Part shown: one piece after another, positions 1 through 64,000 of the stretch
Layout: each line of letters begins with the position of its first letter
Numbering within the stretch: the stretch's first letter is position 1
From: Psychrobacillus vulpis
GTDB lineage: Bacteria > Bacillota > Bacilli > Bacillales_A > Planococcaceae
Direction of reading: 5' to 3'
Assembly: GCF_006861825.1 (NCBI RefSeq)
Contig: NZ_VDGI01000016.1
Coordinates: 1 to 64,000, forward strand
Length of the DNA stretch: 64,000 bases
Translations under genes and position numbers: made by a program
The notes under the pieces: generated by a model
Databases searched by the model: none
Seen by the model: the letters and a program-made list of their open reading frames with translations, nothing else
What the model was told of the DNA's origin: nothing

Positions 1-150
1 CCTAACTGTCTACGCTTAAAGGCTAATGTTACCATTAGCCCTCCAAGACTCGCTACGAGTGAATGGCTAGTTCTTTCTCGACGGGAATCCCACCCGCTAT
101 ATGATACGACCTAGGCTCGGCCGCACAAGCCCTCGTTAGTTGAAGAACTT
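1..150 (+). mobile_element. possible IS200/IS605 right-end / omega-RNA-like remnant
   Basis: This stretch has no ORF but is structured. A perfect 8-bp stem with a 4-nt loop (GGCTAATG at 21-28, CATTAGCC at 33-40) is followed by a 5-bp stem with a 3-nt loop (ACTCG 48-52, CGAGT 56-60). Then comes GGGAATCCCACCCGC at about 83-97. Hairpins followed by a GAATCCCACCC-type string resemble what follows tnpB genes in IS200/IS605 elements, where the guide-RNA scaffold and right end lie. Any tnpB would be left of the window. The closing palindromic half is missing, so it may be a decayed end. The comparison is from memory; confidence is low. Confidence 0.3.
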
Positions 151-199
151 ATTGGTAAGAATTCTTATATGCAAATTAAAAATAAATCGTAATTACTGG

Positions 200-1429
200 T
201 TATTGTGCAAGTAATGCTAACTTGCTTTTAGATGGTGTTTCGTATTTTACTTTTGTGGACTTCTGAACGTAATTTCCACCACCAACTCCATATAAACCTC
301 CATGATTACTGTTATAGTTATAAACTCGGTATTCTTCGCCTTTTTTCAAAGTACGGACCGTAGTCAATGAACCGTTGCTCTCCATTTTGACCAAGTTTGT
401 ATTAGATAGAATCGTAACTTTACCGATTTGCCCTAATTTTAGTTCCGTTTTTCCCCACATAACTTTTACAGGAGGTACATCTAACTTTTTCGTAATGTAA
501 GCAGAGGAAATAAAACCTGCTAACTTTTTATCCTCAGTTTTAACTGGGTACCATACAAATTGGTTTATACTTGTCGAAGATTGATCATATAAGAAATTTC
601 CATCGATAATTAAGGTAGTATTTTTAGCTAAGGATTTTGCAGCTGAAGAAGTACTAGGTTGTGACCTTAATTTTACAGCGTCCTCTGTTATCAATACTTT
701 ATCTCCTACTTGAAATTGATATGCAGAAGTATGCATCTGATCCGTTAAAGTATATTCCATCTTTCTGAATACAATATTTCCACTGCTGTTAGTGTCATAT
801 TCAAAGTCACCTATATTGAAAGGAAACTGCCCTAGTTTCGTATTGTTTATGTAACTGTCTTTTTCAATAAACGTAAAGACTTTTTCTTGATAGGCCTCTG
901 TATTCTTCAATCCACTGGACTGATAAAGAGGACTGTTAACAGGCTTTGTACCGTTATAAGCCATGACGGGAAAGTACCAATTTTCGATCACTTCTGGTCC
1001 TGTCTCTTTTATTTTAGGCAGATCGGTACGTTGATACATACTGCTAAGAATTTCGACGCCTGCCTGAATATTGTAGTTGATATCGTATTTCAATTTCTCT
1101 TGATCATAGCCTGGTTTATTGGTAATTTGCATTAGACCGATCCCTTTATCTTTTGAGATTACAGGCTGGCCATTCTCATCAAATTGTTTCCAACCACCAT
1201 TTTCTCTTGAAGCCACAGCTTTTACAACTTCGGGAGGGATTTTTGCCGCTAAAGCCGCATTCGTAAGTAAGCAGTTCATATGCTGAAAAGAGGGATTTTG
1301 GTTTGGCTTAATTTCACCATATGATGAACATTTAGATGTCAATGTTGACTCAGCGAAAGCTTCTTCATTAGAGCAACCTAGGAGCATTAAACAGGTTAAG
1401 AATCCTGCTCTCATTTTGATAGATTTCAT
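200..1429 (-). CDS. lipoprotein with lytic transglycosylase (SLT) domain and SH3-like region
   Basis: The predicted 409-aa protein is exported. It has a Lys/Arg-rich N-terminus, a hydrophobic stretch and the lipobox L-L-G-C around residue 19, so it is probably anchored by diacylglyceryl-cysteine on the outer face of the membrane. Residues about 55-190 look like a goose-type/SLT transglycosylase fold (catalytic-type SRENGG, then GIGLMQIT, later AYNG), suggesting cleavage of peptidoglycan glycan strands. The middle (about 240-320) reads like a bacterial SH3 domain that could bind the wall. The start at 1429 was preferred over an in-frame ATG 15 bases upstream because GGAG lies 9 bases before it; the earlier ATG has no ribosome binding site. 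It stands alone and faces away from czcD. Confidence 0.8.
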   Translation of the reverse strand: MKSIKMRAGFLTCLMLLGCSNEEAFAESTLTSKCSSYGEIKPNQNPSFQHMNCLLTNAALAAKIPPEVVKAVASRENGGWKQFDENGQPVISKDKGIGLMQITNKPGYDQEKLKYDINYNIQAGVEILSSMYQRTDLPKIKETGPEVIENWYFPVMAYNGTKPVNSPLYQSSGLKNTEAYQEKVFTFIEKDSYINNTKLGQFPFNIGDFEYDTNSSGNIVFRKMEYTLTDQMHTSAYQFQVGDKVLITEDAVKLRSQPSTSSAAKSLAKNTTLIIDGNFLYDQSSTSINQFVWYPVKTEDKKLAGFISSAYITKKLDVPPVKVMWGKTELKLGQIGKVTILSNTNLVKMESNGSLTTVRTLKKGEEYRVYNYNSNHGGLYGVGGGNYVQKSTKVKYETPSKSKLALLAQ

Positions 1430-1632
1430 GCATTCATTCTCCATTCATTTAATATTTTATATTTATTAGTATATTTTACCATGAAAGATGAATGAAGAAA
1501 TGATTTTTAGGAATAAAATGGATCACTCTATTAAACTCTCACAAGAATATAAGAATACAATTTGTGCTAAAAGAGACCAACAAGTTTATCCTCTATTTTA
1601 AGGATTTGGTTAGTAAAGCTGTTGGACGAGGG

Positions 1633-1661
1633 AAAACTGGTTAGGTATACTCCCCAGTTTT
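1633..1661. terminator. weak hairpin with T-run in the 1430-1892 gap
   Basis: AAAACTGG (1633-1640) pairs with CCAGTTTT (1654-1661) over a 13-base loop, and more T follows. No gene ends just upstream on the plus strand, so its role is unclear. The rest of the gap from 1430 to about 1790 shows nothing else that I can support. Confidence 0.3.
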
Positions 1662-1796
1662 TTATTTGACTATGTTAAAGAGATTAATTTCTACTAAAGA
1701 CGATTTTTGATTTTCATTATATAATTTGATATTTTCCCCATTAGTAAATTAGGTTATTTCACATGATGAACTTTAAAAATTGTCCCTGTTTAATTG

Positions 1797-1825
1797 TTGA
1801 CAATAGATAATTAGGAATATAATAT
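1797..1825 (+). promoter_or_regulatory. sigma-A-type promoter of czcD-czrA
   Basis: TTGACA at 1797-1802 is a consensus -35. TAATAT at 1820-1825 lies 17 bases further on; the overlapping TATAAT at 1818-1823 would give 15. The probable start of transcription falls inside the palindrome at 1828-1851, as expected for a repressed promoter. Confidence 0.7.
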
Positions 1826-1827
1826 GT

Positions 1828-1851
1828 ATATATGAGTATATAATCATATAT
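1828..1851 (+). promoter_or_regulatory. ArsR/SmtB-type operator (probable CzrA site)
   Basis: ATATATGA (1828-1835), 8 bases, then TCATATAT (1844-1851) form a perfect inverted repeat. The ATATGA-N-TCATAT shape matches the 12-2-12 operators of CzrA/SmtB repressors. It lies just after the -10 box, so CzrA (2913-3227) binding would block transcription until Zn, Co or Cd is bound. Confidence 0.7.
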
Positions 1852-1892
1852 TAAGTTTAGGAGTTAAATGCAAATTAGAAGGAGGGATTTTT

Positions 1893-2840
1893 ATGGCCAA
1901 TAGTCACAATCATGCACATGGTGAAAATAAAAAAGTATTACTGATTTCGTTTTTTATCATTACCAGCTATATGCTTGTAGAAGCTGTAGGGGGTTATATT
2001 ACAAACAGTCTTGCTCTTCTTTCTGATGCAGGGCATATGCTAAGCGATGCCGTATCCCTTGGGATTGCCCTATTAGCATTTACATTTAGTGAAAAAGCAG
2101 CAAATGCTAGTAAAACCTATGGCTATAAACGTTTTGAAATTTTAGCAGCTGTCTTAAACGGTGTGACGCTTATTTTAATTGCTTTTTTTATTTTTTATGA
2201 AGCAATTGAATGTTTTGCAAATCCGCCAGAAGTGGCAACAAACGGTATGCTTGTTATTAGCATTATTGGATTAGCTGTGAATATCCTTGTGGCTTGGATA
2301 ATGATGCGTGGCAGTGATACGAAAGAAAATTTGAATATGCGTGGGGCATTTCTCCATGTGATTAGCGATATGCTAGGATCAGTTGGCGCTATTATTGCAG
2401 CATTACTGATTATGTTCTTTGGTTGGGGTTGGGCTGACCCATTAGCAAGTGTCATCGTCGCAGCACTAGTTTTACGCAGTGGCTATTATGTAACGAAAGC
2501 TTCGCTGCATGTATTGATGGAGGGCACGCCTCCCAATGTAAGTGTAAGCGACATCGTTAAAACAATTGAACAGACAAAGGGAATCCTAGGCGTTCATGAT
2601 TTACACATTTGGTCCATTACAAGTGGTTTAAATGCACTTTCTTGCCATGTGGTGGTCGAGGAACAAATGACGATTGAGGAAGGCGAAAAGCTACTACGTA
2701 AAATGGAACATGATTTAGAGCATAAAAATATCCAGCATGTGACGATTCAGTTGGAATCTGCAGCTCATAAATGTGATAATTCTATTTTATGTACAGCAAA
2801 AGCAGATGTCTCAGCTGCACATGCACACCACCATCACTAA
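1893..2840 (+). CDS. czcD: cation diffusion facilitator, Zn/Co/Cd efflux
   Basis: This 315-aa membrane protein is an antiporter of the CDF family that exports divalent metals, mainly Zn(II), from the cytoplasm. The sequence shows six hydrophobic segments between about residues 15 and 205. The paired metal-binding motifs are H-x-x-x-D in TM2 (GHMLSDAVSL) and in TM5 (HVISDMLGS). A cytoplasmic C-terminal domain of about 100 aa follows. Both tips are histidine-rich: SHNHAH at the N-terminus and AHAHHHH at the end, likely metal-collecting. AGGAGGG lies 6 bases before the ATG. The regulator czrA follows 72 bases later with no terminator between, so the two form one metal-induced operon. Confidence 0.93.
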   Translation: MANSHNHAHGENKKVLLISFFIITSYMLVEAVGGYITNSLALLSDAGHMLSDAVSLGIALLAFTFSEKAANASKTYGYKRFEILAAVLNGVTLILIAFFIFYEAIECFANPPEVATNGMLVISIIGLAVNILVAWIMMRGSDTKENLNMRGAFLHVISDMLGSVGAIIAALLIMFFGWGWADPLASVIVAALVLRSGYYVTKASLHVLMEGTPPNVSVSDIVKTIEQTKGILGVHDLHIWSITSGLNALSCHVVVEEQMTIEEGEKLLRKMEHDLEHKNIQHVTIQLESAAHKCDNSILCTAKADVSAAHAHHHH

Positions 2841-2912
2841 CTGGTGTATTAGGACTACCAATAGTAAAATAGTGAACTAATAAGATTGTTATTACAGGAG
2901 GTGTTGAAAAGT

Positions 2913-3227
2913 ATGGCGGAAGAAGTACAAACTATTACACATGAATTAGATGAAGAAACACTATTTGTCGTATCCCAGACGTTTAAAGCGTTAAGTGATC
3001 CAACACGTATTCGTATATTAAATTTACTTTGTTGCGACGAGCACTCTGTGAATGATATTGCAGAGGCGCTTAATTTAGGTCAGTCCACGGTATCTCATCA
3101 GCTCCGTTTTTTGAAAAATTTACGTTTAGTAAAATTTCGACGTGAAGGGACAACTTTGTATTATTCAAGCGATGATGACCATATTATGAATCTGTTGCAT
3201 CAAGCGATTGGTCATGCAAAGCATTAA
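2913..3227 (+). CDS. czrA: ArsR/SmtB-family metal-sensing repressor CzrA
   Basis: This 104-aa winged-helix repressor dissociates from the czcD operator when Zn(II)/Co(II) binds. The recognition helix is [17 protein letters not shown]. The C-terminal helix holds D-x-H at the start of DDDHIMNLL and H-x-x-H in GHAKH. The spacing from the first His (+11 and +14) is that of the alpha-5 site of S. aureus CzrA. A Cys pair before Asp (LLCCDEHS) sits where CadC/SmtB have their alpha-3 site. AGGAGG ends 11 bases before the ATG chosen here; longer in-frame TTG starts overlap the ribosome binding site. Confidence 0.9.
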
Positions 3228-3250
3228 AATACATTATATATTTCGAATTG

Positions 3251-3292
3251 AAATAGAGTTGGTTCAAAAATTTTTGTGCAACTCTATTTTTA
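3251..3292 (+). terminator. intrinsic terminator of czcD-czrA
   Basis: AAATAGAGTTG (3251-3261) pairs perfectly with CAACTCTATTT (3279-3289) and is followed by T residues, 24 bases after the czrA stop. Confidence 0.85.
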
Positions 3293-3452
3293 CTTATAGA
3301 TTATTTTAGTTTTAATTACGATATGTAAGAAATAGCCTTCGTATTGAAAAATAACAAAAAAGTAATTGTCATATAAAAATCCATCCTTATACCACTATAT
3401 CACCCCCGTTAGTTTAAGAAATACTCCTTGGCTACCCCTCCCACTCTTCAAG

Positions 3453-3682
3453 AAGGCCACTGAAAAAGTATTATTCTAATAAATTTTCTATCAAATAGTC
3501 GTTAAGAGAATTTATCGCTTTGGCATTCGCTTTCCGCGGGCGAGCGACGAGCCTCCTCCTTCGTGCGGGGTCTCGTCTGTCTCGCTTTCCCGCAGGAGTC
3601 TCATGCGTCGCGCTAAATTCTCTTAAATAAATACAGCAAATTGTTCCTACAAAAATACTAATTCGAGTTTTTCAGTGCCCTC
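3453..3682. mobile_element. MITE-like element, copy 1 (about 230 bp)
   Basis: It is bounded by inverted ends GGCCACTGAAAAA (3455-3467) and TTTTTCAGTGCCC (3668-3680). A 9-bp direct repeat CTCTTCAAG occurs on both sides (3444-3452 and 3683-3691), which reads as a target-site duplication. The GC-rich centre is itself palindromic. The same element, in the opposite orientation, is at 16708-16946 and 51454-51692. There is no ORF, so it needs a transposase in trans; the IS1182-type remnant at 50561-51978 has the same ends. It has landed inside the recurrent palindrome seen at 3683-3716. Confidence 0.85.
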
Positions 3683-3716
3683 CTCTTCAAGTAATCTGTC
3701 CCTTTAGTTGAACAAG
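3683..3716. repeat. recurrent 34-bp imperfect palindrome, interrupted by the MITE
   Basis: CTTCAAGTAATCTGTCCC followed by TTTAGTTGAACAAG is one copy of a motif with consensus TTATTCAACTAA - CCTGCCCCG - TTAGTTGAATAAG. Other copies are at 4089, 5418, 6011 and 28040, with half copies at about 128, 3401 and 6277. Confidence 0.55.
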
Positions 3717-3782
3717 GGTGTAGCTTTGGTTCAACTTACCTTTCACTTGTTCATATAATGTATTGAGAGGAGGCGTAACAGA

Positions 3783-3968
3783 ATGGATCGATTTATTCTT
3801 TTAATGTTAGCTTGTATACTTGCTGGTTTTGCATTATTAAAAGTTCCTTTAGCAGGTACTTTCTTAGCAGGATTAGAGCCAATAACTAACTTAATCGGTA
3901 TTTTAGCTATTGTAATTTTCTCTCTTTTCCTAATATTTAAAGGATTAATGGCACTACTGGGGAAATAA
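3783..3968 (+). CDS. small hydrophobic membrane protein, 61 aa
   Basis: I do not recognise the family. The 61-aa product has two hydrophobic segments (about residues 4-26 and 35-58) separated by a short Gly/Glu/Pro turn (GLEPITN). It ends in Gly-Lys, so it should be a two-pass membrane miniprotein. The ribosome binding site GAGAGGAGGCG lies about 8 bases before the ATG, which is strong evidence that it is translated. It stands alone between a MITE and an IS3-type remnant. It could be a holin-like or stress miniprotein, but nothing in the sequence decides this. Confidence 0.65.
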   Translation: MDRFILLMLACILAGFALLKVPLAGTFLAGLEPITNLIGILAIVIFSLFLIFKGLMALLGK

Positions 3969-3983
3969 AAAGAAGTTAACATT

Positions 3984-4084
3984 AACTACACCCCAATTGT
4001 TTGAACACATTTAACATTTGGAGGTGTAGTTTTTCTATGACTAAATATTCTTTAGGTACTAAATTAAAGGCTGTTCATACATAG
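3984..4084 (+). mobile_element. left-end remnant of an IS3/IS150-group element with start of orfA
   Basis: AACTACACC (3984-3992) pairs with GGTGTAGTT (4023-4031), followed by a T-run. GGAGGTG inside the 3' arm then serves an ATG at 4037 whose reading begins MTKYSLGTKLKAVHT and stops at 4082-4084. A hairpin carrying the ribosome binding site just before an MTKYS..TKLKAV N-terminus is how IS150-type orfA genes begin. Only 15 codons remain, so this would be a dead end-fragment. The hairpin may also terminate transcription of 3783-3968. Confidence 0.45.
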
Positions 4085-4088
4085 CCCC

Positions 4089-4121
4089 TTATTCAACTAA
4101 ACTGCCCCGTTAGCTTAATTA
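4089..4121. repeat. recurrent imperfect palindrome
   Basis: TTATTCAACTAA / ACTGCCCCG / TTAGCTTAATTA: two roughly complementary 12-base arms around a 9-base GC-rich loop. It sits on the downstream side of the hydrolase gene 4309-5202. Confidence 0.55.
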
Positions 4122-4308
4122 CGGGTATAATCACCGCCTACTTGTTCCTACTACTTCCGTTAATTCTATATTGAAGTACTTAAAGGGGCACCATGCAAAG
4201 GTAGCCTTTTTTATACACCTCTTGTTTCATTTTCGATCAACTCACGAATCTTGGCGGATTACGGATCGATCTTGCTCTGGCCACACAATAAAATGCTCTT
4301 ACAGCACG

Positions 4309-5202
4309 TCAGTCCCGTCCCGCCTCGTAAAACTTCTGCGCCACCATGTCCGGCCTTGTGCGAGTATCCGTAAAGTGGTCCCCGTCGCCGACGATAAGGC
4401 GGAACTGACCGAGCCGTGTGGACATATGCGGATTCCAGCCGTAACCCTCTCCTTGTGGCAATGCATTGTCTTGGAAAAAATATACATAACTTTTTGGTAT
4501 AGGCAACTCATAGAACGCTTTAAGATCCAGCTTCTCGAAAAGCGGTCTAGCCGGTTCCGGAGTGACGCCTGTATACATTCGTTTGGCTTCCTCCAATGTG
4601 GCCGTATTGACGAACATATCCCGAAACAGTGGAAACGGAAGCATGATCGTATCATCCTTCGAGCCGGCTCTGAGTTGCTCGAAACCTTGTCTCGTTTGGG
4701 GCGGTAACTCGTCGGCAACAGATTCGCCATCTTTCAGTACGAACGCATCCCAGAAGACGAGGCGCTTGATGCGATCCGGTACCTGTTCTGCAACCTTTTG
4801 GATGACAGTTCCGCCGAAGCTGTGCCCGACGAGAACGAAGTTGCGTAGGTTCAGCTTCGTTATAAAATCAACGACGGACTTCGTAATCATCGCATGCGTG
4901 ACATCTTTGTTCGGATCTTTGCCGTGACCTGCGTATTCCGGCGTATAGACGACATGCCCTTGACTGCGCAGCACTGCCGCTATGCCGTCCCAGAAGTGAG
5001 CGTCAGCCCAAGAGCCATGCACAAGCACGAAGGTAAGGCGTTGCTGTGCGGGTAAACGGTATCTTTCATCCGATTCGAGGGCACCATTGCTCCAGAGCCA
5101 CCATCCTTCAGAATAAGGGGAGTTATAATAACCGCGGGGCATAAACCTATAATCGGGATAGGGGTATTGATGAATTTCTTGGAGATAAGGAAACATGTAC
5201 AA
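4309..5202 (-). CDS. alpha/beta hydrolase (esterase-like)
   Basis: The 297-aa product is a cytosolic alpha/beta-hydrolase. The visible catalytic elements are oxyanion motif VHGSWADAHFW (about residue 60), nucleophile elbow GHSFGG (about 127) and the final histidine in GDGDHF (about 275). This is the EstC/methylesterase-like branch; the substrate is not evident. The first 45 residues are a Tyr/Pro-rich extension. The TTG at 5202 and the in-frame ATG at 5196 both sit behind AGAGGA; either could be the start. The gene is visibly richer in G+C than its neighbours and lies between two copies of the recurrent palindrome (4089, 5418), which suggests recent acquisition. The 215 bases behind it up to 5417 contain no convincing gene. 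Confidence 0.8.
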   Translation of the reverse strand: MYMFPYLQEIHQYPYPDYRFMPRGYYNSPYSEGWWLWSNGALESDERYRLPAQQRLTFVLVHGSWADAHFWDGIAAVLRSQGHVVYTPEYAGHGKDPNKDVTHAMITKSVVDFITKLNLRNFVLVGHSFGGTVIQKVAEQVPDRIKRLVFWDAFVLKDGESVADELPPQTRQGFEQLRAGSKDDTIMLPFPLFRDMFVNTATLEEAKRMYTGVTPEPARPLFEKLDLKAFYELPIPKSYVYFFQDNALPQGEGYGWNPHMSTRLGQFRLIVGDGDHFTDTRTRPDMVAQKFYEAGRD

Positions 5203-5417
5203 GACATCCTCTCAAATCGACATATAATATCAGCTTATGCCCACTGCTTTTGAGAGGTTCCCATACTCGATACGACGAAAAAAGCCGCAAGAGAGAACGG
5301 TGGAGAAACTGAAATAACCGTACTGATTCCAAACGGTGAAAATAACAATTTGTAGGAAAAAGCAATTGTTATAACCCTGACCCCAACCACCAATATGGTA
5401 CGGCTCAACGTAATTGA

Positions 5418-5450
5418 TATTCAATTATCCTGCCCCTTTAGTTCAAGAAG
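5418..5450. repeat. recurrent imperfect palindrome
   Basis: ATATTCAATTATCCTGCCCC then TTTAGTTCAAGAAG, between the hydrolase and the following acetyltransferase. Confidence 0.5.
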
Positions 5451-5480
5451 AAAAGGGCGTTACCCATTAAGTAACACCCC
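5448..5480 (-). terminator. terminator of acetyltransferase 5503-5958
   Basis: On the minus strand GGGGTGTTAC (5480-5471) pairs with GTAACGCCC (5463-5455) and runs into TTTTCTTC, directly after the gene's stop codon. Confidence 0.7.
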
Positions 5481-5502
5481 AACTAATTCAATATAAGCAA
5501 GA

Positions 5503-5958
5503 TTAAATTTCTTTTTCCATCAAAACATTTGTAGTCTGATAACCTAATTTCTCATATAATCCTCTTGCGACCTTGTTATGACCAAAAACATGAAGACCTA
5601 TTTTAATCATTCCAAGTTTTTTCCCAACACTCTCTATTTGCTTCATTGCTTCCTTAGAATACCCAAATCCTTGGTATTCTTTTAATATATTAATATCATA
5701 TATAAATCCTTCTTCTTCGGATTTTTGTGCTAGCCATATAACTCCAATTGCCTTGTCCTCTTTTAGAATAGTGTATAAGAAATTATTTTTAGTTTTCTCA
5801 CCTTTTGGCAGAAGCTTTGTATATTCATCTTTTGCTTTACTTATTGACTCTTCCTCATTCCAATTTCCCGACAAAACTTTTTCTTTCGCATATCCTTCAA
5901 TTGCTGAAGTAATATATTCTTGATACTCATATGAATTCATTAATATTAATTTAACCAT
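5503..5958 (-). CDS. GNAT-family N-acetyltransferase
   Basis: This is a single-domain acetyl-CoA-dependent acetyltransferase of 151 aa. The acetyl-CoA pyrophosphate loop is visible as YQGFGYSKEAM (consensus Q/RxxGxG/A). Beta-5/alpha-4 follows (IGLHVFGHNKVARGLYEKLGYQ), the classic 'N..A..LYEKLGF' ending. The acceptor is unknown. The start at 5958 is preferred because GGGGGAG precedes it by 9 bases; the longer ATG at 5982 lacks a site. It is a single gene with its own terminator, lying between palindromes at 5418 and 6011. Confidence 0.85.
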   Translation of the reverse strand: MVKLILMNSYEYQEYITSAIEGYAKEKVLSGNWNEEESISKAKDEYTKLLPKGEKTKNNFLYTILKEDKAIGVIWLAQKSEEEGFIYDINILKEYQGFGYSKEAMKQIESVGKKLGMIKIGLHVFGHNKVARGLYEKLGYQTTNVLMEKEI

Positions 5959-6010
5959 TACCTTATTCTCCCCCTTATCCATTAACTTCTACAAAGAATC
6001 ATTTAATTCC

Positions 6011-6044
6011 TTCTTCAACTAACCTGCCCCGTTAGTACAATAAG
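6011..6044. repeat. recurrent imperfect palindrome
   Basis: TTCTTCAACTAA / CCTGCCCCG / TTAGTACAATAAG. A left half copy (TTGTTCAACTAACCTGCC) follows at 6277-6294; the two bracket the small ORF 6089-6214. Confidence 0.55.
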
Positions 6045-6046
6045 CA

Positions 6047-6214
6047 TTAGTGATTATCCGTTTCTAATTCTGTTACTAACTTACAAAGTTAGCCAACGAT
6101 GTATTCTCTTTGTGTACTTTCTTGAATATCCTTATTTTCTACAAAGTCCTTCATTCCTTTTTTTATAACTGACCATAGAGGCGTATTTCCAAATTGTATA
6201 TATGGATACGACAT
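6047..6214 (-). pseudogene. small protein gene with an in-frame stop (41 + 13 codons)
   Basis: AGGAGG lies 12 bases before the ATG at 6214. The frame reads 41 codons (MSYPYIQFGN..., ending REYIVG) to a TAA at 6091-6089. It stays open for another 13 codons (LCKLVTELETDNH) to a TAA at 6049-6047. The tail looks like genuine sequence, so a Tyr (TAT) to TAA change probably shortened a protein of about 55 aa. The composition is charged and soluble; I remember similar short Bacillus hypotheticals ending YIVGYLCK but cannot check. The shortened form may still be made. Confidence 0.5.
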
Positions 6215-6412
6215 AGTAAAAAAATTCCTCCTAAATCATCGGATTGTACTCTTATTTAAACTACATTATATTTCCTTGTTCAACTAACCTGCCGTCACAG
6301 TATTCCCCCTTTATGATTTTCCTTCTCTTTACTTGAATAACTCCCTTATATTAACTTCGATGATTGAGTCACTTATATACAAAACTTTTTCCACACGTGT
6401 TTTAATAAATAA

Positions 6413-6456
6413 AGCCTAATTCTCAGTGTTTTAACCGAGAAATTAGGCTCTTTTTT
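6413..6456. terminator. hairpin terminator
   Basis: AGCCTAATTCTC (6413-6424) pairs with GAGAAATTAGGCT (6437-6449) apart from one unpaired base, followed by TTTTTT on the plus strand; the minus side is also T-rich. It lies 60 bases after the end of the minus-strand DinB gene and could serve it. Confidence 0.65.
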
Positions 6457-6516
6457 CCTTAATCGAGGTTTAACACTATTACTAGAACTGACGAATCGGC
6501 TAAATTTATTCATCGT

Positions 6517-6987
6517 TTATTCATGGCTCTTCCTATACGCATTCCTCACCCGCTCGATCTGAGCGAGATGTCCACGGACATGATCAACGCGATATTCTAG
6601 CAATTCTTTAAAGGTGAAACGCTCGGCGTCAGGATACACTCCCACTCGCTCGCCTTGTTCGTTTGTTAGTTGTTCCAGCATCGGAAGCATACTAGCACGC
6701 AACAATTGGAATAGAAGCAAGTGATGCTCTCGGTCTAACCGATCATACCCCAACCCATTCGCCCAAGCGTCCTGGTCAAACGACATTAGAAGTGGCTCAT
6801 CCTCAGACAAAACTTTTTTTAGCCGTTGTGTCGACAATATCTCTGAATCTGCTACATGGATTAGAATCTGATGGATGCTCCATTTGTCCGGTGAGGGCTT
6901 GTATCGAAGCTCTTCCTCAGACAATCCTTCGATGGCTTCCCTTAGCATCCTGTATCCGCGACCATACTCTTTAATCAACTCTTCCAT
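6517..6987 (-). CDS. DinB/YfiT-family metal-dependent protein
   Basis: This 156-aa four-helix-bundle protein belongs to the DinB superfamily, whose members bind a metal through three histidines. Here His is present in ILIHVADSE (about residue 46), and H-x-x-x-H in DHVRGHLAQI (about 135-139) completes the triad. Members act as thiol-dependent S-transferases or have unknown roles; the substrate cannot be read from the sequence. The N-terminal KPSPDKWSIHQIL is typical. AGGAGGG lies before the ATG. It is slightly more GC-rich than the surrounding DNA and is a single gene. Confidence 0.85.
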   Translation of the reverse strand: MEELIKEYGRGYRMLREAIEGLSEEELRYKPSPDKWSIHQILIHVADSEILSTQRLKKVLSEDEPLLMSFDQDAWANGLGYDRLDREHHLLLFQLLRASMLPMLEQLTNEQGERVGVYPDAERFTFKELLEYRVDHVRGHLAQIERVRNAYRKSHE

Positions 6988-7182
6988 TTAAACACCCTCC
7001 TACTTTTTACAAGACTTTCTTATAAAAGGACTTATTAGTGACAAAAACCCAGAAAATAAATACATCCATTCTATTATATATTCCTTTAATTTTGCATTCT
7101 TCTTATGAAAAAGAAAAAACTAAGTTTTATGACCTTGAACTTAATGTTATAGTTTCAGACTCTTCACATTCTATCGTTAGGA

Positions 7183-7521
7183 TTATTTTAGACGAGGATG
7201 GAGTTTTACATCCAATCCAGCCACATCTCCACTATAATAAATACCTTTTTCATCTATTTCTATTTCTCCTACACCCCACCCCAAGAAGTCAGGACTTTCT
7301 ACAAATAAATCAGGTGCGCTTAGTTGTTCAAGGTTTTCACTTTTGTAAGTAATCTTTAAACTCTGAATCTCATTTCCCCAAAGATCATGTTTAGTAATTA
7401 GTTCAACACTCCAATTATTACCTTCCCCTTTGAATGAAAGACCACTATTTTTTTCACAAGAGACTAATATCAACATTAAAGTGATGGTAAAAATGCATAT
7501 AAAAATGTTCTTTAATTCAAG
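7183..7521 (-). pseudogene. small lipoprotein gene that seems to lack a start codon
   Basis: An uninterrupted frame from an upstream TAG (7533-7531) to the stop at 7183 encodes a lipoprotein signal (K-N-I-F-I-C-I-F-T-I-T-L then MLILVSC). A soluble region of about 90 aa follows with no family I recognise (KITYKSENLEQL, GWGVGEIEIDEKGIYYSG). The only in-frame ATG (7476) lies in the middle of the signal peptide. The ribosome binding site GGGGGAGG (7531-7524) lies 15-25 bases before the basic residue, but no ATG, GTG or TTG is in frame there. A TTG exists one frame off, so a small indel probably destroyed the start. Confidence 0.5.
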
Positions 7522-7610
7522 TACCTCCCCCTATGTTTACTATTTCGGCGTCCTTCCGAAAATACCTGCATTTCAACCAGACAGCCATTTCTGTACTACT
7601 TTTGCACAAT

Positions 7611-7643
7611 AAGAAAGAGGACCAAAAAATGGTCCTCTTTCTT
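7611..7643. terminator. bidirectional terminator
   Basis: AAGAAAGAGGACC (7611-7623) and GGTCCTCTTTCTT (7631-7643) are a perfect 13-bp stem with a 7-base loop, A/T-rich on both sides. It lies 27 bases after the stop of the minus-strand acetyltransferase 7670-8119. Confidence 0.85.
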
Positions 7644-7669
7644 ATTGATATAATTTTATCGACAATTTA

Positions 7670-8119
7670 TCACTCATTTAAATGTTTAATAACTGCCATT
7701 TCGTTACCAAACCTATCACCATTATCAATAAAACTTAAACTTGAATATAAGTTATGTGCTCCCAAATTTTCTGGATGATAACCTACAACAATTTTTTTCA
7801 CATTTGGTAATTTAGCCATCTCTGAAATCATTAAATTAGTTGCGGCTTTACCTATACCTTTGCCTTGGAATTCCTTGTCCACCATTATTCTATATACCCA
7901 ATGACCATCAAGTTCCTCTTGAACAGAATTGTACATTAAAAAGCCGACTACTTTTTCTTCAAAATATATAGCATATGGTTTTAGTGTAGGCTCGAACTTT
8001 GACTGAGCTATTGAAATAGCATTTGATTCAATGTATTCTGCTTGTTCTGATGATACCTCTAATTTACAGCATTCATACCAGTTTTCTAAATTTAATTCTA
8101 CAAGTTTAACATTACTCAC
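7670..8119 (-). CDS. BltD-like spermine/spermidine-type N-acetyltransferase
   Basis: This is a 149-aa GNAT enzyme. The order of motifs is close to Bacillus BltD: an early 'QAEYIESNAISIAQSK' segment, 'YAIYFEEKVVGFLMY', then 'YRIMVDKEFQGKGIGKAA' (acetyl-CoA loop QGKGIG) and 'NLGAHNLYSSLSF'. BltD acetylates spermine/spermidine; some relatives inactivate antibiotics, so the substrate is open. The start is GTG, placed 7-8 bases after AAGGGGAAA. That ribosome binding site can pair with TTTCCC upstream, and a separate 18-codon ORF with a very strong site precedes it (8162-8218). The layout is that of a gene induced by translational attenuation. Confidence 0.85.
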   Translation of the reverse strand: MSNVKLVELNLENWYECCKLEVSSEQAEYIESNAISIAQSKFEPTLKPYAIYFEEKVVGFLMYNSVQEELDGHWVYRIMVDKEFQGKGIGKAATNLMISEMAKLPNVKKIVVGYHPENLGAHNLYSSLSFIDNGDRFGNEMAVIKHLNE

Positions 8120-8123
8120 AAGA

Positions 8124-8233
8124 TTTCCCCTTTTCGTTATAGGGAAACGCTAACAACTTTATTAATTAGGCGTTATCCCCTTAAAATTATTATCGATATT
8201 ATTTCTTTTGTTTGTCATAATGAACGCCTCCTT
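8124..8233 (-). promoter_or_regulatory. putative translational attenuator upstream of the BltD-like gene
   Basis: Four mutually exclusive RNA segments can be read (minus strand). Segment 1 is AGGCGTT in the leader's ribosome binding site (8229-8223). Segment 2 is GGGGATAACGCCT at the leader's end (8180-8168). Segment 3 is AGCGTTTCCC (8151-8142). Segment 4 is GGGGAAA, the acetyltransferase ribosome binding site (8130-8124). Pairs 1:2 (7 bp, perfect), 2:3 (AACGC/GCGTT plus GGGA/TCCC with one bulge) and 3:4 (TTTCCC/GGGAAA) are all possible. A ribosome stalled on the leader would free segment 2 to take 3, exposing 4. This is inference from sequence only. Confidence 0.6.
8162..8218 (-). CDS. 18-aa leader peptide
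   Basis: GAAGGAGGCG, one of the strongest ribosome binding sites in the window, precedes an ATG by 6-8 bases. The ORF reads MTNKRNNIDNNFKGITPN and stops at TAA (8164-8162), 43 bases before the GTG of the acetyltransferase. It is far too short for an enzyme; its position and the base-pairing options around it suggest a regulatory leader of the cat/erm kind. Confidence 0.6.
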   Translation of the reverse strand: MTNKRNNIDNNFKGITPN

Positions 8234-8313
8234 CAACAAATCTTGTCAATTAATTCCATGAATGAATCTTTAGACTTTTTAATCATATCATACTACTAAA
8301 TTTTTTATCAGTC

Positions 8314-9774
8314 CTAAAGTTTTTTCGTCAATGGGAAAAAAACACAATCTTTAATAGTATCACTATCTGTTAGAACCATTAACAAACGTTCGATTCCAAA
8401 TCCCCAACCTGATATTGGAGGCATTCCATATTCCATAGCAGTTAGATATTCTTCATCCATCTCCATTGCTTCCAAATCTCCATTACTCTTAAGGAAAGCT
8501 TGTTCCTCTAATCTTTTTCTTTGTTCAAGTGGGTCCACTAACTCTGAATAAGCATTTATGATTTCCGCTCCGTTAACTACTAATTGGAAACGATCTGTAA
8601 TGGTATGGTTAATATCATTGGCTCTAGCTAGTGGGGACAAGTCAATTGGGTGTTGTATTAAAAAAGTCGGTTTTATAATTTGAGGTCGGCATTTTTTCTT
8701 ATATAAAAGATCAATGAAATTACCTCTACCTAAAGATTCAATATCAGAATGTTCTAAATCAATGTTTTTTCTCTTAGTTTCTTGATATAAAGCTTCAAAG
8801 TCAGGAAAAAGATCTATATCAATCCCTGTATCTTTTAAAATTAAATCTCTGAATGATACAATGTCCCATTTTAATGAAAAATCAATCGTTTGACCTTGTA
8901 TAACAATTGAAGTTGTATTAAACGTTTTATCCAGAACGTACAGAACCATTTCGCGCATTAATTTCATAGTATCCTCATAGTTCCAATATGCAGCGTACCC
9001 TTCAACCATGGTAAACTCTTGAAGATGTTGAGGACTGATGCCTTCATTTCTAAAACACTTTGCAAATTCAAATACTTTTGTAAAACCACCTACAATTAAT
9101 CTCTTCAAATAGGTTTCTGGTGCAATTCGTAAATTTAGGTGAGCATCCAATGAATTATGATAGGTTTTAAAAGGTTTAGCGATTGCACCAGATGATGTAT
9201 GCTGTAAAACTGGAGTTTCCACTTCTAAGAAGTTTTGATCTTCAAAAAACCTCCTAATAGAACGAACCATTGTTGTTCTTGCTAACAAACGATTTTGAGT
9301 ATCTTTTGTCATTATTAAATCTAAATAACGCTGTCTATATCGCACTTCAATGTTACTTAACCCATGCCATTTCTCAGGAAGAGACCGTAATGCTTTTCCA
9401 AGAAACACATAACTCTCAATCCGTATTGTTTTCTCCTTAGTTTTGGTTGTGTACATCTGTCCTTCAACACCGATAAAATCTCCAATGTCCAGTAAATCAT
9501 GAAATTGATTAAAAGGGACTTCGCCAACTTCTTCCCTGTTCAACAGAAGTTGCAAGCTTCCTTGAATGTTTGATATGGTAATAAAACTAAATTTACTAAA
9601 TTTCCTAATGCCTATTATTCTTCCCGCTACGCGGATACCAGTAGTACCATCTTCAAGTAATGCAGCTTCATCAAGTTCATAATTTGTAGAATACCTTTCA
9701 GGATACGCTTGAATTCCTTGAGATTTTATGGCATCTAACTTTTCTATTCTTCGAGTTGTTTGTTCATTAACCAT
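8314..9774 (-). CDS. lysS: lysyl-tRNA synthetase, class II
   Basis: This 486-aa enzyme charges tRNA-Lys with lysine. An N-terminal OB-fold anticodon-binding domain (about residues 50-145, IRVAGRIIGIRKFSKFSF) is followed by the class II catalytic core: motif 1 (FLEVETPVLQ), motif 2 (FRNEGIS...EFTMVEGY) and motif 3 (GWGFGIERLLM). Length and motifs are complete. The start at 9774 follows GGAG by 8 bases; the GTG three codons earlier overlaps it. A T-box leader (9822-10136) replaces the constitutive control usual for the housekeeping lysS, so this may be a second, lysine-starvation-induced copy. It stands alone. Confidence 0.93.
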   Translation of the reverse strand: MVNEQTTRRIEKLDAIKSQGIQAYPERYSTNYELDEAALLEDGTTGIRVAGRIIGIRKFSKFSFITISNIQGSLQLLLNREEVGEVPFNQFHDLLDIGDFIGVEGQMYTTKTKEKTIRIESYVFLGKALRSLPEKWHGLSNIEVRYRQRYLDLIMTKDTQNRLLARTTMVRSIRRFFEDQNFLEVETPVLQHTSSGAIAKPFKTYHNSLDAHLNLRIAPETYLKRLIVGGFTKVFEFAKCFRNEGISPQHLQEFTMVEGYAAYWNYEDTMKLMREMVLYVLDKTFNTTSIVIQGQTIDFSLKWDIVSFRDLILKDTGIDIDLFPDFEALYQETKRKNIDLEHSDIESLGRGNFIDLLYKKKCRPQIIKPTFLIQHPIDLSPLARANDINHTITDRFQLVVNGAEIINAYSELVDPLEQRKRLEEQAFLKSNGDLEAMEMDEEYLTAMEYGMPPISGWGFGIERLLMVLTDSDTIKDCVFFPLTKKL

Positions 9775-9821
9775 TTTTTTCACTCCAGACTTTTTAATAG
9801 TTTATTACTTTTAGACAACAA

Positions 9822-10136
9822 AAAAACTCCCACCCCCAAGATTATTAATCTTGAGGACGAGAGTTATTAACTTCGTGGTACCACCCCAGTTTATTGATAT
9901 GTTGCCATATCAATCTCTTCAGGTACGGCAATTAAAATAACTGATTATACCCTATCTCTTTAACGGGAGAACCCGTCGCATTATCACTAAGAATACTATC
10001 TTAGATCCGTGCGAAGCTCCAAGTCTTTTTTCATTAAGATAATTATTGCTCCTTTCCACCTACTGGAGCTCTCTAGAAATAATTAATCAAAATTACTCTT
10101 CTCTTCATCGCTGTCTATTCCGTATTTAATAATTAA
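9822..10136 (-). promoter_or_regulatory. T-box riboswitch of lysS
   Basis: The conserved T-box core GGTGGTACCACG lies at about 9887-9876 (minus strand). The terminator follows: ACTCTCGTCC...TCTTGGGGGTGGGAG then seven T (about 9866-9823). The 5' part has GATGAAGAGAAGAGTA (K-turn type) and AGAGAGCTCC...GTAGGTGG (GA motif and distal stem). The A-run AAAAAAG near 10031-10025 can supply the AAA/AAG lysine specifier. Uncharged tRNA-Lys would bind and prevent termination. Confidence 0.9.
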
Positions 10137-10141
10137 AAATT

Positions 10142-10170
10142 ATTGTAGTTTAATGAATTGTCTTTGTCAA
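10142..10170 (-). promoter_or_regulatory. promoter of the T-box/lysS transcript
   Basis: On the minus strand TTGACA (10170-10165), 17 bases, TACAAT (10147-10142). Transcription would begin about 10135, at the 5' end of the T-box leader. Confidence 0.8.
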
Positions 10171-10219
10171 TATTTGTTTTAATATCCATAATTTCAGTCA
10201 TAACTTGAGACATAAAGCT

Positions 10220-11245
10220 TTAACGTATTTCATTTTCACGAAGGACTTGCAGTTTTTCTTTTAACTGCTGTTGATTCCATTTAATCGTATCATCTGACAC
10301 AAGTGCAACTTTCTTGCGTTTTGGAATTTTCACTTTACCACTTACTGCTCTAGTATACCCTTCAATCATTGCTGCAACCGCTAAAATGACAAGTGCAAAA
10401 CAGATTGCAGGGACAAGTGGAAGCCATGGAACACCTTGCAAATAACGAAACGAAGAACCAAATAGTCCTGCCCATTCATAAGCTATCGATTTTGGTGGAT
10501 CTCCAAACATCGGATCATAGCTAACTTCCGTTCCACCAATAAATAGATAAAGAAGTCCTAAATGCGTGAATACAACTAGTGTTTCGACAACTTGCTGACC
10601 ATATAAAACAAATAATTTCTCCCGCATCATTGGAAATAGATGTCGAGTAATGATGCGTAGACGACTAGCACCAAGTGTTCTTGATGCTAAAATATATTCC
10701 TCATGGTAAAGCAAATTGGCTTCATTGCCAATTAAAGAAGAGACAATCGGGACAGTAATAATCGCCATTAACACTACTTGAATAATTATGCGCTCCCACA
10801 CAGTAGTGGAAAAGCCTTCCATAGGCTCCCATAACACTGGATACAACATAAGATACGCAAAAATAGTCATCGGTACATAATGTAGAGGGTCTATAAAACT
10901 ATTAATTAATAAACGTCTTTTTTGCCAATACGTACCTATTGCAAATCCAATTGGCACCGCAATAAACATACGAACTGCTGCAACTCCCATTGCGGCGATA
11001 ATCGTATATTTTGCACCAAGCATAATTTTTGCTAGCATGTCATATCCGAATTGATCGGTTCCAAATGGATGCATCCAACTTGGAGGAAGAGGAGCAGCCT
11101 GGACAACACGACCATTTTCATAGATAAAATAAGTTTGTTTCGGATCTGAACCAAACACCCATTCAAACACAAAGCTCCCCACTAAAAAGAAGGCAAGTAT
11201 AACAAATCCTATGACAAAATACGGTTGTTTCCAAACAGATTTCAT
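10220..11245 (-). CDS. ABC transporter permease, OppC/DppC type
   Basis: This 341-aa inner-membrane protein has about six hydrophobic segments. It carries the periplasmic-type N-terminal extension of OppC proteins (PLPPSWMHPFGTDQFGYDMLAKIMLGAKYT). It also has the cytoplasmic EAA-like loop (EYILASRTLGASRLRIITRHLFP) that contacts the ATPase. The start at 11245 was chosen because AGGAGGTG precedes it and it overlaps the partner gene's stop as ATGA. A Lys-rich tail follows the last TM. No ATP-binding subunit or solute-binding lipoprotein is encoded nearby, so the system must borrow them or be a remnant. Oligopeptide or nickel transport are both possible. Confidence 0.8.
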   Translation of the reverse strand: MKSVWKQPYFVIGFVILAFFLVGSFVFEWVFGSDPKQTYFIYENGRVVQAAPLPPSWMHPFGTDQFGYDMLAKIMLGAKYTIIAAMGVAAVRMFIAVPIGFAIGTYWQKRRLLINSFIDPLHYVPMTIFAYLMLYPVLWEPMEGFSTTVWERIIIQVVLMAIITVPIVSSLIGNEANLLYHEEYILASRTLGASRLRIITRHLFPMMREKLFVLYGQQVVETLVVFTHLGLLYLFIGGTEVSYDPMFGDPPKSIAYEWAGLFGSSFRYLQGVPWLPLVPAICFALVILAVAAMIEGYTRAVSGKVKIPKRKKVALVSDDTIKWNQQQLKEKLQVLRENEIR

Positions 11246-12084
11246 TCGAAAGCACCTCCTCTGTTCAACCGACGAACAAAGTACCACTCGCCAAAACTAT
11301 ACAATAGGAAAACAGGTAAGAAAAAGCTACAAACTGTAATCAAAAACACTTCCCCTGATATGTTATCTCTTAAATGAAGCATAATTCCTGGCATATTGAA
11401 CATGAGCTCTAAGATGAACAAATTCGACAGCATAAACCACATTGTCTTTTTCGATTGAAAAAATATACTAATAATAGCATTTCGAAAAATATGTACTAGT
11501 AAAATGATCAATTTCTTAAACCCAAGAGACTTTGCAAGCTCCACGTACATCTTCCGTTCCTCTGCTTCAAAAGTTAGCATGCTTAGACGATACAGCTGAA
11601 TCATTGGTAAAATCATCAAACAAAAAACAGGTAAAAAGTAAAGTTTCTCTCCACCAGTGACTGCGATTTTTGATACAAAAATGCCTGTATTTTTATGAAT
11701 CATAATAACAGTCAACTGTACGAGCAAAATAATTAATATGTCTGGTAACGATTCCAAAAAGAAAAAGACTGTTTTAATACGTTGTCTTGTCCTTTCTTTG
11801 CATAGCATTGTTAAAATAGTAAAAAGAATTGCCAAACCAGTCGCAACAATAAGCGCGAGAAATAATATTTCTAAAGAATAAATGATATACTGTCCAATAT
11901 GCGGACCGTAATTCGCATCAAGGAAATCGGATAGGGGAAATAAAATAACTAAATGCTCTCCATATTCCTTCCACCTAAATTCCCCTTGCTGAAAACCCAT
12001 GATCAAAATAGGTAATCCACTGATTAGCAAAATGCCAATGAATCCAACTACCAATTGGAGCAGCCATTTTGAAAAACCTTTCAT
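11242..12084 (-). CDS. ABC transporter permease, OppB/DppB type
   Basis: The 280-aa protein has about six hydrophobic stretches and an EAA-type loop (ERKMYVELAKSLGFKKLIILLVHIFRNAI), marking it as the first permease of an Opp-like pair with 10220-11245. It is shorter and more divergent than E. coli OppB. GGGGGA precedes the ATG. The stop overlaps the start of the OppC-like gene by four bases (ATGA), so the two are translationally coupled. No other transporter subunits are in reach. Confidence 0.75.
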   Translation of the reverse strand: MKGFSKWLLQLVVGFIGILLISGLPILIMGFQQGEFRWKEYGEHLVILFPLSDFLDANYGPHIGQYIIYSLEILFLALIVATGLAILFTILTMLCKERTRQRIKTVFFFLESLPDILIILLVQLTVIMIHKNTGIFVSKIAVTGGEKLYFLPVFCLMILPMIQLYRLSMLTFEAEERKMYVELAKSLGFKKLIILLVHIFRNAIISIFFQSKKTMWFMLSNLFILELMFNMPGIMLHLRDNISGEVFLITVCSFFLPVFLLYSFGEWYFVRRLNRGGAFE

Positions 12085-12193
12085 AAAAAATCCCCCTACA
12101 GTGTGAAAATAAAGATGGAATTATCATAACATAGTAATTCTTTTAAAAAAAAGAATTTTTAGTAGATTCATACATTAATTCTTTTTAAAGGCA

Positions 12194-12220
12194 GAAAAAA
12201 ACACATTCGTTATGAATGTG
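12194..12220 (-). terminator. terminator, minus strand
   Basis: CACATTC (12220-12214) pairs with GAATGTG (12208-12202) and is followed by TTTTTTT on the minus strand. It would end transcription of the broken membrane-protein gene 12299-12769. Confidence 0.7.
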
Positions 12221-12298
12221 GCAGTCTAACATTCCCTTTTTCAAGGGGTTATATATAGTTCTGACCGGATAGCATTTTGCTTCCCTCAATATGGTTCC

Positions 12299-12769
12299 TC
12301 ACCATTCATGAATTCTCTCAAATGGAATGTCAAACCCTCGGATTTTATGATCAATTCCAATTCGAATTTCTTCCGTTAAGAGTCCATTTTTCTTAAGTTG
12401 CATTTCCTCTCCATCTGGAAAATAAAACACGTAAAATGGAATAACATCTTCATTCTCCTAGTCATCATAATAGTGAATACGTTCAATGTTTTCCCAATTA
12501 TAACTTTGCTTATCTTTAGAAAATGCTTTACCCAAGTCGATGGCTTCTTCCGATAATATTACATACGAAAATGATCCCCCATATAATAGAACCGCACAAG
12601 CAAAAGTACACAAAATAGAGAGAATGATTGATAACTTCTTAATATTCATAAGCCAAAGAACGGTAAAGCCACCGATTAGCAAAAACATTGCAATTCCCCA
12701 AAGTATAAAGTTAATCTTAGGTATATGAATAAGCCAAACGCTTCTTTCATAATACAATGTCTCCCCCAC
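12299..12769 (-). pseudogene. membrane protein gene split by one in-frame TAG
   Basis: A 157-codon frame runs from 12769 to a TGA at 12301-12299 and is broken only by TAG at 12460-12458. The first part has two TM segments (INFILWGIAMFLLIGGF, LSIILSILCTFACAVLLY) and begins a PH-like sheet (LSEEAIDLGKAFSKDKQ, WENIERIHYYDD). After the stop the same frame continues plausibly (ENEDVIPFYVFYFPDGEEM, IPFERIHEW). This resembles small bacterial-PH membrane proteins. A single nonsense change seems the only lesion. The start is uncertain: GGGGGAGA overlaps the GTG, and a TTG lies just after it. Confidence 0.65.
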
Positions 12770-12907
12770 TATAAGCGGTCCAAAAAAAATAACAAGCTAT
12801 GAAGGGGGTTTCATTTAATTTATTCGATTATTCAAATAGAATTAAAAATGGTATAAATATCTTAATATGGAAGTTAAGTGGTTTTTTGAGTGTATGGGGG
12901 GAGAAAT

Positions 12908-12982
12908 ATGTATAAACGAACAGAAGCTCGACATATTTTTATGGCTTTAAGTATTTGTTTAATTTTATTTTCACCGGGGTGA
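12908..12982 (+). CDS. 24-aa leader ORF coupled to the Rel-like gene
   Basis: GGGGGGAG lies 4 bases before the ATG. The reading (MYKRTEARHIFMALSICLILFSPG) is a basic start plus one hydrophobic stretch, and its CCG GGG TGA end overlaps the ribosome binding site GGGGTGA of the next gene, whose TTG start is 6 bases later. The position suggests translational coupling; no family is recognised. Confidence 0.5.
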   Translation: MYKRTEARHIFMALSICLILFSPG

Positions 12983-12987
12983 AATCG

Positions 12988-14388
12988 TTGATTAATGAAG
13001 TAAAAAAAGTGCTGTTGAAAAAGTGCAACTACTTATCAGAGGCTGAAACAATACAATTACAACAGGCAATGGAATTTGCAGAGCAAACACATATAGGGCA
13101 AACAAGAGCAACGGGTGAACCATACATTATCCATCCATTTGAAGTTTGTTTCATATTATTAGAGTATGAAGCAGATTTGACTTCTTTAGTATGCGCCTTA
13201 CTTCATGATGTCGTTGAAGATACAGATGTTTCTCTTTCTGAAATTGAAACTCACTTTGGTATACAAGTCGCTATTATTGTTAACGGTTTAACAAAGTTCG
13301 AAAAGGGGACATTTGAAAAGGAAGAATATAGTGCCATTAACACAGAAAAACTTCTCTCAACCGCTATGATTGACATCCGTGTAGCGGTCATTAAATTAGC
13401 AGATCGCCTACACAATATGAGAACCCTCGCAGTAAAAAGAATCGAAAAGAAAATACCTTATGCCAATGAAACCCTCCTATTCTTCTCTCCACTTGCCGAA
13501 AAAATAGGGTTGTATAAGCTGCAAGAAGAATTAGAAGAATTAGGATTCTACTACTTAAATCCACAACGATATGCACGATTTAAAAAGATAATGGAAGATT
13601 ATACGCAAGTCTTTTCCAACACTTATCATAAATTTGTTCATAAACTACAGGTAAGCGATTCAAATACCATCATTATTCATACAGAGTGGCAGAAGCCTCC
13701 TCTCTTTAAATCGTATAATCTAATAAGCGAAGGACATCATTTCCTAGACCTTCTTACTATTCACGTTACAACCAAAACAACATCTAATTGCTACACTGCT
13801 CTTGGAGTTATACATTCATTGTTCGAACCAGTACCACATCAATTTATTGATCAAATAGCAATAGAAAAACATCCATTCTTAAAATATCTAAAAACGAAGG
13901 TTAGAATAGATGATCAGATCAACCATGTGATAATTCAAGATGAAAAAACGCAGAACTACTATGAAAATGGAATCTTTGATAAATTACAAGAATCCAATAT
14001 ACAAAATCTAAGTGTGTCCTTATTTGGTGAATCCGTCTATTCCGTAAAATCAATCGCACAAAGTTCAATCGCATTTTGTGAGTTAGTTTCATTTGAACTA
14101 CTTCAAAAAGAAATAACTGTGTTCACTCCAAAAATGGATGTGATTAAGTTACCGGAAAACTCCAATATTATTGATTTTGCTTACGCCTTAAATTCATCAC
14201 TAGCAAGTAAAATGGCCTTTGCTAAAGTAAACGGTGAAGTACAATCTCCTCAAACAGCACTTCATGATATGGACATTGTTGAAATCCATACAAGTAATAA
14301 AATTATGGCGAACCCCAAGTGGTTACACCATGTACAAACATCAAGGGCGATTAAAGAAATAATAGATGTGATTGAAAAAAATAAGTAG
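12988..14388 (+). CDS. short Rel/SpoT-like protein: HD hydrolase domain, degenerate synthetase region, TGS domain
   Basis: Residues about 20-180 match the (p)ppGpp hydrolase HD domain of Rel/SpoT. The pieces visible are QTRATGEPYIIHPFEV, the HD pair in ALLHDVVEDTD, and KLADRLHNMRTL. Residues about 225-360 occupy the synthetase position but lack its signature (no RPKH, no FKDYIA/YQSLHT), so synthesis is unlikely. A TGS domain ends the protein (ITVFTPKMDVIKLPENSNIIDFAY). At 466 aa it lacks the C-terminal ACT/RIS part of full-length Rel (about 730 aa). It is therefore probably an alarmone hydrolase or sensor paralogue. TTG at 12988 was chosen because GGGGTGA lies 5 bases upstream. Confidence 0.8.
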   Translation: MINEVKKVLLKKCNYLSEAETIQLQQAMEFAEQTHIGQTRATGEPYIIHPFEVCFILLEYEADLTSLVCALLHDVVEDTDVSLSEIETHFGIQVAIIVNGLTKFEKGTFEKEEYSAINTEKLLSTAMIDIRVAVIKLADRLHNMRTLAVKRIEKKIPYANETLLFFSPLAEKIGLYKLQEELEELGFYYLNPQRYARFKKIMEDYTQVFSNTYHKFVHKLQVSDSNTIIIHTEWQKPPLFKSYNLISEGHHFLDLLTIHVTTKTTSNCYTALGVIHSLFEPVPHQFIDQIAIEKHPFLKYLKTKVRIDDQINHVIIQDEKTQNYYENGIFDKLQESNIQNLSVSLFGESVYSVKSIAQSSIAFCELVSFELLQKEITVFTPKMDVIKLPENSNIIDFAYALNSSLASKMAFAKVNGEVQSPQTALHDMDIVEIHTSNKIMANPKWLHHVQTSRAIKEIIDVIEKNK

Positions 14389-14681
14389 ATTCTAATTCAC
14401 TTCGAATAAAAACAGCGTGAAAAAGTAAAAAAGGACTGTAGGATCTTTTGGTATTTTTCAATTGGTTGGGGCTGCTTGTATTATTGGGATTGCACAAGAA
14501 ATCGTCCAAGTGATAGTTACTGGATTTTAAGAAATATGTAATACTAACTATTTTGCAGAACATTATACTCTCTCCTAATTCTTTATTATTTATTTCTAAA
14601 GTTCTATATCTCTATGGAAATCATAAAATGAGATGATTCTAACTTTAAGAAATAAAATTTTAGGATAAAGGGGAGAAAAAT

Positions 14682-14906
14682 ATGTTTGCCGTTCATTTTT
14701 ATGAGAATAAGTCGATCGTATTAACTCAAGCGTTAAGAAATATTCCTTCTGTTGATGAGGACCTAAAAATTAAAGGTCGTAAAGGAAAAGTTACTAGAGT
14801 GGAGCAGATTGAAGAAAATATATTTCATGTCCATGTAGAATTTGAAAAAATAGTTGAAAAAAATCTAGCATCTGCAAAAGATCTAAGTAAGAAGAGAAGA
14901 AGGTAA
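14682..14906 (+). CDS. conserved-looking hypothetical protein, 74 aa
   Basis: I cannot name the family. The 74-aa product has a small beta-rich N-terminal part (MFAVHFYENKSIVLTQAL..., GRKGKVTRVEQI, FHVHVEFEKI) and a basic tail (KKRRR), so it could be a small nucleic-acid-binding or KOW/SH3-like protein. AAGGGGAG lies about 6 bases before the ATG, and a good terminator follows. The 290-base gap before it contains no gene I can support. Confidence 0.6.
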   Translation: MFAVHFYENKSIVLTQALRNIPSVDEDLKIKGRKGKVTRVEQIEENIFHVHVEFEKIVEKNLASAKDLSKKRRR

Positions 14907-14928
14907 TTTTCATTATAAGAAACTAAAG

Positions 14929-14958
14929 AGACTTGTCTTTTTTGGGACAAGTCTTTTA
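14929..14958 (+). terminator. terminator after 14682-14906
   Basis: AGACTTGTC (14929-14937) pairs with GACAAGTCT (14946-14954), then TTTA. It lies between convergent genes and may serve both. Confidence 0.75.
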
Positions 14959-14977
14959 TATTACCATAGTGCATAGT

Positions 14978-16225
14978 TCACTTGGCAACATTATTTATTC
15001 TTTCTAACATGGTCGGATGGGCATATCGAAACCATTTAACAAGTAGTGGAGGATTCACTTCATTTAATCCAACCCTCGTAAGTTCTTGAAAAGTACTGAC
15101 AGCCGCTTCCGGGTCAGCTACTAACTCTAGCGCATACTCATCAGCTCTAGTTTCCTGGTATCTAGAAATATAATTTGAAAGTGGACTTGAAACAAATAAT
15201 AGAAAAGAAGAAATAAGTAAAAGTAATGGCAGCGAATGAATAGCATTCATTCGTTCAATTTTCAACCCACGTCCAAAGCGAGCGATGATCCGGGGCATTA
15301 GTTTTGATATTATCCAAAGGCCCAAAAAAGAGGTTATAATATAGCCAGCTATTCCGAAATAGATATGCTTCTCTACGTAATGCCCCATTTCATGTGCCAT
15401 AATGAAGAGAATTTCATTTTCTGATAAACGGTTTAAAGTTGTATCCCATAATACGATCCTAGAATTACTCCCAATCCCTGTCACATAGGCATTTAGAGCG
15501 TTTGTCTTTTCCGCCATATTCACTTCATACACATGCTCTGTTGGTATATTTGCTTGCTCAGCTAACGTGAGAATTTTCGTCTCTAATTCTTTATTTGTTA
15601 ATGGATAGAAATCATTATACAATGGGTCGATTAATACTGGTTGAATAAACATGAGGAAAATGGAGAAAGGAATCATTAATAACCAAGCACTTAGCCACCA
15701 TTTCTTTGGACTTTTATTAATCAGCCAATAAAGAACGGTCACAATTACTACAGTAGTTCCGAAGTTAACCCAAAAATCAATGACATTATCCCTCATCCAA
15801 GAATTGAACATTTGGGTACTAATCCCATAGCTCTTACTTAAGGAATATCTGTAATAGTCTAAAGGAAATAACACGATAAACATAAGAAGTGAAAGTAAAA
15901 ATAAGTATACTGCATTTTGTACGAATGCCCGTTTTTTTCGCAAAGGAATCCATCTTTCAAACGCTTGGGATAGCCCAGTAATTAGTATAAATAAATAGAC
16001 AAGCCATTCAAACGGTGTTGCTACAAAAAAGAGGAAATTCTTTATTTTTGAATACTCCTCACTAAGGTACAATTCACGCTCGGACATAAATACGGACGGA
16101 TCTGCAACAGTCCCTTTCAAAGCACCTGGAATACCTCCACTATTACTATGGAAGATATATACATACATCACTAAAGCATACACCCCAAATACTAAAAGGG
16201 CCCTAATTCCCCATTTTTTCGCCAA
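14978..16225 (-). CDS. M48-family membrane zinc metalloprotease (Ste24/CAAX-protease-like)
   Basis: The 415-aa product is an integral-membrane endopeptidase. Five or so TM segments occupy the N-terminal half. The zinc site H-E-x-x-H is in IMAHEMGHYVEKH (about residue 290), with the third ligand Glu in ETRADEYALEL (about 365). A second hydrophobic pair flanks the catalytic region. The layout matches Ste24-type proteases, which in Bacilli degrade membrane proteins or peptides. The TTG at 16225 is preceded by GGAGGTGATGAGGA; an upstream in-frame GTG at 16246 has no clear site, so the start may be either. It faces the 74-aa gene across a terminator. Confidence 0.85.
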   Translation of the reverse strand: MAKKWGIRALLVFGVYALVMYVYIFHSNSGGIPGALKGTVADPSVFMSERELYLSEEYSKIKNFLFFVATPFEWLVYLFILITGLSQAFERWIPLRKKRAFVQNAVYLFLLSLLMFIVLFPLDYYRYSLSKSYGISTQMFNSWMRDNVIDFWVNFGTTVVIVTVLYWLINKSPKKWWLSAWLLMIPFSIFLMFIQPVLIDPLYNDFYPLTNKELETKILTLAEQANIPTEHVYEVNMAEKTNALNAYVTGIGSNSRIVLWDTTLNRLSENEILFIMAHEMGHYVEKHIYFGIAGYIITSFLGLWIISKLMPRIIARFGRGLKIERMNAIHSLPLLLLISSFLLFVSSPLSNYISRYQETRADEYALELVADPEAAVSTFQELTRVGLNEVNPPLLVKWFRYAHPTMLERINNVAK

Positions 16226-16610
16226 ATCCTCATCACCTCCATTCACTCTTTCTTACAATAAGTGTAATCAAAAACGGAAAAGATAGAACCACTTTTATCA
16301 ATATGCTTTATTCCTACTATTTATCAACTTGTCGTTATCATCATCGCACTTTTCAAATCTATCGAATATTCTTTACTACTCAATATTTTCTCCAAATACA
16401 TGCTCAGTTAAATCTCATTTCCTTTGCATCCTTTTCAATCGCTTGTAATTGAATCTCTAAGCTTTGACCTTCTCTACTCACTTGTACTTACAAATTACAT
16501 TGCCATTCAATTTCATTCCTATTTGTCTAAAATCATACTTTAATAACACATATTTGTAGACAGATAAAAAGATGTTAGTCATCCTGTATGTAAATACTTT
16601 TTCATTTCTA

Positions 16611-16973
16611 GAAAATCGTTGAAAAAGGCGACACTCCTGCAGGAATAGCGTTAGTCGAAGACCCCGTAGCGAAGCGAGGAGGCTGAGGCAACGCCCGCGG
16701 AAAGGCAGGCCACTGAAAAACTCAAAATTATTATTTTTATAGGAACTATTTGCTGTATATCATTTAAAGAATTTAGCGCGACGCATGAGACTCCTGCGGG
16801 AAAGCGAGACAGACGAGACCCCGCACGAAGCGAAGCGTAGGAGGAGGCTCGTCGCTCGCCCGCGGAAAGCGAATGCCAAAGCGCTAAATTCTCTTAGGAC
16901 TATTTGATAGATAATTTATATGAATGACACTTTTTCAGTGCGCTCGGGAAAGGGAGCCGTTGCAACGATTTTC
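16611..16973. repeat. 115-bp palindromic intergenic repeat, split by a MITE
   Basis: Outer ends GAAAATCGTTG (16611-16621) and CAACGATTTTC (16963-16973) are perfect inverted repeats. Removing the 239-bp MITE and one 9-bp duplication leaves 115 bp, the same length that the copy at 51383-51913 gives after its two insertions are removed. The centre holds the GC-rich ACTCCTGC...CCCGCGGAAAG type common in intergenic repeats of Bacilli. There is no ORF. The DNA on either side (16250-16610 and 16975-17150) holds no recognisable gene. Confidence 0.85.
16708..16946. mobile_element. MITE-like element, copy 2 (239 bp)
   Basis: Ends GGCCACTGAAAAA and TTTTTCAGTGCG. Flanking 9-mers GGAAAGGCA (16699-16707) and GGAAAGGGA (16947-16955) differ at one base. 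The interior matches 51454-51692 (also 239 bp) and, inverted, 3453-3682. It sits inside the palindromic repeat 16611-16973. Confidence 0.85.
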
Positions 16974-17151
16974 TAACGTATTGGACTGCCCCCATTAGAT
17001 TTCAACTAAAAACTTTGATTGTTGAATTGTACATTACATTATACAAAGAAAACAAAATATTATATTAATCTTTAAGAGTTTTACTTACTTGTATCCTAAA
17101 GCAACGACCTCATAGTTCACATATTTACAATATTACTTGAATTGTACTATC

Positions 17152-18378
17152 TTATATCCGGCTATTATTTTCTCCGCTAGATGGATCATCCATAAACTTG
17201 AAATATGGAAGAAATATTCCGAGTAATGACACGGCACAAATAATGGATCCAATCAAAAAGTATAGTGGACGTATTCCCCACTGTTCACTTAAAATCCCTC
17301 CAACAAGTACACCTAATGGCATAGCCCCTCGAATAATAAAAAGTCGAACAGATGCCACTTTACCCATCAATTCATTTGGAACGGATTGTTGAAAAATCGT
17401 TATATTATGGACACCGAAGAAAGCCATTGCTATTCCAGCAATTATCTCCGTCATAATTGCAAAAATGATACTGTAGTTAAAGCCTAACGCAATAAAAGTT
17501 AAACCACCAATTACTAATGCACCTAACATTAATACTCTACGACTCTTATATTTAATTTTCCCTATTAATATTGACCCTATTACATACCCTAGTGGAAAGC
17601 TGGCCATAAAATAACCATATTCCGCATAAGACCCAGATAATTCTTTTGTTACATATGGCAAAGTAACAACCATCGTCACGCCTACCCCAAACTGAACGAA
17701 AGCTAAAAAAATTCCAAGCCAAACAATAAGTCGTTGTTTAAAGAAATAAGAAATTCCTTCCATAAATTGTTCCAACCATGATTTCCTTACATTTTGAGAG
17801 TCTCTCTTTTCTTGAATGAAAACTAACAATGCACCACTAGTCATAAGTATTCCGCATACAAAAATTAGCGTAGGCACAACTCCTATATACTCAATCACAA
17901 CGCCACCCGAAATAGGTGCAAGGAAAGTCATTAATCTTACCGTACCGTCTATGTAAGCATTAGCAGGAGCTAATTGATCTTTATGAACAATAGTGGGTGT
18001 AATTGCTTGATTAGCTGGCGTATATATTGGTGTAATTAAACCCACTATTATTTGTACTGCGTAAATATGCCAAACTTCTAGGTTACCAGTTGCTAGTGTT
18101 ACAAGTGGAATAAGAAAGATTACCCCCCTTGTCCACTGAGAAAATACCATGATCCACTTTCTACTCCACCTGTCGATAAAGGGGCCAATAAACAATTGTA
18201 GAATTAGGGATGGTATAAAGTATAATAACCACATACTTCCCAATGCCATAGTTGAATTGGTCAGCTGATAAATTAGAATAGAGTTGCAAAAAGTACCAAA
18301 AGCTCCCCCTAACTCTGAGATAACATTCCCAACCCAAACAAACAGAAATGGCCGATTCTTAAATAAACTTCTATTCAT
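17152..18378 (-). CDS. MFS transporter (MdfA/enterobactin-exporter-like multidrug type)
   Basis: This 408-aa major facilitator has about twelve hydrophobic segments. The conserved loop 2-3 signature is present (GPFIDRWSRKWIM), along with the 'NRSLFKNRPFLFVWVGNVISELGG' style N-terminus of the MFS_3 group, which includes macrolide and multidrug exporters. The start at 18378 follows AGGTGGGGAG, so the longer frame to 18465 was rejected. The gene begins 13 bases after the stop of an ArsR-like regulator on the same strand, so the regulator probably controls expression of this exporter. The substrate is unknown. Confidence 0.85.
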   Translation of the reverse strand: MNRSLFKNRPFLFVWVGNVISELGGAFGTFCNSILIYQLTNSTMALGSMWLLYFIPSLILQLFIGPFIDRWSRKWIMVFSQWTRGVIFLIPLVTLATGNLEVWHIYAVQIIVGLITPIYTPANQAITPTIVHKDQLAPANAYIDGTVRLMTFLAPISGGVVIEYIGVVPTLIFVCGILMTSGALLVFIQEKRDSQNVRKSWLEQFMEGISYFFKQRLIVWLGIFLAFVQFGVGVTMVVTLPYVTKELSGSYAEYGYFMASFPLGYVIGSILIGKIKYKSRRVLMLGALVIGGLTFIALGFNYSIIFAIMTEIIAGIAMAFFGVHNITIFQQSVPNELMGKVASVRLFIIRGAMPLGVLVGGILSEQWGIRPLYFLIGSIICAVSLLGIFLPYFKFMDDPSSGENNSRI

Positions 18379-18391
18379 ACTCCCCACCTCA

Positions 18392-19435
18392 TCATTGATC
18401 AAAATAAAGATCCAATTCTTTCGATAACATTTCAACTGCTTTTCTTTTAAGGGAATACTTTGCATCTGAAATCTCTACTAATTTAGCAGCTCTCAATATT
18501 TTAAGATGATGATGAATAGTAGACTTGCCAATATTTAATTGCTCTGTTATATCCTGCAATGTACGGTCCTGCTCAAAAAGCATCTTAACTATTCGTAGGC
18601 GGACCTCATCACCTAATGCTTTATGCTTTAATACTAAAAAGTTATTTGGTGTAAATCGATCATTTGGCGTTATACTTTCATTTGCAATGGGATAATAAAA
18701 AACTTTAGTTCCTTCTATATCTGCTTCTATATTCCAAGGACGATAAATGTATTGAGGAATTAACAATACATTATTTACACTAGGTTCTGGTAAGTATGCT
18801 ATCCCCCCTGTTGCCCATTCTACAAACTCCTCTGAAGACATATTAGATTTCATCTTATTCTTCATTTCATAATCTGTTTGCAAAATTAGTTGAATGTGCT
18901 CCAAGTCTTTCTTTATAACCTCTTCATACCAACCTGTGATCACACGTATAAGATGCTCTTTTAATTGTTCTCCATTTGCATTGCAAATGAATTCAATATA
19001 GCGTGGGAAAAATGGATTGGAGCTTGTTACTTCTTTCATTTTAGTAATAGAAGAATCATCTCCTAATGAAGCTTTTTCTCTCAATTCATTATATTTATTT
19101 CCTACAAACGGTAAACATATAAACTTTAGATCCGCAATTGCCAGTTCATAAATATAAGAAGTAAATTCCGATATATTTAAGAAATCTTTTTTATGTAGTA
19201 GCTGTAGTAAAGCTTTCCAAGTGTTATTCTGTTCCACATAATCTAAGTCTTCTAATAGTTCAATAGGTAACGATTTTTTAATACCTTGCCAATAATCTAC
19301 TGGTCTCTCTAACGTATTAATAATAGGTGTATTCGTAATTGCCGCTATCCCCAATGCACATTCCCACAAAATCGAATACGTAAGTTGTATTTGATACGTT
19401 TCCCTCTTCCTACTTGTAAGATTTAACACTTCCAT
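18392..19435 (-). CDS. ArsR-family HTH regulator with large N-terminal domain
   Basis: The 347-aa protein has a winged-helix ArsR-type DNA-binding domain at its C-terminus (HKALGDEVRLRIVKMLFEQ, then LQDITEQLNIGKSTIHHHLKILRAA). A long N-terminal region of about 260 aa has no motif I recognise, probably the ligand-sensing part; no Cys metal site is visible in the HTH. GAGGGGTGACAAT precedes the ATG at 19435. It is co-directional with, and 13 bases from, the MFS exporter. An inverted repeat upstream (19452-19469) is a candidate autoregulatory operator. Confidence 0.8.
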   Translation of the reverse strand: MEVLNLTSRKRETYQIQLTYSILWECALGIAAITNTPIINTLERPVDYWQGIKKSLPIELLEDLDYVEQNNTWKALLQLLHKKDFLNISEFTSYIYELAIADLKFICLPFVGNKYNELREKASLGDDSSITKMKEVTSSNPFFPRYIEFICNANGEQLKEHLIRVITGWYEEVIKKDLEHIQLILQTDYEMKNKMKSNMSSEEFVEWATGGIAYLPEPSVNNVLLIPQYIYRPWNIEADIEGTKVFYYPIANESITPNDRFTPNNFLVLKHKALGDEVRLRIVKMLFEQDRTLQDITEQLNIGKSTIHHHLKILRAAKLVEISDAKYSLKRKAVEMLSKELDLYFDQ

Positions 19436-19451
19436 ATTGTCACCCCTCTGC

Positions 19452-19469
19452 ATTCTATATGTTTAGAAT
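19452..19469. promoter_or_regulatory. candidate operator of the ArsR-MFS operon
   Basis: ATTCTA (19452-19457), 6 bases, TAGAAT (19464-19469): a perfect inverted repeat 17 bases upstream of the regulator's start, in the region shared with the divergent acetyltransferase. Confidence 0.4.
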
Positions 19470-19551
19470 ATACCATTTGATAATTATCGAATCAACATAA
19501 AAAGGAAAATATTGATAAGGCGTAGAATTAATATAATAGAGGGGTGAAATA

Positions 19552-20079
19552 ATGACAGTAAAAAACAAAGATAAATTCAGCATTCGTACTGTTTGTGTAG
19601 AGGATGCAACAGCAATATTAGCTTTGCAACGGGAAATTGTGGATGAAGGAGAATTCTTTATTGCTGTTTCAGAGGAGTACAAGAAAACGCTTGAAGAACA
19701 AATAGAATGGGTTCAGAATTTAATAAAGAATGAAAGAGATACAATGTTAATAGCTGAAATAGATGGTGAAGTTGTCGGATTGATAGTGTTCTCAACTCAA
19801 AAACTAATAAGATTATCGCATACTGGTTCTATCACAATGATGATAAAAAAAGAACATAGAAGTATGGGAGTAGGTAAGCTATTGTTAAAAGAGTTGTTAG
19901 CATGGGCAGAGCAAAATCCACTTATAGAAAAGGTTTGCTTAGGCGTTTTCTCTACAAATCAAAGAGCGATAAATTTATACAAAAGTATGGGTTTTGTTGA
20001 GGAAGGACGAAAAATTAAAGAATTCAAGTTAAGCGACAATGAATACATAGATGATATTCTTATGTACAAATTTGTTTAA
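19552..20079 (+). CDS. GNAT-family N-acetyltransferase
   Basis: The 175-aa enzyme has the acetyl-CoA loop in EHRSMGVGKLLLKELLAWA (R-x-x-G-x-G) and the closing pattern VFSTNQRAINLYKSMGFVEEGR. This is the RimI/PhinoAT-like branch with a 'GRKIKEFKLSDNEYIDDILM' tail often seen in amino-acid or toxin acetyltransferases; the substrate is unknown. GAGGGGTG lies about 7 bases before the ATG. It is divergent from the ArsR-like regulator. Confidence 0.85.
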   Translation: MTVKNKDKFSIRTVCVEDATAILALQREIVDEGEFFIAVSEEYKKTLEEQIEWVQNLIKNERDTMLIAEIDGEVVGLIVFSTQKLIRLSHTGSITMMIKKEHRSMGVGKLLLKELLAWAEQNPLIEKVCLGVFSTNQRAINLYKSMGFVEEGRKIKEFKLSDNEYIDDILMYKFV

Positions 20080-20116
20080 GCGGTTCTGGAATTTTTCATT
20101 TTTATAAAATATCATA

Positions 20117-20162
20117 TAAAAACACCCCGTAAATGTTAGTTTTGTGTCTAACATTTACGGGG
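20117..20162 (-). terminator. strong hairpin, minus-strand terminator
   Basis: CCCCGTAAATGTTAG (20125-20139) and CTAACATTTACGGGG (20148-20162) form a perfect 15-bp stem, with GTGTTTTT on the minus side. It lies 190 bases beyond the end of the minus-strand gene 20354-21151. The hairpin and following GGCAGTTCAATC resemble the hairpin at 3984-4031, so it may also be an old IS150-type end. The other DNA between 20080 and 20353 shows no gene. Confidence 0.6.
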
Positions 20163-20353
20163 CAGTTCAATCTAATGGAATTGAGTGCCTACAGTTTCAT
20201 TCTGAAGTGGATTAATGCCATCCTGATAGTTAATAAGAGATTCTGAAAAACAACTATACCAAATAGTTGTTTCCTTACATTCTTCGTTATTATATTCTCC
20301 TCTATATCTTCAACTACACATTTATGAGAAAAAACATTAAAATCGAAGCCCAG

Positions 20354-21151
20354 CTATTTTAACAATCCTTCCACCTCCCGTTTTATATAATCTCTCATTG
20401 TTAATAATTCCTTCTTTTCAAAAGCATATTGGTGTTCGTTGGTTTCAAAACCATTTACAATTTGCTCAATTATGGAGTTAAACTTTTTTGGTAGATTAGC
20501 CAATCCCCATATTGCAGCTTCTTGTTTGGAACAAATAATTCCTTCTTTCAAGAACCAAAATACTCTAATTAAGTTTAATGTACAATATATTGGGTCTCGT
20601 TCAATATTTTCTAAACAGTCTTCAAAATCACTAATAATTGAAGATATATAGTGTGCTTTAGGTATTAAAGGAAATACTACTTTAATTGGTTTTCCAAATA
20701 AGCAAATTCCTCTATGATATGTAATAGTAAGATGTGCAGCAATGTCAGGATCTGTCATATCTTCCCAGTTTAAGCAGCTAGTTATACCAACCGATAATTC
20801 GTCTTCATACCTTTTTATCCATAGTTCACTATAATGGAAGTCAAAAGGCGATGGATGCTTCCAAAATTTCAATTGTTCTATATTCAAAAAGCTGACCTCA
20901 ACAGGAAATGGCTGATTGGAATATTCTAAAAAGAGCTTTGCAAATATTTTTTTACTCTCCATAGTTAATGGAGTTGTAGTAATAACTAAAATATCGATAT
21001 CGCTACTTTTACGCTTAAACCCTCCCATTGCCAAAGATCCGTGAATATAAAAGCCTTCTAACTCTTCACCTATAATTTCCTTTGTTTTATCCAATAGCTC
21101 ATATACAAATCTTTGTATATCAGGTGATGCATTTGACCATTGAACATCCAT
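20354..21151 (-). CDS. nucleotidyltransferase of the aminoglycoside-adenylyltransferase type
   Basis: The 265-aa product has the Pol-beta-type nucleotidyltransferase signature HGSLAMGGFKRKSSDIDILV (G-S...D-x-D), and a C-terminal helical domain like ANT(9)/ANT(3'') enzymes (DUF4111). By family it would transfer AMP to an aminoglycoside hydroxyl, but many chromosomal relatives have no proven resistance role. The start at 21151 follows GGGGTG by about 6 bases; a longer frame to 21202 overlaps the upstream gene. It follows the metallophosphatase gene with 20 bases between, so they are probably one operon. Confidence 0.8.
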   Translation of the reverse strand: MDVQWSNASPDIQRFVYELLDKTKEIIGEELEGFYIHGSLAMGGFKRKSSDIDILVITTTPLTMESKKIFAKLFLEYSNQPFPVEVSFLNIEQLKFWKHPSPFDFHYSELWIKRYEDELSVGITSCLNWEDMTDPDIAAHLTITYHRGICLFGKPIKVVFPLIPKAHYISSIISDFEDCLENIERDPIYCTLNLIRVFWFLKEGIICSKQEAAIWGLANLPKKFNSIIEQIVNGFETNEHQYAFEKKELLTMRDYIKREVEGLLK

Positions 21152-21171
21152 TCTATACACCCCATTTAGCA

Positions 21172-22260
21172 TTAACTTGTAAAACTGTCTTTTGGAATCC
21201 AACCCACTTCCCCATTTGTTCTCTTAACAAGTGTATATCCATCACATTCATTATCAACAATCGATACTTTTTCGCCTTGTTTAACAGATAAAAAAGTTGT
21301 ACTTAGATCTGTTTTACAACGTGTTAATTCATCAACTATTAAATATTCATTTTTAATCCATTGTTCTATTCCAAGATTAGTATTTTCACAAAGAGTAAAG
21401 AAATCCTCTTGCTTTATAACTCGCATATTGTAATTTGGATATGTGACCGTTCCTTTTCTTTTTGATGTATCAGTATGAGCTTTCTGTACAATCTGATCGT
21501 TCGTTAATTCATCAACGTATGTATATGAATATTTATTATATTGGATAATTAGAGCATTAAGTTGACCGTCTTTTTTGATTTGATTTCCGCCGTCCAGCGC
21601 TATAATTTTTTTATCTAAGTCAATTATCGGATTATGTGAACTTATTTGGTTCGCTCGATAATTAACGACTGGCCAGTGTCCTACAATGACTGTTTTATCA
21701 GCTTGGTGTTCTTGCTCATAAAATGATTGAGTATATAAAGCAACTTTTTCTTCTGTTTGATGCCAATCTTCTATGTTTTCAAGACCTGCATGTATAATAA
21801 TAAAATCATCTGTTTCATAAGCGATAGGTCGTGCTTCTAGCCATTGTATTTCCTCAAGAAAATGATGGCGATAAAAATTAGATAGTTCATTTAAATCGGT
21901 GAAATCGTGAATAGTTTTATCTTGATCTGCAATCATTTCATTTAAAATAGAATTCTTTTGCTTATTCATATATGGAATGATTCCTTCAGACCCAGAAAAA
22001 ACATATCGGTGTACAACATCACAATTCCCTTTAGTTATATACACTTGACTAGATTGTTCAGACAAGTTCCTAACATATTCAACTACTTCTAAACTATTTG
22101 TTCCTTTTTCGCATAGATCACCATTGATGAATAAATAATCTTCCTCTGTATATTGCAATTTGTTTAATAGTTCTTGAAAAAGCTTTAAATTTGCATGGAT
22201 GTCTGAAATGACAATCGTACGTTTAGTATTATCTAATTGCAGTCTTCTTACTTCAATCAT
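21172..22260 (-). CDS. ApaH/PrpE-like metallophosphatase with C-terminal SH3-like domain
   Basis: The 362-aa protein starts with a calcineurin-type phosphoesterase domain (about residues 10-230). Its motifs are D-x-H in VISDIHANL, GD in INGDLCEKG, GN in TKGNCDVVH (Cys replaces the usual His of GNHD), GH in VGHWPV, and ALDGGN. The family cleaves phosphoprotein, cap or dinucleoside-polyphosphate substrates. Residues about 290-360 look like a bacterial SH3 domain (FLSVKQGEKVSIVDNECDGYTLVKR, EVGWIPKDSF) joined by a linker. The Cys change and the added SH3 set it apart from standard PrpE. It heads an operon with the nucleotidyltransferase. Confidence 0.75.
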   Translation of the reverse strand: MIEVRRLQLDNTKRTIVISDIHANLKLFQELLNKLQYTEEDYLFINGDLCEKGTNSLEVVEYVRNLSEQSSQVYITKGNCDVVHRYVFSGSEGIIPYMNKQKNSILNEMIADQDKTIHDFTDLNELSNFYRHHFLEEIQWLEARPIAYETDDFIIIHAGLENIEDWHQTEEKVALYTQSFYEQEHQADKTVIVGHWPVVNYRANQISSHNPIIDLDKKIIALDGGNQIKKDGQLNALIIQYNKYSYTYVDELTNDQIVQKAHTDTSKRKGTVTYPNYNMRVIKQEDFFTLCENTNLGIEQWIKNEYLIVDELTRCKTDLSTTFLSVKQGEKVSIVDNECDGYTLVKRTNGEVGWIPKDSFTS

Positions 22261-22387
22261 AAAATCAACTCCAGAATGTACTCATTTTTATGAATATTAT
22301 ACCAAATCAAATAGGTGTTGTTCAGTGAGTTGAACCTTGAAAAAAAGACCGTAGAATTTTGCAAAAATCATCTAGAGTCATACAGTC

Positions 22388-22921
22388 TTATTTATTTATA
22401 ATAGCTAATGTTTGATGATCTTCCCATTTCCCGTTAATTCGTACATTCTCCTTTGCAATTCCTTCTTTATGAAAACCTGCTTTTTCTAACACTTTAATAG
22501 AAGCTTTATTATGCGGCATAACCCCCGCTTCAATACGATGTAACTTTAGTTCTTTAAAGCCATAGTCAACTGCAAGTTTTACAGCTTCTGTCATATATCC
22601 TTTCCCATTTTGCCTTTTATCTAAATAGTATCCAATCCAACAACTCTGTAAATCACCTCTTACGATTTCTGATAATGTAACATTGCCAATTAGCTGTTCA
22701 TTTTCAGTAATAAAAATACCAAAAGAATAAAAAGTGTCTTGCTCAGAACGTGAAATACTATTTTCAATACGCTCCACTTGCCCCTCGATACTATAAAAAC
22801 GGTCATCTTTTAACGGTGAATAAAGTTGAAAAAAATCTCGATTCTCCACCTCTAGCAGAAGTAATTCCTCCGCATCTGAAACTCTCAATAATCTAATAAA
22901 TATCTCTTGTTTTTTCTCCAT
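22388..22921 (-). CDS. RimJ/RimL-type GNAT acetyltransferase
   Basis: This 177-aa acetyltransferase is of the RimJ/RimL/YdaF group, which acetylates ribosomal-protein or other N-termini. Visible motifs are ELLLLEVENRDFFQLYSP near the N-terminus, WIGYYLDKRQNGKGYMTEAV (acetyl-CoA loop QNGKGY) and LHRIEAGVMPHNKASIKVLEKAGF. The start at 22921 follows GGAGGAATAATA; the longer frame was rejected. A hairpin (22945-22968) lies just upstream of the coding region. Confidence 0.88.
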   Translation of the reverse strand: MEKKQEIFIRLLRVSDAEELLLLEVENRDFFQLYSPLKDDRFYSIEGQVERIENSISRSEQDTFYSFGIFITENEQLIGNVTLSEIVRGDLQSCWIGYYLDKRQNGKGYMTEAVKLAVDYGFKELKLHRIEAGVMPHNKASIKVLEKAGFHKEGIAKENVRINGKWEDHQTLAIINK

Positions 22922-22944
22922 TATTATTCCTCCTCCAAAATAAA

Positions 22945-22968
22945 AAACCACAGGAACTCCTGTGGTTT
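22945..22968 (-). terminator. hairpin upstream of 22388-22921
   Basis: AAACCACAGGA (22945-22955) pairs with TCCTGTGGTTT (22958-22968); the minus side runs into TTTTTTAT. It would end transcription of the 42-aa ORF 23041-23169 or attenuate the acetyltransferase. A second CCACAGG/CCTGTGG pair lies at about 22988-23008. Confidence 0.6.
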
Positions 22969-23040
22969 GAGAAATTTATTCTTTCACTCCACAGGAAAAC
23001 GACCTGTGGTATTTCATACCATTTCTTTAATTAGAAAAAT

Positions 23041-23169
23041 CTAATCAAAGGATTTCAGTCGTTTTAATCTAAAATTAGACAGACTTCTCCCATGATTAGC
23101 AAAAGCAAAAAAAACAGCAGTCGAGTACCCAATGCCTTTTGACAAAGATTCCAAAGATCTTTTCTTCAT
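23041..23169 (-). CDS. small ORF, 42 aa, basic
   Basis: AGGGGG lies 9 bases before the ATG at 23169. The 42-codon frame begins MKKRSLESLSKGIGYSTAVF and ends FRLKRLKSFD before TAG. It has one short hydrophobic patch (STAVFFAFAN) and basic ends. No family is recognised. It was too short to be picked up by ordinary ORF length limits, but the ribosome binding site and the terminator-like hairpins after it support translation. Confidence 0.5.
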   Translation of the reverse strand: MKKRSLESLSKGIGYSTAVFFAFANHGRSLSNFRLKRLKSFD

Positions 23170-23303
23170 ATTACGGTACCCCCTTCTGTTTTAATATAGA
23201 CAATTTTAGCAGACTGAAATAATTTTCACAATATTTTATTTAATGTAATATATTTTTTCTATTTCACCTAAATTTAACTAATATTAGTTTATAATGAAAT
23301 TTA

Positions 23304-23762
23304 GTGAATAAAAAATTATGCCAAAGAGTGATTCTATTGACTTTTATAAATAAAACATCTAACTTGCATTACAGAAATTGGAGGTTAGCTTATATTACAG
23401 CTGTTGTAACAACTGTATTATTAGGCCTAGCTTCTAGAAAATGGAGCTTCCTGCTTCCATTATTTGTAGCACAGAACGCAGGAGATATGCTGTGGGCTAT
23501 GATGGTCTATTTCGGGTTCCGTTTTTTACTTGTGGGTAAGAGCCCACTTTCAGCAACTTGCCTTAGTTTAATGTTTTGCTTTGGTATCGAATTTAGTCAA
23601 CTGTATCAGGAAGACTGGATCAATCAAATTCGTGCGACAACCCTCGGGGCTTTAGTCCTTGGCAAAGGTTTTCTTGCTGTGGATTTGTTTCGATATATTG
23701 TAGGAATTGTAATTGCCACTGTATTAGATAAGGTGGTACTCAAGTTCACTCTCCGCAGATAA
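23304..23762 (+). CDS. DUF2809 family membrane protein
   Basis: The 152-aa integral membrane protein has four to five TM segments and the family's usual strings: LGLASRKWSFLLPLFVAQNAGDMLWAMMVYFGFR in pieces, FGIEFSQLYQEDWINQIRATTLGALVLGKGF, and a final IGIVIATVLDK helix. The function of the family is unknown. The start is uncertain: the GTG at 23304 has no convincing ribosome binding site. It is a single gene facing argGH. Confidence 0.8.
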   Translation: MNKKLCQRVILLTFINKTSNLHYRNWRLAYITAVVTTVLLGLASRKWSFLLPLFVAQNAGDMLWAMMVYFGFRFLLVGKSPLSATCLSLMFCFGIEFSQLYQEDWINQIRATTLGALVLGKGFLAVDLFRYIVGIVIATVLDKVVLKFTLRR

Positions 23763-23870
23763 ACACTGCCATAGACGTTTTTCCAACTAAACTTGCAATT
23801 TTTCCAACTTAACTCTCTTATTTTCCAACTACCTCTTCTCAAAAGACTAGTATTGTTCGTAAAACCTCAA

Positions 23871-23958
23871 AAAAACTGTAGACAGCTCTGAACTGTACCT
23901 CGAATTGTTAGTTGTGTCCAACAATTTGGGTGCAATTCACTCAGTGTCTACAGTTTTT
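23871..23958 (-). terminator. terminator of argGH
   Basis: AAAAACTGTAGACA (23871-23884) and TGTCTACAGTTTTT (23945-23958) are a perfect 14-bp stem enclosing a smaller AATTGTTAG/CAACAATT hairpin. It abuts the argH stop and ends in T on the minus strand. Confidence 0.75.
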
Positions 23959-23959
23959 G

Positions 23960-25333
23960 TTATACTAAACGCTTTTTAGCTTCCTCTATTTGGATGACAA
24001 CTTGTTCAAAACCTGTTCCACCTAGAGAGTTTCTTCTTTTCACAGCAGCAAGAGGTGATAAGACATCGTAAATATCAGACTCGATAAGGCTGCTTGCTTC
24101 TTGTAAATCTTCCAGTGGTAGATCTAACAAGAAATAGCCACGTTGAATGCAAAGGAATACTAGTTTCCCAGTTACTTCATGCGCTTCACGAAACGGAAGC
24201 CCTTTGGCAGCAAGATAGTCAGCAAGTTCTGTCGCATTGGAAAAGTCTTGGTGTACCGTATCGTGTAGACGCTCTGTATGAACAGTCATTGTACGAACCA
24301 TACCTTCAAAAATTTTCAGCGATCCAACGATTGTATGTACAGTGTCGAACATACCTTCCTTATCTTCTTGCATGTCTTTGTTATAAGTAAGCGGTAATCC
24401 TTTAATTACAGTTAGTAAGCCCATTAAATTCCCGTACACTCGACCAGTTTTTCCTCGGATCAACTCAGCCATATCCGGATTTTTCTTTTGAGGCATAATA
24501 CTTGAGCCAGTAGAGAATGAATCATCTAACTCAATAAAATTGAATTCAGAACTTGACCAAAGAATAATTTCTTCTGCAAAACGAGATAAATGCGCCATGA
24601 GCATCGAAGAATTACTTAAAAATTCTACGATAAAATCTCTATCACTTACCGCGTCCATGCTATTTGCATATACACTTGAAAAGCCTAAATACTCTGCCGA
24701 AAGTTTTCGATCAATCGGGAAAGTAGTACCAGCAAGTGCACCTGCTCCTAGTGGAGAAATATCAATACGTTTCATCGAATCTTTAAAACGATCTTTGTCT
24801 CGGTCCAACATCCAGAAATATGCCATTAAATGATGGGCAAAAGAAATTGGTTGTGCTCGTTGCAAGTGTGTGTATCCAGGAGCAAGGGTTTCCACATGTG
24901 CTTCTGCTTGAGTTACTAGTGTTTGTTGGAATAACTCGATTAACTCGATGATTTCATTCACTCTATTTTTTAAAAATAGATGCATATCTGTTGCAACTTG
25001 ATCGTTACGACTACGCCCTGTATGTAGTTTTCCACCAACTGGACCGATCAAATCTATCAGCATTTTTTCTAAATTTAAATGAATATCTTCATTTGCAACT
25101 AAAAATTGTAGTGCATTATCTGCAGCTAGTTTCTTTAATTGCTCTAAACCGCCAAGAATTTGTTGCACGTCTTCTTGGGGCAAAATATGACATGCCCCAA
25201 GCATTTTAACGTGTGCAATACTTCCGTCTAGATCTTCCATTACTAATGCTTGGTCGAAACCTATGGAAGCTCCAAATTCATCTACCCATTGCTCGGCAGA
25301 TTTTTGAAATCTCCCACCCCAAAGCTTGGTCAT
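23960..25333 (-). CDS. argH: argininosuccinate lyase
   Basis: This is the last step of arginine synthesis: argininosuccinate to arginine plus fumarate, in the cytosol as a tetramer. At 457 aa it is full length. The superfamily signature [12 protein letters not shown] (about residue 275) holds the catalytic serine loop. [10 protein letters not shown] and the TxxxH-type [19 protein letters not shown] are intact. The ATG at 25333 overlaps the argG stop as ATGA, and AAGGTG lies just upstream; a longer frame was rejected. It forms an operon with argG. Confidence 0.96.
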
Positions 25334-26538
25334 GCTTTCACCTTCTCTGCTCCTTGATTCACCATTGCATGAACTTTTGTTGGAAGTCCCCATAGTTCGA
25401 TAAATCCAACTGCTGATGCATGGTTAAATTCGTCTTCTGCTGTGTAAGTAGCGAGTTTTTCGTTGTATAAAGAGTTAGGAGATTTACGTCCTTCTACAAT
25501 CGCATGACCTTTGAATAATTTCACACGAACTGTTCCGTTTACATATACTTGCGTTTCTTTTAAGAACGCTTCTAAAGCAGTTCTAAGTGGAGAGAACCAA
25601 AGTCCTTCATAAATTAGCTCTGTTAACTTTTTCTCGATTACTGGTTTGAAGTGAGCTAATTCTTTTACTAACGTAATATCTTCTAATTCTTTATGTGCAA
25701 GTAATAATGTATGAGCACCAGGAATTTCATATACTTCACGTGATTTAATACCAACAAGACGGTTTTCTACGTGATCGATACGTCCAACCCCGTGTTTACC
25801 AGCTAAATCATTTAGTTTTAATATTAATTCATACAATGGATATTTAACGCCATCGATCGAAACAGGTACGCCTTGTTCAAATTCAATTTCAATAACGTCT
25901 GCAGTATCAGGTGCATCTTCTAGTGCAACTGTTAGTTCATAAGCATCTGCTGGTGGTGCTTGCCATGGGTCTTCTAAAATACCACATTCGTTTGCACGGC
26001 CCCAAAGGTTTTGGTCAATTGAGAATGGGCTGTCTAAGTTAATCGGAATCGGAATATTTTTCTCTTTTGCATATGCAATCTCCTCTTCACGGCTCCAGCT
26101 CCACTCACGTACAGGTGCAATTACTTCTAGATTAGGATTTAATGCATTAATAGAAACTTCAAAACGAACTTGGTCATTTCCTTTTCCTGTACATCCATGT
26201 GCTACTGCTGTTGCACCAGTTTGCTCTGCAATTTCCACTAACTTTTTAGAAATTAATGGACGAGATAATGCGGAAACAAGTGGATATTTACTTTCGTACC
26301 AAGTATGAGCTTGTAAAGAAATTAAAGCATATTCATTTGCAAATTCTTCTCTTGCATCAATCATATAGCTTTCTACTGCGCCAACTTGCAACGCTTTATT
26401 TTTTACGAATTCTAGATCTTTTCCTTCGCCAACGTCCAGGCATACTGCTACTACTTCATACCCTTGCTCTTTCAACCATGTAATTGCAACCGATGTATCA
26501 AGTCCACCTGAATATGCTAAAACTACTTTTTTACTCAT
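25330..26538 (-). CDS. argG: argininosuccinate synthase
   Basis: It condenses citrulline and aspartate with ATP to argininosuccinate. The 402-aa product is full length with the N-type ATP pyrophosphatase loop [10 protein letters not shown] near the N-terminus, [16 protein letters not shown] and the [17 protein letters not shown] segment. Its stop overlaps the argH start by four bases. A sigma-A-like promoter lies at 26590-26618. Confidence 0.97.
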
Positions 26539-26589
26539 TTTATATTCCCCCGTTGTATGTTTATGCGTTAATTAAGTATTAATATACAT

Positions 26590-26618
26590 AATATATCACC
26601 GTCATTGCATAAATACAA
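26590..26618 (-). promoter_or_regulatory. probable argGH promoter
   Basis: On the minus strand TTGTAT (26618-26613), 17 bases, TATATT (26595-26590), about 50 bases before the argG start. I could not make out a convincing ARG box. Confidence 0.55.
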
Positions 26619-26843
26619 CAACAAATTTATAAATAAACGGAATTTATTCGTTTCCTTAAGGACTGATGTCTTTCTTTTATATAATTATTCCTTACACTAT
26701 CCAGTTAGAGAAGGGAAATGAGCGCTGTATATAATAATTATCGGTTTATTTCGCCAATTGAATATTTTATTAATATGAACAAAAACAAATGAATTGATTC
26801 ATATTAGGTAAAACAGGATAATAGACAAAAGGAGTGTGTTAAA

Positions 26844-27863
26844 ATGACCCATTTATTTTCTTCATTTAAACTAAAAGGGATGGAACTAAAAAATCGAATC
26901 GTAATGCCACCTATGTGTCAATATTCTGTTGTTGCAAAAGACGGCATTCCAAATGATTGGCATTTTGTCCATTATGTTTCGCGCGCTGTAGGAGGTACAG
27001 GACTCATCATTGTAGAAATGACAGATGTGGAGCCTGATGGGAGAATTACAGATTTCGATTTAGGCTTATGGTCTGATGATCATATTCCCGCTTATGAAAG
27101 AATCGTAAATGCCGTACATAAATACGGTACTAAAATAGGAATACAAATAGCGCATGCGGGGAGAAAAGCAGAGGATGCGAATCCACCCGTTGGCGCTTCG
27201 AACATACCAGTTACAGAAAAATGGAAGCAACCACGAGCACTTACAACTGAAGAAGTGAAAGAAATGGTTGTTAAATATAAAGAAGCAGCAAGAAGAGCAG
27301 TAGCAGCAGGATTTGATACAATTGAACTCCACGGGGCTCATGGTTATTTAATCCATCAGTTTCACTCACCAGCGATAAACAACCGTACTGATGAATATGG
27401 TGAAGACTTATCTAAATTTGGAGTAGAAGTTATTCAAGCAGTCCGTAGTGTTTTGCCGGAAGATATGCCGCTACTTTTCCGCATATCCGCTATTGAATAT
27501 ATGGATGATGGATATGATTTAGCATACTCCATAGAGATTGCCAAAAAATATAAAGAGGCTGGCGTAGATATGTTTCACGTATCAAGTGGTGGTGAAGCTC
27601 CTCCTGGCAAAATTAAACCGGCGAACACTCCTGGATACCAAGTTCCATTTGCTCGAGCATATAAGGAAGCATTAGATGTACCAGTAATTACAGTAGGAAA
27701 TCTAAAAGATCCAAATCTTGCACAAAAAACTCTTGTAACTGGCGAGGCAGATTTAGTAGCAATTGGACGTGGAATGTTAAATGACCCATATTGGGCGCTT
27801 CATGCAGAAGAAGTGATTACTGGAAAAACAGTGCCACCAACACCTTATAAAAGAGGATTTTAA
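26844..27863 (+). CDS. namA: old-yellow-enzyme family NADPH dehydrogenase (YqjM/NamA)
   Basis: This 339-aa FMN ene-reductase reduces activated C=C bonds with NADPH. The sequence follows Bacillus YqjM closely: MPPMCQYSV (the Cys that tunes FMN), HAGRKAE, ELHGAHGYLIHQFHSPAINNR (His pair that binds the substrate), and GRGMLNDPYWALHA. AAAGGAG precedes the ATG by about 8 bases. It is a single gene upstream of the catabolic clusters; a role in detoxifying electrophiles is likely, and a link to aromatics is unproven. Confidence 0.93.
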   Translation: MTHLFSSFKLKGMELKNRIVMPPMCQYSVVAKDGIPNDWHFVHYVSRAVGGTGLIIVEMTDVEPDGRITDFDLGLWSDDHIPAYERIVNAVHKYGTKIGIQIAHAGRKAEDANPPVGASNIPVTEKWKQPRALTTEEVKEMVVKYKEAARRAVAAGFDTIELHGAHGYLIHQFHSPAINNRTDEYGEDLSKFGVEVIQAVRSVLPEDMPLLFRISAIEYMDDGYDLAYSIEIAKKYKEAGVDMFHVSSGGEAPPGKIKPANTPGYQVPFARAYKEALDVPVITVGNLKDPNLAQKTLVTGEADLVAIGRGMLNDPYWALHAEEVITGKTVPPTPYKRGF

Positions 27864-27960
27864 CAACTACTTCTAAACTATAAATAAATGAAAAAATATC
27901 AAATCGAACAGTAAAATGTAGCTCATTGAGTTGTCGTTAATAAGTCCCGAAAATAAATCA

Positions 27961-27992
27961 GGGTAGAGAAAAACGAATCGTTTTTCTCCACC
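27961..27992. terminator. hairpin after namA
   Basis: GGTAGAGAAAAACGA (27962-27976) pairs with TCGTTTTTCTCCACC (27978-27992) apart from one mismatch, followed by TATTTATC. It lies about 100 bases after the namA stop. Confidence 0.6.
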
Positions 27993-28039
27993 TATTTATC
28001 TGTTATTATCATTTTCTATTAAAGGTAACTATGTATTTC

Positions 28040-28072
28040 TTATTCAACAAACCTTCACCTTTAATTGAATAA
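28040..28072. repeat. recurrent imperfect palindrome (divergent copy)
   Basis: TTATTCAACAAACC / TTCACC / TTTAATTGAATAA. It lies at the edge of the single-gene block 28138-30788. A hairpin GAGCCGC...GCAGCTC with an A/T tract (28072-28095) follows and could end the minus-strand gene 28138-28668. Confidence 0.45.
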
Positions 28073-28137
28073 AAAAAGAGCCGCCTACGCAGCTCAGCGA
28101 ACTTTAAAAGAGCATTCTCCTTATATGATTTGTTTAC

Positions 28138-28668
28138 TTAGTGGGTCTCCAATTTCGGCTGAGCAAAGCCCATTCTACACATTGACCAATTTAATGTTGT
28201 ATTCTGGATTTCGTTGAATATATCCCATAAGTTATCAACTAATCGCAATTCAACATTCCTTCTAAACTGCTCTTGAAATAGATCAGTTGTTTCGATTTTA
28301 TTTATCGGAATCTGTTTTTTAGCACTTGTGAAATAGCCTGCATTTTCATCTAAAAGACTAAATTCAGTGGAATCAAATTCATATAAATATAGTGTAGTAT
28401 TTTTCATCGCTTCAAACCATTTATTCTCTATTACTACTACATGGACACATGACTCTGATGAAAAATATCTTCTCTTGTCTGTCTCTGAAGTATTTGCTCC
28501 AACATGAAAACAAACGCGAGGACAGTTTCTTGGTGTTAAAAAATTTGGTAAGCATTTTTCATTTATAGCCCATACAAGTCCTTTAGTAGGATCTAAATCT
28601 ACCCGTGTAGGAATTCGTGGTTCAAACAATTCGATATTACTTTCTTCACTCACATGAAAGAGCCTCAT
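28138..28668 (-). CDS. DUF6886-type protein of unknown function
   Basis: The 176-aa soluble protein begins MRLFHVSEESNIELFEPRIP and continues with GLVWAINEKCLPNFLTPRNCPRV in pieces. I associate this pattern with the DUF6886 family, whose members are annotated only as unknown. The first residues (LFHVSEE..I..F.PR) look like those of some ADP-ribosyltransferase-like/RES or 'toxin-like' folds, but no catalytic set is clear. It stands alone upstream of a terminator hairpin. Confidence 0.6.
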   Translation of the reverse strand: MRLFHVSEESNIELFEPRIPTRVDLDPTKGLVWAINEKCLPNFLTPRNCPRVCFHVGANTSETDKRRYFSSESCVHVVVIENKWFEAMKNTTLYLYEFDSTEFSLLDENAGYFTSAKKQIPINKIETTDLFQEQFRRNVELRLVDNLWDIFNEIQNTTLNWSMCRMGFAQPKLETH

Positions 28669-28732
28669 ATACCCCTCCTATTATGTAATTTTTCCAATAA
28701 AATATCGTACTTTCTAGTTGAAAGAAACTACA

Positions 28733-29146
28733 TTATTTTTTCAATCTCATTAAATTACTACCATTTACATCTGTTGAAAAACCAAATTTCTCATAATAGC
28801 CAACTAATCTATCTGGACAATATAGTTCAACTCGCTCAACATCTCGAACGTATGGATGTTCTAAAATTGCATTCATCAAGATTGCCCCTACACCTTTGTT
28901 TCTATAGTTCTCTTTAGCTATTACGTCAAATATTAAAGCTCTATAAACAGTATCTGTCATTACCCTTGCAAATCCAAACAATTCTTCGGTCTCATTATGA
29001 ACTAACCCGATCACTACTGTACTGTTATCCACCATTTTCCGAATATCTGAAAGTTGCCGATTTTGCGTCCACCATTCATTTTTAAATAAGTTCAATAAAT
29101 CATTTAAATGATTCTCCTCTAGTTCTTCCACAGTCCTATAATTCAC
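28733..29146 (-). CDS. GNAT-family N-acetyltransferase
   Basis: The 137-aa single-domain protein has ENYRNKGVGAILMNAIL (acetyl-CoA loop R-N-K-G-V-G) and ends with the DRLVGYYEKFGFSTDVNG pattern of the AAC-like/YitI-type subgroup. The acceptor is unknown. It stands between two other singletons. Confidence 0.85.
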   Translation of the reverse strand: MNYRTVEELEENHLNDLLNLFKNEWWTQNRQLSDIRKMVDNSTVVIGLVHNETEELFGFARVMTDTVYRALIFDVIAKENYRNKGVGAILMNAILEHPYVRDVERVELYCPDRLVGYYEKFGFSTDVNGSNLMRLKK

Positions 29147-29230
29147 GGTCTCATATCTCCTTTATATAAATGTTCCTATACTTTTAAGCTGCAACCATTC
29201 TTCTATGTAGGAACTATAGTAGACTATGCA

Positions 29231-29776
29231 TCACTCATTAAATCTTCCCATCATTAAAGTGTTATAGTAATTACCGTCAGAAAGGAGTTTATCTTTTCTT
29301 AAGATGCCTTCTATTTCAAATCCAAGCTTTTCATACAGTTTAATGGCTTTATCATTAGTTTCTAAAACATTCAAAGTGATTTTTTTTATTCCACTGGTGT
29401 CGGCCCATAAAATTGATTCCTTTAATAGATTCTTTCCAATACTATATCCCCAATATTCTTTTAACACGCATACTCCGAATTCTATTTTATGAGAGAATCT
29501 AATCAAATGATTTCCTTCGCATCTTGAAAAACCGATAATCCGCTCCTGCACTACTGCAACTAGAAATAAGTTTTTAGGATTCTCGGAGTCCGTTTTTATA
29601 ATCTGTTCAAAACCAGGAATATCGATGAAAGCCTCCCCTTTTTCTCTATCCAAATTTTCGGTCTCTCCATCAATCTGTAGTCTTAATTCAGAGAGTACCA
29701 TTGCATCTTCTACTATCGCAGATCTAACAGTATAATTTATTCCATTAACGTAACAATCTTTGTTGTTAATTATCAT
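29231..29776 (-). CDS. GNAT-family N-acetyltransferase
   Basis: This 181-aa acetyltransferase has KEYWGYSIGKNLLKESILWAD (loop G-Y-S-I-G-K) and TLNVLETNDKAIKLYEKLGFEIEGILRKDKLL, the tail of the RimL/speG-like group. The start at 29776 follows GGAG by 6 bases, so the TTG four codons earlier was rejected. It shows clear similarity in layout to 19552-20079, suggesting old paralogues. Confidence 0.85.
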   Translation of the reverse strand: MIINNKDCYVNGINYTVRSAIVEDAMVLSELRLQIDGETENLDREKGEAFIDIPGFEQIIKTDSENPKNLFLVAVVQERIIGFSRCEGNHLIRFSHKIEFGVCVLKEYWGYSIGKNLLKESILWADTSGIKKITLNVLETNDKAIKLYEKLGFEIEGILRKDKLLSDGNYYNTLMMGRFNE

Positions 29777-29814
29777 GATGTTCTCCAATCTAAATTAAAA
29801 TCTATTTTCTATAA

Positions 29815-30249
29815 TTATTTCGCTATTCCTCCTCTTAACCCTGTAACACCAAATTCTAAATATCCTTTTAAACAGGTCAACATAAAAACCCAGCCTTCTT
29901 TATTGTCTACTAATTTGTGTATGAGCTCTTCATCGTCTTCGATAAAACCTTCTTCAATAACTTCTATAGCTGTACCCATTTTTTCTAACTCAGTAAATGA
30001 AATTGTGACAACATGTTCTTCTTCAACTGGTCCCCATTTGAATATAATTCGTTTATTTTGCTCAATTTCTACAATTTTGATCTCTGCTTCTGCATCATAT
30101 AGATCATACTTTAATAGGATTGTCTTTCCTTCTTCCCATCTTTCAGAACTTGAAGAGAACCAAAAGTTCCCGATATTTGAAGGGTCAACAAATGCTTCAA
30201 ATAGTTCATTTGCTGGTCTAAATATATTAAATTTCGTTACGTTTTTCAT
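29815..30249 (-). CDS. SRPBCC/AHSA1-like protein
   Basis: The 144-aa product has the Activator-of-Hsp90-homologue/START-like fold pattern: KFNIFRPANELFEAFVDPSNIGNFWFSS at the start, IVEIEQNKRIIFKW, and a C-terminal helix around DNKEGWVFMLTCLKGYLEFG. These proteins bind hydrophobic ligands; the specific role is unknown. It lies between a GNAT and a Nudix gene, all minus strand but widely spaced. Confidence 0.8.
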   Translation of the reverse strand: MKNVTKFNIFRPANELFEAFVDPSNIGNFWFSSSSERWEEGKTILLKYDLYDAEAEIKIVEIEQNKRIIFKWGPVEEEHVVTISFTELEKMGTAIEVIEEGFIEDDEELIHKLVDNKEGWVFMLTCLKGYLEFGVTGLRGGIAK

Positions 30250-30302
30250 TCAAAATCCACTCTCTTTTCGTATTTTTATTAACCCTAATTTTCATTATTC
30301 CA

Positions 30303-30788
30303 TCAATTCAAAGCGCAGTTTAGTATTTCTTGATAAATTTCATTCCAGTCATGATAATAATTGGAAACTTCCTCAGCCTTAATAAAAATTCTACGTGCTG
30401 ACTCATAATTTGCATCAAAAGAAAATATTTCATCAATTTCCATACGATAGAATACTTGATATCCCACTTTTGGATAGGGACTCTTTTCATCCCAAGTTAA
30501 ATTTTCACTATGATCTACAATTATGTAACCTAAAAGCTGAGACTCTCCACTTACATATCCTTCCTCCATTACTTCACGCTTAAAACATTGTTCAGCTGTT
30601 TCTTGTGATTCAAGATGTCCACCTGGGATATCCCATCCTCGATGATTTAAATCTACTAATAGCAACTTATTTTCATAAAAACAGAATCCATGCACGCTAG
30701 TAATGAAGTCATGTACAGGTAGTTGGTCAGACTGCTTCCAAGTTAATTTTACTCTTCCTTTTCCCCAATTCACGTATGATGTTGTCAT
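30303..30788 (-). CDS. Nudix hydrolase
   Basis: The 161-aa protein has a complete Nudix box (GGHLESQETAEQCFKREVMEEG...: G-x5-E-x7-R-E-x2-E-E-x-G) at about residues 57-79, which coordinates Mg and hydrolyses nucleoside diphosphate-linked substrates. The N-terminal VHGFCFYENKLLLVDLNHRGWDIPGG is MutT-like. Substrate is not evident. It is a single gene; about 220 bases of DNA without genes follow upstream to 31010. Confidence 0.88.
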   Translation of the reverse strand: MTTSYVNWGKGRVKLTWKQSDQLPVHDFITSVHGFCFYENKLLLVDLNHRGWDIPGGHLESQETAEQCFKREVMEEGYVSGESQLLGYIIVDHSENLTWDEKSPYPKVGYQVFYRMEIDEIFSFDANYESARRIFIKAEEVSNYYHDWNEIYQEILNCALN

Positions 30789-31010
30789 ATTTTAACTTCC
30801 TCTACTTGAATTTTTATCACATTATTCTTTATTTATGAATAAACGAAATACAATATAAGGATGAAATTAAGTAACGAACGATTATATTTTTTATGTTCTA
30901 TACAATCAATTCTATAACATACTCTAAAATCCCTTGAATTTTGATAGATTTTATCCAAAATTGCATGATACACATGGCTGAATTCGTGTCTGATATTAAA
31001 CATACGGAGA

Positions 31011-31055
31011 AAACCACCTATGAAAATGATAAGGTACCATTTTCATAGGTGGTTT
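31011..31055 (-). terminator. terminator of the hpa operon
   Basis: AAACCACCTATGAAAATG (31011-31028) and CATTTTCATAGGTGGTTT (31038-31055) are a perfect 18-bp stem, and T follows on the minus strand, 34 bases after hpaD. Confidence 0.9.
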
Positions 31056-31088
31056 ATATTGTTTTTATTATTTAATGGAGCTATGTCC

Positions 31089-32084
31089 TTAAGCCATTAT
31101 TTTTGGTTTTCTTTGTTCTAAAAACGGTTCTTTACTTTCTATTTCTTCGCCCGTTTCAATATCGATAAATGTACTTGTTTCATTAAACCATTGGTCTGGT
31201 GCTTTATGTCCCCAGAACGTTTGACGAAGTGGATCATTTAAATCCCAACGTTTCGGCTTTAGATCTGGGTCACTAGTTAAATAATCACCTGTATAAAGCT
31301 CTATACGATGACCATCTGGATCTCTCAAATACAAGAAGAAAGCATTGGATAAACCGTGTCGACCAGGTCCTCGTTCAATCGAATTAGCATAACCCATACT
31401 CGCTAATACATCACAGCAATCAAGCACGCTTAATCGATCGGTTAGTGTGTATGCGAAATGGTGTAATTTTGGTCCAGGACCACTCATAAATGCTTGGTCA
31501 TGAACTGTAGGTTTTCGATATAGCCATGCAGCCCACAAATTCCCGTCTTCTGTATCCGTATACTCAGAGCATGAAAAACCTAAGTCCTTCACATAGAAAT
31601 CATAGGCTGTTTGAACATGGGGTACTGCACAATTTACATGATCTATTCGCTGAATTTTTGCCCCATGATAAAGGTCATAGCGTTGCAGCATTCGGTCAAC
31701 GGTAGTCATTTCGGCAAAAAATTCTAGTGGGATGCCTGATATATCATGGACTCGAAGGGTTCTACCCATTGCATGTTGTTTTCCCTTCTCCATCCATTTT
31801 GTTTTCAAGCCCTTAGAAATGAAAAGCTTTTCAATTTCATCCAGATCCTCTTCTTTTTCAACCTTATAACTAAGTACTTCTACTACTGCTTTATCCGCTT
31901 TTTTCAAAAGTAAACTATGATGTGAGTGCTCTTCTAAACCTCTTAAGTATATATGATTTTCATCGCTTTCTGTTTCAATCATGCCTAATCCATCTACATA
32001 GAACTTTCTTGATACTTCCAAGTCCACTACATGAAGAACAGTTCTCGCGATACGAATGATTGAAAAATCCATCGTTTTCACCAT
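31089..32084 (-). CDS. hpaD: 3,4-dihydroxyphenylacetate 2,3-dioxygenase
   Basis: This extradiol dioxygenase opens the ring of homoprotocatechuate to 5-carboxymethyl-2-hydroxymuconate semialdehyde. The 331-aa product has the two-module vicinal-oxygen-chelate fold. The Fe/Mn ligands are in RIDHVNCAV (His), KLHHFAYTL (His) and HRIELYTGDY (Glu). The acid/base region HGLSNAFFLYLRDPDGHRIE is intact. It resembles the Brevibacterium/Bacillus type I enzyme rather than the E. coli HpaD. The ATG lies 8 bases after hpaE, at the end of the hpa operon. Confidence 0.92.
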   Translation of the reverse strand: MVKTMDFSIIRIARTVLHVVDLEVSRKFYVDGLGMIETESDENHIYLRGLEEHSHHSLLLKKADKAVVEVLSYKVEKEEDLDEIEKLFISKGLKTKWMEKGKQHAMGRTLRVHDISGIPLEFFAEMTTVDRMLQRYDLYHGAKIQRIDHVNCAVPHVQTAYDFYVKDLGFSCSEYTDTEDGNLWAAWLYRKPTVHDQAFMSGPGPKLHHFAYTLTDRLSVLDCCDVLASMGYANSIERGPGRHGLSNAFFLYLRDPDGHRIELYTGDYLTSDPDLKPKRWDLNDPLRQTFWGHKAPDQWFNETSTFIDIETGEEIESKEPFLEQRKPKIMA

Positions 32085-32092
32085 TCCTTCCT

Positions 32093-33604
32093 CTATCTTT
32101 TCCCGAATTGCTGTATATGATGATCAGCAATGGAAATATGAATAATTTTCTGTTCCGTATAAAAACCGAAACCGTAATGTCCACCTTCACGTCCGATTCC
32201 AGAGGATTTGGAACCGCCAAAAGGTGTTCTTAAATCACGAACGTTCTGTGCATTCACCCAAAGCATTCCAGCTTCGACCCTATGCGCAACACGATGTCCT
32301 CGCTTAATATCATTCGTCCATACATAGCCGGCAAGTCCATATTCGACTTCGTTTGCTAACTTAATGGCTTCTTCCTCATCTTTAAATGTCAATACAGTTA
32401 GTACCGGTCCGAAAATTTCTTCTTGAGCAACACGCATGTTGTTTTTAGCATTTAGTATAATCGTCGGTGCTACAAAGTTCCCTCTAGCAAACTCCATTGG
32501 GATGTCACCAGTTACAACATCAGTGCCTTCTTCTTTTGCAATTTCTAAGTAGCTTTTCACTTTACTATAATGCCCTTTATCAATCAGTGGGCCTACTTCC
32601 GTATTTTCATCTAACGGGTCACCAACTCTAATATTAGAAACACGTGTTTTTAATGCATCAATGAATTTATCTTTAATACTTTCTTGTAAAAATAACCGTG
32701 AGTTCGCAGTACATCTTTCACCGTTAAAAGAATAGATTCCCCACACACAAGCATCTAAAGCACGATCGAAATCGGCATCTTCAAATACGATAATTGGCGA
32801 TTTACCACCAAGTTCCATTGAGCAGCTTTTAAGTGTATCGGCACTATTTTTAATGATAGTAGAACCAGTTTTTGTTTCACCAGTGAATGAAATAAGCTGA
32901 ACATCAGGATGTTTAACAAGCGCATCACCTGCTATTTCGCCAAAGCCATGAACAACATTGAAAACACCTTTTGGAAGATCAGCCTTGTGAATCACTTCAG
33001 CTAATAGATTTGCTGAAAGTGGAGAAAGTTCTGCTGGCTTTAACACAACAGTATTACCAGTTGCTAATGCCGGCGCCACTTTCCATGTTTCTAACATGAA
33101 AGGAGCGTTCCATGGTGTGATCAATCCTGCAACTCCTACAGGTACATTAATTGTGTAGTTGATAAATTCATCATCTACTTGATAGGCATCTCCAACTAAG
33201 CGATTTTCCACCATACGCGCATAAAATCTAAAGTTTTCTGATGCACGGCTCACCATTTTTCTAGTTTGACTAATGGGAAGACCCGTATCAAGTGCTTCTA
33301 AATAAGCAATTCTTTCTATTTCTTCATCAATCAAATCTGCAATACGATAAATGTACGATAGTCTTTTACTTAATTTCATTGTTTTCCAAGGCCCGTGATC
33401 AAAGGCTTCGCGCGCAGCTGCAACTGCTTTATTTATGTCATCCGTTTGACCTTCAGCAACTTCATTAATTTGTTCATTAGTAAATGGATTCATATTTTTA
33501 AATGTACTTCCTCTTAATGCGGAAGTGAATTCTCCATTTATATATAGAGATATATCCTTTTGTGTTTCGTGTTTCAAAGAAATTAACTCATGGGAGGATA
33601 CCAT
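32093..33604 (-). CDS. hpaE: 5-carboxymethyl-2-hydroxymuconate semialdehyde dehydrogenase
   Basis: A 503-aa aldehyde dehydrogenase that oxidises the ring-cleavage semialdehyde with NAD. The ALDH elements are visible: ITPWNAPFML (cofactor), FTGETKTGS, general-base Glu in MELGGKSP, catalytic Cys in FNGERCTANSRL, and EEIFGPVLTVLTF. The place between hpaD and the DapA-like gene fixes the substrate better than sequence alone. It starts with MVSSHELISL, 40 bases from the upstream gene. Confidence 0.9.
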   Translation of the reverse strand: MVSSHELISLKHETQKDISLYINGEFTSALRGSTFKNMNPFTNEQINEVAEGQTDDINKAVAAAREAFDHGPWKTMKLSKRLSYIYRIADLIDEEIERIAYLEALDTGLPISQTRKMVSRASENFRFYARMVENRLVGDAYQVDDEFINYTINVPVGVAGLITPWNAPFMLETWKVAPALATGNTVVLKPAELSPLSANLLAEVIHKADLPKGVFNVVHGFGEIAGDALVKHPDVQLISFTGETKTGSTIIKNSADTLKSCSMELGGKSPIIVFEDADFDRALDACVWGIYSFNGERCTANSRLFLQESIKDKFIDALKTRVSNIRVGDPLDENTEVGPLIDKGHYSKVKSYLEIAKEEGTDVVTGDIPMEFARGNFVAPTIILNAKNNMRVAQEEIFGPVLTVLTFKDEEEAIKLANEVEYGLAGYVWTNDIKRGHRVAHRVEAGMLWVNAQNVRDLRTPFGGSKSSGIGREGGHYGFGFYTEQKIIHISIADHHIQQFGKR

Positions 33605-33644
33605 ACTATCATCACCTATTTTCTTAAGATAATTTTGTAGTGAT

Positions 33645-34568
33645 TTATTTTACAGCTGCTTCCTTCGGCAAAATATCAAGTTCTATAAGTGTTTTACGTA
33701 CTTCCTCTTGTATTTCAGTTGAAGGTAATCCTAAAGGTAATCGAAGTTTCGGCGTGATTTTCCCCATCATACCTAGTGCTACTTTAGCTGGAGCTGGATT
33801 AGTGTCTTTGAAAAGTACGTCATTTAATGGCATTAATTCGAAATGAAGATCTTGTGCTTTTTTAACGTCTCCTGTTTCCCATGCGTTGTATAGTTCTGCT
33901 ACTTTTACTGGCTCTACATTTGCTGTGGCACTAATAAATCCAGCACCGCCAATTGCTAGCATAGGGTAGCAAAGTAGTTCAATTCCAGAGAACAGAAGGA
34001 AGTCTCTACCACAGTTTAGGAGTACTCGGTTTACGTGTTCGAAGTCTTTATTTGCTTCTTTTACTCCAATAATATTTGGACAATCTACTACTAAACGTTT
34101 CATCGTACTAACTTCCATATTTACCGCTGATCGACCTGGTATATTATAGATAATAATAGGGATTTTAACGGAATCAGCTACTGTTTTAAAATGTTGATAA
34201 AGCGCTTCTTGGTTTGGCCTATTGTAGTAAGGGACGATAACCATAGCAGCATCAGCACCTAATTCTTCTGCATACTTTGTTAACTCCATTGTTTCATCAT
34301 GATTAGTAGAGCCAGTGCCAGGTGCAAAAAATACCCTACCACCAATCGTTTCTTTCGCTAGAGCCATCACTCTTTTTCTTTCTTCGATTGTTAGTGAACT
34401 TGGTTCACCACTTGTTCCTGTAACAGAAATCCCATGACTTCCACTTTCAATTTGCCATTCAATTAGATCAATGAATGCCTTTTCGTCAATCTCGCCACTT
34501 TCCGTAAAAGGTGTAACGACAGGACAAATGGACCCTCTTAACTTCTTTTTAGCTTCTTCGTATGCCAA
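33645..34568 (-). CDS. DapA-family aldolase, probable substitute for HpaI
   Basis: This 307-aa class I aldolase has the DHDPS/NAL TIM barrel: VTGTSGEPSSLT, VVPYYNRP, IYNIPGRSAVN and the Schiff-base lysine in IIGVKEAN (about residue 167). True DapA makes dihydrodipicolinate, but a copy inside hpa points to catabolism. No HpaI is present, so it may cleave 2,4-dihydroxyhept-2-enedioate to pyruvate and succinate semialdehyde. That role is an inference. It lies between hpaC and hpaE in the same direction. Confidence 0.75.
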   Translation of the reverse strand: MAYEEAKKKLRGSICPVVTPFTESGEIDEKAFIDLIEWQIESGSHGISVTGTSGEPSSLTIEERKRVMALAKETIGGRVFFAPGTGSTNHDETMELTKYAEELGADAAMVIVPYYNRPNQEALYQHFKTVADSVKIPIIIYNIPGRSAVNMEVSTMKRLVVDCPNIIGVKEANKDFEHVNRVLLNCGRDFLLFSGIELLCYPMLAIGGAGFISATANVEPVKVAELYNAWETGDVKKAQDLHFELMPLNDVLFKDTNPAPAKVALGMMGKITPKLRLPLGLPSTEIQEEVRKTLIELDILPKEAAVK

Positions 34569-34627
34569 TAGAATCTGCTCCTTTTAAGTAACTTTTTTCA
34601 TCTATATAGTCTAGGTACCAACCATTG

Positions 34628-35122
34628 TTATTCCTGTAATTCTTTTAGTTCCCTATACTTCCCTTGACTAAATAATAGTGGATCTTTTTGTTCAATCTTA
34701 ACTCCAGTAACCTGACCGATAAAAATCGTATGGTCACCTACTACATATTCGCTATGCAGTTCGCATGTAACAACAGCTAATGTATCTTCTAAAATCGGCA
34801 ATCCATTATAAGTAACGAAGGTTATTTCAGTTTCTGATTGAAGCTGACCCGAAAATTGCTTCGATTCATTTAGTTGATTTGACGATAAAATGTTAATAGC
34901 AAATTTCTTCGAATCTTTTATATGCTGGTGCATCTTTGCATTTGCTCCAATACTGACTGCGATAAGCTTCGGATTTAAGGAAACCGACATAAATGCATTT
35001 GCAGTCATGCCATGCACAACATCAGCAACTTTTGTAGTAATAACTGTTACACCTGTTGCAAAACTGCCCATCACATTTCGGTACAGACGATCATCTATTT
35101 CTTTGTTTATTTGCTGCATCAT
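34628..35122 (-). CDS. hpaC: flavin reductase partner of 4-hydroxyphenylacetate 3-monooxygenase
   Basis: The 164-aa protein belongs to the flavin-reductase (HpaC/RutF) family and would pass reduced FAD to HpaB. Typical pieces are VMGSFATGVTVITT, GMTANAFMSVSLNPKLIAVSI and SEYVVGDHTIFIGQVTGV. AAAGGAG precedes the pair of ATG codons at 35122/35119. It follows hpaB directly (38 bases). Confidence 0.9.
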   Translation of the reverse strand: MMQQINKEIDDRLYRNVMGSFATGVTVITTKVADVVHGMTANAFMSVSLNPKLIAVSIGANAKMHQHIKDSKKFAINILSSNQLNESKQFSGQLQSETEITFVTYNGLPILEDTLAVVTCELHSEYVVGDHTIFIGQVTGVKIEQKDPLLFSQGKYRELKELQE

Positions 35123-35160
35123 TCCTTCTCCTTTCAACTAATATGAAGAGCCTGAAAAGC

Positions 35161-36642
35161 TTAAAATATTCCGGCTTCTTTTTTCGTTTTATTTAAAAAG
35201 TTTGTAACCATGTCTTTATAAGGTTGTTTATCAAATCCATCATAATAAGCATTTGACATTCTCACTGGATCTCCAAAGAAATAATATTCATAAAGTGCTT
35301 GACGGTTACCGAATGCACTTATGGAAATATCCCAAGCTAAACGGAATAGTTGTACTTTTTCTTCACCATTGATATTTGCACCCTGTGTGTAACGATGTAC
35401 TAATGGACCAACATCTGTATTGCTGAAATCTGATTCAGTTGGAAGCGCCATTAATCCTGATGCACCTAAAATTTTAATGATTTCATGCATACGCTGATAC
35501 ATTTTCGGGAACCAGTTGCGTGCGGCATTCAATGGTTCAAAATCTGGAGTCATATTGCCATATTGATCAATTTTTGCATTGTGCTCAGACTTATATAAAT
35601 GAGAGCGTAACACTTCTAAAATAACCATGATTTCACTTGCTTTTTCTTTTACATGCATGAATTTATCAATACCAATTGCCTCCATCATACTGATGACTAC
35701 ACCTAAAATGAACTCTGTTTTTACGACATTTTTAGATATAACTTGATGTGTCATATGGATAACTGCATTAGTCTCGGCATACGTACGGTTGCATATATCA
35801 GTACTCTCACACACAAAAATTCTTTCCCACGGGACAAGTACATCTTCAAATGAAATGATAGCGTCACTTTCATCAAATCTAGCACCTAGTGGATGATCCC
35901 ATTTGCTTTTACCATAGTCAAAGGATTCACGGGATAGGAATTTTAAACCAGGAGTATTATTTGGAATTGCAAATGCAAATGCAAATGGATCGTCTATCGT
36001 TCCAGGTGTTCTATTTATAGTAGAAGGGAATACAACGATCTCATCCGTAATCCCGCCTAATGTTGCCAAAAGTCGACAGCCATTTACGATTATTCCGTCT
36101 GGAGTCTTTTTCGTAATACGCGCGGAAAGATAAGGATCTTTTTGTTCAGACTGCGTTAACATGGATCGATTCACTTGTGGGTGAATTAATGTATGAGTTA
36201 AACTAATGTCGTTTTCACGAGCATATTCATAGTAGTCTGCTGCATTTTTAGCAAATTGGTCACTTCCTCCACCTTCTTGAGCAAAAAATTGGTTAGCAGT
36301 ACCAAATGCCATAATACTTGTATTTAAATAATCTGGAGAACGTCCCATCATTCCACCTGAAAAAGTTGCCCATTCGGTATGCATTTCACGTCTTTTGAAC
36401 AGATCTTCTTTCGTTTTAGGAGTAATGAATGAAAGCCCAACTTTTTTTCCGGATGTAGGTGAGGTATATAGCATTTTTTCTTGTTTCTCGTGTTGCAAGT
36501 CGTAAAGACCTGCTACGCTTTCTACAACATTTTTAAATGCTGGGTGTGTCGTTACGTCGTCAACTTTCTCTCCGTGAATCCATACTTCCGTTTTCCGATT
36601 TTTTATACCTTCTATATATTCTTTTCCAGTTCGTGCACCCAT
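35161..36642 (-). CDS. hpaB: 4-hydroxyphenylacetate 3-monooxygenase, oxygenase component
   Basis: It hydroxylates 4-hydroxyphenylacetate to 3,4-dihydroxyphenylacetate with FADH2 and O2. The 493-aa product has the acyl-CoA-dehydrogenase-like fold of HpaB: LTHTLIHPQVNR, a flavin-contact region around VNGCRLLATLGGITDE, ISFEDVLVPWERIFV and GASGLMALPTESDF. Length and motifs are complete. The reductase hpaC is next in the operon. Confidence 0.93.
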   Translation of the reverse strand: MGARTGKEYIEGIKNRKTEVWIHGEKVDDVTTHPAFKNVVESVAGLYDLQHEKQEKMLYTSPTSGKKVGLSFITPKTKEDLFKRREMHTEWATFSGGMMGRSPDYLNTSIMAFGTANQFFAQEGGGSDQFAKNAADYYEYARENDISLTHTLIHPQVNRSMLTQSEQKDPYLSARITKKTPDGIIVNGCRLLATLGGITDEIVVFPSTINRTPGTIDDPFAFAFAIPNNTPGLKFLSRESFDYGKSKWDHPLGARFDESDAIISFEDVLVPWERIFVCESTDICNRTYAETNAVIHMTHQVISKNVVKTEFILGVVISMMEAIGIDKFMHVKEKASEIMVILEVLRSHLYKSEHNAKIDQYGNMTPDFEPLNAARNWFPKMYQRMHEIIKILGASGLMALPTESDFSNTDVGPLVHRYTQGANINGEEKVQLFRLAWDISISAFGNRQALYEYYFFGDPVRMSNAYYDGFDKQPYKDMVTNFLNKTKKEAGIF

Positions 36643-36728
36643 CCTATTCCCTCCTATTTTCGGATAAACATTTCCAATTTACCTTCATTTTTATTCTAGT
36701 TACTTCACTCTATTGAACTAGACGATTG

Positions 36729-37118
36729 CTACTTATTTGTAAATCTAGCGTGAATATTATTATGTTTATAAGTACCGGCTTCACTAAATTCGATCAGTTC
36801 CATGGACAAGGCTAGATACCTCTTTTCCATCAATCGGGAGAAATGTTCTTTCATTATTTCAAATATTGTAGAACACACTTCTTTTTTTAATTCCTCTGAA
36901 CGACCGGCACCAATTTTTAAGACTGCATGAACGAAAGCATCATCTTCCGTACCATCAGCCACTCTATACTCATTTAGTTCAATCGCTCTTGAACGAATTC
37001 CACCAATTGGAAAAACATTATTTTGTGTAATGAGCACTTTATGAACTTCCTCAAACAACTTTCCAAGATGCGCCTCATCCTTAATATTATCCGTATACTC
37101 GACAATAAAATGTGGCAT
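36729..37118 (-). CDS. hpaF: 5-carboxymethyl-2-hydroxymuconate delta-isomerase
   Basis: This 129-aa tautomerase-superfamily enzyme uses the N-terminal proline (MPHFIVEYTDNI: Pro becomes residue 1 after Met removal) as a catalytic base. The IGGIRSRAIELNEYRVADG segment matches E. coli HpaF/CHMI. It isomerises the muconate before decarboxylation. It is separated from hpaB by 86 bases. Confidence 0.9.
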   Translation of the reverse strand: MPHFIVEYTDNIKDEAHLGKLFEEVHKVLITQNNVFPIGGIRSRAIELNEYRVADGTEDDAFVHAVLKIGAGRSEELKKEVCSTIFEIMKEHFSRLMEKRYLALSMELIEFSEAGTYKHNNIHARFTNK

Positions 37119-37137
37119 ATAGACCCTCCTTTTCGCA

Positions 37138-37896
37138 CTATCGATTTGTAAAGGCCTCTTCCCCGATAATCGTATTTACCAAGCGACCAATTCCTTCTAT
37201 TTCTGTGACGACAACATCTCCGACTACTGTATTAACCGATCCTTTAGGAGTACCTGTTAGAATGACATCATTTTCATTCAACGTCATAAAGCTACTTAAA
37301 TACTCAATAATCGATGGAATATCAAAAATCATATCTGCTGTTGTTCCTTCTTGGACTAATTCGCTATTAACATGTGTTGTTAATCTTAGATTCATCGGAT
37401 CGGCAATATCCATTACGTCGACTAACCATGGTCCTAATGGTGTACATGTATCTCGATTTTTCACTCGCAAGTTGGGACGGTAGTAGTTTTCTAAATAATC
37501 TCTTATCGCATAATCATTGGCGACACTGTAGCCTTTTACATATTTATAGGCATCTTCTTTTTGGACATTTCGAGCTGTTTCACCGATAATTACAGCTAAT
37601 TCACACTCATAATGCATATAAGTGACATCTGCTGGACGACGTGTATATGCTTGGTGACCTATCAACGTATTTGGTCCTTTCAAAAAGACAAGGGGGTCTG
37701 ATGGTGCATCAAATGAAAGTTCTGCTGCATGATCCGCATAGTTAAGCCCTAATGCAAACACTGTTCGAGGCTCTATCGGCGTAAGCCACATTATTTCGTC
37801 TTCTCCGACTACTCGACCATCCGCTAATTTGAGTTGATTTCCCCATTCAATTGCTTCATGGATGACACCCCCATATGCTACTCGGGCTCTTCTCAT
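37138..37896 (-). CDS. hpaG: fumarylacetoacetate-hydrolase-family protein (HpaG half 2)
   Basis: The 252-aa protein has the FAH catalytic core: NYADHAAEL, E-x-E metal site in MHYECELAVIIG, GYSVANDYAIRD and LTGTPKGSV. In E. coli HpaG two FAH domains are fused and act as decarboxylase/isomerase; here they are separate genes, this one and 37893-38684. The ATG at 37896 overlaps the upstream stop as ATGA, with GGAGG before it. One of the two could also cover the missing hydratase HpaH, which is structurally related; that is inference. Confidence 0.82.
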   Translation of the reverse strand: MRRARVAYGGVIHEAIEWGNQLKLADGRVVGEDEIMWLTPIEPRTVFALGLNYADHAAELSFDAPSDPLVFLKGPNTLIGHQAYTRRPADVTYMHYECELAVIIGETARNVQKEDAYKYVKGYSVANDYAIRDYLENYYRPNLRVKNRDTCTPLGPWLVDVMDIADPMNLRLTTHVNSELVQEGTTADMIFDIPSIIEYLSSFMTLNENDVILTGTPKGSVNTVVGDVVVTEIEGIGRLVNTIIGEEAFTNR

Positions 37897-38684
37897 ATCA
37901 GTTTCCTCCATTTTGACTCGCTTTCATCAACAATTACGTTTTCTAAGCTGCCAATACCGTCAATTTCAATTCGAATTTTATCTCCTACACTTGCTTGTGG
38001 TGCGTCTTCAGGGACACCTACGAGTAACACATCTCCTGGACTTAATGTCATAAACTCAGTCACATCCGCAAGTAACCGTGAGACAGAACGAACTAAATTG
38101 GATGTTGAATTTTCTTGCTGGAGTTTATCATTAATGTATACGCGGATTGATACGTTATCTGGGTTTTCTACTCCATGACGATCGATTATCCATGGCCCAA
38201 TTGGACAGAAACCATCCCGTGCTTGAAAATGAATCGCTGGCCGATATAAGCTATCATGCGGTATTCGAACATCGTTCACGATCGTGTACCCTGCAACATA
38301 AGATAATGCTGTAGATTCATCCACAGCTACTGCTTTCTTACCTATTACTATTCCGAGAGCCGCTCCCATTTCTAATTTCGATATCCCTACTGGCATCGGT
38401 ATTGAACCACCATAACAATTGAACGTATTCACAGGCTTTATATAAAGGACAGGAGCGATTGGAGGCGAAAAATATGGTTCGTTATTTACATCATCTCCTA
38501 ATCTTTCAAGTTCACCTTTAAAATTCAGCAATGTCCCATAAACAGTTCCTGTTATCGGGTTGTCAAACTGGATTTCATTCGAAATTAACTCGTAGTCCTC
38601 TATCACAACAGTATTCTTACGTGTATTCACTTCCGCTTTTATTAATACGGGTTCCCCCAACACTCTAAAACTAGCTCGGCTCAA
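37893..38684 (-). CDS. hpaG: fumarylacetoacetate-hydrolase-family protein (HpaG half 1)
   Basis: A 263-aa FAH-fold protein, first gene of the hpa operon. Visible parts are the lid region with PVLYIKPVNTFNCYGG, EMGAALGIVIG (metal Glu pair is less clear than in its neighbour), GYTIVNDVRIPHDS and LLVGVPEDAPQ. It is the likely partner of 37138-37896. TTG at 38684 was chosen because AAAGGAG lies 7 bases before it; the ATG seven codons upstream has no site. The 110 bases upstream carry an inverted repeat TATTTC-CTAA-GAAATA (38722-38737) that could be an operator. Confidence 0.78.
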   Translation of the reverse strand: MSRASFRVLGEPVLIKAEVNTRKNTVVIEDYELISNEIQFDNPITGTVYGTLLNFKGELERLGDDVNNEPYFSPPIAPVLYIKPVNTFNCYGGSIPMPVGISKLEMGAALGIVIGKKAVAVDESTALSYVAGYTIVNDVRIPHDSLYRPAIHFQARDGFCPIGPWIIDRHGVENPDNVSIRVYINDKLQQENSTSNLVRSVSRLLADVTEFMTLSPGDVLLVGVPEDAPQASVGDKIRIEIDGIGSLENVIVDESESKWRKLI

Positions 38685-38810
38685 ACGCTTCACTCCTTTT
38701 TCCATCTTGCTAACAACAATTTATTTCCTAAGAAATACTATATGAAAAACGTAAGCTTCTAAGTCTACTAAAGCTTTGCATTGGAGTATTTACAGATAGA
38801 AATTAAAAAA

Positions 38811-38864
38811 GGCCCTTTTCTTGTACGACGAGGTCCTGAAACCGCAAACTAGTGGAAAAGCGCC
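38811..38864 (-). terminator. terminator of the ABC transporter operon
   Basis: On the minus strand GGCGCTTTTC (38864-38855) pairs with GAAAAGGGCC (38820-38811), then TTTTTT, 29 bases after the ATPase gene and before the hpa promoter region. Confidence 0.75.
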
Positions 38865-38892
38865 TTAAGCTTCGAAACACAGAAACAGATTA

Positions 38893-39696
38893 TTAAACGG
38901 ATAACAATGCTTTATCACTAGTTAATTTCTCTCCACGAATACGTTGGAATTCATCCATTAGTTTAGCAATGGTTAGTTTTTTCTTTTCCTCCGCTTCAAT
39001 TTCTAGAATGATCTGTCCTTTATCCATCATAATAAGCCTGTTCCCGAGGTCTAACGCTTGTTGCATATTATGTGTGATCATTAGCGTAGTAAGTTGATCC
39101 TTTTCAACAAGCTGCTTTGTTAAATTCGTAATTAGTTCCGCTCGGGATGGGTCTAGTGCTGCAGTATGTTCGTCCAGAAGTAAAATAGATGGTTGCGTAA
39201 ATGTAGCCATCAATAGAGAAAGCGCTTGCCTCTCCCCTCCAGAAAGCATTCCTACTTTTGCATTCAACCGATTTTCCAGGTTTAAATGAAGAGTTTCAAG
39301 TGATGTTCGGAACAACTCTCGTCGCTTCTTGTCAACCCCATTTTTTAATCTACGTTTTTTGTTTCGCGAATAAGCCATCGCCAAGTTTTCCTCGATGGTC
39401 ATCGTAGGTGCAGTTCCAGCCATCGGGTCTTGAAATACCCTTCCTATCATTTGTGAGCGTTTATATTCCGGCATTTTTGTAACGTTTTTATTCGCTATTT
39501 CAATTTCACCAAAATCAGGAGTAAGAGCGCCTGAAATCATATTCAGCATCGTCGATTTTCCAGCACCATTGCTACCAATCACAGTCATGAAATCTCCAGG
39601 GTTTAACGTTAGATTAATTTGATCTAAAGCAATTTTTTCATCTGGTGTTGCCTCATTAAATAATTTATTAATCTGACTGAGCTTTAGCAATGGCAT
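38893..39696 (-). CDS. ABC transporter ATP-binding protein (TrpZ-like)
   Basis: The 267-aa ATPase has Walker A (GSNGAGKST), Q-loop region (GRVFQDPMAG), the signature LSGGERQALSLL, Walker B ILLLDEHTAALD and the switch histidine ITHN. It powers import through the permease 39668-40717, whose 3' end overlaps this gene by 29 bases. The set belongs to the PF04392-type importers (TrpXYZ-like), which carry aromatic amino acids or related compounds in Firmicutes. Confidence 0.88.
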   Translation of the reverse strand: MPLLKLSQINKLFNEATPDEKIALDQINLTLNPGDFMTVIGSNGAGKSTMLNMISGALTPDFGEIEIANKNVTKMPEYKRSQMIGRVFQDPMAGTAPTMTIEENLAMAYSRNKKRRLKNGVDKKRRELFRTSLETLHLNLENRLNAKVGMLSGGERQALSLLMATFTQPSILLLDEHTAALDPSRAELITNLTKQLVEKDQLTTLMITHNMQQALDLGNRLIMMDKGQIILEIEAEEKKKLTIAKLMDEFQRIRGEKLTSDKALLSV

Positions 39697-40717
39697 TTCC
39701 CTCCCTCAAGAGCACGTGTTCATGTTCCATTTGCCGTTCCGCATGGCGTTTAGCTTTTCTATTTTTTTCCCGCCTCTTTTCAAAGTATTGCGGTAAAATC
39801 AACGCGCAAATTACAATAACAGCAGTAATTAATTTCATATCTCCTGTATCAAGTAAATCCACTCTAAGTGCGAGACCTAGTACAATTCTATAAATAATAG
39901 CTCCCGCAATTACTGCAAAGGTTGTTCGAAATATTGTTTTCGTACCAAATACCGCCTCACCAATAATGACTGAAGCAAGTCCGATAATAATCATTCCGAT
40001 TCCCATTCCGATGTCCGCAAACTTTGCATATTGAGCAATAAGAGCGCCTGAAAAAGCAACTAGTGCATTTGAAAATCCAAGACCAACAATTACAAGTGTG
40101 TCAGTATTAGCAGATAAACTTCGAATCATTTTCTTGTTATCACCAGTAGCTCTAATTGCAAGACCCACTTCGGTTTTTAAAAACCAGTCGACGATAAACT
40201 TAATGAGTAAAACGATAATGATCATGATGAACAATGTACCCCAAGTAGAAGGTAAGTATTGAACTCCCATCATGCTGAAAAAATGATTAATGCTACTATC
40301 GATACCTAAAGAACTCCAAAAAGTTTGGAACTGAATAAATATTGTTTCGGCATTTAATAAAGGTATATTCGGACGACCAATGGAATTTGTAGAAGTCAGC
40401 CCCATTATGCGTAGATTAATAGAATACAAAGCAATCATCATCAATATTCCAGATAGTAGTGCATTTATTTTTCCTTTTGTATGTAGGAAGCCGGTTACAC
40501 ATCCAGCAAGAAATCCGATAACTATAGCAACTGCCGTAGCAGCTGCCGGATGATATCCTAAGACAATCATCGTGGCAGCAACTCCAGCTCCTGTTACAAA
40601 ACTCCCGTCAACTGTTAAATCTGGAAAATCTAAAACTCGGAATGATAAATATACACCAAGCGCCATTATTGCATAGATGATTCCTTGCTCCACTGAGCCA
40701 AACATTGCTAAAAACAT
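39668..40717 (-). CDS. ABC transporter permease (TrpY-like)
   Basis: This 349-aa permease has about eight to nine hydrophobic segments and the branched-chain-type fold; LGVYLSFRVLDFPDLTVDGSF near the N-terminus is typical of the permeases paired with PF04392 binding proteins. A basic tail (EKRREKNRKAKRHAERQ) follows the last TM. The gene lies 17 bases after the binding protein and overlaps the ATPase start. Confidence 0.86.
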   Translation of the reverse strand: MFLAMFGSVEQGIIYAIMALGVYLSFRVLDFPDLTVDGSFVTGAGVAATMIVLGYHPAAATAVAIVIGFLAGCVTGFLHTKGKINALLSGILMMIALYSINLRIMGLTSTNSIGRPNIPLLNAETIFIQFQTFWSSLGIDSSINHFFSMMGVQYLPSTWGTLFIMIIIVLLIKFIVDWFLKTEVGLAIRATGDNKKMIRSLSANTDTLVIVGLGFSNALVAFSGALIAQYAKFADIGMGIGMIIIGLASVIIGEAVFGTKTIFRTTFAVIAGAIIYRIVLGLALRVDLLDTGDMKLITAVIVICALILPQYFEKRREKNRKAKRHAERQMEHEHVLLREGNAIAKAQSD

Positions 40718-40734
40718 GTAGAATCAACTCCTAT

Positions 40735-41709
40735 TTATTCACTAAACTCGGCTTTCCATTCGTCTTTTACGTCAAGTCCTAAAGTAGAAGCTGTATCTTT
40801 ATTCATTATTAATTTAAGCTTTTGAGGAATTTGAACAGGCAAGTCAGCTGGTTTACTTTCCCCTTTTAAGATTTTGACAGCCATTTGTCCTGCTTCGTAT
40901 CCAATGTCAAAATATTCAAAGCCGTATGCTGCAAGTCCTCCTCGTTTAACGGAGTCAAATTCGCCTACCATCATTGGAATTTTATTTTCATTTGCTACTG
41001 AAATTACAGATTCAAGTGCGGAAACTACTGTGTTATCTGTAATGATATACATCGAGTCTACTTTACCAATCAATGATTCTGTAGCTTGTTTCACGTCTGC
41101 AGATGTTGCTACAGAAGCTTCCACTACAGACATATTCATATCTTTCAACATTTCTTTTACTGCATCTACTTGAGCGCGAGAATTTTGCTCTCCAGAGTTA
41201 AACACCATTCCAACATTTTTTGCTCCCAATTCGTCTTTAAGGAACTTCATAGTATTGGTAATTGCATCAGGATGAGCATCAATCGTGCCAGTTACATTAC
41301 CACCAGGTTTTTCCATAGAGTCTACAAGCTCAGCTCCAACTGCATCTGTTACTGAAGTGAAAACGATAGGGATTTCTGATGTAGCACTAGCTACCGCTTG
41401 AGCACTCGGTGTTGAGTTTGCAAAAATAAGATCTACATTTGCACTAACAAGATTCGTCGCTATAGTCGTGTTGTTACTGTTATCACCTTGAGCATTTTGA
41501 ACCTCATATTCAGCATTGATTCCTGCATCTTCTAAAGCCTTTTTAAAGCCATCAAAAGCTGCATTTAGTGACGGGTGTTCTACTATCTGAGTAACGCCTA
41601 TTTTATATTTCTTCGAAGATGCTTCTTTTTCCCCACCATCGCTACATGCCGCTAGTATTAGTGTGGAACTAAAAATAACAGCCAACATTTTTTTCCAACC
41701 GTTCTTCAT
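40735..41709 (-). CDS. ABC transporter substrate-binding lipoprotein (TrpX-like)
   Basis: The 324-aa lipoprotein has a signal peptide and lipobox L-A-A-C (residue about 22), so it is anchored outside the membrane. The rest matches the ABC_sub_bind (PF04392) family: KIGVTQIVEHPSLNAAFDGF, the 'STPSAQAVASATSEIPIVFTSVTD' type hinge and GEFDSVKRGGLAAYGFEYFDIGYEAG. Relatives bind tryptophan or tyrosine. The position between two aromatic catabolic clusters suggests an aromatic ligand, perhaps phenylalanine or tyrosine; this is inference. Confidence 0.88.
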   Translation of the reverse strand: MKNGWKKMLAVIFSSTLILAACSDGGEKEASSKKYKIGVTQIVEHPSLNAAFDGFKKALEDAGINAEYEVQNAQGDNSNNTTIATNLVSANVDLIFANSTPSAQAVASATSEIPIVFTSVTDAVGAELVDSMEKPGGNVTGTIDAHPDAITNTMKFLKDELGAKNVGMVFNSGEQNSRAQVDAVKEMLKDMNMSVVEASVATSADVKQATESLIGKVDSMYIITDNTVVSALESVISVANENKIPMMVGEFDSVKRGGLAAYGFEYFDIGYEAGQMAVKILKGESKPADLPVQIPQKLKLIMNKDTASTLGLDVKDEWKAEFSE

Positions 41710-41844
41710 TACATTTCCCCCTCTTTTACTCCATTTTATTTAGTATTTATTTGAATCTAATGTAAAAAAACGTGAAAATGTGGAACTGACTCAATATACA
41801 ATCAATTTCACAAACAAGAATATAGCCTTAGAATCCGAACAAGC

Positions 41845-41968
41845 TTGATTTACGCTACAGTCGGAAGCTCTCCGCGGGCTTGGCTTCAGCCGCTTCCCTC
41901 GCTACGCTCAGTCCAGGTCTTCAGCTCAAGCTTTTCCCGCTGGAGTCACCGCCTTCCGCTTCAATCAA
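41845..41968. repeat. 124-bp GC-rich palindromic intergenic repeat, copy A
   Basis: It is bounded by TTGATT (41845-41850) and AATCAA (41963-41968), with GGCTTCAGCCGCTTCCCTCG at the centre. A second copy, also 124 bp, is at 50647-50770. There is no ORF; such repeats are frequent between genes of Bacilli. The rest of 41710-42109 shows no gene. Confidence 0.75.
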
Positions 41969-42109
41969 CAAAAATAAAACTTCGCATTTACTAGCAATAA
42001 CATTTTTTTATATAAAATTTCACTTTATAAATGAAATGGTAATAAATTGACTCAAATATGAAGAATTACAATATTCAGTCTTTTGTTTTCACAAAACGGT
42101 TAGTAGCTC

Positions 42110-43552
42110 TCATGAAATCTTCGTTAAGTCTTTCTTTTTCATTGGTGAAGTATGAATTGCTTGTCCAACTAACCCCTCTACTACTTCAAGTAGTCCTTCA
42201 TTGTATCCCGGATGCGCATAGTGTGGAAAAATAATATCTTCTTCTTTGGCTGCCATTTCAAGCAACTGGACAAAGGAGCCAGACATTTCAACTGCCCCTT
42301 CTCCTATCATATGAATGCCTTGTATTATTTCAGTTGTTGAATCTGAAATAACTTTAATAAATCCATCCTTTTTCCCAGTAATTGTTGCATAACCATTGCC
42401 ACCAAGAGCAAATTGGCTAACACGAATATCTAGGCCTATATCACGCGCATTTTGTTCCGTTAGCCCCACTGAAACGACTGGTGGAATGGTATGCGCAACA
42501 ACTGGCATAAATGTCAGATCAACTTCTGTTTGTGTTCCAACAATGGATGCAGCTGCAGCTTTTCCTTGTTTTATAGCTTTTCCTGCGAGCATTGGACCAC
42601 CAGTTATATCACCAATTGCATATATAGAAGGGATCGATGATTGCATATCTTTGTCAATCTTAATAAATCCTTCTTCGGTAAGTTCGATTCCAAAGCGGAT
42701 TATTCCTAGCTCCTCCAAATTAGGCTTCCTTTTTTCGGAAACAAATAGATGAGATCCACTTATTGTCTCTACTTCATTTCTATCCGATATAAAGGTAATA
42801 GTAATATCTTCTTCAGTCTCATGTTTTGCAATGAAATCCACTTCTTTATACATTTTTATTTTTCGCTTTTTAAACAAGCGAGTTAATTCTTTATTTAGAG
42901 ATTCATCGAAAGGGAGACCTATTTTACCATCTATTACAACACTGACATGAGCCCCTAATACCGCAAAGCTAGAAGCAATCTCAAGTGCAATATAATCCTG
43001 CCCTCTTACAATGAGGTGCTCTGGAATCTTATCCATCTTATATATTTCATGCGACAATAAAAACCTTGGATCTTTCTCTTTCCTAACATCTGGTGTTATC
43101 GGGTTACTACCAGTTGCGATAATAAGTTGCTCAAATGTATAAATATCGAATTGATGTCCATTTTCTACTCCGATTTTATCAACAGATAGGAATGTAGCTT
43201 TTCCACGTATTATTTCAATTTTATTTTCCTTACACAAACTTTCTACACCTGACCTAAGCTGATTAATAATATTCGTTTTATAAGAGCTTAACTTTTGAAA
43301 ATCGAAGATCATTTCCGAACTTCCAATTCCAAGGCTGTTTAGATGAGCGGTTTCTGATAGTTTTGCGGCTGCATGTGCAAAAACTTTGGAGGGGATACAA
43401 CCATTATTCAAACAGCCCCCCCCCATATCAGCCTGTTCAATTAACGTGACCGTAAGACCAAGCTGTGCAGCCCGTATGGCAGCACTGTAGCCCCCTGGCC
43501 CTCCCCCAATAATTATAAGATTCCGCTCTTGACTGATTTCCCCAACAACCAT
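42110..43552 (-). CDS. dihydrolipoyl dehydrogenase (E3)
   Basis: The 480-aa flavoprotein reoxidises the lipoyl arm of E2. FAD site GGGPGGYSAAIRAAQLG; redox disulphide C-x4-C in GGGCLNNGCIPSK; second nucleotide site IALEIASSFAVLG; and FAD-contact GDITGGPMLAG. The C-terminal base is in YAHPGYNEGLLE, where the usual HPTLSE is altered but His and Glu remain. It starts one base from E2 and is the last gene of the operon that begins at 48479. Confidence 0.92.
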   Translation of the reverse strand: MVVGEISQERNLIIIGGGPGGYSAAIRAAQLGLTVTLIEQADMGGGCLNNGCIPSKVFAHAAAKLSETAHLNSLGIGSSEMIFDFQKLSSYKTNIINQLRSGVESLCKENKIEIIRGKATFLSVDKIGVENGHQFDIYTFEQLIIATGSNPITPDVRKEKDPRFLLSHEIYKMDKIPEHLIVRGQDYIALEIASSFAVLGAHVSVVIDGKIGLPFDESLNKELTRLFKKRKIKMYKEVDFIAKHETEEDITITFISDRNEVETISGSHLFVSEKRKPNLEELGIIRFGIELTEEGFIKIDKDMQSSIPSIYAIGDITGGPMLAGKAIKQGKAAAASIVGTQTEVDLTFMPVVAHTIPPVVSVGLTEQNARDIGLDIRVSQFALGGNGYATITGKKDGFIKVISDSTTEIIQGIHMIGEGAVEMSGSFVQLLEMAAKEEDIIFPHYAHPGYNEGLLEVVEGLVGQAIHTSPMKKKDLTKIS

Positions 43553-43553
43553 T

Positions 43554-44774
43554 TTATATCAACTCCAACATTAGTTTATGTGGCTGTTCAATCAAACCTG
43601 CAAAGCGGTTCGTAAATTCAACTGCCGTAGCGCCATCTGCTACACGGTGGTCAAACGCCATAGAAAATGTCATAATATGGCCTATTACGATTTCATCATG
43701 AGAATTGACAATTGGTTGTTTTTTCGTTTTGTGAAAAGCAATCAGAGCGGTTTCAGGATAGTTGATAATTGGCGTCGCTCCTGTACTACCTAGAGGTCCA
43801 ACATTACTCACGGTAAAGGTACTATTTTGCATTTCAAATGGTTGTAGTTTACCTGCAATCGCTCTTTCTGTTAACCCTTTAACCTCTTTGTTAATCTGTT
43901 TAATTGATTTCTTATCGACATGATGAATAACCGGGACCATTAAACCACTTTCTGTGTTTGTCGCGATACCGATATGATAGTTTTTCTTTAGTAGTATCCT
44001 GCTATTTTCTTCATCAAGTTCCGCATTGAATATAGGGAATTCCTTTAATGAAATAACAAGTGCTTTAATAAGAAATGCTGGGATACTGATTGATTCTCCA
44101 GATGCTTTCATTTGCTCTTTCAATTCAAGTAAGTTTGTCATATTGACTTCGTCAAAATGAGTGACATGGGGAATTGTAAAGAGTGATTTCGACATCTTTT
44201 CTGCAATCTTTTTCCGAATCCCTTTAAAAGGAATTTCATCGGGTATTTCTTGAGAAAATACTGTTTGCTTTTCATCCTTTACTGATTCCTCAGTTGATTG
44301 TATTCCTTTCAAGAATCGAAAAACATCTTCCTCTGTTACTCTTCCAGATGGATCTGTAGCACGGACGTCTTCAATATTAATGTTATTGTCGCGTGCAATT
44401 TTGCGTGTGTATGGAGTAGCAAGCACTCGTTTATAAGTCATCGGAAGAGCTTTTTCTTCATTGTTATTCATAGACTTCCCTTTCATTTCTGAAACTGGAT
44501 TCATTTCTACATGTAATTTTTGTTCCGTCCGTACAGATTCATCGGATTCAATGTAGAGTAAACTTGTTCCGACCTGTACAACTTCACCTTCATCAATACG
44601 AATTTCTTTAACGATGCCTGAGCAAGGAGAAGTAAGTTCAGCAACCATTTTGTCTGTTTGTACTTCTACAAGTGGTTGATCAGTCATAACCGAATCTCCG
44701 ACCTTCACTAAGTAATGAAGTACTTCTCCTTCGGTCATTCCTTCCCCGACATCATGCAGCTTTACTTCGAGCAT
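43554..44774 (-). CDS. 2-oxoacid dehydrogenase E2, dihydrolipoamide acyltransferase
   Basis: The 406-aa protein has one lipoyl domain (lipoyl Lys in VQTDKMVAEL, about residue 44). A peripheral-subunit-binding domain follows around TPYTRKIARDNNINIEDV. The catalytic domain has the acyltransferase H-x3-D-G in FDHRVADG (about residue 376). E2 forms the core of the complex and sets which acyl group goes to CoA. The operon context (phenylalanine dehydrogenase, thioesterase) suggests a phenylacetyl group; a branched-chain substrate is the alternative. Confidence 0.92.
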   Translation of the reverse strand: MLEVKLHDVGEGMTEGEVLHYLVKVGDSVMTDQPLVEVQTDKMVAELTSPCSGIVKEIRIDEGEVVQVGTSLLYIESDESVRTEQKLHVEMNPVSEMKGKSMNNNEEKALPMTYKRVLATPYTRKIARDNNINIEDVRATDPSGRVTEEDVFRFLKGIQSTEESVKDEKQTVFSQEIPDEIPFKGIRKKIAEKMSKSLFTIPHVTHFDEVNMTNLLELKEQMKASGESISIPAFLIKALVISLKEFPIFNAELDEENSRILLKKNYHIGIATNTESGLMVPVIHHVDKKSIKQINKEVKGLTERAIAGKLQPFEMQNSTFTVSNVGPLGSTGATPIINYPETALIAFHKTKKQPIVNSHDEIVIGHIMTFSMAFDHRVADGATAVEFTNRFAGLIEQPHKLMLELI

Positions 44775-44786
44775 TCCATATCCTCC

Positions 44787-45803
44787 TTAAAAATGAACCA
44801 CTTTTTCAATTCCCTCAACGACTCTTGCCGGTGTTGGTAGATAATGTTCTTCTAATGCAAAGAATGGAACCGGTACGTCAAATCCCGTAATTCTTTCAAT
44901 TGGAGCTCGTAAATAAAGGAAGGCTGTATCGTTAATAATCGACACGATATCATTACCTAATCCTCCAGTATTTTGAGCTTCATGAATAATAACTGCTCTT
45001 GTTGTCTTTTTCACAGAGTTAACTATTATGTCACGATCAATTGGATACAATGTTCGTAGATCAATAATTTCACAACTAATTCCCTTTTGGGCAGCCAATT
45101 CAGCTGCTTTCTCTGCAATCGATATCATCGCTCCCCAAGCAATTAGTGTTACATCCGTACCTTCACGCACAATTTTTCCTTTACCAATTTCCACCGTATA
45201 TTTTCCAACAGGTACTTCTTCTCTCTTCGAACGATAGTTTTTCATAGGCTCCAAAACCAATACTGGATCAGGATCTTCCATGGCAGCAATTAACAATCCT
45301 TTTGCATCGTAAGGATTTGAAGGGCAGACGACCTTAATGCCAGGCATATGTGTGAATAAGGTTTCAGTACTATCAGAATGTATCTCGGGTGCGCGTATTC
45401 CAGCCCCGTATGGTGCTCGAATAACCATTGGCACTGTAAAACGGGACATCGAACGCATTCGAATTCGTGAGACATGTGTCATGATCTGCTCGTAAGCAGG
45501 ATAAATAAAACCGAGAAATTGAATTTCAGCAATCGGTCTAAAACCGTTAACCGCTAGACCAATTGACGTTCCGATAATCCCTGCTTCTGACAGTGGAGTG
45601 TCTACTACTCTATCATCACCAAAAGTTTCTTGTAGTCCTTCTGTCGCTCGGAATACCCCGCCGTTCTTACCGATATCTTCTCCAAGAATGATGGTTCGAT
45701 CATCCTCTTCTAACAGGAGTCGCATACCATCATTAATAGCTTGAATTAAAGTCAACTGCTTTGTCGTTTCATTCTTTGTAACTGACTCTTTTATTTGTGC
45801 CAT
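44787..45803 (-). CDS. 2-oxoacid dehydrogenase E1 beta subunit
   Basis: The 338-aa thiamine-diphosphate enzyme subunit has the conserved GEDIGKNGGVFRATEGL and DTPLSEAGIIGTSIGLA (which includes the Glu that activates the thiazolium cofactor) and a C-terminal transketolase-type domain (LRTLYPIDRDII, HEAQNTGGLG). It pairs with E1 alpha, 3 bases upstream, to decarboxylate the 2-oxo acid. Confidence 0.92.
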   Translation of the reverse strand: MAQIKESVTKNETTKQLTLIQAINDGMRLLLEEDDRTIILGEDIGKNGGVFRATEGLQETFGDDRVVDTPLSEAGIIGTSIGLAVNGFRPIAEIQFLGFIYPAYEQIMTHVSRIRMRSMSRFTVPMVIRAPYGAGIRAPEIHSDSTETLFTHMPGIKVVCPSNPYDAKGLLIAAMEDPDPVLVLEPMKNYRSKREEVPVGKYTVEIGKGKIVREGTDVTLIAWGAMISIAEKAAELAAQKGISCEIIDLRTLYPIDRDIIVNSVKKTTRAVIIHEAQNTGGLGNDIVSIINDTAFLYLRAPIERITGFDVPVPFFALEEHYLPTPARVVEGIEKVVHF

Positions 45804-45806
45804 TCA

Positions 45807-46862
45807 TTACCGCCTCCCTAAATGTGCAAGGTACGATTCTTTTTGTTCAACAAGTTGAGCTGGCATCTCAGCGTATACATGATTAAAAACGTCTTCTAAG
45901 TTTGGCGGAGGATATTTTTCCATTTCTTCAACAGCCGCATCAACTTCACTGCTCGTTTTATCTTTAGTTGCTTGGATCCATTCAGCATTCCAGTAACCGT
46001 AATTTTTCATAAACAGTTCTAATCTTGCTAATGGGTCAACAATATCCTCCCCTTGTTTTTCAGGACGGTATTTTGACGGATCATCAGCAGTCGTGTGTGC
46101 ACCTTTTCGCCACGTAACTGCTTCTATCAATGTTGGGCCATTTCCAGCTCGTGCATTGTCAAAAGCTTTTTTCGTTTCAAAATATACTGCGAAACAATCA
46201 TTTCCATCGATTCGTACCCCTGGTATACCATAGGCAACTGATTTTTGAGCTATCGTCTCAGAATTCATTTGTTTTTCAATCGGGACTGAAATCGCATATC
46301 TATTATTTTGGTTAAAAAAGACAACTGGTACTTTGAATACACTCGCAAAATTCAAACCTTCGTGAAAATCACCTTCCGAAGTTGCACCGTCCCCAAAATA
46401 AGCAATTGCTGCATTTTGTGTCCCTCTTCTCTGTTCAGCCCAAGCAGCACCTGCTGCATGAGGTAGTTGAGTAGCAATAGGAACAGCGGGTGGGAATATA
46501 TTTCTATCTTGCGGTGCTACACAGCCCTCTACTCTACCATTCCAATACAAAAACGTTCTAGCCATACTTTTTCCGAATGTAATTGTCGCACCATGATCTC
46601 GATAAGTTGGGAAAACCCAGTCTCCAGTTTTTAATGCGAGTGCGCTACCAACTTGAGCAGCTTCCTGTCCTTCAAAAGGGGCATAAGTACCTAAACGTCC
46701 TTGTCGTTGCAAGTTAATCGCTTTTCTATCAAAAGTACGAATTCGTAACATGTGATAGTAAAGGTCTTGAACCAATTGCTCATCTATTTGTTTTTCAAAT
46801 CCCGTATCAACAAGATATCCTTGATCGTCTATGATTCTTTTTATAGGGTAGTTATCTTCCAC
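45807..46862 (-). CDS. 2-oxoacid dehydrogenase E1 alpha subunit
   Basis: The 351-aa subunit carries the ThDP-binding motif GDGATSEGDFHEGLNFASVF ... NN and the phosphorylation-loop-like KGAHTTADDPSKYR, typical of branched-chain-type E1 alpha. The decarboxylation of phenylpyruvate (or branched-chain oxo acids) takes place here with E1 beta. It starts 15 bases after phenylalanine dehydrogenase, so the oxo acid made by that enzyme would be its substrate. Confidence 0.92.
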   Translation of the reverse strand: MEDNYPIKRIIDDQGYLVDTGFEKQIDEQLVQDLYYHMLRIRTFDRKAINLQRQGRLGTYAPFEGQEAAQVGSALALKTGDWVFPTYRDHGATITFGKSMARTFLYWNGRVEGCVAPQDRNIFPPAVPIATQLPHAAGAAWAEQRRGTQNAAIAYFGDGATSEGDFHEGLNFASVFKVPVVFFNQNNRYAISVPIEKQMNSETIAQKSVAYGIPGVRIDGNDCFAVYFETKKAFDNARAGNGPTLIEAVTWRKGAHTTADDPSKYRPEKQGEDIVDPLARLELFMKNYGYWNAEWIQATKDKTSSEVDAAVEEMEKYPPPNLEDVFNHVYAEMPAQLVEQKESYLAHLGRR

Positions 46863-46877
46863 TTAACTCGCCTCCCA

Positions 46878-48026
46878 TTAGGATAGTTTGCTAAACGACC
46901 ATTTTGGTTTCGCTGGTGCTGAGTAAAAGCTATTCCGTTTGCTTCTATCTGTTATTCTTTTCTCACACATTGCATTCGCTGATTCCTCTGTTGTTTTTCC
47001 GTTGCTCGCTGCATCTTTATACACTTCCAACATTACATCGTAAATATGTTTCGTTTTCGCAAGTACACGTTCATGATTTATACCGTACAATTCATCTGCC
47101 ACTTGAATAAGACCACCAGAATTGACAATGTAATCCGGAGCATACAAAATCCCATTATCTCTCAATAATCTTCCATGTCTATCTTCTAATAATTGATTGT
47201 TAGCTGAACCTACAATTGCTTTTACTTTAAAATGAGGAATTGTAGTGTCGTTAATAATCCCTCCAAATGCACATGGAACGAATATATCTGCTTCTTGGGA
47301 ATAAATATCATCATTTTCAACAAACTGAACTTTGCCAGTTGTTTTTGCAGCTACTTCTTCGATTGCTCGAAGGCTATCTTTATTAATATCTGTTACGAAA
47401 ATGCGAGCACCAGCTTCCAGAAGTCCTTTTGCAACTTTAAACCCGACCTTACCTAATCCCTGAATCGCATAACTATGTTGACCTAAGTCATCATTTCCAT
47501 ACAACAATTGATTGGTTGCTTTGATGCCGTACAAAACACCAGCGGCAGTTGGTATAGAAGAATCACCACCTCCACCATATTCTTCTGGAAGTCCGTTAAT
47601 GAAATTCGTTTCTTTCATCGCATGAATGAAATCATCCATTGTCGTCCCCATATCGGTACCCGTATAAAAACGTCCACCTAGAGAGTTTACAAATTGGCCG
47701 AATGCGCGGAATAGTTCCGGTGATTTATCAGTTTTAGGATCACCAATAATTACTGCTTTCCCGCCCCCGAAATCGACATCAGCAGCTGCGCATTTATAAG
47801 TCATTCCTTTTGAAAGACGAAGAGCATCTTCTAGCGCTTCATCCACACTACTATATGGCTGCATACGACATCCACCAAGTGCTGGGCCAAGCGTTGTATT
47901 ATGGATTGCAATAATTGCACGCAATCCAGTAGATGGATCGTTACAAAAAACCACTTGTTCATGCTTCGCCATCTTCTCGAAAAGATCAAATTCTTTTGTT
48001 ATTGCCATTTTTTCAGCCATTATCAC
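46878..48026 (-). CDS. pdh: phenylalanine dehydrogenase
   Basis: This NAD-dependent enzyme oxidatively deaminates L-phenylalanine to phenylpyruvate. The 382-aa sequence has the Glu/Leu/Phe/Val dehydrogenase signature with catalytic lysines in GMTYKCA (about 78) and FGGGKAV (about 90). NAD-binding GLGKVG follows. Two positions known to separate phenylalanine from leucine dehydrogenases are in the phenylalanine state: Gly in FYTGTDMG (leucine enzymes have Ala) and Leu in [11 protein letters not shown] (Val). The [12 protein letters not shown] tail also matches the Lysinibacillus/Sporosarcina enzymes. GTG start with AGGGGG 6 bases upstream. Confidence 0.9.
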
Positions 48027-48053
48027 ACTTTATACCCCCTAAGGAATTACTTT

Positions 48054-48479
48054 CTAGTCTAAAATAGTTTCTTTTTTCTCTGGAAATATTGAAGCATTTC
48101 TAAGTTTTTCAGCTATTGTTTTTTTAGGTAAAATAACTTGTTTCACTTCACCTTTACCAATAATACCTAATTGGTTGGATGCCACAATTTTTGTCAGTAC
48201 TACATTGTCCTTTACTTCAACTAAAGTTGCAGTTAGCGTAACTACCGTACCGAGTGGGGAAGGCGCAATATGACTTAGCTTTACGGATGCTCCCATTCCT
48301 TCTTCATGGTCTTCTAAAAATGGAAGAATAATTTTCCTGGAAACCCACTCCATATGATATGTCATTGTTACCGTTGAATAGACAGGATGAACTATTTTCC
48401 CTTCAAAAGATGCAAACATATCCTCTGTTACTGATATTTGTATAGTCTCTTCTCTGCCTATTTCCATTCCGCTTCTCAT
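48054..48479 (-). CDS. FlK-like hot-dog thioesterase
   Basis: The 141-aa protein has the hot-dog fold of fluoroacetyl-CoA thioesterase relatives. YSTVTMTYHMEWVSRKII spans the region of the catalytic Thr/Glu, and VKLSHIAPSPLG carries the catalytic His. As first gene of the operon it may release free phenylacetate from phenylacetyl-CoA and act as an overflow valve. This is inference; the substrate cannot be read from the sequence. AGAGGTG precedes the ATG by about 5 bases. Confidence 0.75.
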   Translation of the reverse strand: MRSGMEIGREETIQISVTEDMFASFEGKIVHPVYSTVTMTYHMEWVSRKIILPFLEDHEEGMGASVKLSHIAPSPLGTVVTLTATLVEVKDNVVLTKIVASNQLGIIGKGEVKQVILPKKTIAEKLRNASIFPEKKETILD

Positions 48480-48564
48480 TACAACACCTCTACTTACTAT
48501 ATGCTCGAATCTTCTTAATACTGAATGGTGTTTGGGTATTTCTATTCACCATTACACATAATGA

Positions 48565-48578
48565 TGTAAACGCTTACA
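48565..48578. promoter_or_regulatory. cre site (CcpA operator)
   Basis: TGTAAACGCTTACA fits the catabolite-responsive-element consensus (TGWAANCGNTNWCA) at every position. It lies about 45 bases downstream of the predicted transcription start and 86 bases upstream of the thioesterase gene, a typical roadblock position; glucose would repress the operon. Confidence 0.75.
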
Positions 48579-48620
48579 TATACAATTATATTTCACATAA
48601 CATAACACTATTACAACGTA

Positions 48621-48649
48621 ATCGTATCAATTTGTAATACGATAGTCAA
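48621..48649 (-). promoter_or_regulatory. promoter with built-in inverted repeat, thioesterase-pdh-E1-E2-E3 operon
   Basis: On the minus strand TTGACT (48649-48644), 17 bases, TACGAT (48626-48621). The inverted repeat ATCGTAT (48621-48627) / ATACGAT (48637-48643) fills the spacer between the two boxes, so a repressor or activator dimer bound there would sit on RNA polymerase's own site. Confidence 0.65.
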
Positions 48650-48698
48650 TATAGTAATTAGAAAAATCTATCAATTCAAAATTGACTGATTCATACAA

Positions 48699-48731
48699 AA
48701 AAAGTAGTGAGTAAGGTCCCCACTACTTTTT
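48699..48731 (-). terminator. terminator of 48730-49695
   Basis: AAAAAGTAGTG (48699-48709) and CACTACTTTTT (48721-48731), a perfect 11-bp stem that starts at the gene's stop codon. Confidence 0.8.
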
Positions 48732-49695
48732 ACAACTCTAGTATTCTCTTAAATTCTTTTGCAGATTTAATCATACGATTTTCTGCTTCTTCCACCATTT
48801 CATCAATTAGTTCTTTTACTGTTGGAATATCTTCAATAAGTCCCGCAATTTGTCCACTATTCATAAAACCATTTTCGATATCGCCTTCTAATGCACCTTT
48901 TAGATGTTGTTTTTCCGAGGTCAATTCACTATATTGATTTAGTGTCATCCCTGCTCTATCCAGCTCATAGAGCCTCATAGCATAAGGTGTCTTTAAGATT
49001 CTTCTCAGTCTTCCTACACTTCGACCGACGATTAATGTTTCCGTGTCACTGGCCTTCAATAAATTTTCCTTATAAACATCGTGAAAAGGTGCTTCCTTTG
49101 TTGCGATTAAACGCGTACCGATTTGGACACCACTTGCACCAAGCATAAGTGCAGCTGCCAATCCTTTGCCATCTCCAATTCCTCCAGCTGCAAGTACGGG
49201 AATTTTAACGTGTTTCACAATTTGCGGAATGAGTGTGAAAGTAGTTAGTTCTAAGTTTGAGTTTATACCAGCCGCTTCAAACCCTTCTGCCACGAGTATG
49301 TCTGCCCCAGCAGCTTCCGCTTTTTGCGCATGTTTTACAGAAGCTACTAGAGCTATTACTATTACTCCATGTTCATGCAGTAGAGGAATATATGGTGCTG
49401 GGTTTCCCGCTGATAACGAAATAATTGGTACTTTATGTTTGATAACAAGATCAATTAATTCATCTGTAAAAGGTGTGACACTAATTGCAATGTTTATAGC
49501 GAAGTTCTTATTTGTTAACGCTTTTGTTTCTAATATTATGTTCTCTACTTCCTCTGGAGACATTGTTCCGCACCCGATCGTGCCAAGGCCCCCTGCTTCT
49601 GAGACAGCTGCAGCGAGCTGTGCATTGCTAATATTCCCCATTCCTCCTTGAATAATTGGATAGGTTATTTGCAACTTTTCACAAATATATATCAT
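48730..49695 (-). CDS. nitronate monooxygenase / FabK-like FMN oxidoreductase
   Basis: The 321-aa TIM-barrel flavoenzyme has PIIQGGMGNISNAQLAAAVS, LVAEGFEAAG, and the FMN phosphate-binding VLAAGGIGDGKGLAAAL and GVQIGTRL. FabK enoyl-ACP reductases and nitronate monooxygenases share this pattern; the absence of fab neighbours favours neither strongly. It is monocistronic and divergent from the gamma-carbonic-anhydrase-like gene, next to the aromatic operon. Confidence 0.82.
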   Translation of the reverse strand: MIYICEKLQITYPIIQGGMGNISNAQLAAAVSEAGGLGTIGCGTMSPEEVENIILETKALTNKNFAINIAISVTPFTDELIDLVIKHKVPIISLSAGNPAPYIPLLHEHGVIVIALVASVKHAQKAEAAGADILVAEGFEAAGINSNLELTTFTLIPQIVKHVKIPVLAAGGIGDGKGLAAALMLGASGVQIGTRLIATKEAPFHDVYKENLLKASDTETLIVGRSVGRLRRILKTPYAMRLYELDRAGMTLNQYSELTSEKQHLKGALEGDIENGFMNSGQIAGLIEDIPTVKELIDEMVEEAENRMIKSAKEFKRILEL

Positions 49696-49778
49696 TTTTT
49701 ATCCACCCCTATAAAAATATGTTATAGTAAAATTAATAGAATGACAATTGAGATTATTTGAAAAATGGGGGTAAATTT

Positions 49779-50300
49779 ATGATTATCACTTTTAAAGGGA
49801 AAAAACCTGAGTTAGATCCTACTGTTTTTGTTGCTCCAGGTGCAAAAGTTATCGGAGAGGTACTAGTTGGAGAAGAATCTACTATATGGTTTAATACAGT
49901 TCTGCGCGGAGATGAAGGTTTAATTTCAATTGGAAAAAGATGCAGTATCCAAGATAATTCAACCATTCATTTATATGAAGATGCGCCAGTTGTAATAGAA
50001 GACGAAGTTACTGTTGGACATAATGTTATCCTTCATGGATGTAAGGTTGGAAAACGCTCTATTATTGGAATGGGATCTACAATTCTAGATCATGCTGAAA
50101 TTGGAGAAGAGTGCATTATCGGTGCTAATACGTTAATTCCGCCTGGAAAGAAAATTCCCCCACGCTCACTAGTCGTCGGTTCACCAGGAAAGGTAGTGCG
50201 AGAATTAAACGAAAAAGATTTCGATATTATTCAGCTTTCTATTGATACGTATGTTCAAAAAGGATACGATTATCGAGAAATTTTTGAAAAAGAAGAATAG
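49779..50300 (+). CDS. gamma-carbonic-anhydrase-like (YtoA/PaaY-type) protein
   Basis: The 173-aa protein is a left-handed beta-helix of hexapeptide repeats (VIGEVLVGEESTIWFNTV, and later IGMGSTILDHAEIGEEC). The three zinc histidines are in DNSTIHL and VGHNVILHG. It most resembles YtoA of B. subtilis; the phenylacetate protein PaaY belongs to the same fold and works as a thioesterase, so the neighbourhood leaves that option open. The start at 49779 has GGGGGT 6-7 bases upstream; an earlier in-frame start overlaps it. Confidence 0.85.
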   Translation: MIITFKGKKPELDPTVFVAPGAKVIGEVLVGEESTIWFNTVLRGDEGLISIGKRCSIQDNSTIHLYEDAPVVIEDEVTVGHNVILHGCKVGKRSIIGMGSTILDHAEIGEECIIGANTLIPPGKKIPPRSLVVGSPGKVVRELNEKDFDIIQLSIDTYVQKGYDYREIFEKEE

Positions 50301-50356
50301 TCCTGCTACTTCAGATAAAAAAGTAACTACTCTATAAAATTTAATGAAACAAAATA

Positions 50357-50397
50357 AAATGGTCATCTATTCGCAAGTGAATTCATGACCATTATTT
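50357..50397 (+). terminator. terminator after 49779-50300
   Basis: ATGGTCAT (50359-50366) pairs with ATGACCAT (50385-50392), followed by TATTTCTT. Confidence 0.6.
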
Positions 50398-50646
50398 CTT
50401 GAGATAGGAACTTTTATCATCTAACAATAGAGTGCCCATTAAAAAGTAATAAGGAGCTCGCCCATACACTCCTATAACTAGTTAATACACTTTACATAAT
50501 TAAGACTAGTTGAGTACGGAAAAGCCACTCGCTTTCCGCGGACGAAACGCCTACGCTGAGGGCACTGAAAAAGTCCTCCAAGAGATTTCATAGAGAGTAT
50601 GGTGAATGACAAGTTGTTCACATACTCTCTTTTTATTGGGAAATCG

Positions 50647-50770
50647 TTGATTTCCGTTCCAGGCGGACGCTTTCCGCCGGCATGGCTTCAGCCGCTTCCC
50701 TCGCTACGCTAGTCCAGGGTCTTCAGCTCATACTATTCCGGCTGGAGTCGCCGCCTTCCCCTCCAATCAA
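50647..50770. repeat. 124-bp GC-rich palindromic intergenic repeat, copy B
   Basis: TTGATT (50647-50652) to AATCAA (50765-50770). Same length and same core (GGCTTCAGCCGCTTCCCTCG) as the copy at 41845-41968. It lies between the left end of the IS1182-type element and its transposase gene. Confidence 0.75.
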
Positions 50771-50842
50771 CTAGCATCCACCTATTCTTCTAAAAACCTT
50801 CTTCGTTTATAATAGAGAGACTAACTAATGGTGGTGTGCAAA

Positions 50843-51230
50843 ATGGTTTCTAACCAAGAAACCCTTAATTTAAGCCCATCATGGCGATTTATGATTTGGT
50901 CGTTCCTAAAGATAATATACTTCATCAAATAAATGAATTGGTAGACTTCTCCTTCGTTTTAGAGGAGTTGAAAACAAAATATTGTTTAGATAATGGTCGG
51001 AATGCAATTCCCCAATTCGAATGTTCAAGTACTTACTATTAAAGGCAATTTTTGATGTATCCGATGTGGATTTAGTAGAACGGTCCAAATACGACATGTC
51101 GTTCAAGTATTTCTTAGATCTGGCACCAGAAGATCCCGTGATAGACCCAAGTTCACTCACTAAATTTCGCAGGCTTCGTCTCCAAGACGTAAGCTTATTA
51201 GATTTACTTATTGCAGTGCATCAAAGCTAG
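50843..51230 (+). pseudogene. IS1182-family transposase, frameshifted and truncated
   Basis: Three reading frames in succession give an N-terminal IS1182-type transposase: NQETLNLSP (from ATG 50843), then MAIYDLVVPKDNILHQINEL plus EELKTKYCLDNGRNAI (frame of 50881), then PIRMFKYLLLKAIFDVSDVD and SSLTKFRRLRLQDVSLLDLLI (frame of 51021). Two small deletions (near 50879 and 51009) break the gene, and the homology stops at about 51214. The remaining three quarters, including the DDE catalytic domain, are gone. TATAAT at about 50808-50813 could have been its -10 box. Confidence 0.85.
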
Positions 51231-51453
51231 AGAGGATAATATTTTTTTTATAAATTCCAATCAAAACTAATTGAGTCCGGAAAAGCTACTCGCTTTCCGC
51301 GGACGAATCGCCAAGCTATTCTCCCATCACTGTGAGCATTGAAAAACTGTCTGTTATTAGAAAAATTACTTTTTCATTTATAGAAAACCGTTGAAAAAGG
51401 CGACACTCCTGCGGGAATAGCGTTAGTCGAAGACCCCGCAGCGTAGCGAGGAG

Positions 51454-51692
51454 GGCACTGAAAAACTCGAATTAGTATTTTTGTAGGAACTATTTGCTGT
51501 ATTTATTTAAGAGAATTTAGCGCGACGCATGAGACTCCTGCGGGAAAGCGAGATAGACGAGACCCCGCACGAAGCAGAGCGAAGGAGGAGGCTCGTCGCT
51601 CGCCCGCGGAAAGCGAATGCCAAAGTGATAAATTCTCTTAACGACTATTTGATAGAAAATTTATTAGAATAACACTTTTTCAGTGCCCTTGA
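51454..51692. mobile_element. MITE-like element, copy 3 (239 bp)
   Basis: GGCACTGAAAAA at the left, TTTTTCAGTGCC at the right; perfect 9-bp duplication AGCGAGGAG at 51445-51453 and 51693-51701. Same length and near-identical interior as 16708-16946. Confidence 0.88.
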
Positions 51693-51727
51693 AGCGAGGA
51701 GGCTGAGGCAACGCCCGCGGAAAGGGA

Positions 51728-51886
51728 GGCCACTGAAAAACCAAAATTCAGAAAATAAAGTCACCACTTGAGAAGTATATTTGTATCAAAATTGGCATGA
51801 CGTCCCCATAAACACCCTAAAAAGTGAAGGAATTATGGGATTTCGTTTTTATTTTTTGAAAAAAAGTGACTTTTTCAGTGGCCTCC
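51728..51886. mobile_element. second MITE type (159 bp) with the same ends
   Basis: GGCCACTGAAAAA and TTTTTCAGTGGCC ends; perfect 9-bp duplication GGAAAGGGA at 51719-51727 and 51887-51895. The interior is AT-rich and differs from the 239-bp type, so it could be another internal-deletion derivative of the parent IS. It uses the same target position in the 115-bp repeat as copy 2 at 16.7 kb. Confidence 0.82.
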
Positions 51887-52072
51887 GGAAAGGGAGCCGT
51901 TTCAACGATTTTCTTTTTTATTGGAACATTGGACAACCCTATGTGGTAAATTCGAATTATAGTGACTTTTTCAGTGCCCTCCCTACGCTCGTGCGGGGTC
52001 TTGGAAGCTCCGTTTTTCCGTAGAAGTCTCGCGGCTTTTTCCATTACCTATTGATGTTTGCAAACATATAAA

Positions 52073-52121
52073 AAATCACAAGGTTTAGGAAATGTCCAAC
52101 ATTCCCAAAACCTTGTGATTT
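52073..52121 (-). terminator. terminator of the paa operon (after paaX)
   Basis: AAATCACAAGGTTT (52073-52086) pairs with AAACCTTGTGATTT (52108-52121), 14 bp perfect. It is flanked by the palindrome ATGTTTGCAAACAT (52054-52067) and a related TGTTTACAAACA (52138-52149). Confidence 0.8.
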
Positions 52122-52175
52122 ACTATATTCCGATATGTGTTTACAAACAAAGTATTTTTCTGATTGACAAAAACG

Positions 52176-53054
52176 TTAGTCCATAAGTAGTGGATGATCA
52201 TCTGCATCATATGCTTTGTCTTTACGACGCATATCATTATCTTCTTGGAATACTTCTTCGAAAAAATGATTTGCTGGCTGTGCAAGCAATTTATAATATT
52301 GCTCAAATAAAAGAGCTGCATGGTTCCCACTCCATATTTCAGGTAACAATTCCTTTGGAAGACCAGGATCTGTAAATAGAAACTTACGGTATTCATGTAC
52401 AAGATTTGTTCGTTCAACAAAACATTCTGCATCCGACATTCTTCCATCGTTCATCATGCTCTGATGGATTATATATTGTTTGCTGTAGGTAGAGATAAAA
52501 TCTTGATATTTTCCTTCAATTTCTTGAAGCGGCCAACTTTTTTCAACAAGAGCTCTGTTTGCTTGAGGACCTTTGTAGTCTGCTACGAAGAAATCTACAT
52601 AATTTTGTATACCATATTTTTCTATAAGAAATTCAACTTCTTTTTCAAGATTGTTCGGTGATATCCAGCATCCACTAGAAAAACTGCCGAATCCACTCCA
52701 TAGGAGCTCTTTTCGTAGTTCATCTCGAACTTGTCTTTTTTCTTCTGGAATCGTATACATTAGCATACGCCATTTTCCATCCCAGTCGTTTGGCATTAAT
52801 TTAAAAATCCTAATGGCAGCTTCTTCCATCCGAGCTTCTCCACGAGTCGTCAAAAAGTAATAACTTTTATTCCCTTCCTTCTCGGACTCGAGCCAACCTT
52901 GTTTCATCATTCTTGAAACTGCTACGCGCACCGACTGTTCATTATGTCCAAACTCTTTTAACAGTCGGATTAAGCTTCCAATCCATATTTTATTACCGTA
53001 ATGACGGATATAATCACCGTAAATTGTAAATATCATTGATTGTGTATTCGACAT
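52176..53054 (-). CDS. paaX: phenylacetate-responsive repressor PaaX
   Basis: The 292-aa protein is a PaaX-family regulator that represses paa genes until phenylacetyl-CoA binds. The N-terminal winged helix (FTIYGDYIRHYGNKIWIGSLI, HNEQSVRVAVSRMMKQGWL) is followed by the family's conserved central domain (WDGKWRMLMYTIPEEKRQVRDELRKELLWSGFG in pieces, GCWISPN). The C-terminal part contains LVHEYRKFLFTDPGLPKELLP. It is the last gene of the cluster, 86 bases after a crotonase gene. Confidence 0.93.
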   Translation of the reverse strand: MSNTQSMIFTIYGDYIRHYGNKIWIGSLIRLLKEFGHNEQSVRVAVSRMMKQGWLESEKEGNKSYYFLTTRGEARMEEAAIRIFKLMPNDWDGKWRMLMYTIPEEKRQVRDELRKELLWSGFGSFSSGCWISPNNLEKEVEFLIEKYGIQNYVDFFVADYKGPQANRALVEKSWPLQEIEGKYQDFISTYSKQYIIHQSMMNDGRMSDAECFVERTNLVHEYRKFLFTDPGLPKELLPEIWSGNHAALLFEQYYKLLAQPANHFFEEVFQEDNDMRRKDKAYDADDHPLLMD

Positions 53055-53139
53055 GTAAACTCACTCTTTCTTTTTCCCTGATTACCAATATAACACGTTT
53101 CTTCCCTTCTTTCATTATTTTGTTATTAGAGTTTACTAA

Positions 53140-53916
53140 TTATTTCCCTAAAAAGACTGGTTTCCTTTTCTCACTGAATGCAAGTAACGCTTCCATTCGA
53201 TCCTCAGTAGGGATCGTTAATTCGTATGCCTTAGACTCGATTGCAAGCCCCGTTTGTAAGTCCGTATTCATCCCTTGTGTAATTGCATACTTCGCTTGTT
53301 TAATTGCTACAGGACCATTTTTCATTATTTCATTTGCTAGTTGTTCACAAGAATTCAGAAGGTTTTCTATTTGGACTACTTTTAATACCACTCCAAGCTG
53401 TACCCCTTCTTCTGCCGTGAATTTTCTTGCAGTGAAAATCAGCTCTTTCGCTCTCATTTCCCCTACTAGTCTTGGTAGTCTTTGCGTCCCTCCTGCCCCT
53501 GGTATGATTGCCCAGCTTGTTTCAGTTAGACCCATTTTCACTCCTTCAGCTGCAATGGAAAAATCACACGCAATCATCAGCTCGAAGCCGCCGCCAAATG
53601 CATACCCATTTACTGCAGCTATAGTTGGCTGTGGTAGATTTGCAATACTGTTGAACACATCTCGTATCGCTTTCACGTTTCTTCTAACTTCTGATTCTTT
53701 TAATGTTTTCCGCTCTTTCAAATCGGCACCAGCACTAAAAGATCTATCCCCTGCTCCAGTAAATATAATCACTTTCACTTCCGGATCAATTGAGATAGCA
53801 TCTACTACTTGTTGAAGCTGATGCAATGTATCGTAATTAAAACAGTTCAGAGCTTCTTCGCGATTAATGGTGATATATGCAATGTTGTTTTCTTTTCTTA
53901 ATAAAATATTCGTCAT
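53140..53916 (-). CDS. enoyl-CoA hydratase, PaaF-type
   Basis: This 258-aa crotonase keeps both catalytic glutamates (YAFGGGFELMIACD and GLTETSWAIIPGAGGTQRL) and the CoA-binding AGADL, so it should hydrate a C=C of a CoA ester. In the paa pathway this fits 2,3-dehydroadipyl-CoA hydratase. A second full hydratase (58546-59322) is encoded, so the division of labour is not clear. It lies between paaJ and paaX, 160 bases from paaJ; that gap shows no gene. Confidence 0.83.
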   Translation of the reverse strand: MTNILLRKENNIAYITINREEALNCFNYDTLHQLQQVVDAISIDPEVKVIIFTGAGDRSFSAGADLKERKTLKESEVRRNVKAIRDVFNSIANLPQPTIAAVNGYAFGGGFELMIACDFSIAAEGVKMGLTETSWAIIPGAGGTQRLPRLVGEMRAKELIFTARKFTAEEGVQLGVVLKVVQIENLLNSCEQLANEIMKNGPVAIKQAKYAITQGMNTDLQTGLAIESKAYELTIPTEDRMEALLAFSEKRKPVFLGK

Positions 53917-54075
53917 TATGACATCTCCTATTCGAACAACTATATTGAATTTCTCCTGTCGCTTTGTTTTCGTTCCAAGAACAATCTATTGTATTGGTTA
54001 TAAAAATGCCCTTCTCTCGTCGTTACTCTTCTTTTAAAGAGCTTTGACGCTTGAAGGACAGCAAAATTGTAGTAC

Positions 54076-55281
54076 CTACTCTGATACATTCTCAAATATA
54101 GTTGCAATCCCTTGACCTACACCGATACACATTGTTGCCAAACCGAATTGGACATTTCTTTTCTTCATTTCATATAAAAGAGTCGTTACTATCCGAGCAC
54201 CACTTGCACCTAGAGGGTGCCCAAAAGCTATTGCTCCTCCATTGACATTCACTTTTTCACTTTCTAGTTCCAGTTGGCGAATGCACTCCAGAGATTGTGA
54301 AGCAAAAGCTTCATTCAATTCTACAAGACCAAGGTCAGTTGTTTTCAACCCTGCACGTTGTAGTGCTTTTTTTGAAGCGAAAATAGGACCAAGCCCCATA
54401 ACAGCTGGTTCAAGTCCCGCTGTAGCACCTGTAACATATTTTGCTAATGGCTTCACATTCAATTCTTTTGCTTTCTCCGCACTCATAAGAAGTAAAGCAG
54501 ATGCACCGTCATTGACTCCCGAAGCATTACCAGGTGTAACCGTGCCACCTTCAAATAATGGTTTTAGTTTCTCAAGCTGATGTAACGTTGTATTTGGTCT
54601 TGGATGCTCATCTTGGTCGATAATGATTTCCTTCCCTTTCCGGTCCTTATACATAACCGGAACGATTTCTTCCGCAAATCGATTTTCCGCCAAAGCTTTT
54701 TTAGCACGTTGCTGGCTCTCGAATGCAAATAAATCCTGATCCTCACGCGTTATATGAAATCGCTTTGCAACATTTTCGGCAGTTTCTGGCATCGTATCTA
54801 CACCGTACATCTCTTTCAGTTTTTTATTTGTAAAACGCCACCCGATTGTTGTATCTTGCAGTTCCATATTTCCTCGTGGGAACTCTTTATCTGGCTTTGC
54901 CATGACAAACGGTGCTCGCGTCATGCTTTCAGTGCCACCAGCGATGTAAATATCGCCTTCGCCAACTGATATTGCTCTTGCAGCGTACATAACAGCGTCA
55001 AGTCCAGAACCACAGAGTCGGTTTATAGTTGTTCCTGCTACTTCGACAGGTAGACCAGCTAACAATGCCGACATTCTTGCAACGTTGCGGTTATCTTCAC
55101 CTGCTTGGTTTGCATTTCCGAAAACAACTTCTTCAATTTCGTTTACGGGGAGGTTCGGATTACGTTCAACAAGTGCTTTAATAACAATAGCTCCTAAATC
55201 ATCTGGTCGAACTTCTCTTAGTGATCCGTTATATCTTCCGATTGGCGTACGGACAGCATCTACTATAACTACTTCTCTCAT
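54076..55281 (-). CDS. paaJ: 3-oxoadipyl-CoA / 3-oxo-5,6-dehydrosuberyl-CoA thiolase
   Basis: The 401-aa thiolase has the active Cys in NRLCGSGLDAV (about residue 90), the His in FGHPLGASGARI (about 355) and the second Cys in ATMCIGVGQG (about 387). In the phenylacetate pathway it acts twice, releasing acetyl-CoA from the C8 and C6 oxoacyl-CoAs. Its start overlaps paaH by four bases (ATGA). Confidence 0.9.
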   Translation of the reverse strand: MREVVIVDAVRTPIGRYNGSLREVRPDDLGAIVIKALVERNPNLPVNEIEEVVFGNANQAGEDNRNVARMSALLAGLPVEVAGTTINRLCGSGLDAVMYAARAISVGEGDIYIAGGTESMTRAPFVMAKPDKEFPRGNMELQDTTIGWRFTNKKLKEMYGVDTMPETAENVAKRFHITREDQDLFAFESQQRAKKALAENRFAEEIVPVMYKDRKGKEIIIDQDEHPRPNTTLHQLEKLKPLFEGGTVTPGNASGVNDGASALLLMSAEKAKELNVKPLAKYVTGATAGLEPAVMGLGPIFASKKALQRAGLKTTDLGLVELNEAFASQSLECIRQLELESEKVNVNGGAIAFGHPLGASGARIVTTLLYEMKKRNVQFGLATMCIGVGQGIATIFENVSE

Positions 55282-56150
55282 TTCGAAACCAACTCTTCAT
55301 CAATAGAATAGTCGTACACACCTTTTCCACTCTTTCGTCCTAGACGCCCTGCTTTGACATATTGTTCTAAAAGAGGTGCAGGACGATACTTTTCCCCAAG
55401 CTTTTCATGTAAATATTTCAAATTATTTAATCGTGTATCAAGTCCTACTAAATCTACTAATTCGAATGGTCCCATTGGGTAATTTAATCCTAGCTTAATC
55501 GCTTTATCAATTTCTTCTGGTGTGCCTAACCCTTCTTGAAGCATGTAAAACGCTTCGTTACCAACAAGTGCGCTAATTCGGCTCGTTACGAACCCTGGAA
55601 ATTCATTAATGACAACAGTTTCTTTTCCCATTTTTATAGCTACTTCTTTAATTCTTTCGGCCGTTTCATCACTTGTTTCCAACCCTCGTACAATTTCGAC
55701 TAAAGGCATTTTATGTACAGGATTAAAAAAATGCATCGCAATTGTTTTTTCTGGGCGTTTTCCAAAAGAAGCGATTTCTGTTGGGCTCATCGTCGAAGTA
55801 TTTGTAGCAAAATAACAATGAGAAGGTGCATGTTCTTCTATCGTTTCAAACACTTCTTTTTTTATAGCTGTTATTTCAGGTACAGCTTCAATAATTAAAT
55901 CAGCAGTACTTACTGCTTTTGGAAGGTCGCTTTCATAGCTTAAATTAAGTCGTGCTTGTTCAACCTGTACCGATGTAATCTTTCCGTGCACAAGTCCTTT
56001 TTCAAACATACTATCCATGTCTTTCTTCGCGTTTAGTAATGCAGAATTATGATTGTCGACAACTGTCACTGCATAGCCACCAACTGCTCCTACATAAGCA
56101 ATCCCTCTTCCCATAATACCTGCACCTATGATAACAATACGGTTGATCAT
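55278..56150 (-). CDS. paaH: 3-hydroxyacyl-CoA dehydrogenase
   Basis: The 290-aa NAD-dependent enzyme has the Rossmann motif GAGIMGRGIA and the family's FNPVHKMPLVEIVRG (catalytic His) and FPGFVTSRI segments. It would oxidise 3-hydroxyadipyl-CoA in the lower paa pathway. It lies upstream of and overlapping paaJ. At 290 aa it is a standalone enzyme, not the long fused PaaH of some Proteobacteria. Confidence 0.9.
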   Translation of the reverse strand: MINRIVIIGAGIMGRGIAYVGAVGGYAVTVVDNHNSALLNAKKDMDSMFEKGLVHGKITSVQVEQARLNLSYESDLPKAVSTADLIIEAVPEITAIKKEVFETIEEHAPSHCYFATNTSTMSPTEIASFGKRPEKTIAMHFFNPVHKMPLVEIVRGLETSDETAERIKEVAIKMGKETVVINEFPGFVTSRISALVGNEAFYMLQEGLGTPEEIDKAIKLGLNYPMGPFELVDLVGLDTRLNNLKYLHEKLGEKYRPAPLLEQYVKAGRLGRKSGKGVYDYSIDEELVSK

Positions 56151-56227
56151 TATTCTACTCCCCTTATGTTAATGAAAGAATACGGACAGGGTTTGAATTT
56201 TTCCCTGTCCGTATTTTCAGTTTATTT

Positions 56228-57745
56228 TTACAGTCCGAATGGATTCAGTGGTCGACTGCCGTAGTAAGATAAAATGCTTTTCGTTTCCGTATAGAGGTCT
56301 AGCGTTTCAATACATAGCTCACGTCCGAACCCTGATTGCTTATATCCTCCAAATGGTGTCCCAGGAAATGCTGAGAATGGGCAGTTTACCATGACAATGC
56401 CTGCTTGGATCTGATTTGCAACACGCGTCGCACGTGCACCATCTTTTGACCAAATGGCTGAGCCTAACCCGAACTCTGTATCGTTTGCAAGTCGGATTGC
56501 TTCTTTTTCATCTTTAAATTTCATCAATACAACAACTGGACCAAAAATTTCTTCTTTTACAACTGTCATATCGTGATTTACGTTTGCAATAATCGTTGGC
56601 TCATACCAGAATCCATTTTCATAACCATTTGGTTTCGTAACATTACCACCAACAAGAATTTCCGCTCCTTCTTTCCGAGCAGATTGTACATAACTATCAA
56701 TTGTATCAAGTTGGACTTGATCAATGATTGCTCCAACATGTGTTCCTTTATCAAATGGGTTGCCTAGATGTAATTTTTTCGTTTTTTCAACAAACTTATT
56801 CAAAAATTCCTCGTAAATGTCCTCATGTACGTATAAACGAGATCGAGCTTCACAAGATTGACCTGAATTATAGAATATACCAAATAGTGAACCATCTACT
56901 GCAGCGTCAATATCTGCATCTTCAAATACAAGATTAGGAGATTTTCCACCAAGCTCCAATGTTACACGTTTTAACGATTGAGATGCTTTCCCCATAATGT
57001 CTTTACCGATAGGCGTTGAGCCAGTGAAAGCTACTTTATCCACTTGAGGATGCTCCACTAAAAAGTTACCAATATCAGATCCAGAACCTGGAAGGACGTT
57101 CACCACACCAGCAGGAACACCTGCTTCAAGACAAATTTCCCCTAGGATTATGGCAGTTAATGGTGTGAGGGATGCCGGCTTTACAATTACCGAGCAACCT
57201 ACTGCAATAGCAGGTGCCACTTTCCAAGCAGCCATCATAAGTGGATAATTCCACGGAATGATTTGTGCACAGACTCCAACTGGCTCTTTCTCTGTATAGT
57301 TATGGAATTGGCCAGGAACATTGTTGACGACTCCTCGGTGACCTACAATTGCACCTGCATAAAACTCAAAATCTTCAATCGCTTGAGAAACTTGACCTTG
57401 CGCTGCATGAAGCGTTTTACCAGTATCGAGAATTTCCAATTCAACTAGCTCATTAAAACGAGAACGCATTATTGCAGCAATTTTGTTCAATACTTGCGCT
57501 CGACGACCAACCGGATACATTTTCCATTTACCATTGTCAAATGCATCTCGTGCACTTGCAATGGCTTTTTCAACATCTTCTTTGGACGCTTTTGCAACTT
57601 CCGCAACTAACTCACCTGTTGCTGGATTGTAAGTTTTTATCGTTTCACCTGTACTACTTTTTATTTTTTCTCCATTTACAATCAAATGATAAAACGATCG
57701 TTTCATTGCCTCTTGCTCGATATCATTATCCCGAATTGTTGTCAT
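56228..57745 (-). CDS. aldehyde dehydrogenase, probable PaaZ-type semialdehyde dehydrogenase without hydratase domain
   Basis: The 505-aa ALDH has the NAD site (IIPWNYPLMMAAWKV), FTGSTPIGK, general-base Glu (LELGGKSPN) and nucleophile Cys (NSGQSCEARSR, about residue 300). In E. coli PaaZ fuses this activity to an oxepin-CoA hydrolase (MaoC) domain; here there is no second domain and no MaoC gene in the visible cluster. It likely oxidises 3-oxo-5,6-dehydrosuberyl-CoA semialdehyde, with the ring-opening activity coming from elsewhere. It sits between paaH and paaG. Confidence 0.8.
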   Translation of the reverse strand: MTTIRDNDIEQEAMKRSFYHLIVNGEKIKSSTGETIKTYNPATGELVAEVAKASKEDVEKAIASARDAFDNGKWKMYPVGRRAQVLNKIAAIMRSRFNELVELEILDTGKTLHAAQGQVSQAIEDFEFYAGAIVGHRGVVNNVPGQFHNYTEKEPVGVCAQIIPWNYPLMMAAWKVAPAIAVGCSVIVKPASLTPLTAIILGEICLEAGVPAGVVNVLPGSGSDIGNFLVEHPQVDKVAFTGSTPIGKDIMGKASQSLKRVTLELGGKSPNLVFEDADIDAAVDGSLFGIFYNSGQSCEARSRLYVHEDIYEEFLNKFVEKTKKLHLGNPFDKGTHVGAIIDQVQLDTIDSYVQSARKEGAEILVGGNVTKPNGYENGFWYEPTIIANVNHDMTVVKEEIFGPVVVLMKFKDEKEAIRLANDTEFGLGSAIWSKDGARATRVANQIQAGIVMVNCPFSAFPGTPFGGYKQSGFGRELCIETLDLYTETKSILSYYGSRPLNPFGL

Positions 57746-57759
57746 GTGCTCAGCTCTCC

Positions 57760-58533
57760 CTATTGTCCTGAAAAAACAGGTTTTCTTTTTTCCATAAATG
57801 CATGAATACCTTCGCGGTGATCAATTGTTAAACCAGCAATCCGTTGTGCTTGTGCTTCTTGCTCAAGATAGTCTTCAAAAGTAAGCTCTGTAGCGAATTT
57901 CAATGATCGTTTAATCAAACCAATCGCCTTTGTTGGTAAAGTAGAAAGATTTGCTGCAAATGCCGACACCTCTTCATCCCATAAATCTAACGGAATAAGT
58001 CTATTCGCTAGACCTAATGCGACTGCATCAGTAGCCGACACCTTTTCTCCAAGAATGGATAATTCCAAAGCTTTAGCATGACCGACTAACTTGGTTAAAT
58101 AATACAGATTACCCGAGTCAGGAATGAGGCCAACATGTATGAAAGCATTCAAAAAACTGGCGCGTTCCGATACAATTCTAAAATCACAAGCAAGTGCTAG
58201 GCTGAACCCTGCACCAGCCGCAACTCCATTTACTGCTGCGACAATCGGTTTTTCACATTGTCTAATTTGCTTTATCATCGGTCCATAGTGATCTCTTAAA
58301 ACTTGGCCATGATCCATATTCTCATCGACTTCTGCCAAATCTTGTCCAGAACAAAAAGCCCTTCCTTCACCTGAAATGACTATGCAGCGAACTTGTTCAT
58401 CAAATGTAGCAGCTTTGATCGCATCTTTCACTTCTCGGTTCATTTGTGCGATAAATGCATTTAATTTGTCAGGTCTATTTAAATAGAGCCATGCAATTCC
58501 ATCTTTGACATCATAACGAATCGTTTCGAACAT
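57760..58533 (-). CDS. paaG: ring-1,2-epoxyphenylacetyl-CoA isomerase
   Basis: The 257-aa crotonase-fold protein lacks both hydratase glutamates (GVAAGAGFSLALACD has Ser, and AFIHVGLIPDSGNL has none) but keeps the Asp in PDSG used by PaaG isomerases. It would turn the epoxide made by PaaABCD into oxepin-CoA and also shift double bonds later. The C-terminal EKRKPVFSGQ is the usual crotonase ending. It forms part of the paa operon between ECH 58546-59322 and the ALDH. Confidence 0.85.
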   Translation of the reverse strand: MFETIRYDVKDGIAWLYLNRPDKLNAFIAQMNREVKDAIKAATFDEQVRCIVISGEGRAFCSGQDLAEVDENMDHGQVLRDHYGPMIKQIRQCEKPIVAAVNGVAAGAGFSLALACDFRIVSERASFLNAFIHVGLIPDSGNLYYLTKLVGHAKALELSILGEKVSATDAVALGLANRLIPLDLWDEEVSAFAANLSTLPTKAIGLIKRSLKFATELTFEDYLEQEAQAQRIAGLTIDHREGIHAFMEKRKPVFSGQ

Positions 58534-58545
58534 GCAACGACCTCC

Positions 58546-59322
58546 TTACTTCCCTTTGTAATTCGGTTTTCTTTTTTCAACAAATGCGTTCATACCTTCT
58601 TTTTGGTCTTGTGAAGCGAAAAGTAGATAGAAGTTTTTTCTCTCATATTGCATTCCTTCATATAAAGGATAATCGACAGCTTTATTAACTGAATCTTTTA
58701 TTAGCCGCACTGAAAGAAGCGGCTGATTAGCAAGACGCTCTGCCAATTTCATTGTTTCTTCCATTAGTAGTTCAGGTGCAACGATTTTGTTAATAACTCC
58801 ATGTTTGAGAGCAGTTTCCGCAGAAATACGCTCCCCCGTCCAAAGCCATTCGAGGGCTTTCGTACGACCCACTAGTTTTGTTAACCTTTGCGTTCCTCCT
58901 GCACCTGGCATTACGCCAAGTCCTACTTCTGGAAATGAAAATTCAGTACCGATACTAGCGATTAAAAGATCACAGCAAAGCGCAAGCTCAAATCCACCAC
59001 CGAAGACAAACCCTTTTACCGCACCGAGTATAGGCTTTTTAATGAGCGCAAAACGGTCCCAATCAGCAAATTGATTTAGTTGTTCTAGGCTTACTGGATT
59101 ATCATCCATCATTTCGTCAATGTCGGCACCTGCTGAAAAAGACCGTCCTTTACCAGTAAGCACTATTACACGAACGTTTTCATCTCGGTCAAATTCCTCC
59201 ATCGCTACGACAATTTCATTGACCATTTTTCGATTTAATGAGTTTAACTGTCGAGGTCGATTCAGCTCAATAACTGCTATATTTCTCTTTAAAGATGTTT
59301 CAATGAATTCGAAACGATTCAT
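58546..59322 (-). CDS. enoyl-CoA hydratase in paa operon
   Basis: This 258-aa crotonase has both catalytic Glu residues (FVFGGGFELALCCD and FSFPEVGLGVMPGAGGTQRL) and the AGADIDEM oxyanion segment. It is a second PaaF-type hydratase candidate; which of this and 53140-53916 takes the C6 intermediate cannot be told from sequence. Its start overlaps the stop of the EthD-like gene by one base, so it belongs to the same transcript. Confidence 0.83.
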   Translation of the reverse strand: MNRFEFIETSLKRNIAVIELNRPRQLNSLNRKMVNEIVVAMEEFDRDENVRVIVLTGKGRSFSAGADIDEMMDDNPVSLEQLNQFADWDRFALIKKPILGAVKGFVFGGGFELALCCDLLIASIGTEFSFPEVGLGVMPGAGGTQRLTKLVGRTKALEWLWTGERISAETALKHGVINKIVAPELLMEETMKLAERLANQPLLSVRLIKDSVNKAVDYPLYEGMQYERKNFYLLFASQDQKEGMNAFVEKRKPNYKGK

Positions 59323-59624
59323 TACGCTTCCTCACCAATCATTAATGTGACAAGATCACCTGCAAATCCCATTAAATCTTTGCCAGAAGCTCTTCCTTCC
59401 GGTGAACGTAAGCCCTCCTGCAGTGCATCCAAACTATCATAATGCATTTCACATGTGAGATAGTATTTTCCATCTCCCCCCATCGGAGATCCTGTTACTT
59501 TCGTTACTTTCATCTCACGAAGCCCTGGGATCTTCGCTGTTAGTGGTGCATGCACGTTAAAATAATGTGCATCAAAAGCCTCTTTGTTTTCAGGGTGTTT
59601 GTACAACGCGATTAACTTTGCCAT
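59322..59624 (-). CDS. EthD-family dimeric alpha-beta-barrel protein
   Basis: The 100-aa protein has the EthD pattern: LIALYKHPENKEAFDAHYFNVHAPLTAKIPGLR at the start (ferredoxin-like fold, in pieces) and a second strand YYLTCEMHYDSLDALQEGL. EthD partners often accompany monooxygenases or handle reactive CoA intermediates. It is tightly packed between paaD and a hydratase, so it probably serves phenylacetyl-CoA epoxidation or epoxide handling. The exact role is unknown. Confidence 0.8.
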   Translation of the reverse strand: MAKLIALYKHPENKEAFDAHYFNVHAPLTAKIPGLREMKVTKVTGSPMGGDGKYYLTCEMHYDSLDALQEGLRSPEGRASGKDLMGFAGDLVTLMIGEEA

Positions 59625-59640
59625 TTTTCTTCTCCTCGCT

Positions 59641-60141
59641 TTACATTAATGTAGAAACAGGTTTCATAGCTTCAAATACGTTTTTACAACTCTTACAGTA
59701 CAAAATGCTTCTGCATGCAGTCGGACCGAAAACATTTTCCATCGTGACATACGTAGATCCGCAGTAAGCGCATTCTATATGCCACGAGCCGTCTGCTTCA
59801 ATCTGTCTTGGTGGTGGTGCAATTCCGAATTTCCTAAGATTCACATGTCCTCGTTCCGTTATTCGATCTGATGTCCACGGTGGGTGAAAGACGAATTCCA
59901 CTTGGACATCTTTCACTTCCGGTAATTCTTTTACAGCATTGATCGTATTCTTTTTAATAATTTCGAGTGCTGGACATCCTAAAAAAGTAGGGAGCAAAAC
60001 AACCTTTACATTATTTCCCACAGTAGTGACTTCCACCACCATACCTAGGTCCATAATGCTAATGGAATCAATTTCCGGGTCTTTTACTCCTTCAAGTACT
60101 TCATATACGCGCCCAGGAGAAATTTCTAAGGATGCTTCCAT
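59641..60141 (-). CDS. paaD: phenylacetyl-CoA epoxidase assembly protein PaaD
   Basis: The 166-aa protein has a MIP18/DUF59 Fe-S-assembly domain (YEVLEGVKDPEIDSISIMDLGMV, LLPTFLGCPALEII). A zinc-ribbon tail of the C-x2-C...C-x2-C type (HIECAYCGSTYVTMENVFGP, YCKSCKN) follows, as in PaaD proteins that mature the epoxidase. The start at 60141 has AGAGGTGA upstream; the longer frame runs into paaC. Confidence 0.92.
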   Translation of the reverse strand: MEASLEISPGRVYEVLEGVKDPEIDSISIMDLGMVVEVTTVGNNVKVVLLPTFLGCPALEIIKKNTINAVKELPEVKDVQVEFVFHPPWTSDRITERGHVNLRKFGIAPPPRQIEADGSWHIECAYCGSTYVTMENVFGPTACRSILYCKSCKNVFEAMKPVSTLM

Positions 60142-60167
60142 GCAAGTCACCTCTTTCCATTTTCGAA

Positions 60168-60980
60168 TTACCAAGTTGCTATTGGATCGAACTTGTAAAC
60201 TTCCGAAAGTGTGTGTAGTGCTTCTACCAAGTCTTGCGTATGTTCACCGTTTCGTCCGTTTTTTGTAGGCTTATCCGATATCTTTGGTACTTCCATTTGA
60301 AGCGCTGCAAATACTGGTTCGATACTTGCATTCCATTTATCTCTCAAACTCTCTTCACTACTTATTAATCTACTTTTTTCGATTAATAATTTTTCGTTTC
60401 CATAAGAGAACACATCACCAAAATCATCCATAACCTTTTTGATAGCTTCGTCCATTTTCTTTTTCGCAACATCTGTAGAGCTAAGTAATTGCTTAAACCA
60501 CGTTTCCCAATGAAGCCTGTGATAATAAAGCTCCATTCTCACTTTTACTGCAGTGTCTGCAAGTGGGCTATACGAGCTTTCACATAAAGAATCGATTTTT
60601 ATCTTTTTCGCCTGTGTGTAAAAATAACTTCTGACAACTTGATATGCCCAATCATATAAGGGGGTTTCCATATAATAGCCTTCACCGTTCACTCGCTCCA
60701 TCAAAACGCTGTTTTTTCTGTCCAGTGCAGGACGTGAATGGGCAAGATCATCCGCATTTCCTACTCCTAAATCTTCGAGTAATTTATAGAACATAGCTGC
60801 ATGACCCATGCTGTCTTGGCTAATGGAAGAAGAAGCGACGTCTTCTTCTATATGGGGAGCGAGTCCGAGCCATTCAGATCCACGATAGGCGTACAAGAAA
60901 TCATCATCGGCAAGTTGAAATAATAAGCTCGTTATTGCTTCTTTATACTCCTGGCTCATGACTGTTTCATTTTCATTCAT
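60168..60980 (-). CDS. paaC: phenylacetyl-CoA epoxidase structural subunit PaaC
   Basis: The 270-aa ferritin-like protein is the non-catalytic partner of PaaA in the multicomponent monooxygenase. The expected WLGLAPHIEEDVASSSISQDSMGHAAMFYKLL is present (in pieces), and the full diiron ligand set is absent, as in other PaaC proteins. Its ATG overlaps the stop of paaB (ATGA). Confidence 0.93.
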   Translation of the reverse strand: MNENETVMSQEYKEAITSLLFQLADDDFLYAYRGSEWLGLAPHIEEDVASSSISQDSMGHAAMFYKLLEDLGVGNADDLAHSRPALDRKNSVLMERVNGEGYYMETPLYDWAYQVVRSYFYTQAKKIKIDSLCESSYSPLADTAVKVRMELYYHRLHWETWFKQLLSSTDVAKKKMDEAIKKVMDDFGDVFSYGNEKLLIEKSRLISSEESLRDKWNASIEPVFAALQMEVPKISDKPTKNGRNGEHTQDLVEALHTLSEVYKFDPIATW

Positions 60981-61324
60981 TTACGCTCTCCTCCCCATGA
61001 TAGAATCTCTTTTTCATCCAATATTTGCTGCTCGTACTGACGCCATTTTTTCTTTAAGTAACCATAGCCTTTTGTTGTCCGATAATCCTTATTGTCAAGT
61101 CTGCCAAGCGTCATCTTCTCTTCTACATCCATCTTTCGAATATTCTTTCGATTCACAATCCAAATGTCAGCAACCGGTTCACGTCTCATGAAGTTTTCCT
61201 GTGCCAAAATAAATGCCATATCTTCATTTGGAGCTAATAAGCTAAATTGGTGTTGGAAAGCAGAACTTGGCGTTCGCTTGCTAAAGACTTCATATTCTTG
61301 ATAAAATGTTTTCTCTTCGGTCAT
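60977..61324 (-). CDS. paaB: phenylacetyl-CoA epoxidase subunit PaaB
   Basis: The 115-aa small subunit shows the family's F-x-K-R-TPSSAFQHQFSLLAPNEDMAFILAQENFMRREPVADIWIV pattern (in pieces); it bridges PaaA-PaaC dimers. It lies 18 bases after paaA and overlaps paaC. Confidence 0.94.
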   Translation of the reverse strand: MTEEKTFYQEYEVFSKRTPSSAFQHQFSLLAPNEDMAFILAQENFMRREPVADIWIVNRKNIRKMDVEEKMTLGRLDNKDYRTTKGYGYLKKKWRQYEQQILDEKEILSWGGERK

Positions 61325-61342
61325 TTATTCTGCCTCCTTTCG

Positions 61343-62296
61343 CTAGGTGACTTTCACGCTCAGTGCATCGCGCACCCATGCATTATTTTCGTAAGATGAC
61401 CTTCGTAAGTTCAGACGTGCATGTGAACGTGGTCCCCCGTTTTTTATGATTTTCTTAAATTCATTCCAATCCGGCTGTTTATAAGACCAAAGCTTACTCT
61501 CTTCATCAAAACGGATTGTCGGATCCGGAATGGTCAAACCAAGTGATAAAATACGCGGAATGTATTTATCAAAAAAGAGTTGTCTAAATTCTTCGTTTGT
61601 TTTAGTGCGAATTTTATATTTAATCGTCAAGTCTTGTTTCGAAGATCCTGTCGTCTCTTTGCTTGCCGGTCCAAAGAACATTAGTAGAGCTTCCCACCAG
61701 CGATTGAGAGATTCCTGAATCATTGCCTTTTGCTCATCTGTACCTTCAGCGAGAGCCATGATAATCGATTCACCATGTTGAGCATGGAACACCTCTTCTG
61801 CACAAATTCTCTGTAGTGCTCTTGCATACGGTCCGTAAGAAGCCCCAAGCATATTTGTTTGTGTAATAATAGCAGCTCCATCAACGAGCCAACCTATAAT
61901 TCCAGCGTCCGCCCAAGTTTTCGTTTCCATATGGAAAACGTTATGGAATTTCAAATCCCCATTAAATAAGTCTTGCATTATATCTCCACGATTTTTTCCA
62001 TAAGGAACAAGTAAGTCTTCCGTTACCCGCAAAAGCAACTGGCCATGACCCATTTCATCTTGCACTTTTGCCATAATGCCAAGCTTTCTATTTAATGAAG
62101 GAGCTTTAGGTACCCATTCTTTCTCAGGAAGTGCCCCCATTATTTCACTAATGCCATGCATTGAAATCAATCTAATCAATGTCAGTCTGTATTCTTCTGG
62201 CATCCAATCATCTGCTTCAATCTTGTCGCCACGTTCAATTCGCTGCATGAAATGAGCCAATTGTTCTTCTTCTGCCGCATTTTGCAAATTGGTCAT
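61343..62296 (-). CDS. paaA: phenylacetyl-CoA epoxidase catalytic subunit PaaA
   Basis: The 317-aa diiron subunit carries both E-x2-H pairs, KVQDEMGHGQLL (about residue 80) and RICAEEVFHAQHGES (about 165), that hold the iron site. It inserts one O of O2 into the ring of phenylacetyl-CoA, giving the 1,2-epoxide. First of the paaABCD block. About 120 bases separate it from the ferredoxin gene; this AT-rich gap could hold a secondary promoter. Confidence 0.95.
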   Translation of the reverse strand: MTNLQNAAEEEQLAHFMQRIERGDKIEADDWMPEEYRLTLIRLISMHGISEIMGALPEKEWVPKAPSLNRKLGIMAKVQDEMGHGQLLLRVTEDLLVPYGKNRGDIMQDLFNGDLKFHNVFHMETKTWADAGIIGWLVDGAAIITQTNMLGASYGPYARALQRICAEEVFHAQHGESIIMALAEGTDEQKAMIQESLNRWWEALLMFFGPASKETTGSSKQDLTIKYKIRTKTNEEFRQLFFDKYIPRILSLGLTIPDPTIRFDEESKLWSYKQPDWNEFKKIIKNGGPRSHARLNLRRSSYENNAWVRDALSVKVT

Positions 62297-62416
62297 ATCT
62301 AACCCCCCTTAATAAAGTTATGCCTTTAAATGATTGCATATAACGATTTAATGACGTTATAACAATATAACGTTATATATTTAAGAATGATGTTAGTCTA
62401 TAAAAATTAGCCCACT

Positions 62417-63698
<1,282 letters not shown>

Positions 63699-63724
63699 AC
63701 AGACTTCCTCCTTCTGAGTATGAA

Positions 63725-64000
63725 TTACACACCTATTACATTTTTATCTCGATAATCTATAACTCGAATCGCTTTTCCTTCAGATCTTGGTATCGTTTTA
63801 GGACTATTGAAAACAATATCCATAGACACTAAACAGCTCGATTTTAATGAACTTTGAATTTCTAATTTCAGTTGGGTTACTTGTGAATCGTTTAAATCAC
63901 CATTGATTTTTTCATAGAGATTATTATCTATTTCTACATGTAGTTCCGCGATGTCCATCACGTCTTTTCTAATTAAATGAATTTGATAATGAGGGACAAG
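63725..64000 (-). CDS. paaK: phenylacetate-CoA ligase, C-terminal part (cut by the window edge)
   Basis: The open frame runs off the right edge: 92 codons read [20 protein letters not shown] and, near the end, [17 protein letters not shown]. This is the C-terminal AMP-binding (AMP_binding_C_2) domain of PaaK, whose 'LPRSEGKAxRVxD' ending is characteristic. PaaK activates phenylacetate to phenylacetyl-CoA with ATP. The remainder of the gene, with the adenylation domain, lies outside. It starts the visible paa operon, 27 bases before the reductase. Confidence 0.88.

Follow-up and report, generated by a model that had tools for sequence, protein, structure and literature searches.

A probable translational attenuator related to the tet(L)/tet(K) type precedes a stand-alone GNAT acetyltransferase gene in Psychrobacillus vulpis

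The DNA analysed here, hereafter the window, is a stretch of 64,000 nucleotides from Psychrobacillus vulpis (contig NZ_VDGI01000016.1), and it carries on its minus strand, as read from its open reading frames (ORFs), an 18-codon leader followed by the gene of a GNAT acetyltransferase. The acetyltransferase gene (7670..8119, minus strand) starts with GTG at 8119 and encodes 149 amino acids, while the leader ORF (8162..8218, minus strand; ATG at 8218, TAA at 8164–8162) reads MTNKRNNIDNNFKGITPN and is preceded by the Shine–Dalgarno (SD) sequence GAAGGAGGCG (8225..8234, minus strand), whose core is near-invariant across 91 aligned leaders. These coordinates confirm the preliminary description, which had read an 18-codon ORF with a strong SD ahead of a GTG-started acetyltransferase; the distance from the leader stop to the GTG, given there as 43 bases, measures 42. 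Four RNA segments can be placed on the same strand: segment 1, AGGCGTT (8223..8229), is the pairing partner of segment 2 and pairs in 84.9% of the cells of an alignment of 54 leaders; segment 2, GGGGATAACGCCTAA (8166..8180), is made up of the final leader codons; segment 3, TTAGCGTTTCCCT (8141..8153), is the anti-SD strand and has segment 2 or segment 4 as its partner; and segment 4, GGGGAAAT (8123..8130), holds the acetyltransferase SD.

A −10-like hexamer, TATGAT (8282..8287, minus strand), read by aligning the region to relatives (TAGTATAATTAAAAAGTCT), is a possible promoter of the leader transcript's own, and such a hexamer lies 30–110 nt 5' of the leader ATG in 78 of the 89 leaders with enough sequence, a raw count taken without a shuffle baseline. 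On the other side, 3' of the GNAT gene, a terminator-like hairpin, AAGAAAGAGGACC..GGTCCTCTTTCTT (7611..7643, minus strand), was read by eye in the sequence and is unscored. The hexamer (8287–8282) and the hairpin (7643–7611) suggest a one-gene transcript. The lysS gene 5' of the leader ends at 8314; it encodes a class II lysyl-tRNA synthetase (LysRS; 8314–9783, minus strand; NCBIfam lysine--tRNA ligase, 560 bits) and has a T-box leader at 9850–10117 (minus strand; RF00230, 105.3 bits). Past the GNAT gene lies a 156-aa ORF (6517–6987, minus strand) that is DinB-family-like by eye, and further downstream a second GNAT protein is encoded (5503–5982, minus strand; PF00583, 56.4 bits). Neither the window leader (E up to 1) nor any of five further leader loci (E up to 0.5) is matched by an Rfam 15 model.

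The 149-aa protein is assigned to the GNAT superfamily by Pfam Acetyltransf_1 (PF00583), which scores 54.8 bits against a cut-off of 20.7, and its AlphaFold2 model (mean pLDDT 85.3) matches the GNAT fold. Its best sequence match is the spermine/spermidine acetyltransferase 2fl4 of E. faecalis (69 bits), the top Foldseek matches are SpeG and 9dsb, and identity to E. faecalis 2fl4/9dsb is 28%. The window enzyme thus has the GNAT fold in common with these polyamine acetyltransferases but stays below the cut-offs of curated families, none of the ten NCBIfam families listed being reached. For instance, the PaiA model gives 35.5 against 250 bits, the spermidine N1-acetyltransferase model PRK15130 gives 17.3 against 218, and the Sat4 model gives 18.9 bits against 380. 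The earlier label "BltD-type" holds only loosely: the sequence and fold matches are polyamine acetyltransferases, but no cut-off among those ten families is passed, and the likeness to BltD of B. subtilis is one of name only.

Relatives of the GNAT gene were collected from 43 loci of named genomes and from 69 places in 67 of 261 family genomes, the order-wide protein search having covered the same 261 genomes as the family search. The gene was found in 118 loci, and 11 duplicate upstream regions being set aside, the 107 distinct ones belong to 101 orthologues, which share about 60% identity or more and are partial in some cases, and to 6 paralogues (34–36% identity). A leader ORF with its SD stands in 91 of the 101 distinct orthologue upstream regions, which bears out the expectation that close relatives would share it, and before none of the six distant paralogues (34–36% identity); the mechanical leader calls at L016 and L035 were overruled by hand as false. 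Among the ten leaderless orthologues, L012 and L117 are truncated genes, L068 combines a deleted leader SD with an in-frame stop in the GNAT gene, L061 (Cytobacillus purgationiresistens) has the whole leader deleted, L046 keeps a degenerate remnant, and L035, L059, L076, L109 and L118 show no visible trace of a leader. Some losses (L068, L012, L117) coincide with gene decay. L061 (positions 1–300), in which promoter-like sequence leads directly into the gene SD, resembles a naturally occurring deletion of the leader.

On a tree of 101 proteins, drawn from few columns and with many open forks, leader presence and absence can be explained by 9 changes, where shuffled labels need 13.3 on average and 0 of 500 shuffles need as few; L115, whose shifted stop failed the leader parse, was labelled leaderless. 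The orthologue clade of this tree holds 86 rows with a leader and 8 without. The window GNAT groups with Sutcliffiella genes and not with its own genus (support 99/72, unstarred), and among loci L002–L119, whose flanks usually span 1.5–3 kb, only the window's own shows a LysRS neighbour; this placement and the unshared neighbour are as for a mobile gene. Genome G104 carries two copies of the GNAT gene with leaders (L095, L096), about 14 kb apart. Comparison across orthologues confirms the leader as real and widely conserved, a judgement made because of this conservation and not because of single-sequence folding: on its own, the window leader folds with no more than ordinary stability (z −0.76), 39 of 200 shuffles reaching an energy as low.

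Of the 90 leaders that could be parsed, 73 have an ORF of 18 codons, 10 one of 17 and the remaining seven one of 15–22, and the leader stop lies 35–53 nt before the gene start, taken as the position that corresponds to the GTG of the window gene. In the 72 distinct 18-codon leaders, where the leader frame is by definition free of stops, the other two frames are stopped in 64 and 70. Among single-base codon changes, 190 of 611 are synonymous in frame compared with 70 of 587 and 116 of 581 out of frame, as counted over 175 non-independent leader pairs, and changes at codon positions 1, 2 and 3 number 206, 372 and 414, a modest signal. The leader ORF is presumably translated. Peptide residues 1–4 (MTNK) and 13–18 (KGITPN) are best kept and residues 5–12 are variable, the commonest residue reaching only 33–54% at positions 5–9, with hydrophobic residues frequent at positions 6–9. 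Conservation of the peptide end need not concern the peptide, because the same stretch is RNA segment 2. The window leader has 6 Asn codons among its 18 residues; across the 72 leaders, Asn occupies residue 3 in 62, residue 18 in 49 and residue 10 in 36.

The same kind of leader was also sought before other genes. Covariance model R1 was built from 54 leaders of the 149-aa GNAT family, the window being one training row, and in the window's own genome the window leader is its only match at E ≤ 0.01 (1.4e-19). At this threshold R1 has matches in 82 of the 261 family genomes and in 27 of 398 genomes across the class. For 38 R1 places away from the 149-aa GNAT, the downstream gene was read by eye unless scanned: 25 are isochorismatase-type hydrolases (L213, scanned, PF00857 105.5 bits), two are GNATs of 148 aa, three GNATs of 307 aa and two GNATs of 198 aa (one of them truncated in the reading), one is a Tet-family pump (460 bits, under the family cut-off of 650), three are relics or cut copies, and two are false, being ordinary gene starts. 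The class-wide search also reached a phosphotransferase of the APH fold (L160; PF01636, 139.4 bits) and, at L166 and L171, two tet(L) genes, the second of which scores 983.6 bits against a cut-off of 925. R1 matches of E 0.0009–0.01 include ordinary gene starts (L167, L169, L170, L173, L209 and L210) and were counted only with a readable leader and a fitting downstream gene; left out of the reading were the matches of E 0.0026–0.01 at G252, G016, G087, G048:C20, G044, G130 and G092:C350, and the two weakest R2 matches (G074:C1:3276434 and G549). A Stenotrophomonas plasmid record (L219; 2878–2996) holds a Bacillales-type GNAT with a leader at 94 bits under R1 and is probably a mis-assigned record.

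Covariance model R2 was built from 13 leaders that precede the 148-, 307- and 198-aa GNATs and contains no leader of a 149-aa GNAT or Tet gene; its training leaders were found via R1, so that they form a chain of relatedness and not an independent draw. In the window's own genome, the window leader is again the only match at E ≤ 0.005 (E 3.5e-10, 69.8 bits), and the second GNAT gene (5503–5982) has no R2 match of leader strength in front, the best other match in the window being 15.5 bits. Run on 396 genomes, R2 recovers tet(L) leaders with E values of 1.3e-8 and 2.2e-8; on plasmids it gives 56.5 and 58.6 bits for tet(L) and 37.1 bits for tet(K) of pNS1. Overall, tet(L) leaders score 56.5–61.2 bits with R2 and 28–33.5 bits with R1, and R1 does not reach tet(K) (10.6 bits). 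Further R2 matches lie before Tet-family pumps (seven of ten scanned proteins), one of which passes the Tet(K) cut-off at 1029.6 bits and six of which, at 466–569 bits, fall below the 650 family cut-off. Others lie before GNATs of about 290 aa (six loci), before kinase-like proteins at three loci (the single protein scanned scores 28.6 bits with PF00069, below the cut-off of 31.7) and before one DinB-family protein (L242; PF05163, 91 bits), whose leader is unparsable. As judged by these matches, similar leaders precede hydrolases, four other GNAT kinds and a phosphotransferase and, only perhaps, kinase-like proteins and a DinB protein. In the 198-aa GNAT leaders (L207, L208 and L164) the parsed ORF stops before segment 2, and the position of the stop relative to the switch differs between sub-types. 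In the tet(L) leader of an Enterococcus hirae plasmid (L217; 1387–1508), an early stop follows MKCN and the rest of the RNA is kept.

The preliminary description had proposed four segments with pairings 1:2, 2:3 and 3:4, and all three exist, the window duplex energies being −11.3, −15.4 and −10.8 kcal/mol, respectively. Over 90 leaders the mean energies are −15.4 kcal/mol for 2:3, −11.1 for 3:4 and −8.8 for 1:2, compared with −7.6, −6.2 and −5.7 kcal/mol for letter-shuffled partners, so the proposed attenuator with exclusive 2:3 and 3:4 stems over the gene SD is upheld by pairing far above shuffled. The control pairs 2:4 (−3.9 against −4.1) and 1:4 (−2.7 against −4.0) are no stronger than shuffled, and the control pair 1:3 is stronger (−10.3 against −7.8). 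Swapping partners between species weakens 2:3, with 2 of 5000 permutations as good; cognate preference is absent for 3:4 (4792 of 5000 as good) and hardly present for 1:2 (356 of 5000). Covariation was tested on a MAFFT alignment of 54 leaders with 500 shuffles. In this test 2:3 is paired in 85.8% of cells against 84.4% when shuffled (3 of 500), and its counts of compensated pairs, with two-sided change, are within chance (41–53 of 500), slid versions of the helix having as many. For 3:4 (81.4% of cells paired, 474 of 500 shuffles as high) and for 1:2 (84.9%, 500 of 500 shuffles at least as high) covariation is absent in the same 54 leaders. By eye, CUAA:UUAG becomes CGAA:UUCG in L108 and its kin, and L048, L054 and L055 re-pair in new registers. 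Covariation, the check that the preliminary description had named for the stems, is thus modest for 2:3 and absent for 1:2 and 3:4.

A swap test across gene families used 64 dereplicated leaders of eight gene types (from 133 cut). It left out the 198-aa GNAT leaders, L249 and the tet(K) leader L216, whose segments misfit the cutting rule, and L189, L229, L166 and L242 were unparsable in the segment cutting. Cognate preference of 2:3 is found here as well (37 of 5000, and 72 of 5000 without the 149-aa GNAT family), and it lies entirely between families; within families a swap costs nothing (−14.69 both in the dereplicated set). For 3:4, cognate preference appears in the 26 leaders outside the 149-aa GNAT family (4 of 5000) but not overall (415 of 5000). 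In the hydrolase leaders the GGCGTT of segment 1 is missing and 1:2 is weak (−5.2 kcal/mol). For a conserved hairpin 5' of the leader, the mean energy is −5.2 kcal/mol where shuffles give −3.8, and the pattern occurs in 32 of 89 leaders, a signal too weak to claim. Overall, the pairing is solid, the covariation is modest, and segment 1 is the least secure part.

The effect of a translating ribosome was modelled in 90 leaders by crude masking, in which a footprint reaching from 14 nt behind the first base of the P-site codon to 16 nt beyond it was held unpaired. In the free RNA of the window, the gene SD is 18% unpaired and P(3:4) is 0.80, and over the 90 leaders the unpaired fraction has a mean of 0.24 and a median of 0.07. 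With the ribosome on codons 1–8 the mean is 0.26–0.36 (medians 0.09–0.32, only 0.09–0.13 for codons 4–7), and with the ribosome on codons 9–19 it is 0.05–0.11, with medians of 0.00. A drop of more than 0.1 occurs in 49% of leaders, or in 53 or 51 of the 90 when codons 1, 4 and 8 are compared with codons 10, 12, 16 and 18. When 65 instead of 25 nt 5' of the leader are included, the means are 0.25–0.32 (codons 1, 4 and 8) and 0.06–0.08 (codons 10–18), with a drop of more than 0.1 in 51 of 90 leaders and a rise in 3. Shuffling the RNA middle gives about 0.46–0.54 unpaired and no step (180 shuffles). The 15 hydrolase leaders have the same step (0.30–0.46 against 0.04–0.19), and in the 11 Tet-family leaders it is weaker and comes one codon earlier. 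In the window sequence with 65 nt upstream, the gene SD is 0.26, 0.11 and 0.08 unpaired at codons 1, 4 and 8, being rather closed at codons 4–10 (0.01–0.11) and open at codons 12 and 16 (0.79 and 0.84), with a similar trend in a separate folding. This departure is probably due to a competing hairpin. The predicted position switch at codon 8/9 is therefore a family average, to which the window sequence is an exception that is counted against it, and the earlier proposal that a stalled ribosome frees the SD through 2:3 agrees with the family average in masked folding but not with the window sequence itself. In this modelling the family average would be the better guide than the window sequence alone.

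To our knowledge, the tet(L)/tet(K) leaders are the only described members of the proposed attenuator family. The known leaders compared were those of tet(L) of plasmid pKKS627 and of tet(K) of pNS1, MKCLFKNLGNLYEVKE. A leader SD and an ORF of 16–20 codons are common to tet(L)/tet(K) and to the window leader, and tet(L)/tet(K) likewise have a G-rich segment 2 opposite a C-rich segment 3, with segment 3 and the gene SD as the alternative pair. Membership is indicated by the fact that one model trained on neither, R2, recovers both the window leader and tet(L), and the alternative pairing among segment 2, segment 3 and the gene SD is evident in pairing strength, with covariation only modest. However, the tet(L) leaders have an extra GGG..CCC element and then TATAAACT, and their stop lies further 3' of segment 2, whereas the window leader stops inside segment 2 and lacks the GGG..CCC element. 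No such element with TATAAACT around segment 2 was seen by eye in the aligned leaders of the 149-aa GNATs, and because it was not seen the window leader is classed, on its sequence, as a related variant and not as a tet(L) leader proper.

The preliminary description had called the leader "cat/erm-like". With ErmCL the window leader presumably shares a loose "IFxI" likeness. The principle is common, in that a stalled leader ribosome frees a hidden SD, but the leader sequence does not match: of the one cat region (pC194) and the one ermC region (pE194) scored, neither gives a match with R1 or R2, the best score over the ermC leader being 5.5 bits, while tet(L)/tet(K) are recovered. It has been reported that in erm and cat attenuators a stalled leader ribosome uncovers the SD, and the attenuators named in the passages considered are bmrCD, cat, cmlA, erm, mef/mel, tetM, tetQ and vmlR, with neither tet(L) nor the 149-aa GNAT among them (PMC5418344). 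The E. coli topAI-yjhQP uORF toiL is reported to sense several classes of ribosome drug by stalling at different codons (PMC12121999). The likeness to toiL is the sensing of ribosome drugs by a uORF; the differences are another phylum, one repressive hairpin with Rho termination, and toxin–antitoxin genes downstream. An RNA survey of 50 genomes gave eight uORF candidates, including ones that concern ilvB and fthC (PMC11109978). Among the matches listed from the open-licence literature, none reports such a leader ahead of a GNAT or hydrolase gene.

Taken together, the leader is probably an attenuator of translation, a relative of the tet(L)/tet(K) ones, that is placed before a stand-alone GNAT gene and responds to an antibiotic. 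In undisturbed cells, ribosomes would read the 18-codon leader to its end, and a ribosome past about codon 8 would cover segment 2, so that segment 3 pairs with segment 4 and the acetyltransferase SD is hidden (OFF). A ribosome-targeting drug would arrest a ribosome at the leader start or within its first eight codons and leave segment 2 free to capture segment 3, whereupon the gene SD would open (ON). The induced acetyltransferase would then probably modify the translation inhibitor, plausibly an amine-rich one. We infer the drug-induced stalling on the leader, the identity of the drug and the substrate of the enzyme, and the drug is taken as the cause of the ribosome hold because of the leader's relatives.

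Translational reinitiation is a rather unlikely alternative, in which ribosomes finishing the leader slide or re-bind 42 nt on and start the acetyltransferase, the drug altering the frequency of such events. Among known leaders it is those of tet(L)/tet(K) that the models recover, and the tet(L) work of Stasinopoulos and colleagues in 1998 reportedly favoured reinitiation over stalling; in addition, the distance from leader stop to gene is narrow (35–53 nt over 90 leaders), and a window ribosome at codons 12–16 leaves the gene SD rather open. However, a ribosome on the last leader codons on average seals the gene SD (0.05–0.11), and the 198-aa GNAT leaders stop before segment 2, so a fixed geometry between stop and SD is not common to all. 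The RNA could also act alone, as a thermometer or riboswitch to which the ORF is incidental. That the segments and the leader SD show the strongest conservation and that the codon-position signal (206, 372, 414) is modest would fit such a device, which is nevertheless highly improbable given that most orthologues retain the leader SD, the ATG and the frame and that 83 of the 90 parsed ORFs have 17 or 18 codons.

Two further alternatives give the peptide or its codons a sensing role. The nascent leader might be an arrest peptide for a small molecule such as a polyamine, a suggestion favoured by the polyamine acetyltransferases among the fold and sequence neighbours of the enzyme and by the frequent hydrophobic residues at positions 6–9; it is very unlikely, since the peptide middle varies (33–54% at positions 5–9) and leaders of this type are likewise found in front of tetracycline pumps and hydrolases. 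The earlier idea of a polyamine as inducer is unsupported on the same grounds, the peptide middle being variable and the leader type being found before functionally unrelated genes. Similarly, the six Asn codons of the window leader would suit amino-acid attenuation, with an Asn-rich leader sensing charged tRNA-Asn or another amino acid, but Asn richness is unconserved, only residue 3 being Asn in most leaders (62 of 72), and the downstream enzymes are outside amino-acid biosynthesis, which makes this reading extremely improbable.

Regarding the substrate behind the preferred attenuator reading, two of the fold types preceded by the leader have known counterparts among resistance enzymes. SatA is presumably a GNAT. 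Acetyltransferases are known to act on amine-rich translation inhibitors: it has been reported that streptothricin is acetylated by SatA and opened by the isochorismatase-like hydrolase SttH (PMC11702664), and likewise that paenilamicin is acetylated by PamZ (PMC11581978). GNAT and isochorismatase-type hydrolase are thus fold types with validated streptothricin-inactivating members, an analogy that is suggestive and no more, and streptothricin as a substrate of the window GNAT is only a lead.

It is put forward tentatively, as a possibility somewhat short of an even chance, that a single attenuator family has been acquired in Bacilli by no fewer than four unrelated families of proteins (Tet pumps, five GNAT kinds, isochorismatase-type hydrolases and a phosphotransferase of the APH fold), with kinase-like and DinB proteins as possible further cases. 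The attenuator would thereby flag a set of genes, so far unrecognised, that confer resistance to the ribosome inhibitors of soil bacteria, and the substrate inactivated by the window GNAT and the hydrolase may be a translation inhibitor rich in amines and similar to streptothricin, paenilamicin or edeine. The leader would then be a functional label, sensible only for genes whose product is needed under ribosome inhibition, and would turn a "GNAT family protein" and a "cysteine hydrolase" into testable candidates for resistance to ribosome-targeting natural products. The R1 and R2 covariance models would be a route to more such genes, and the tet(L)/tet(K) leaders would gain a large natural set of relatives for comparison.
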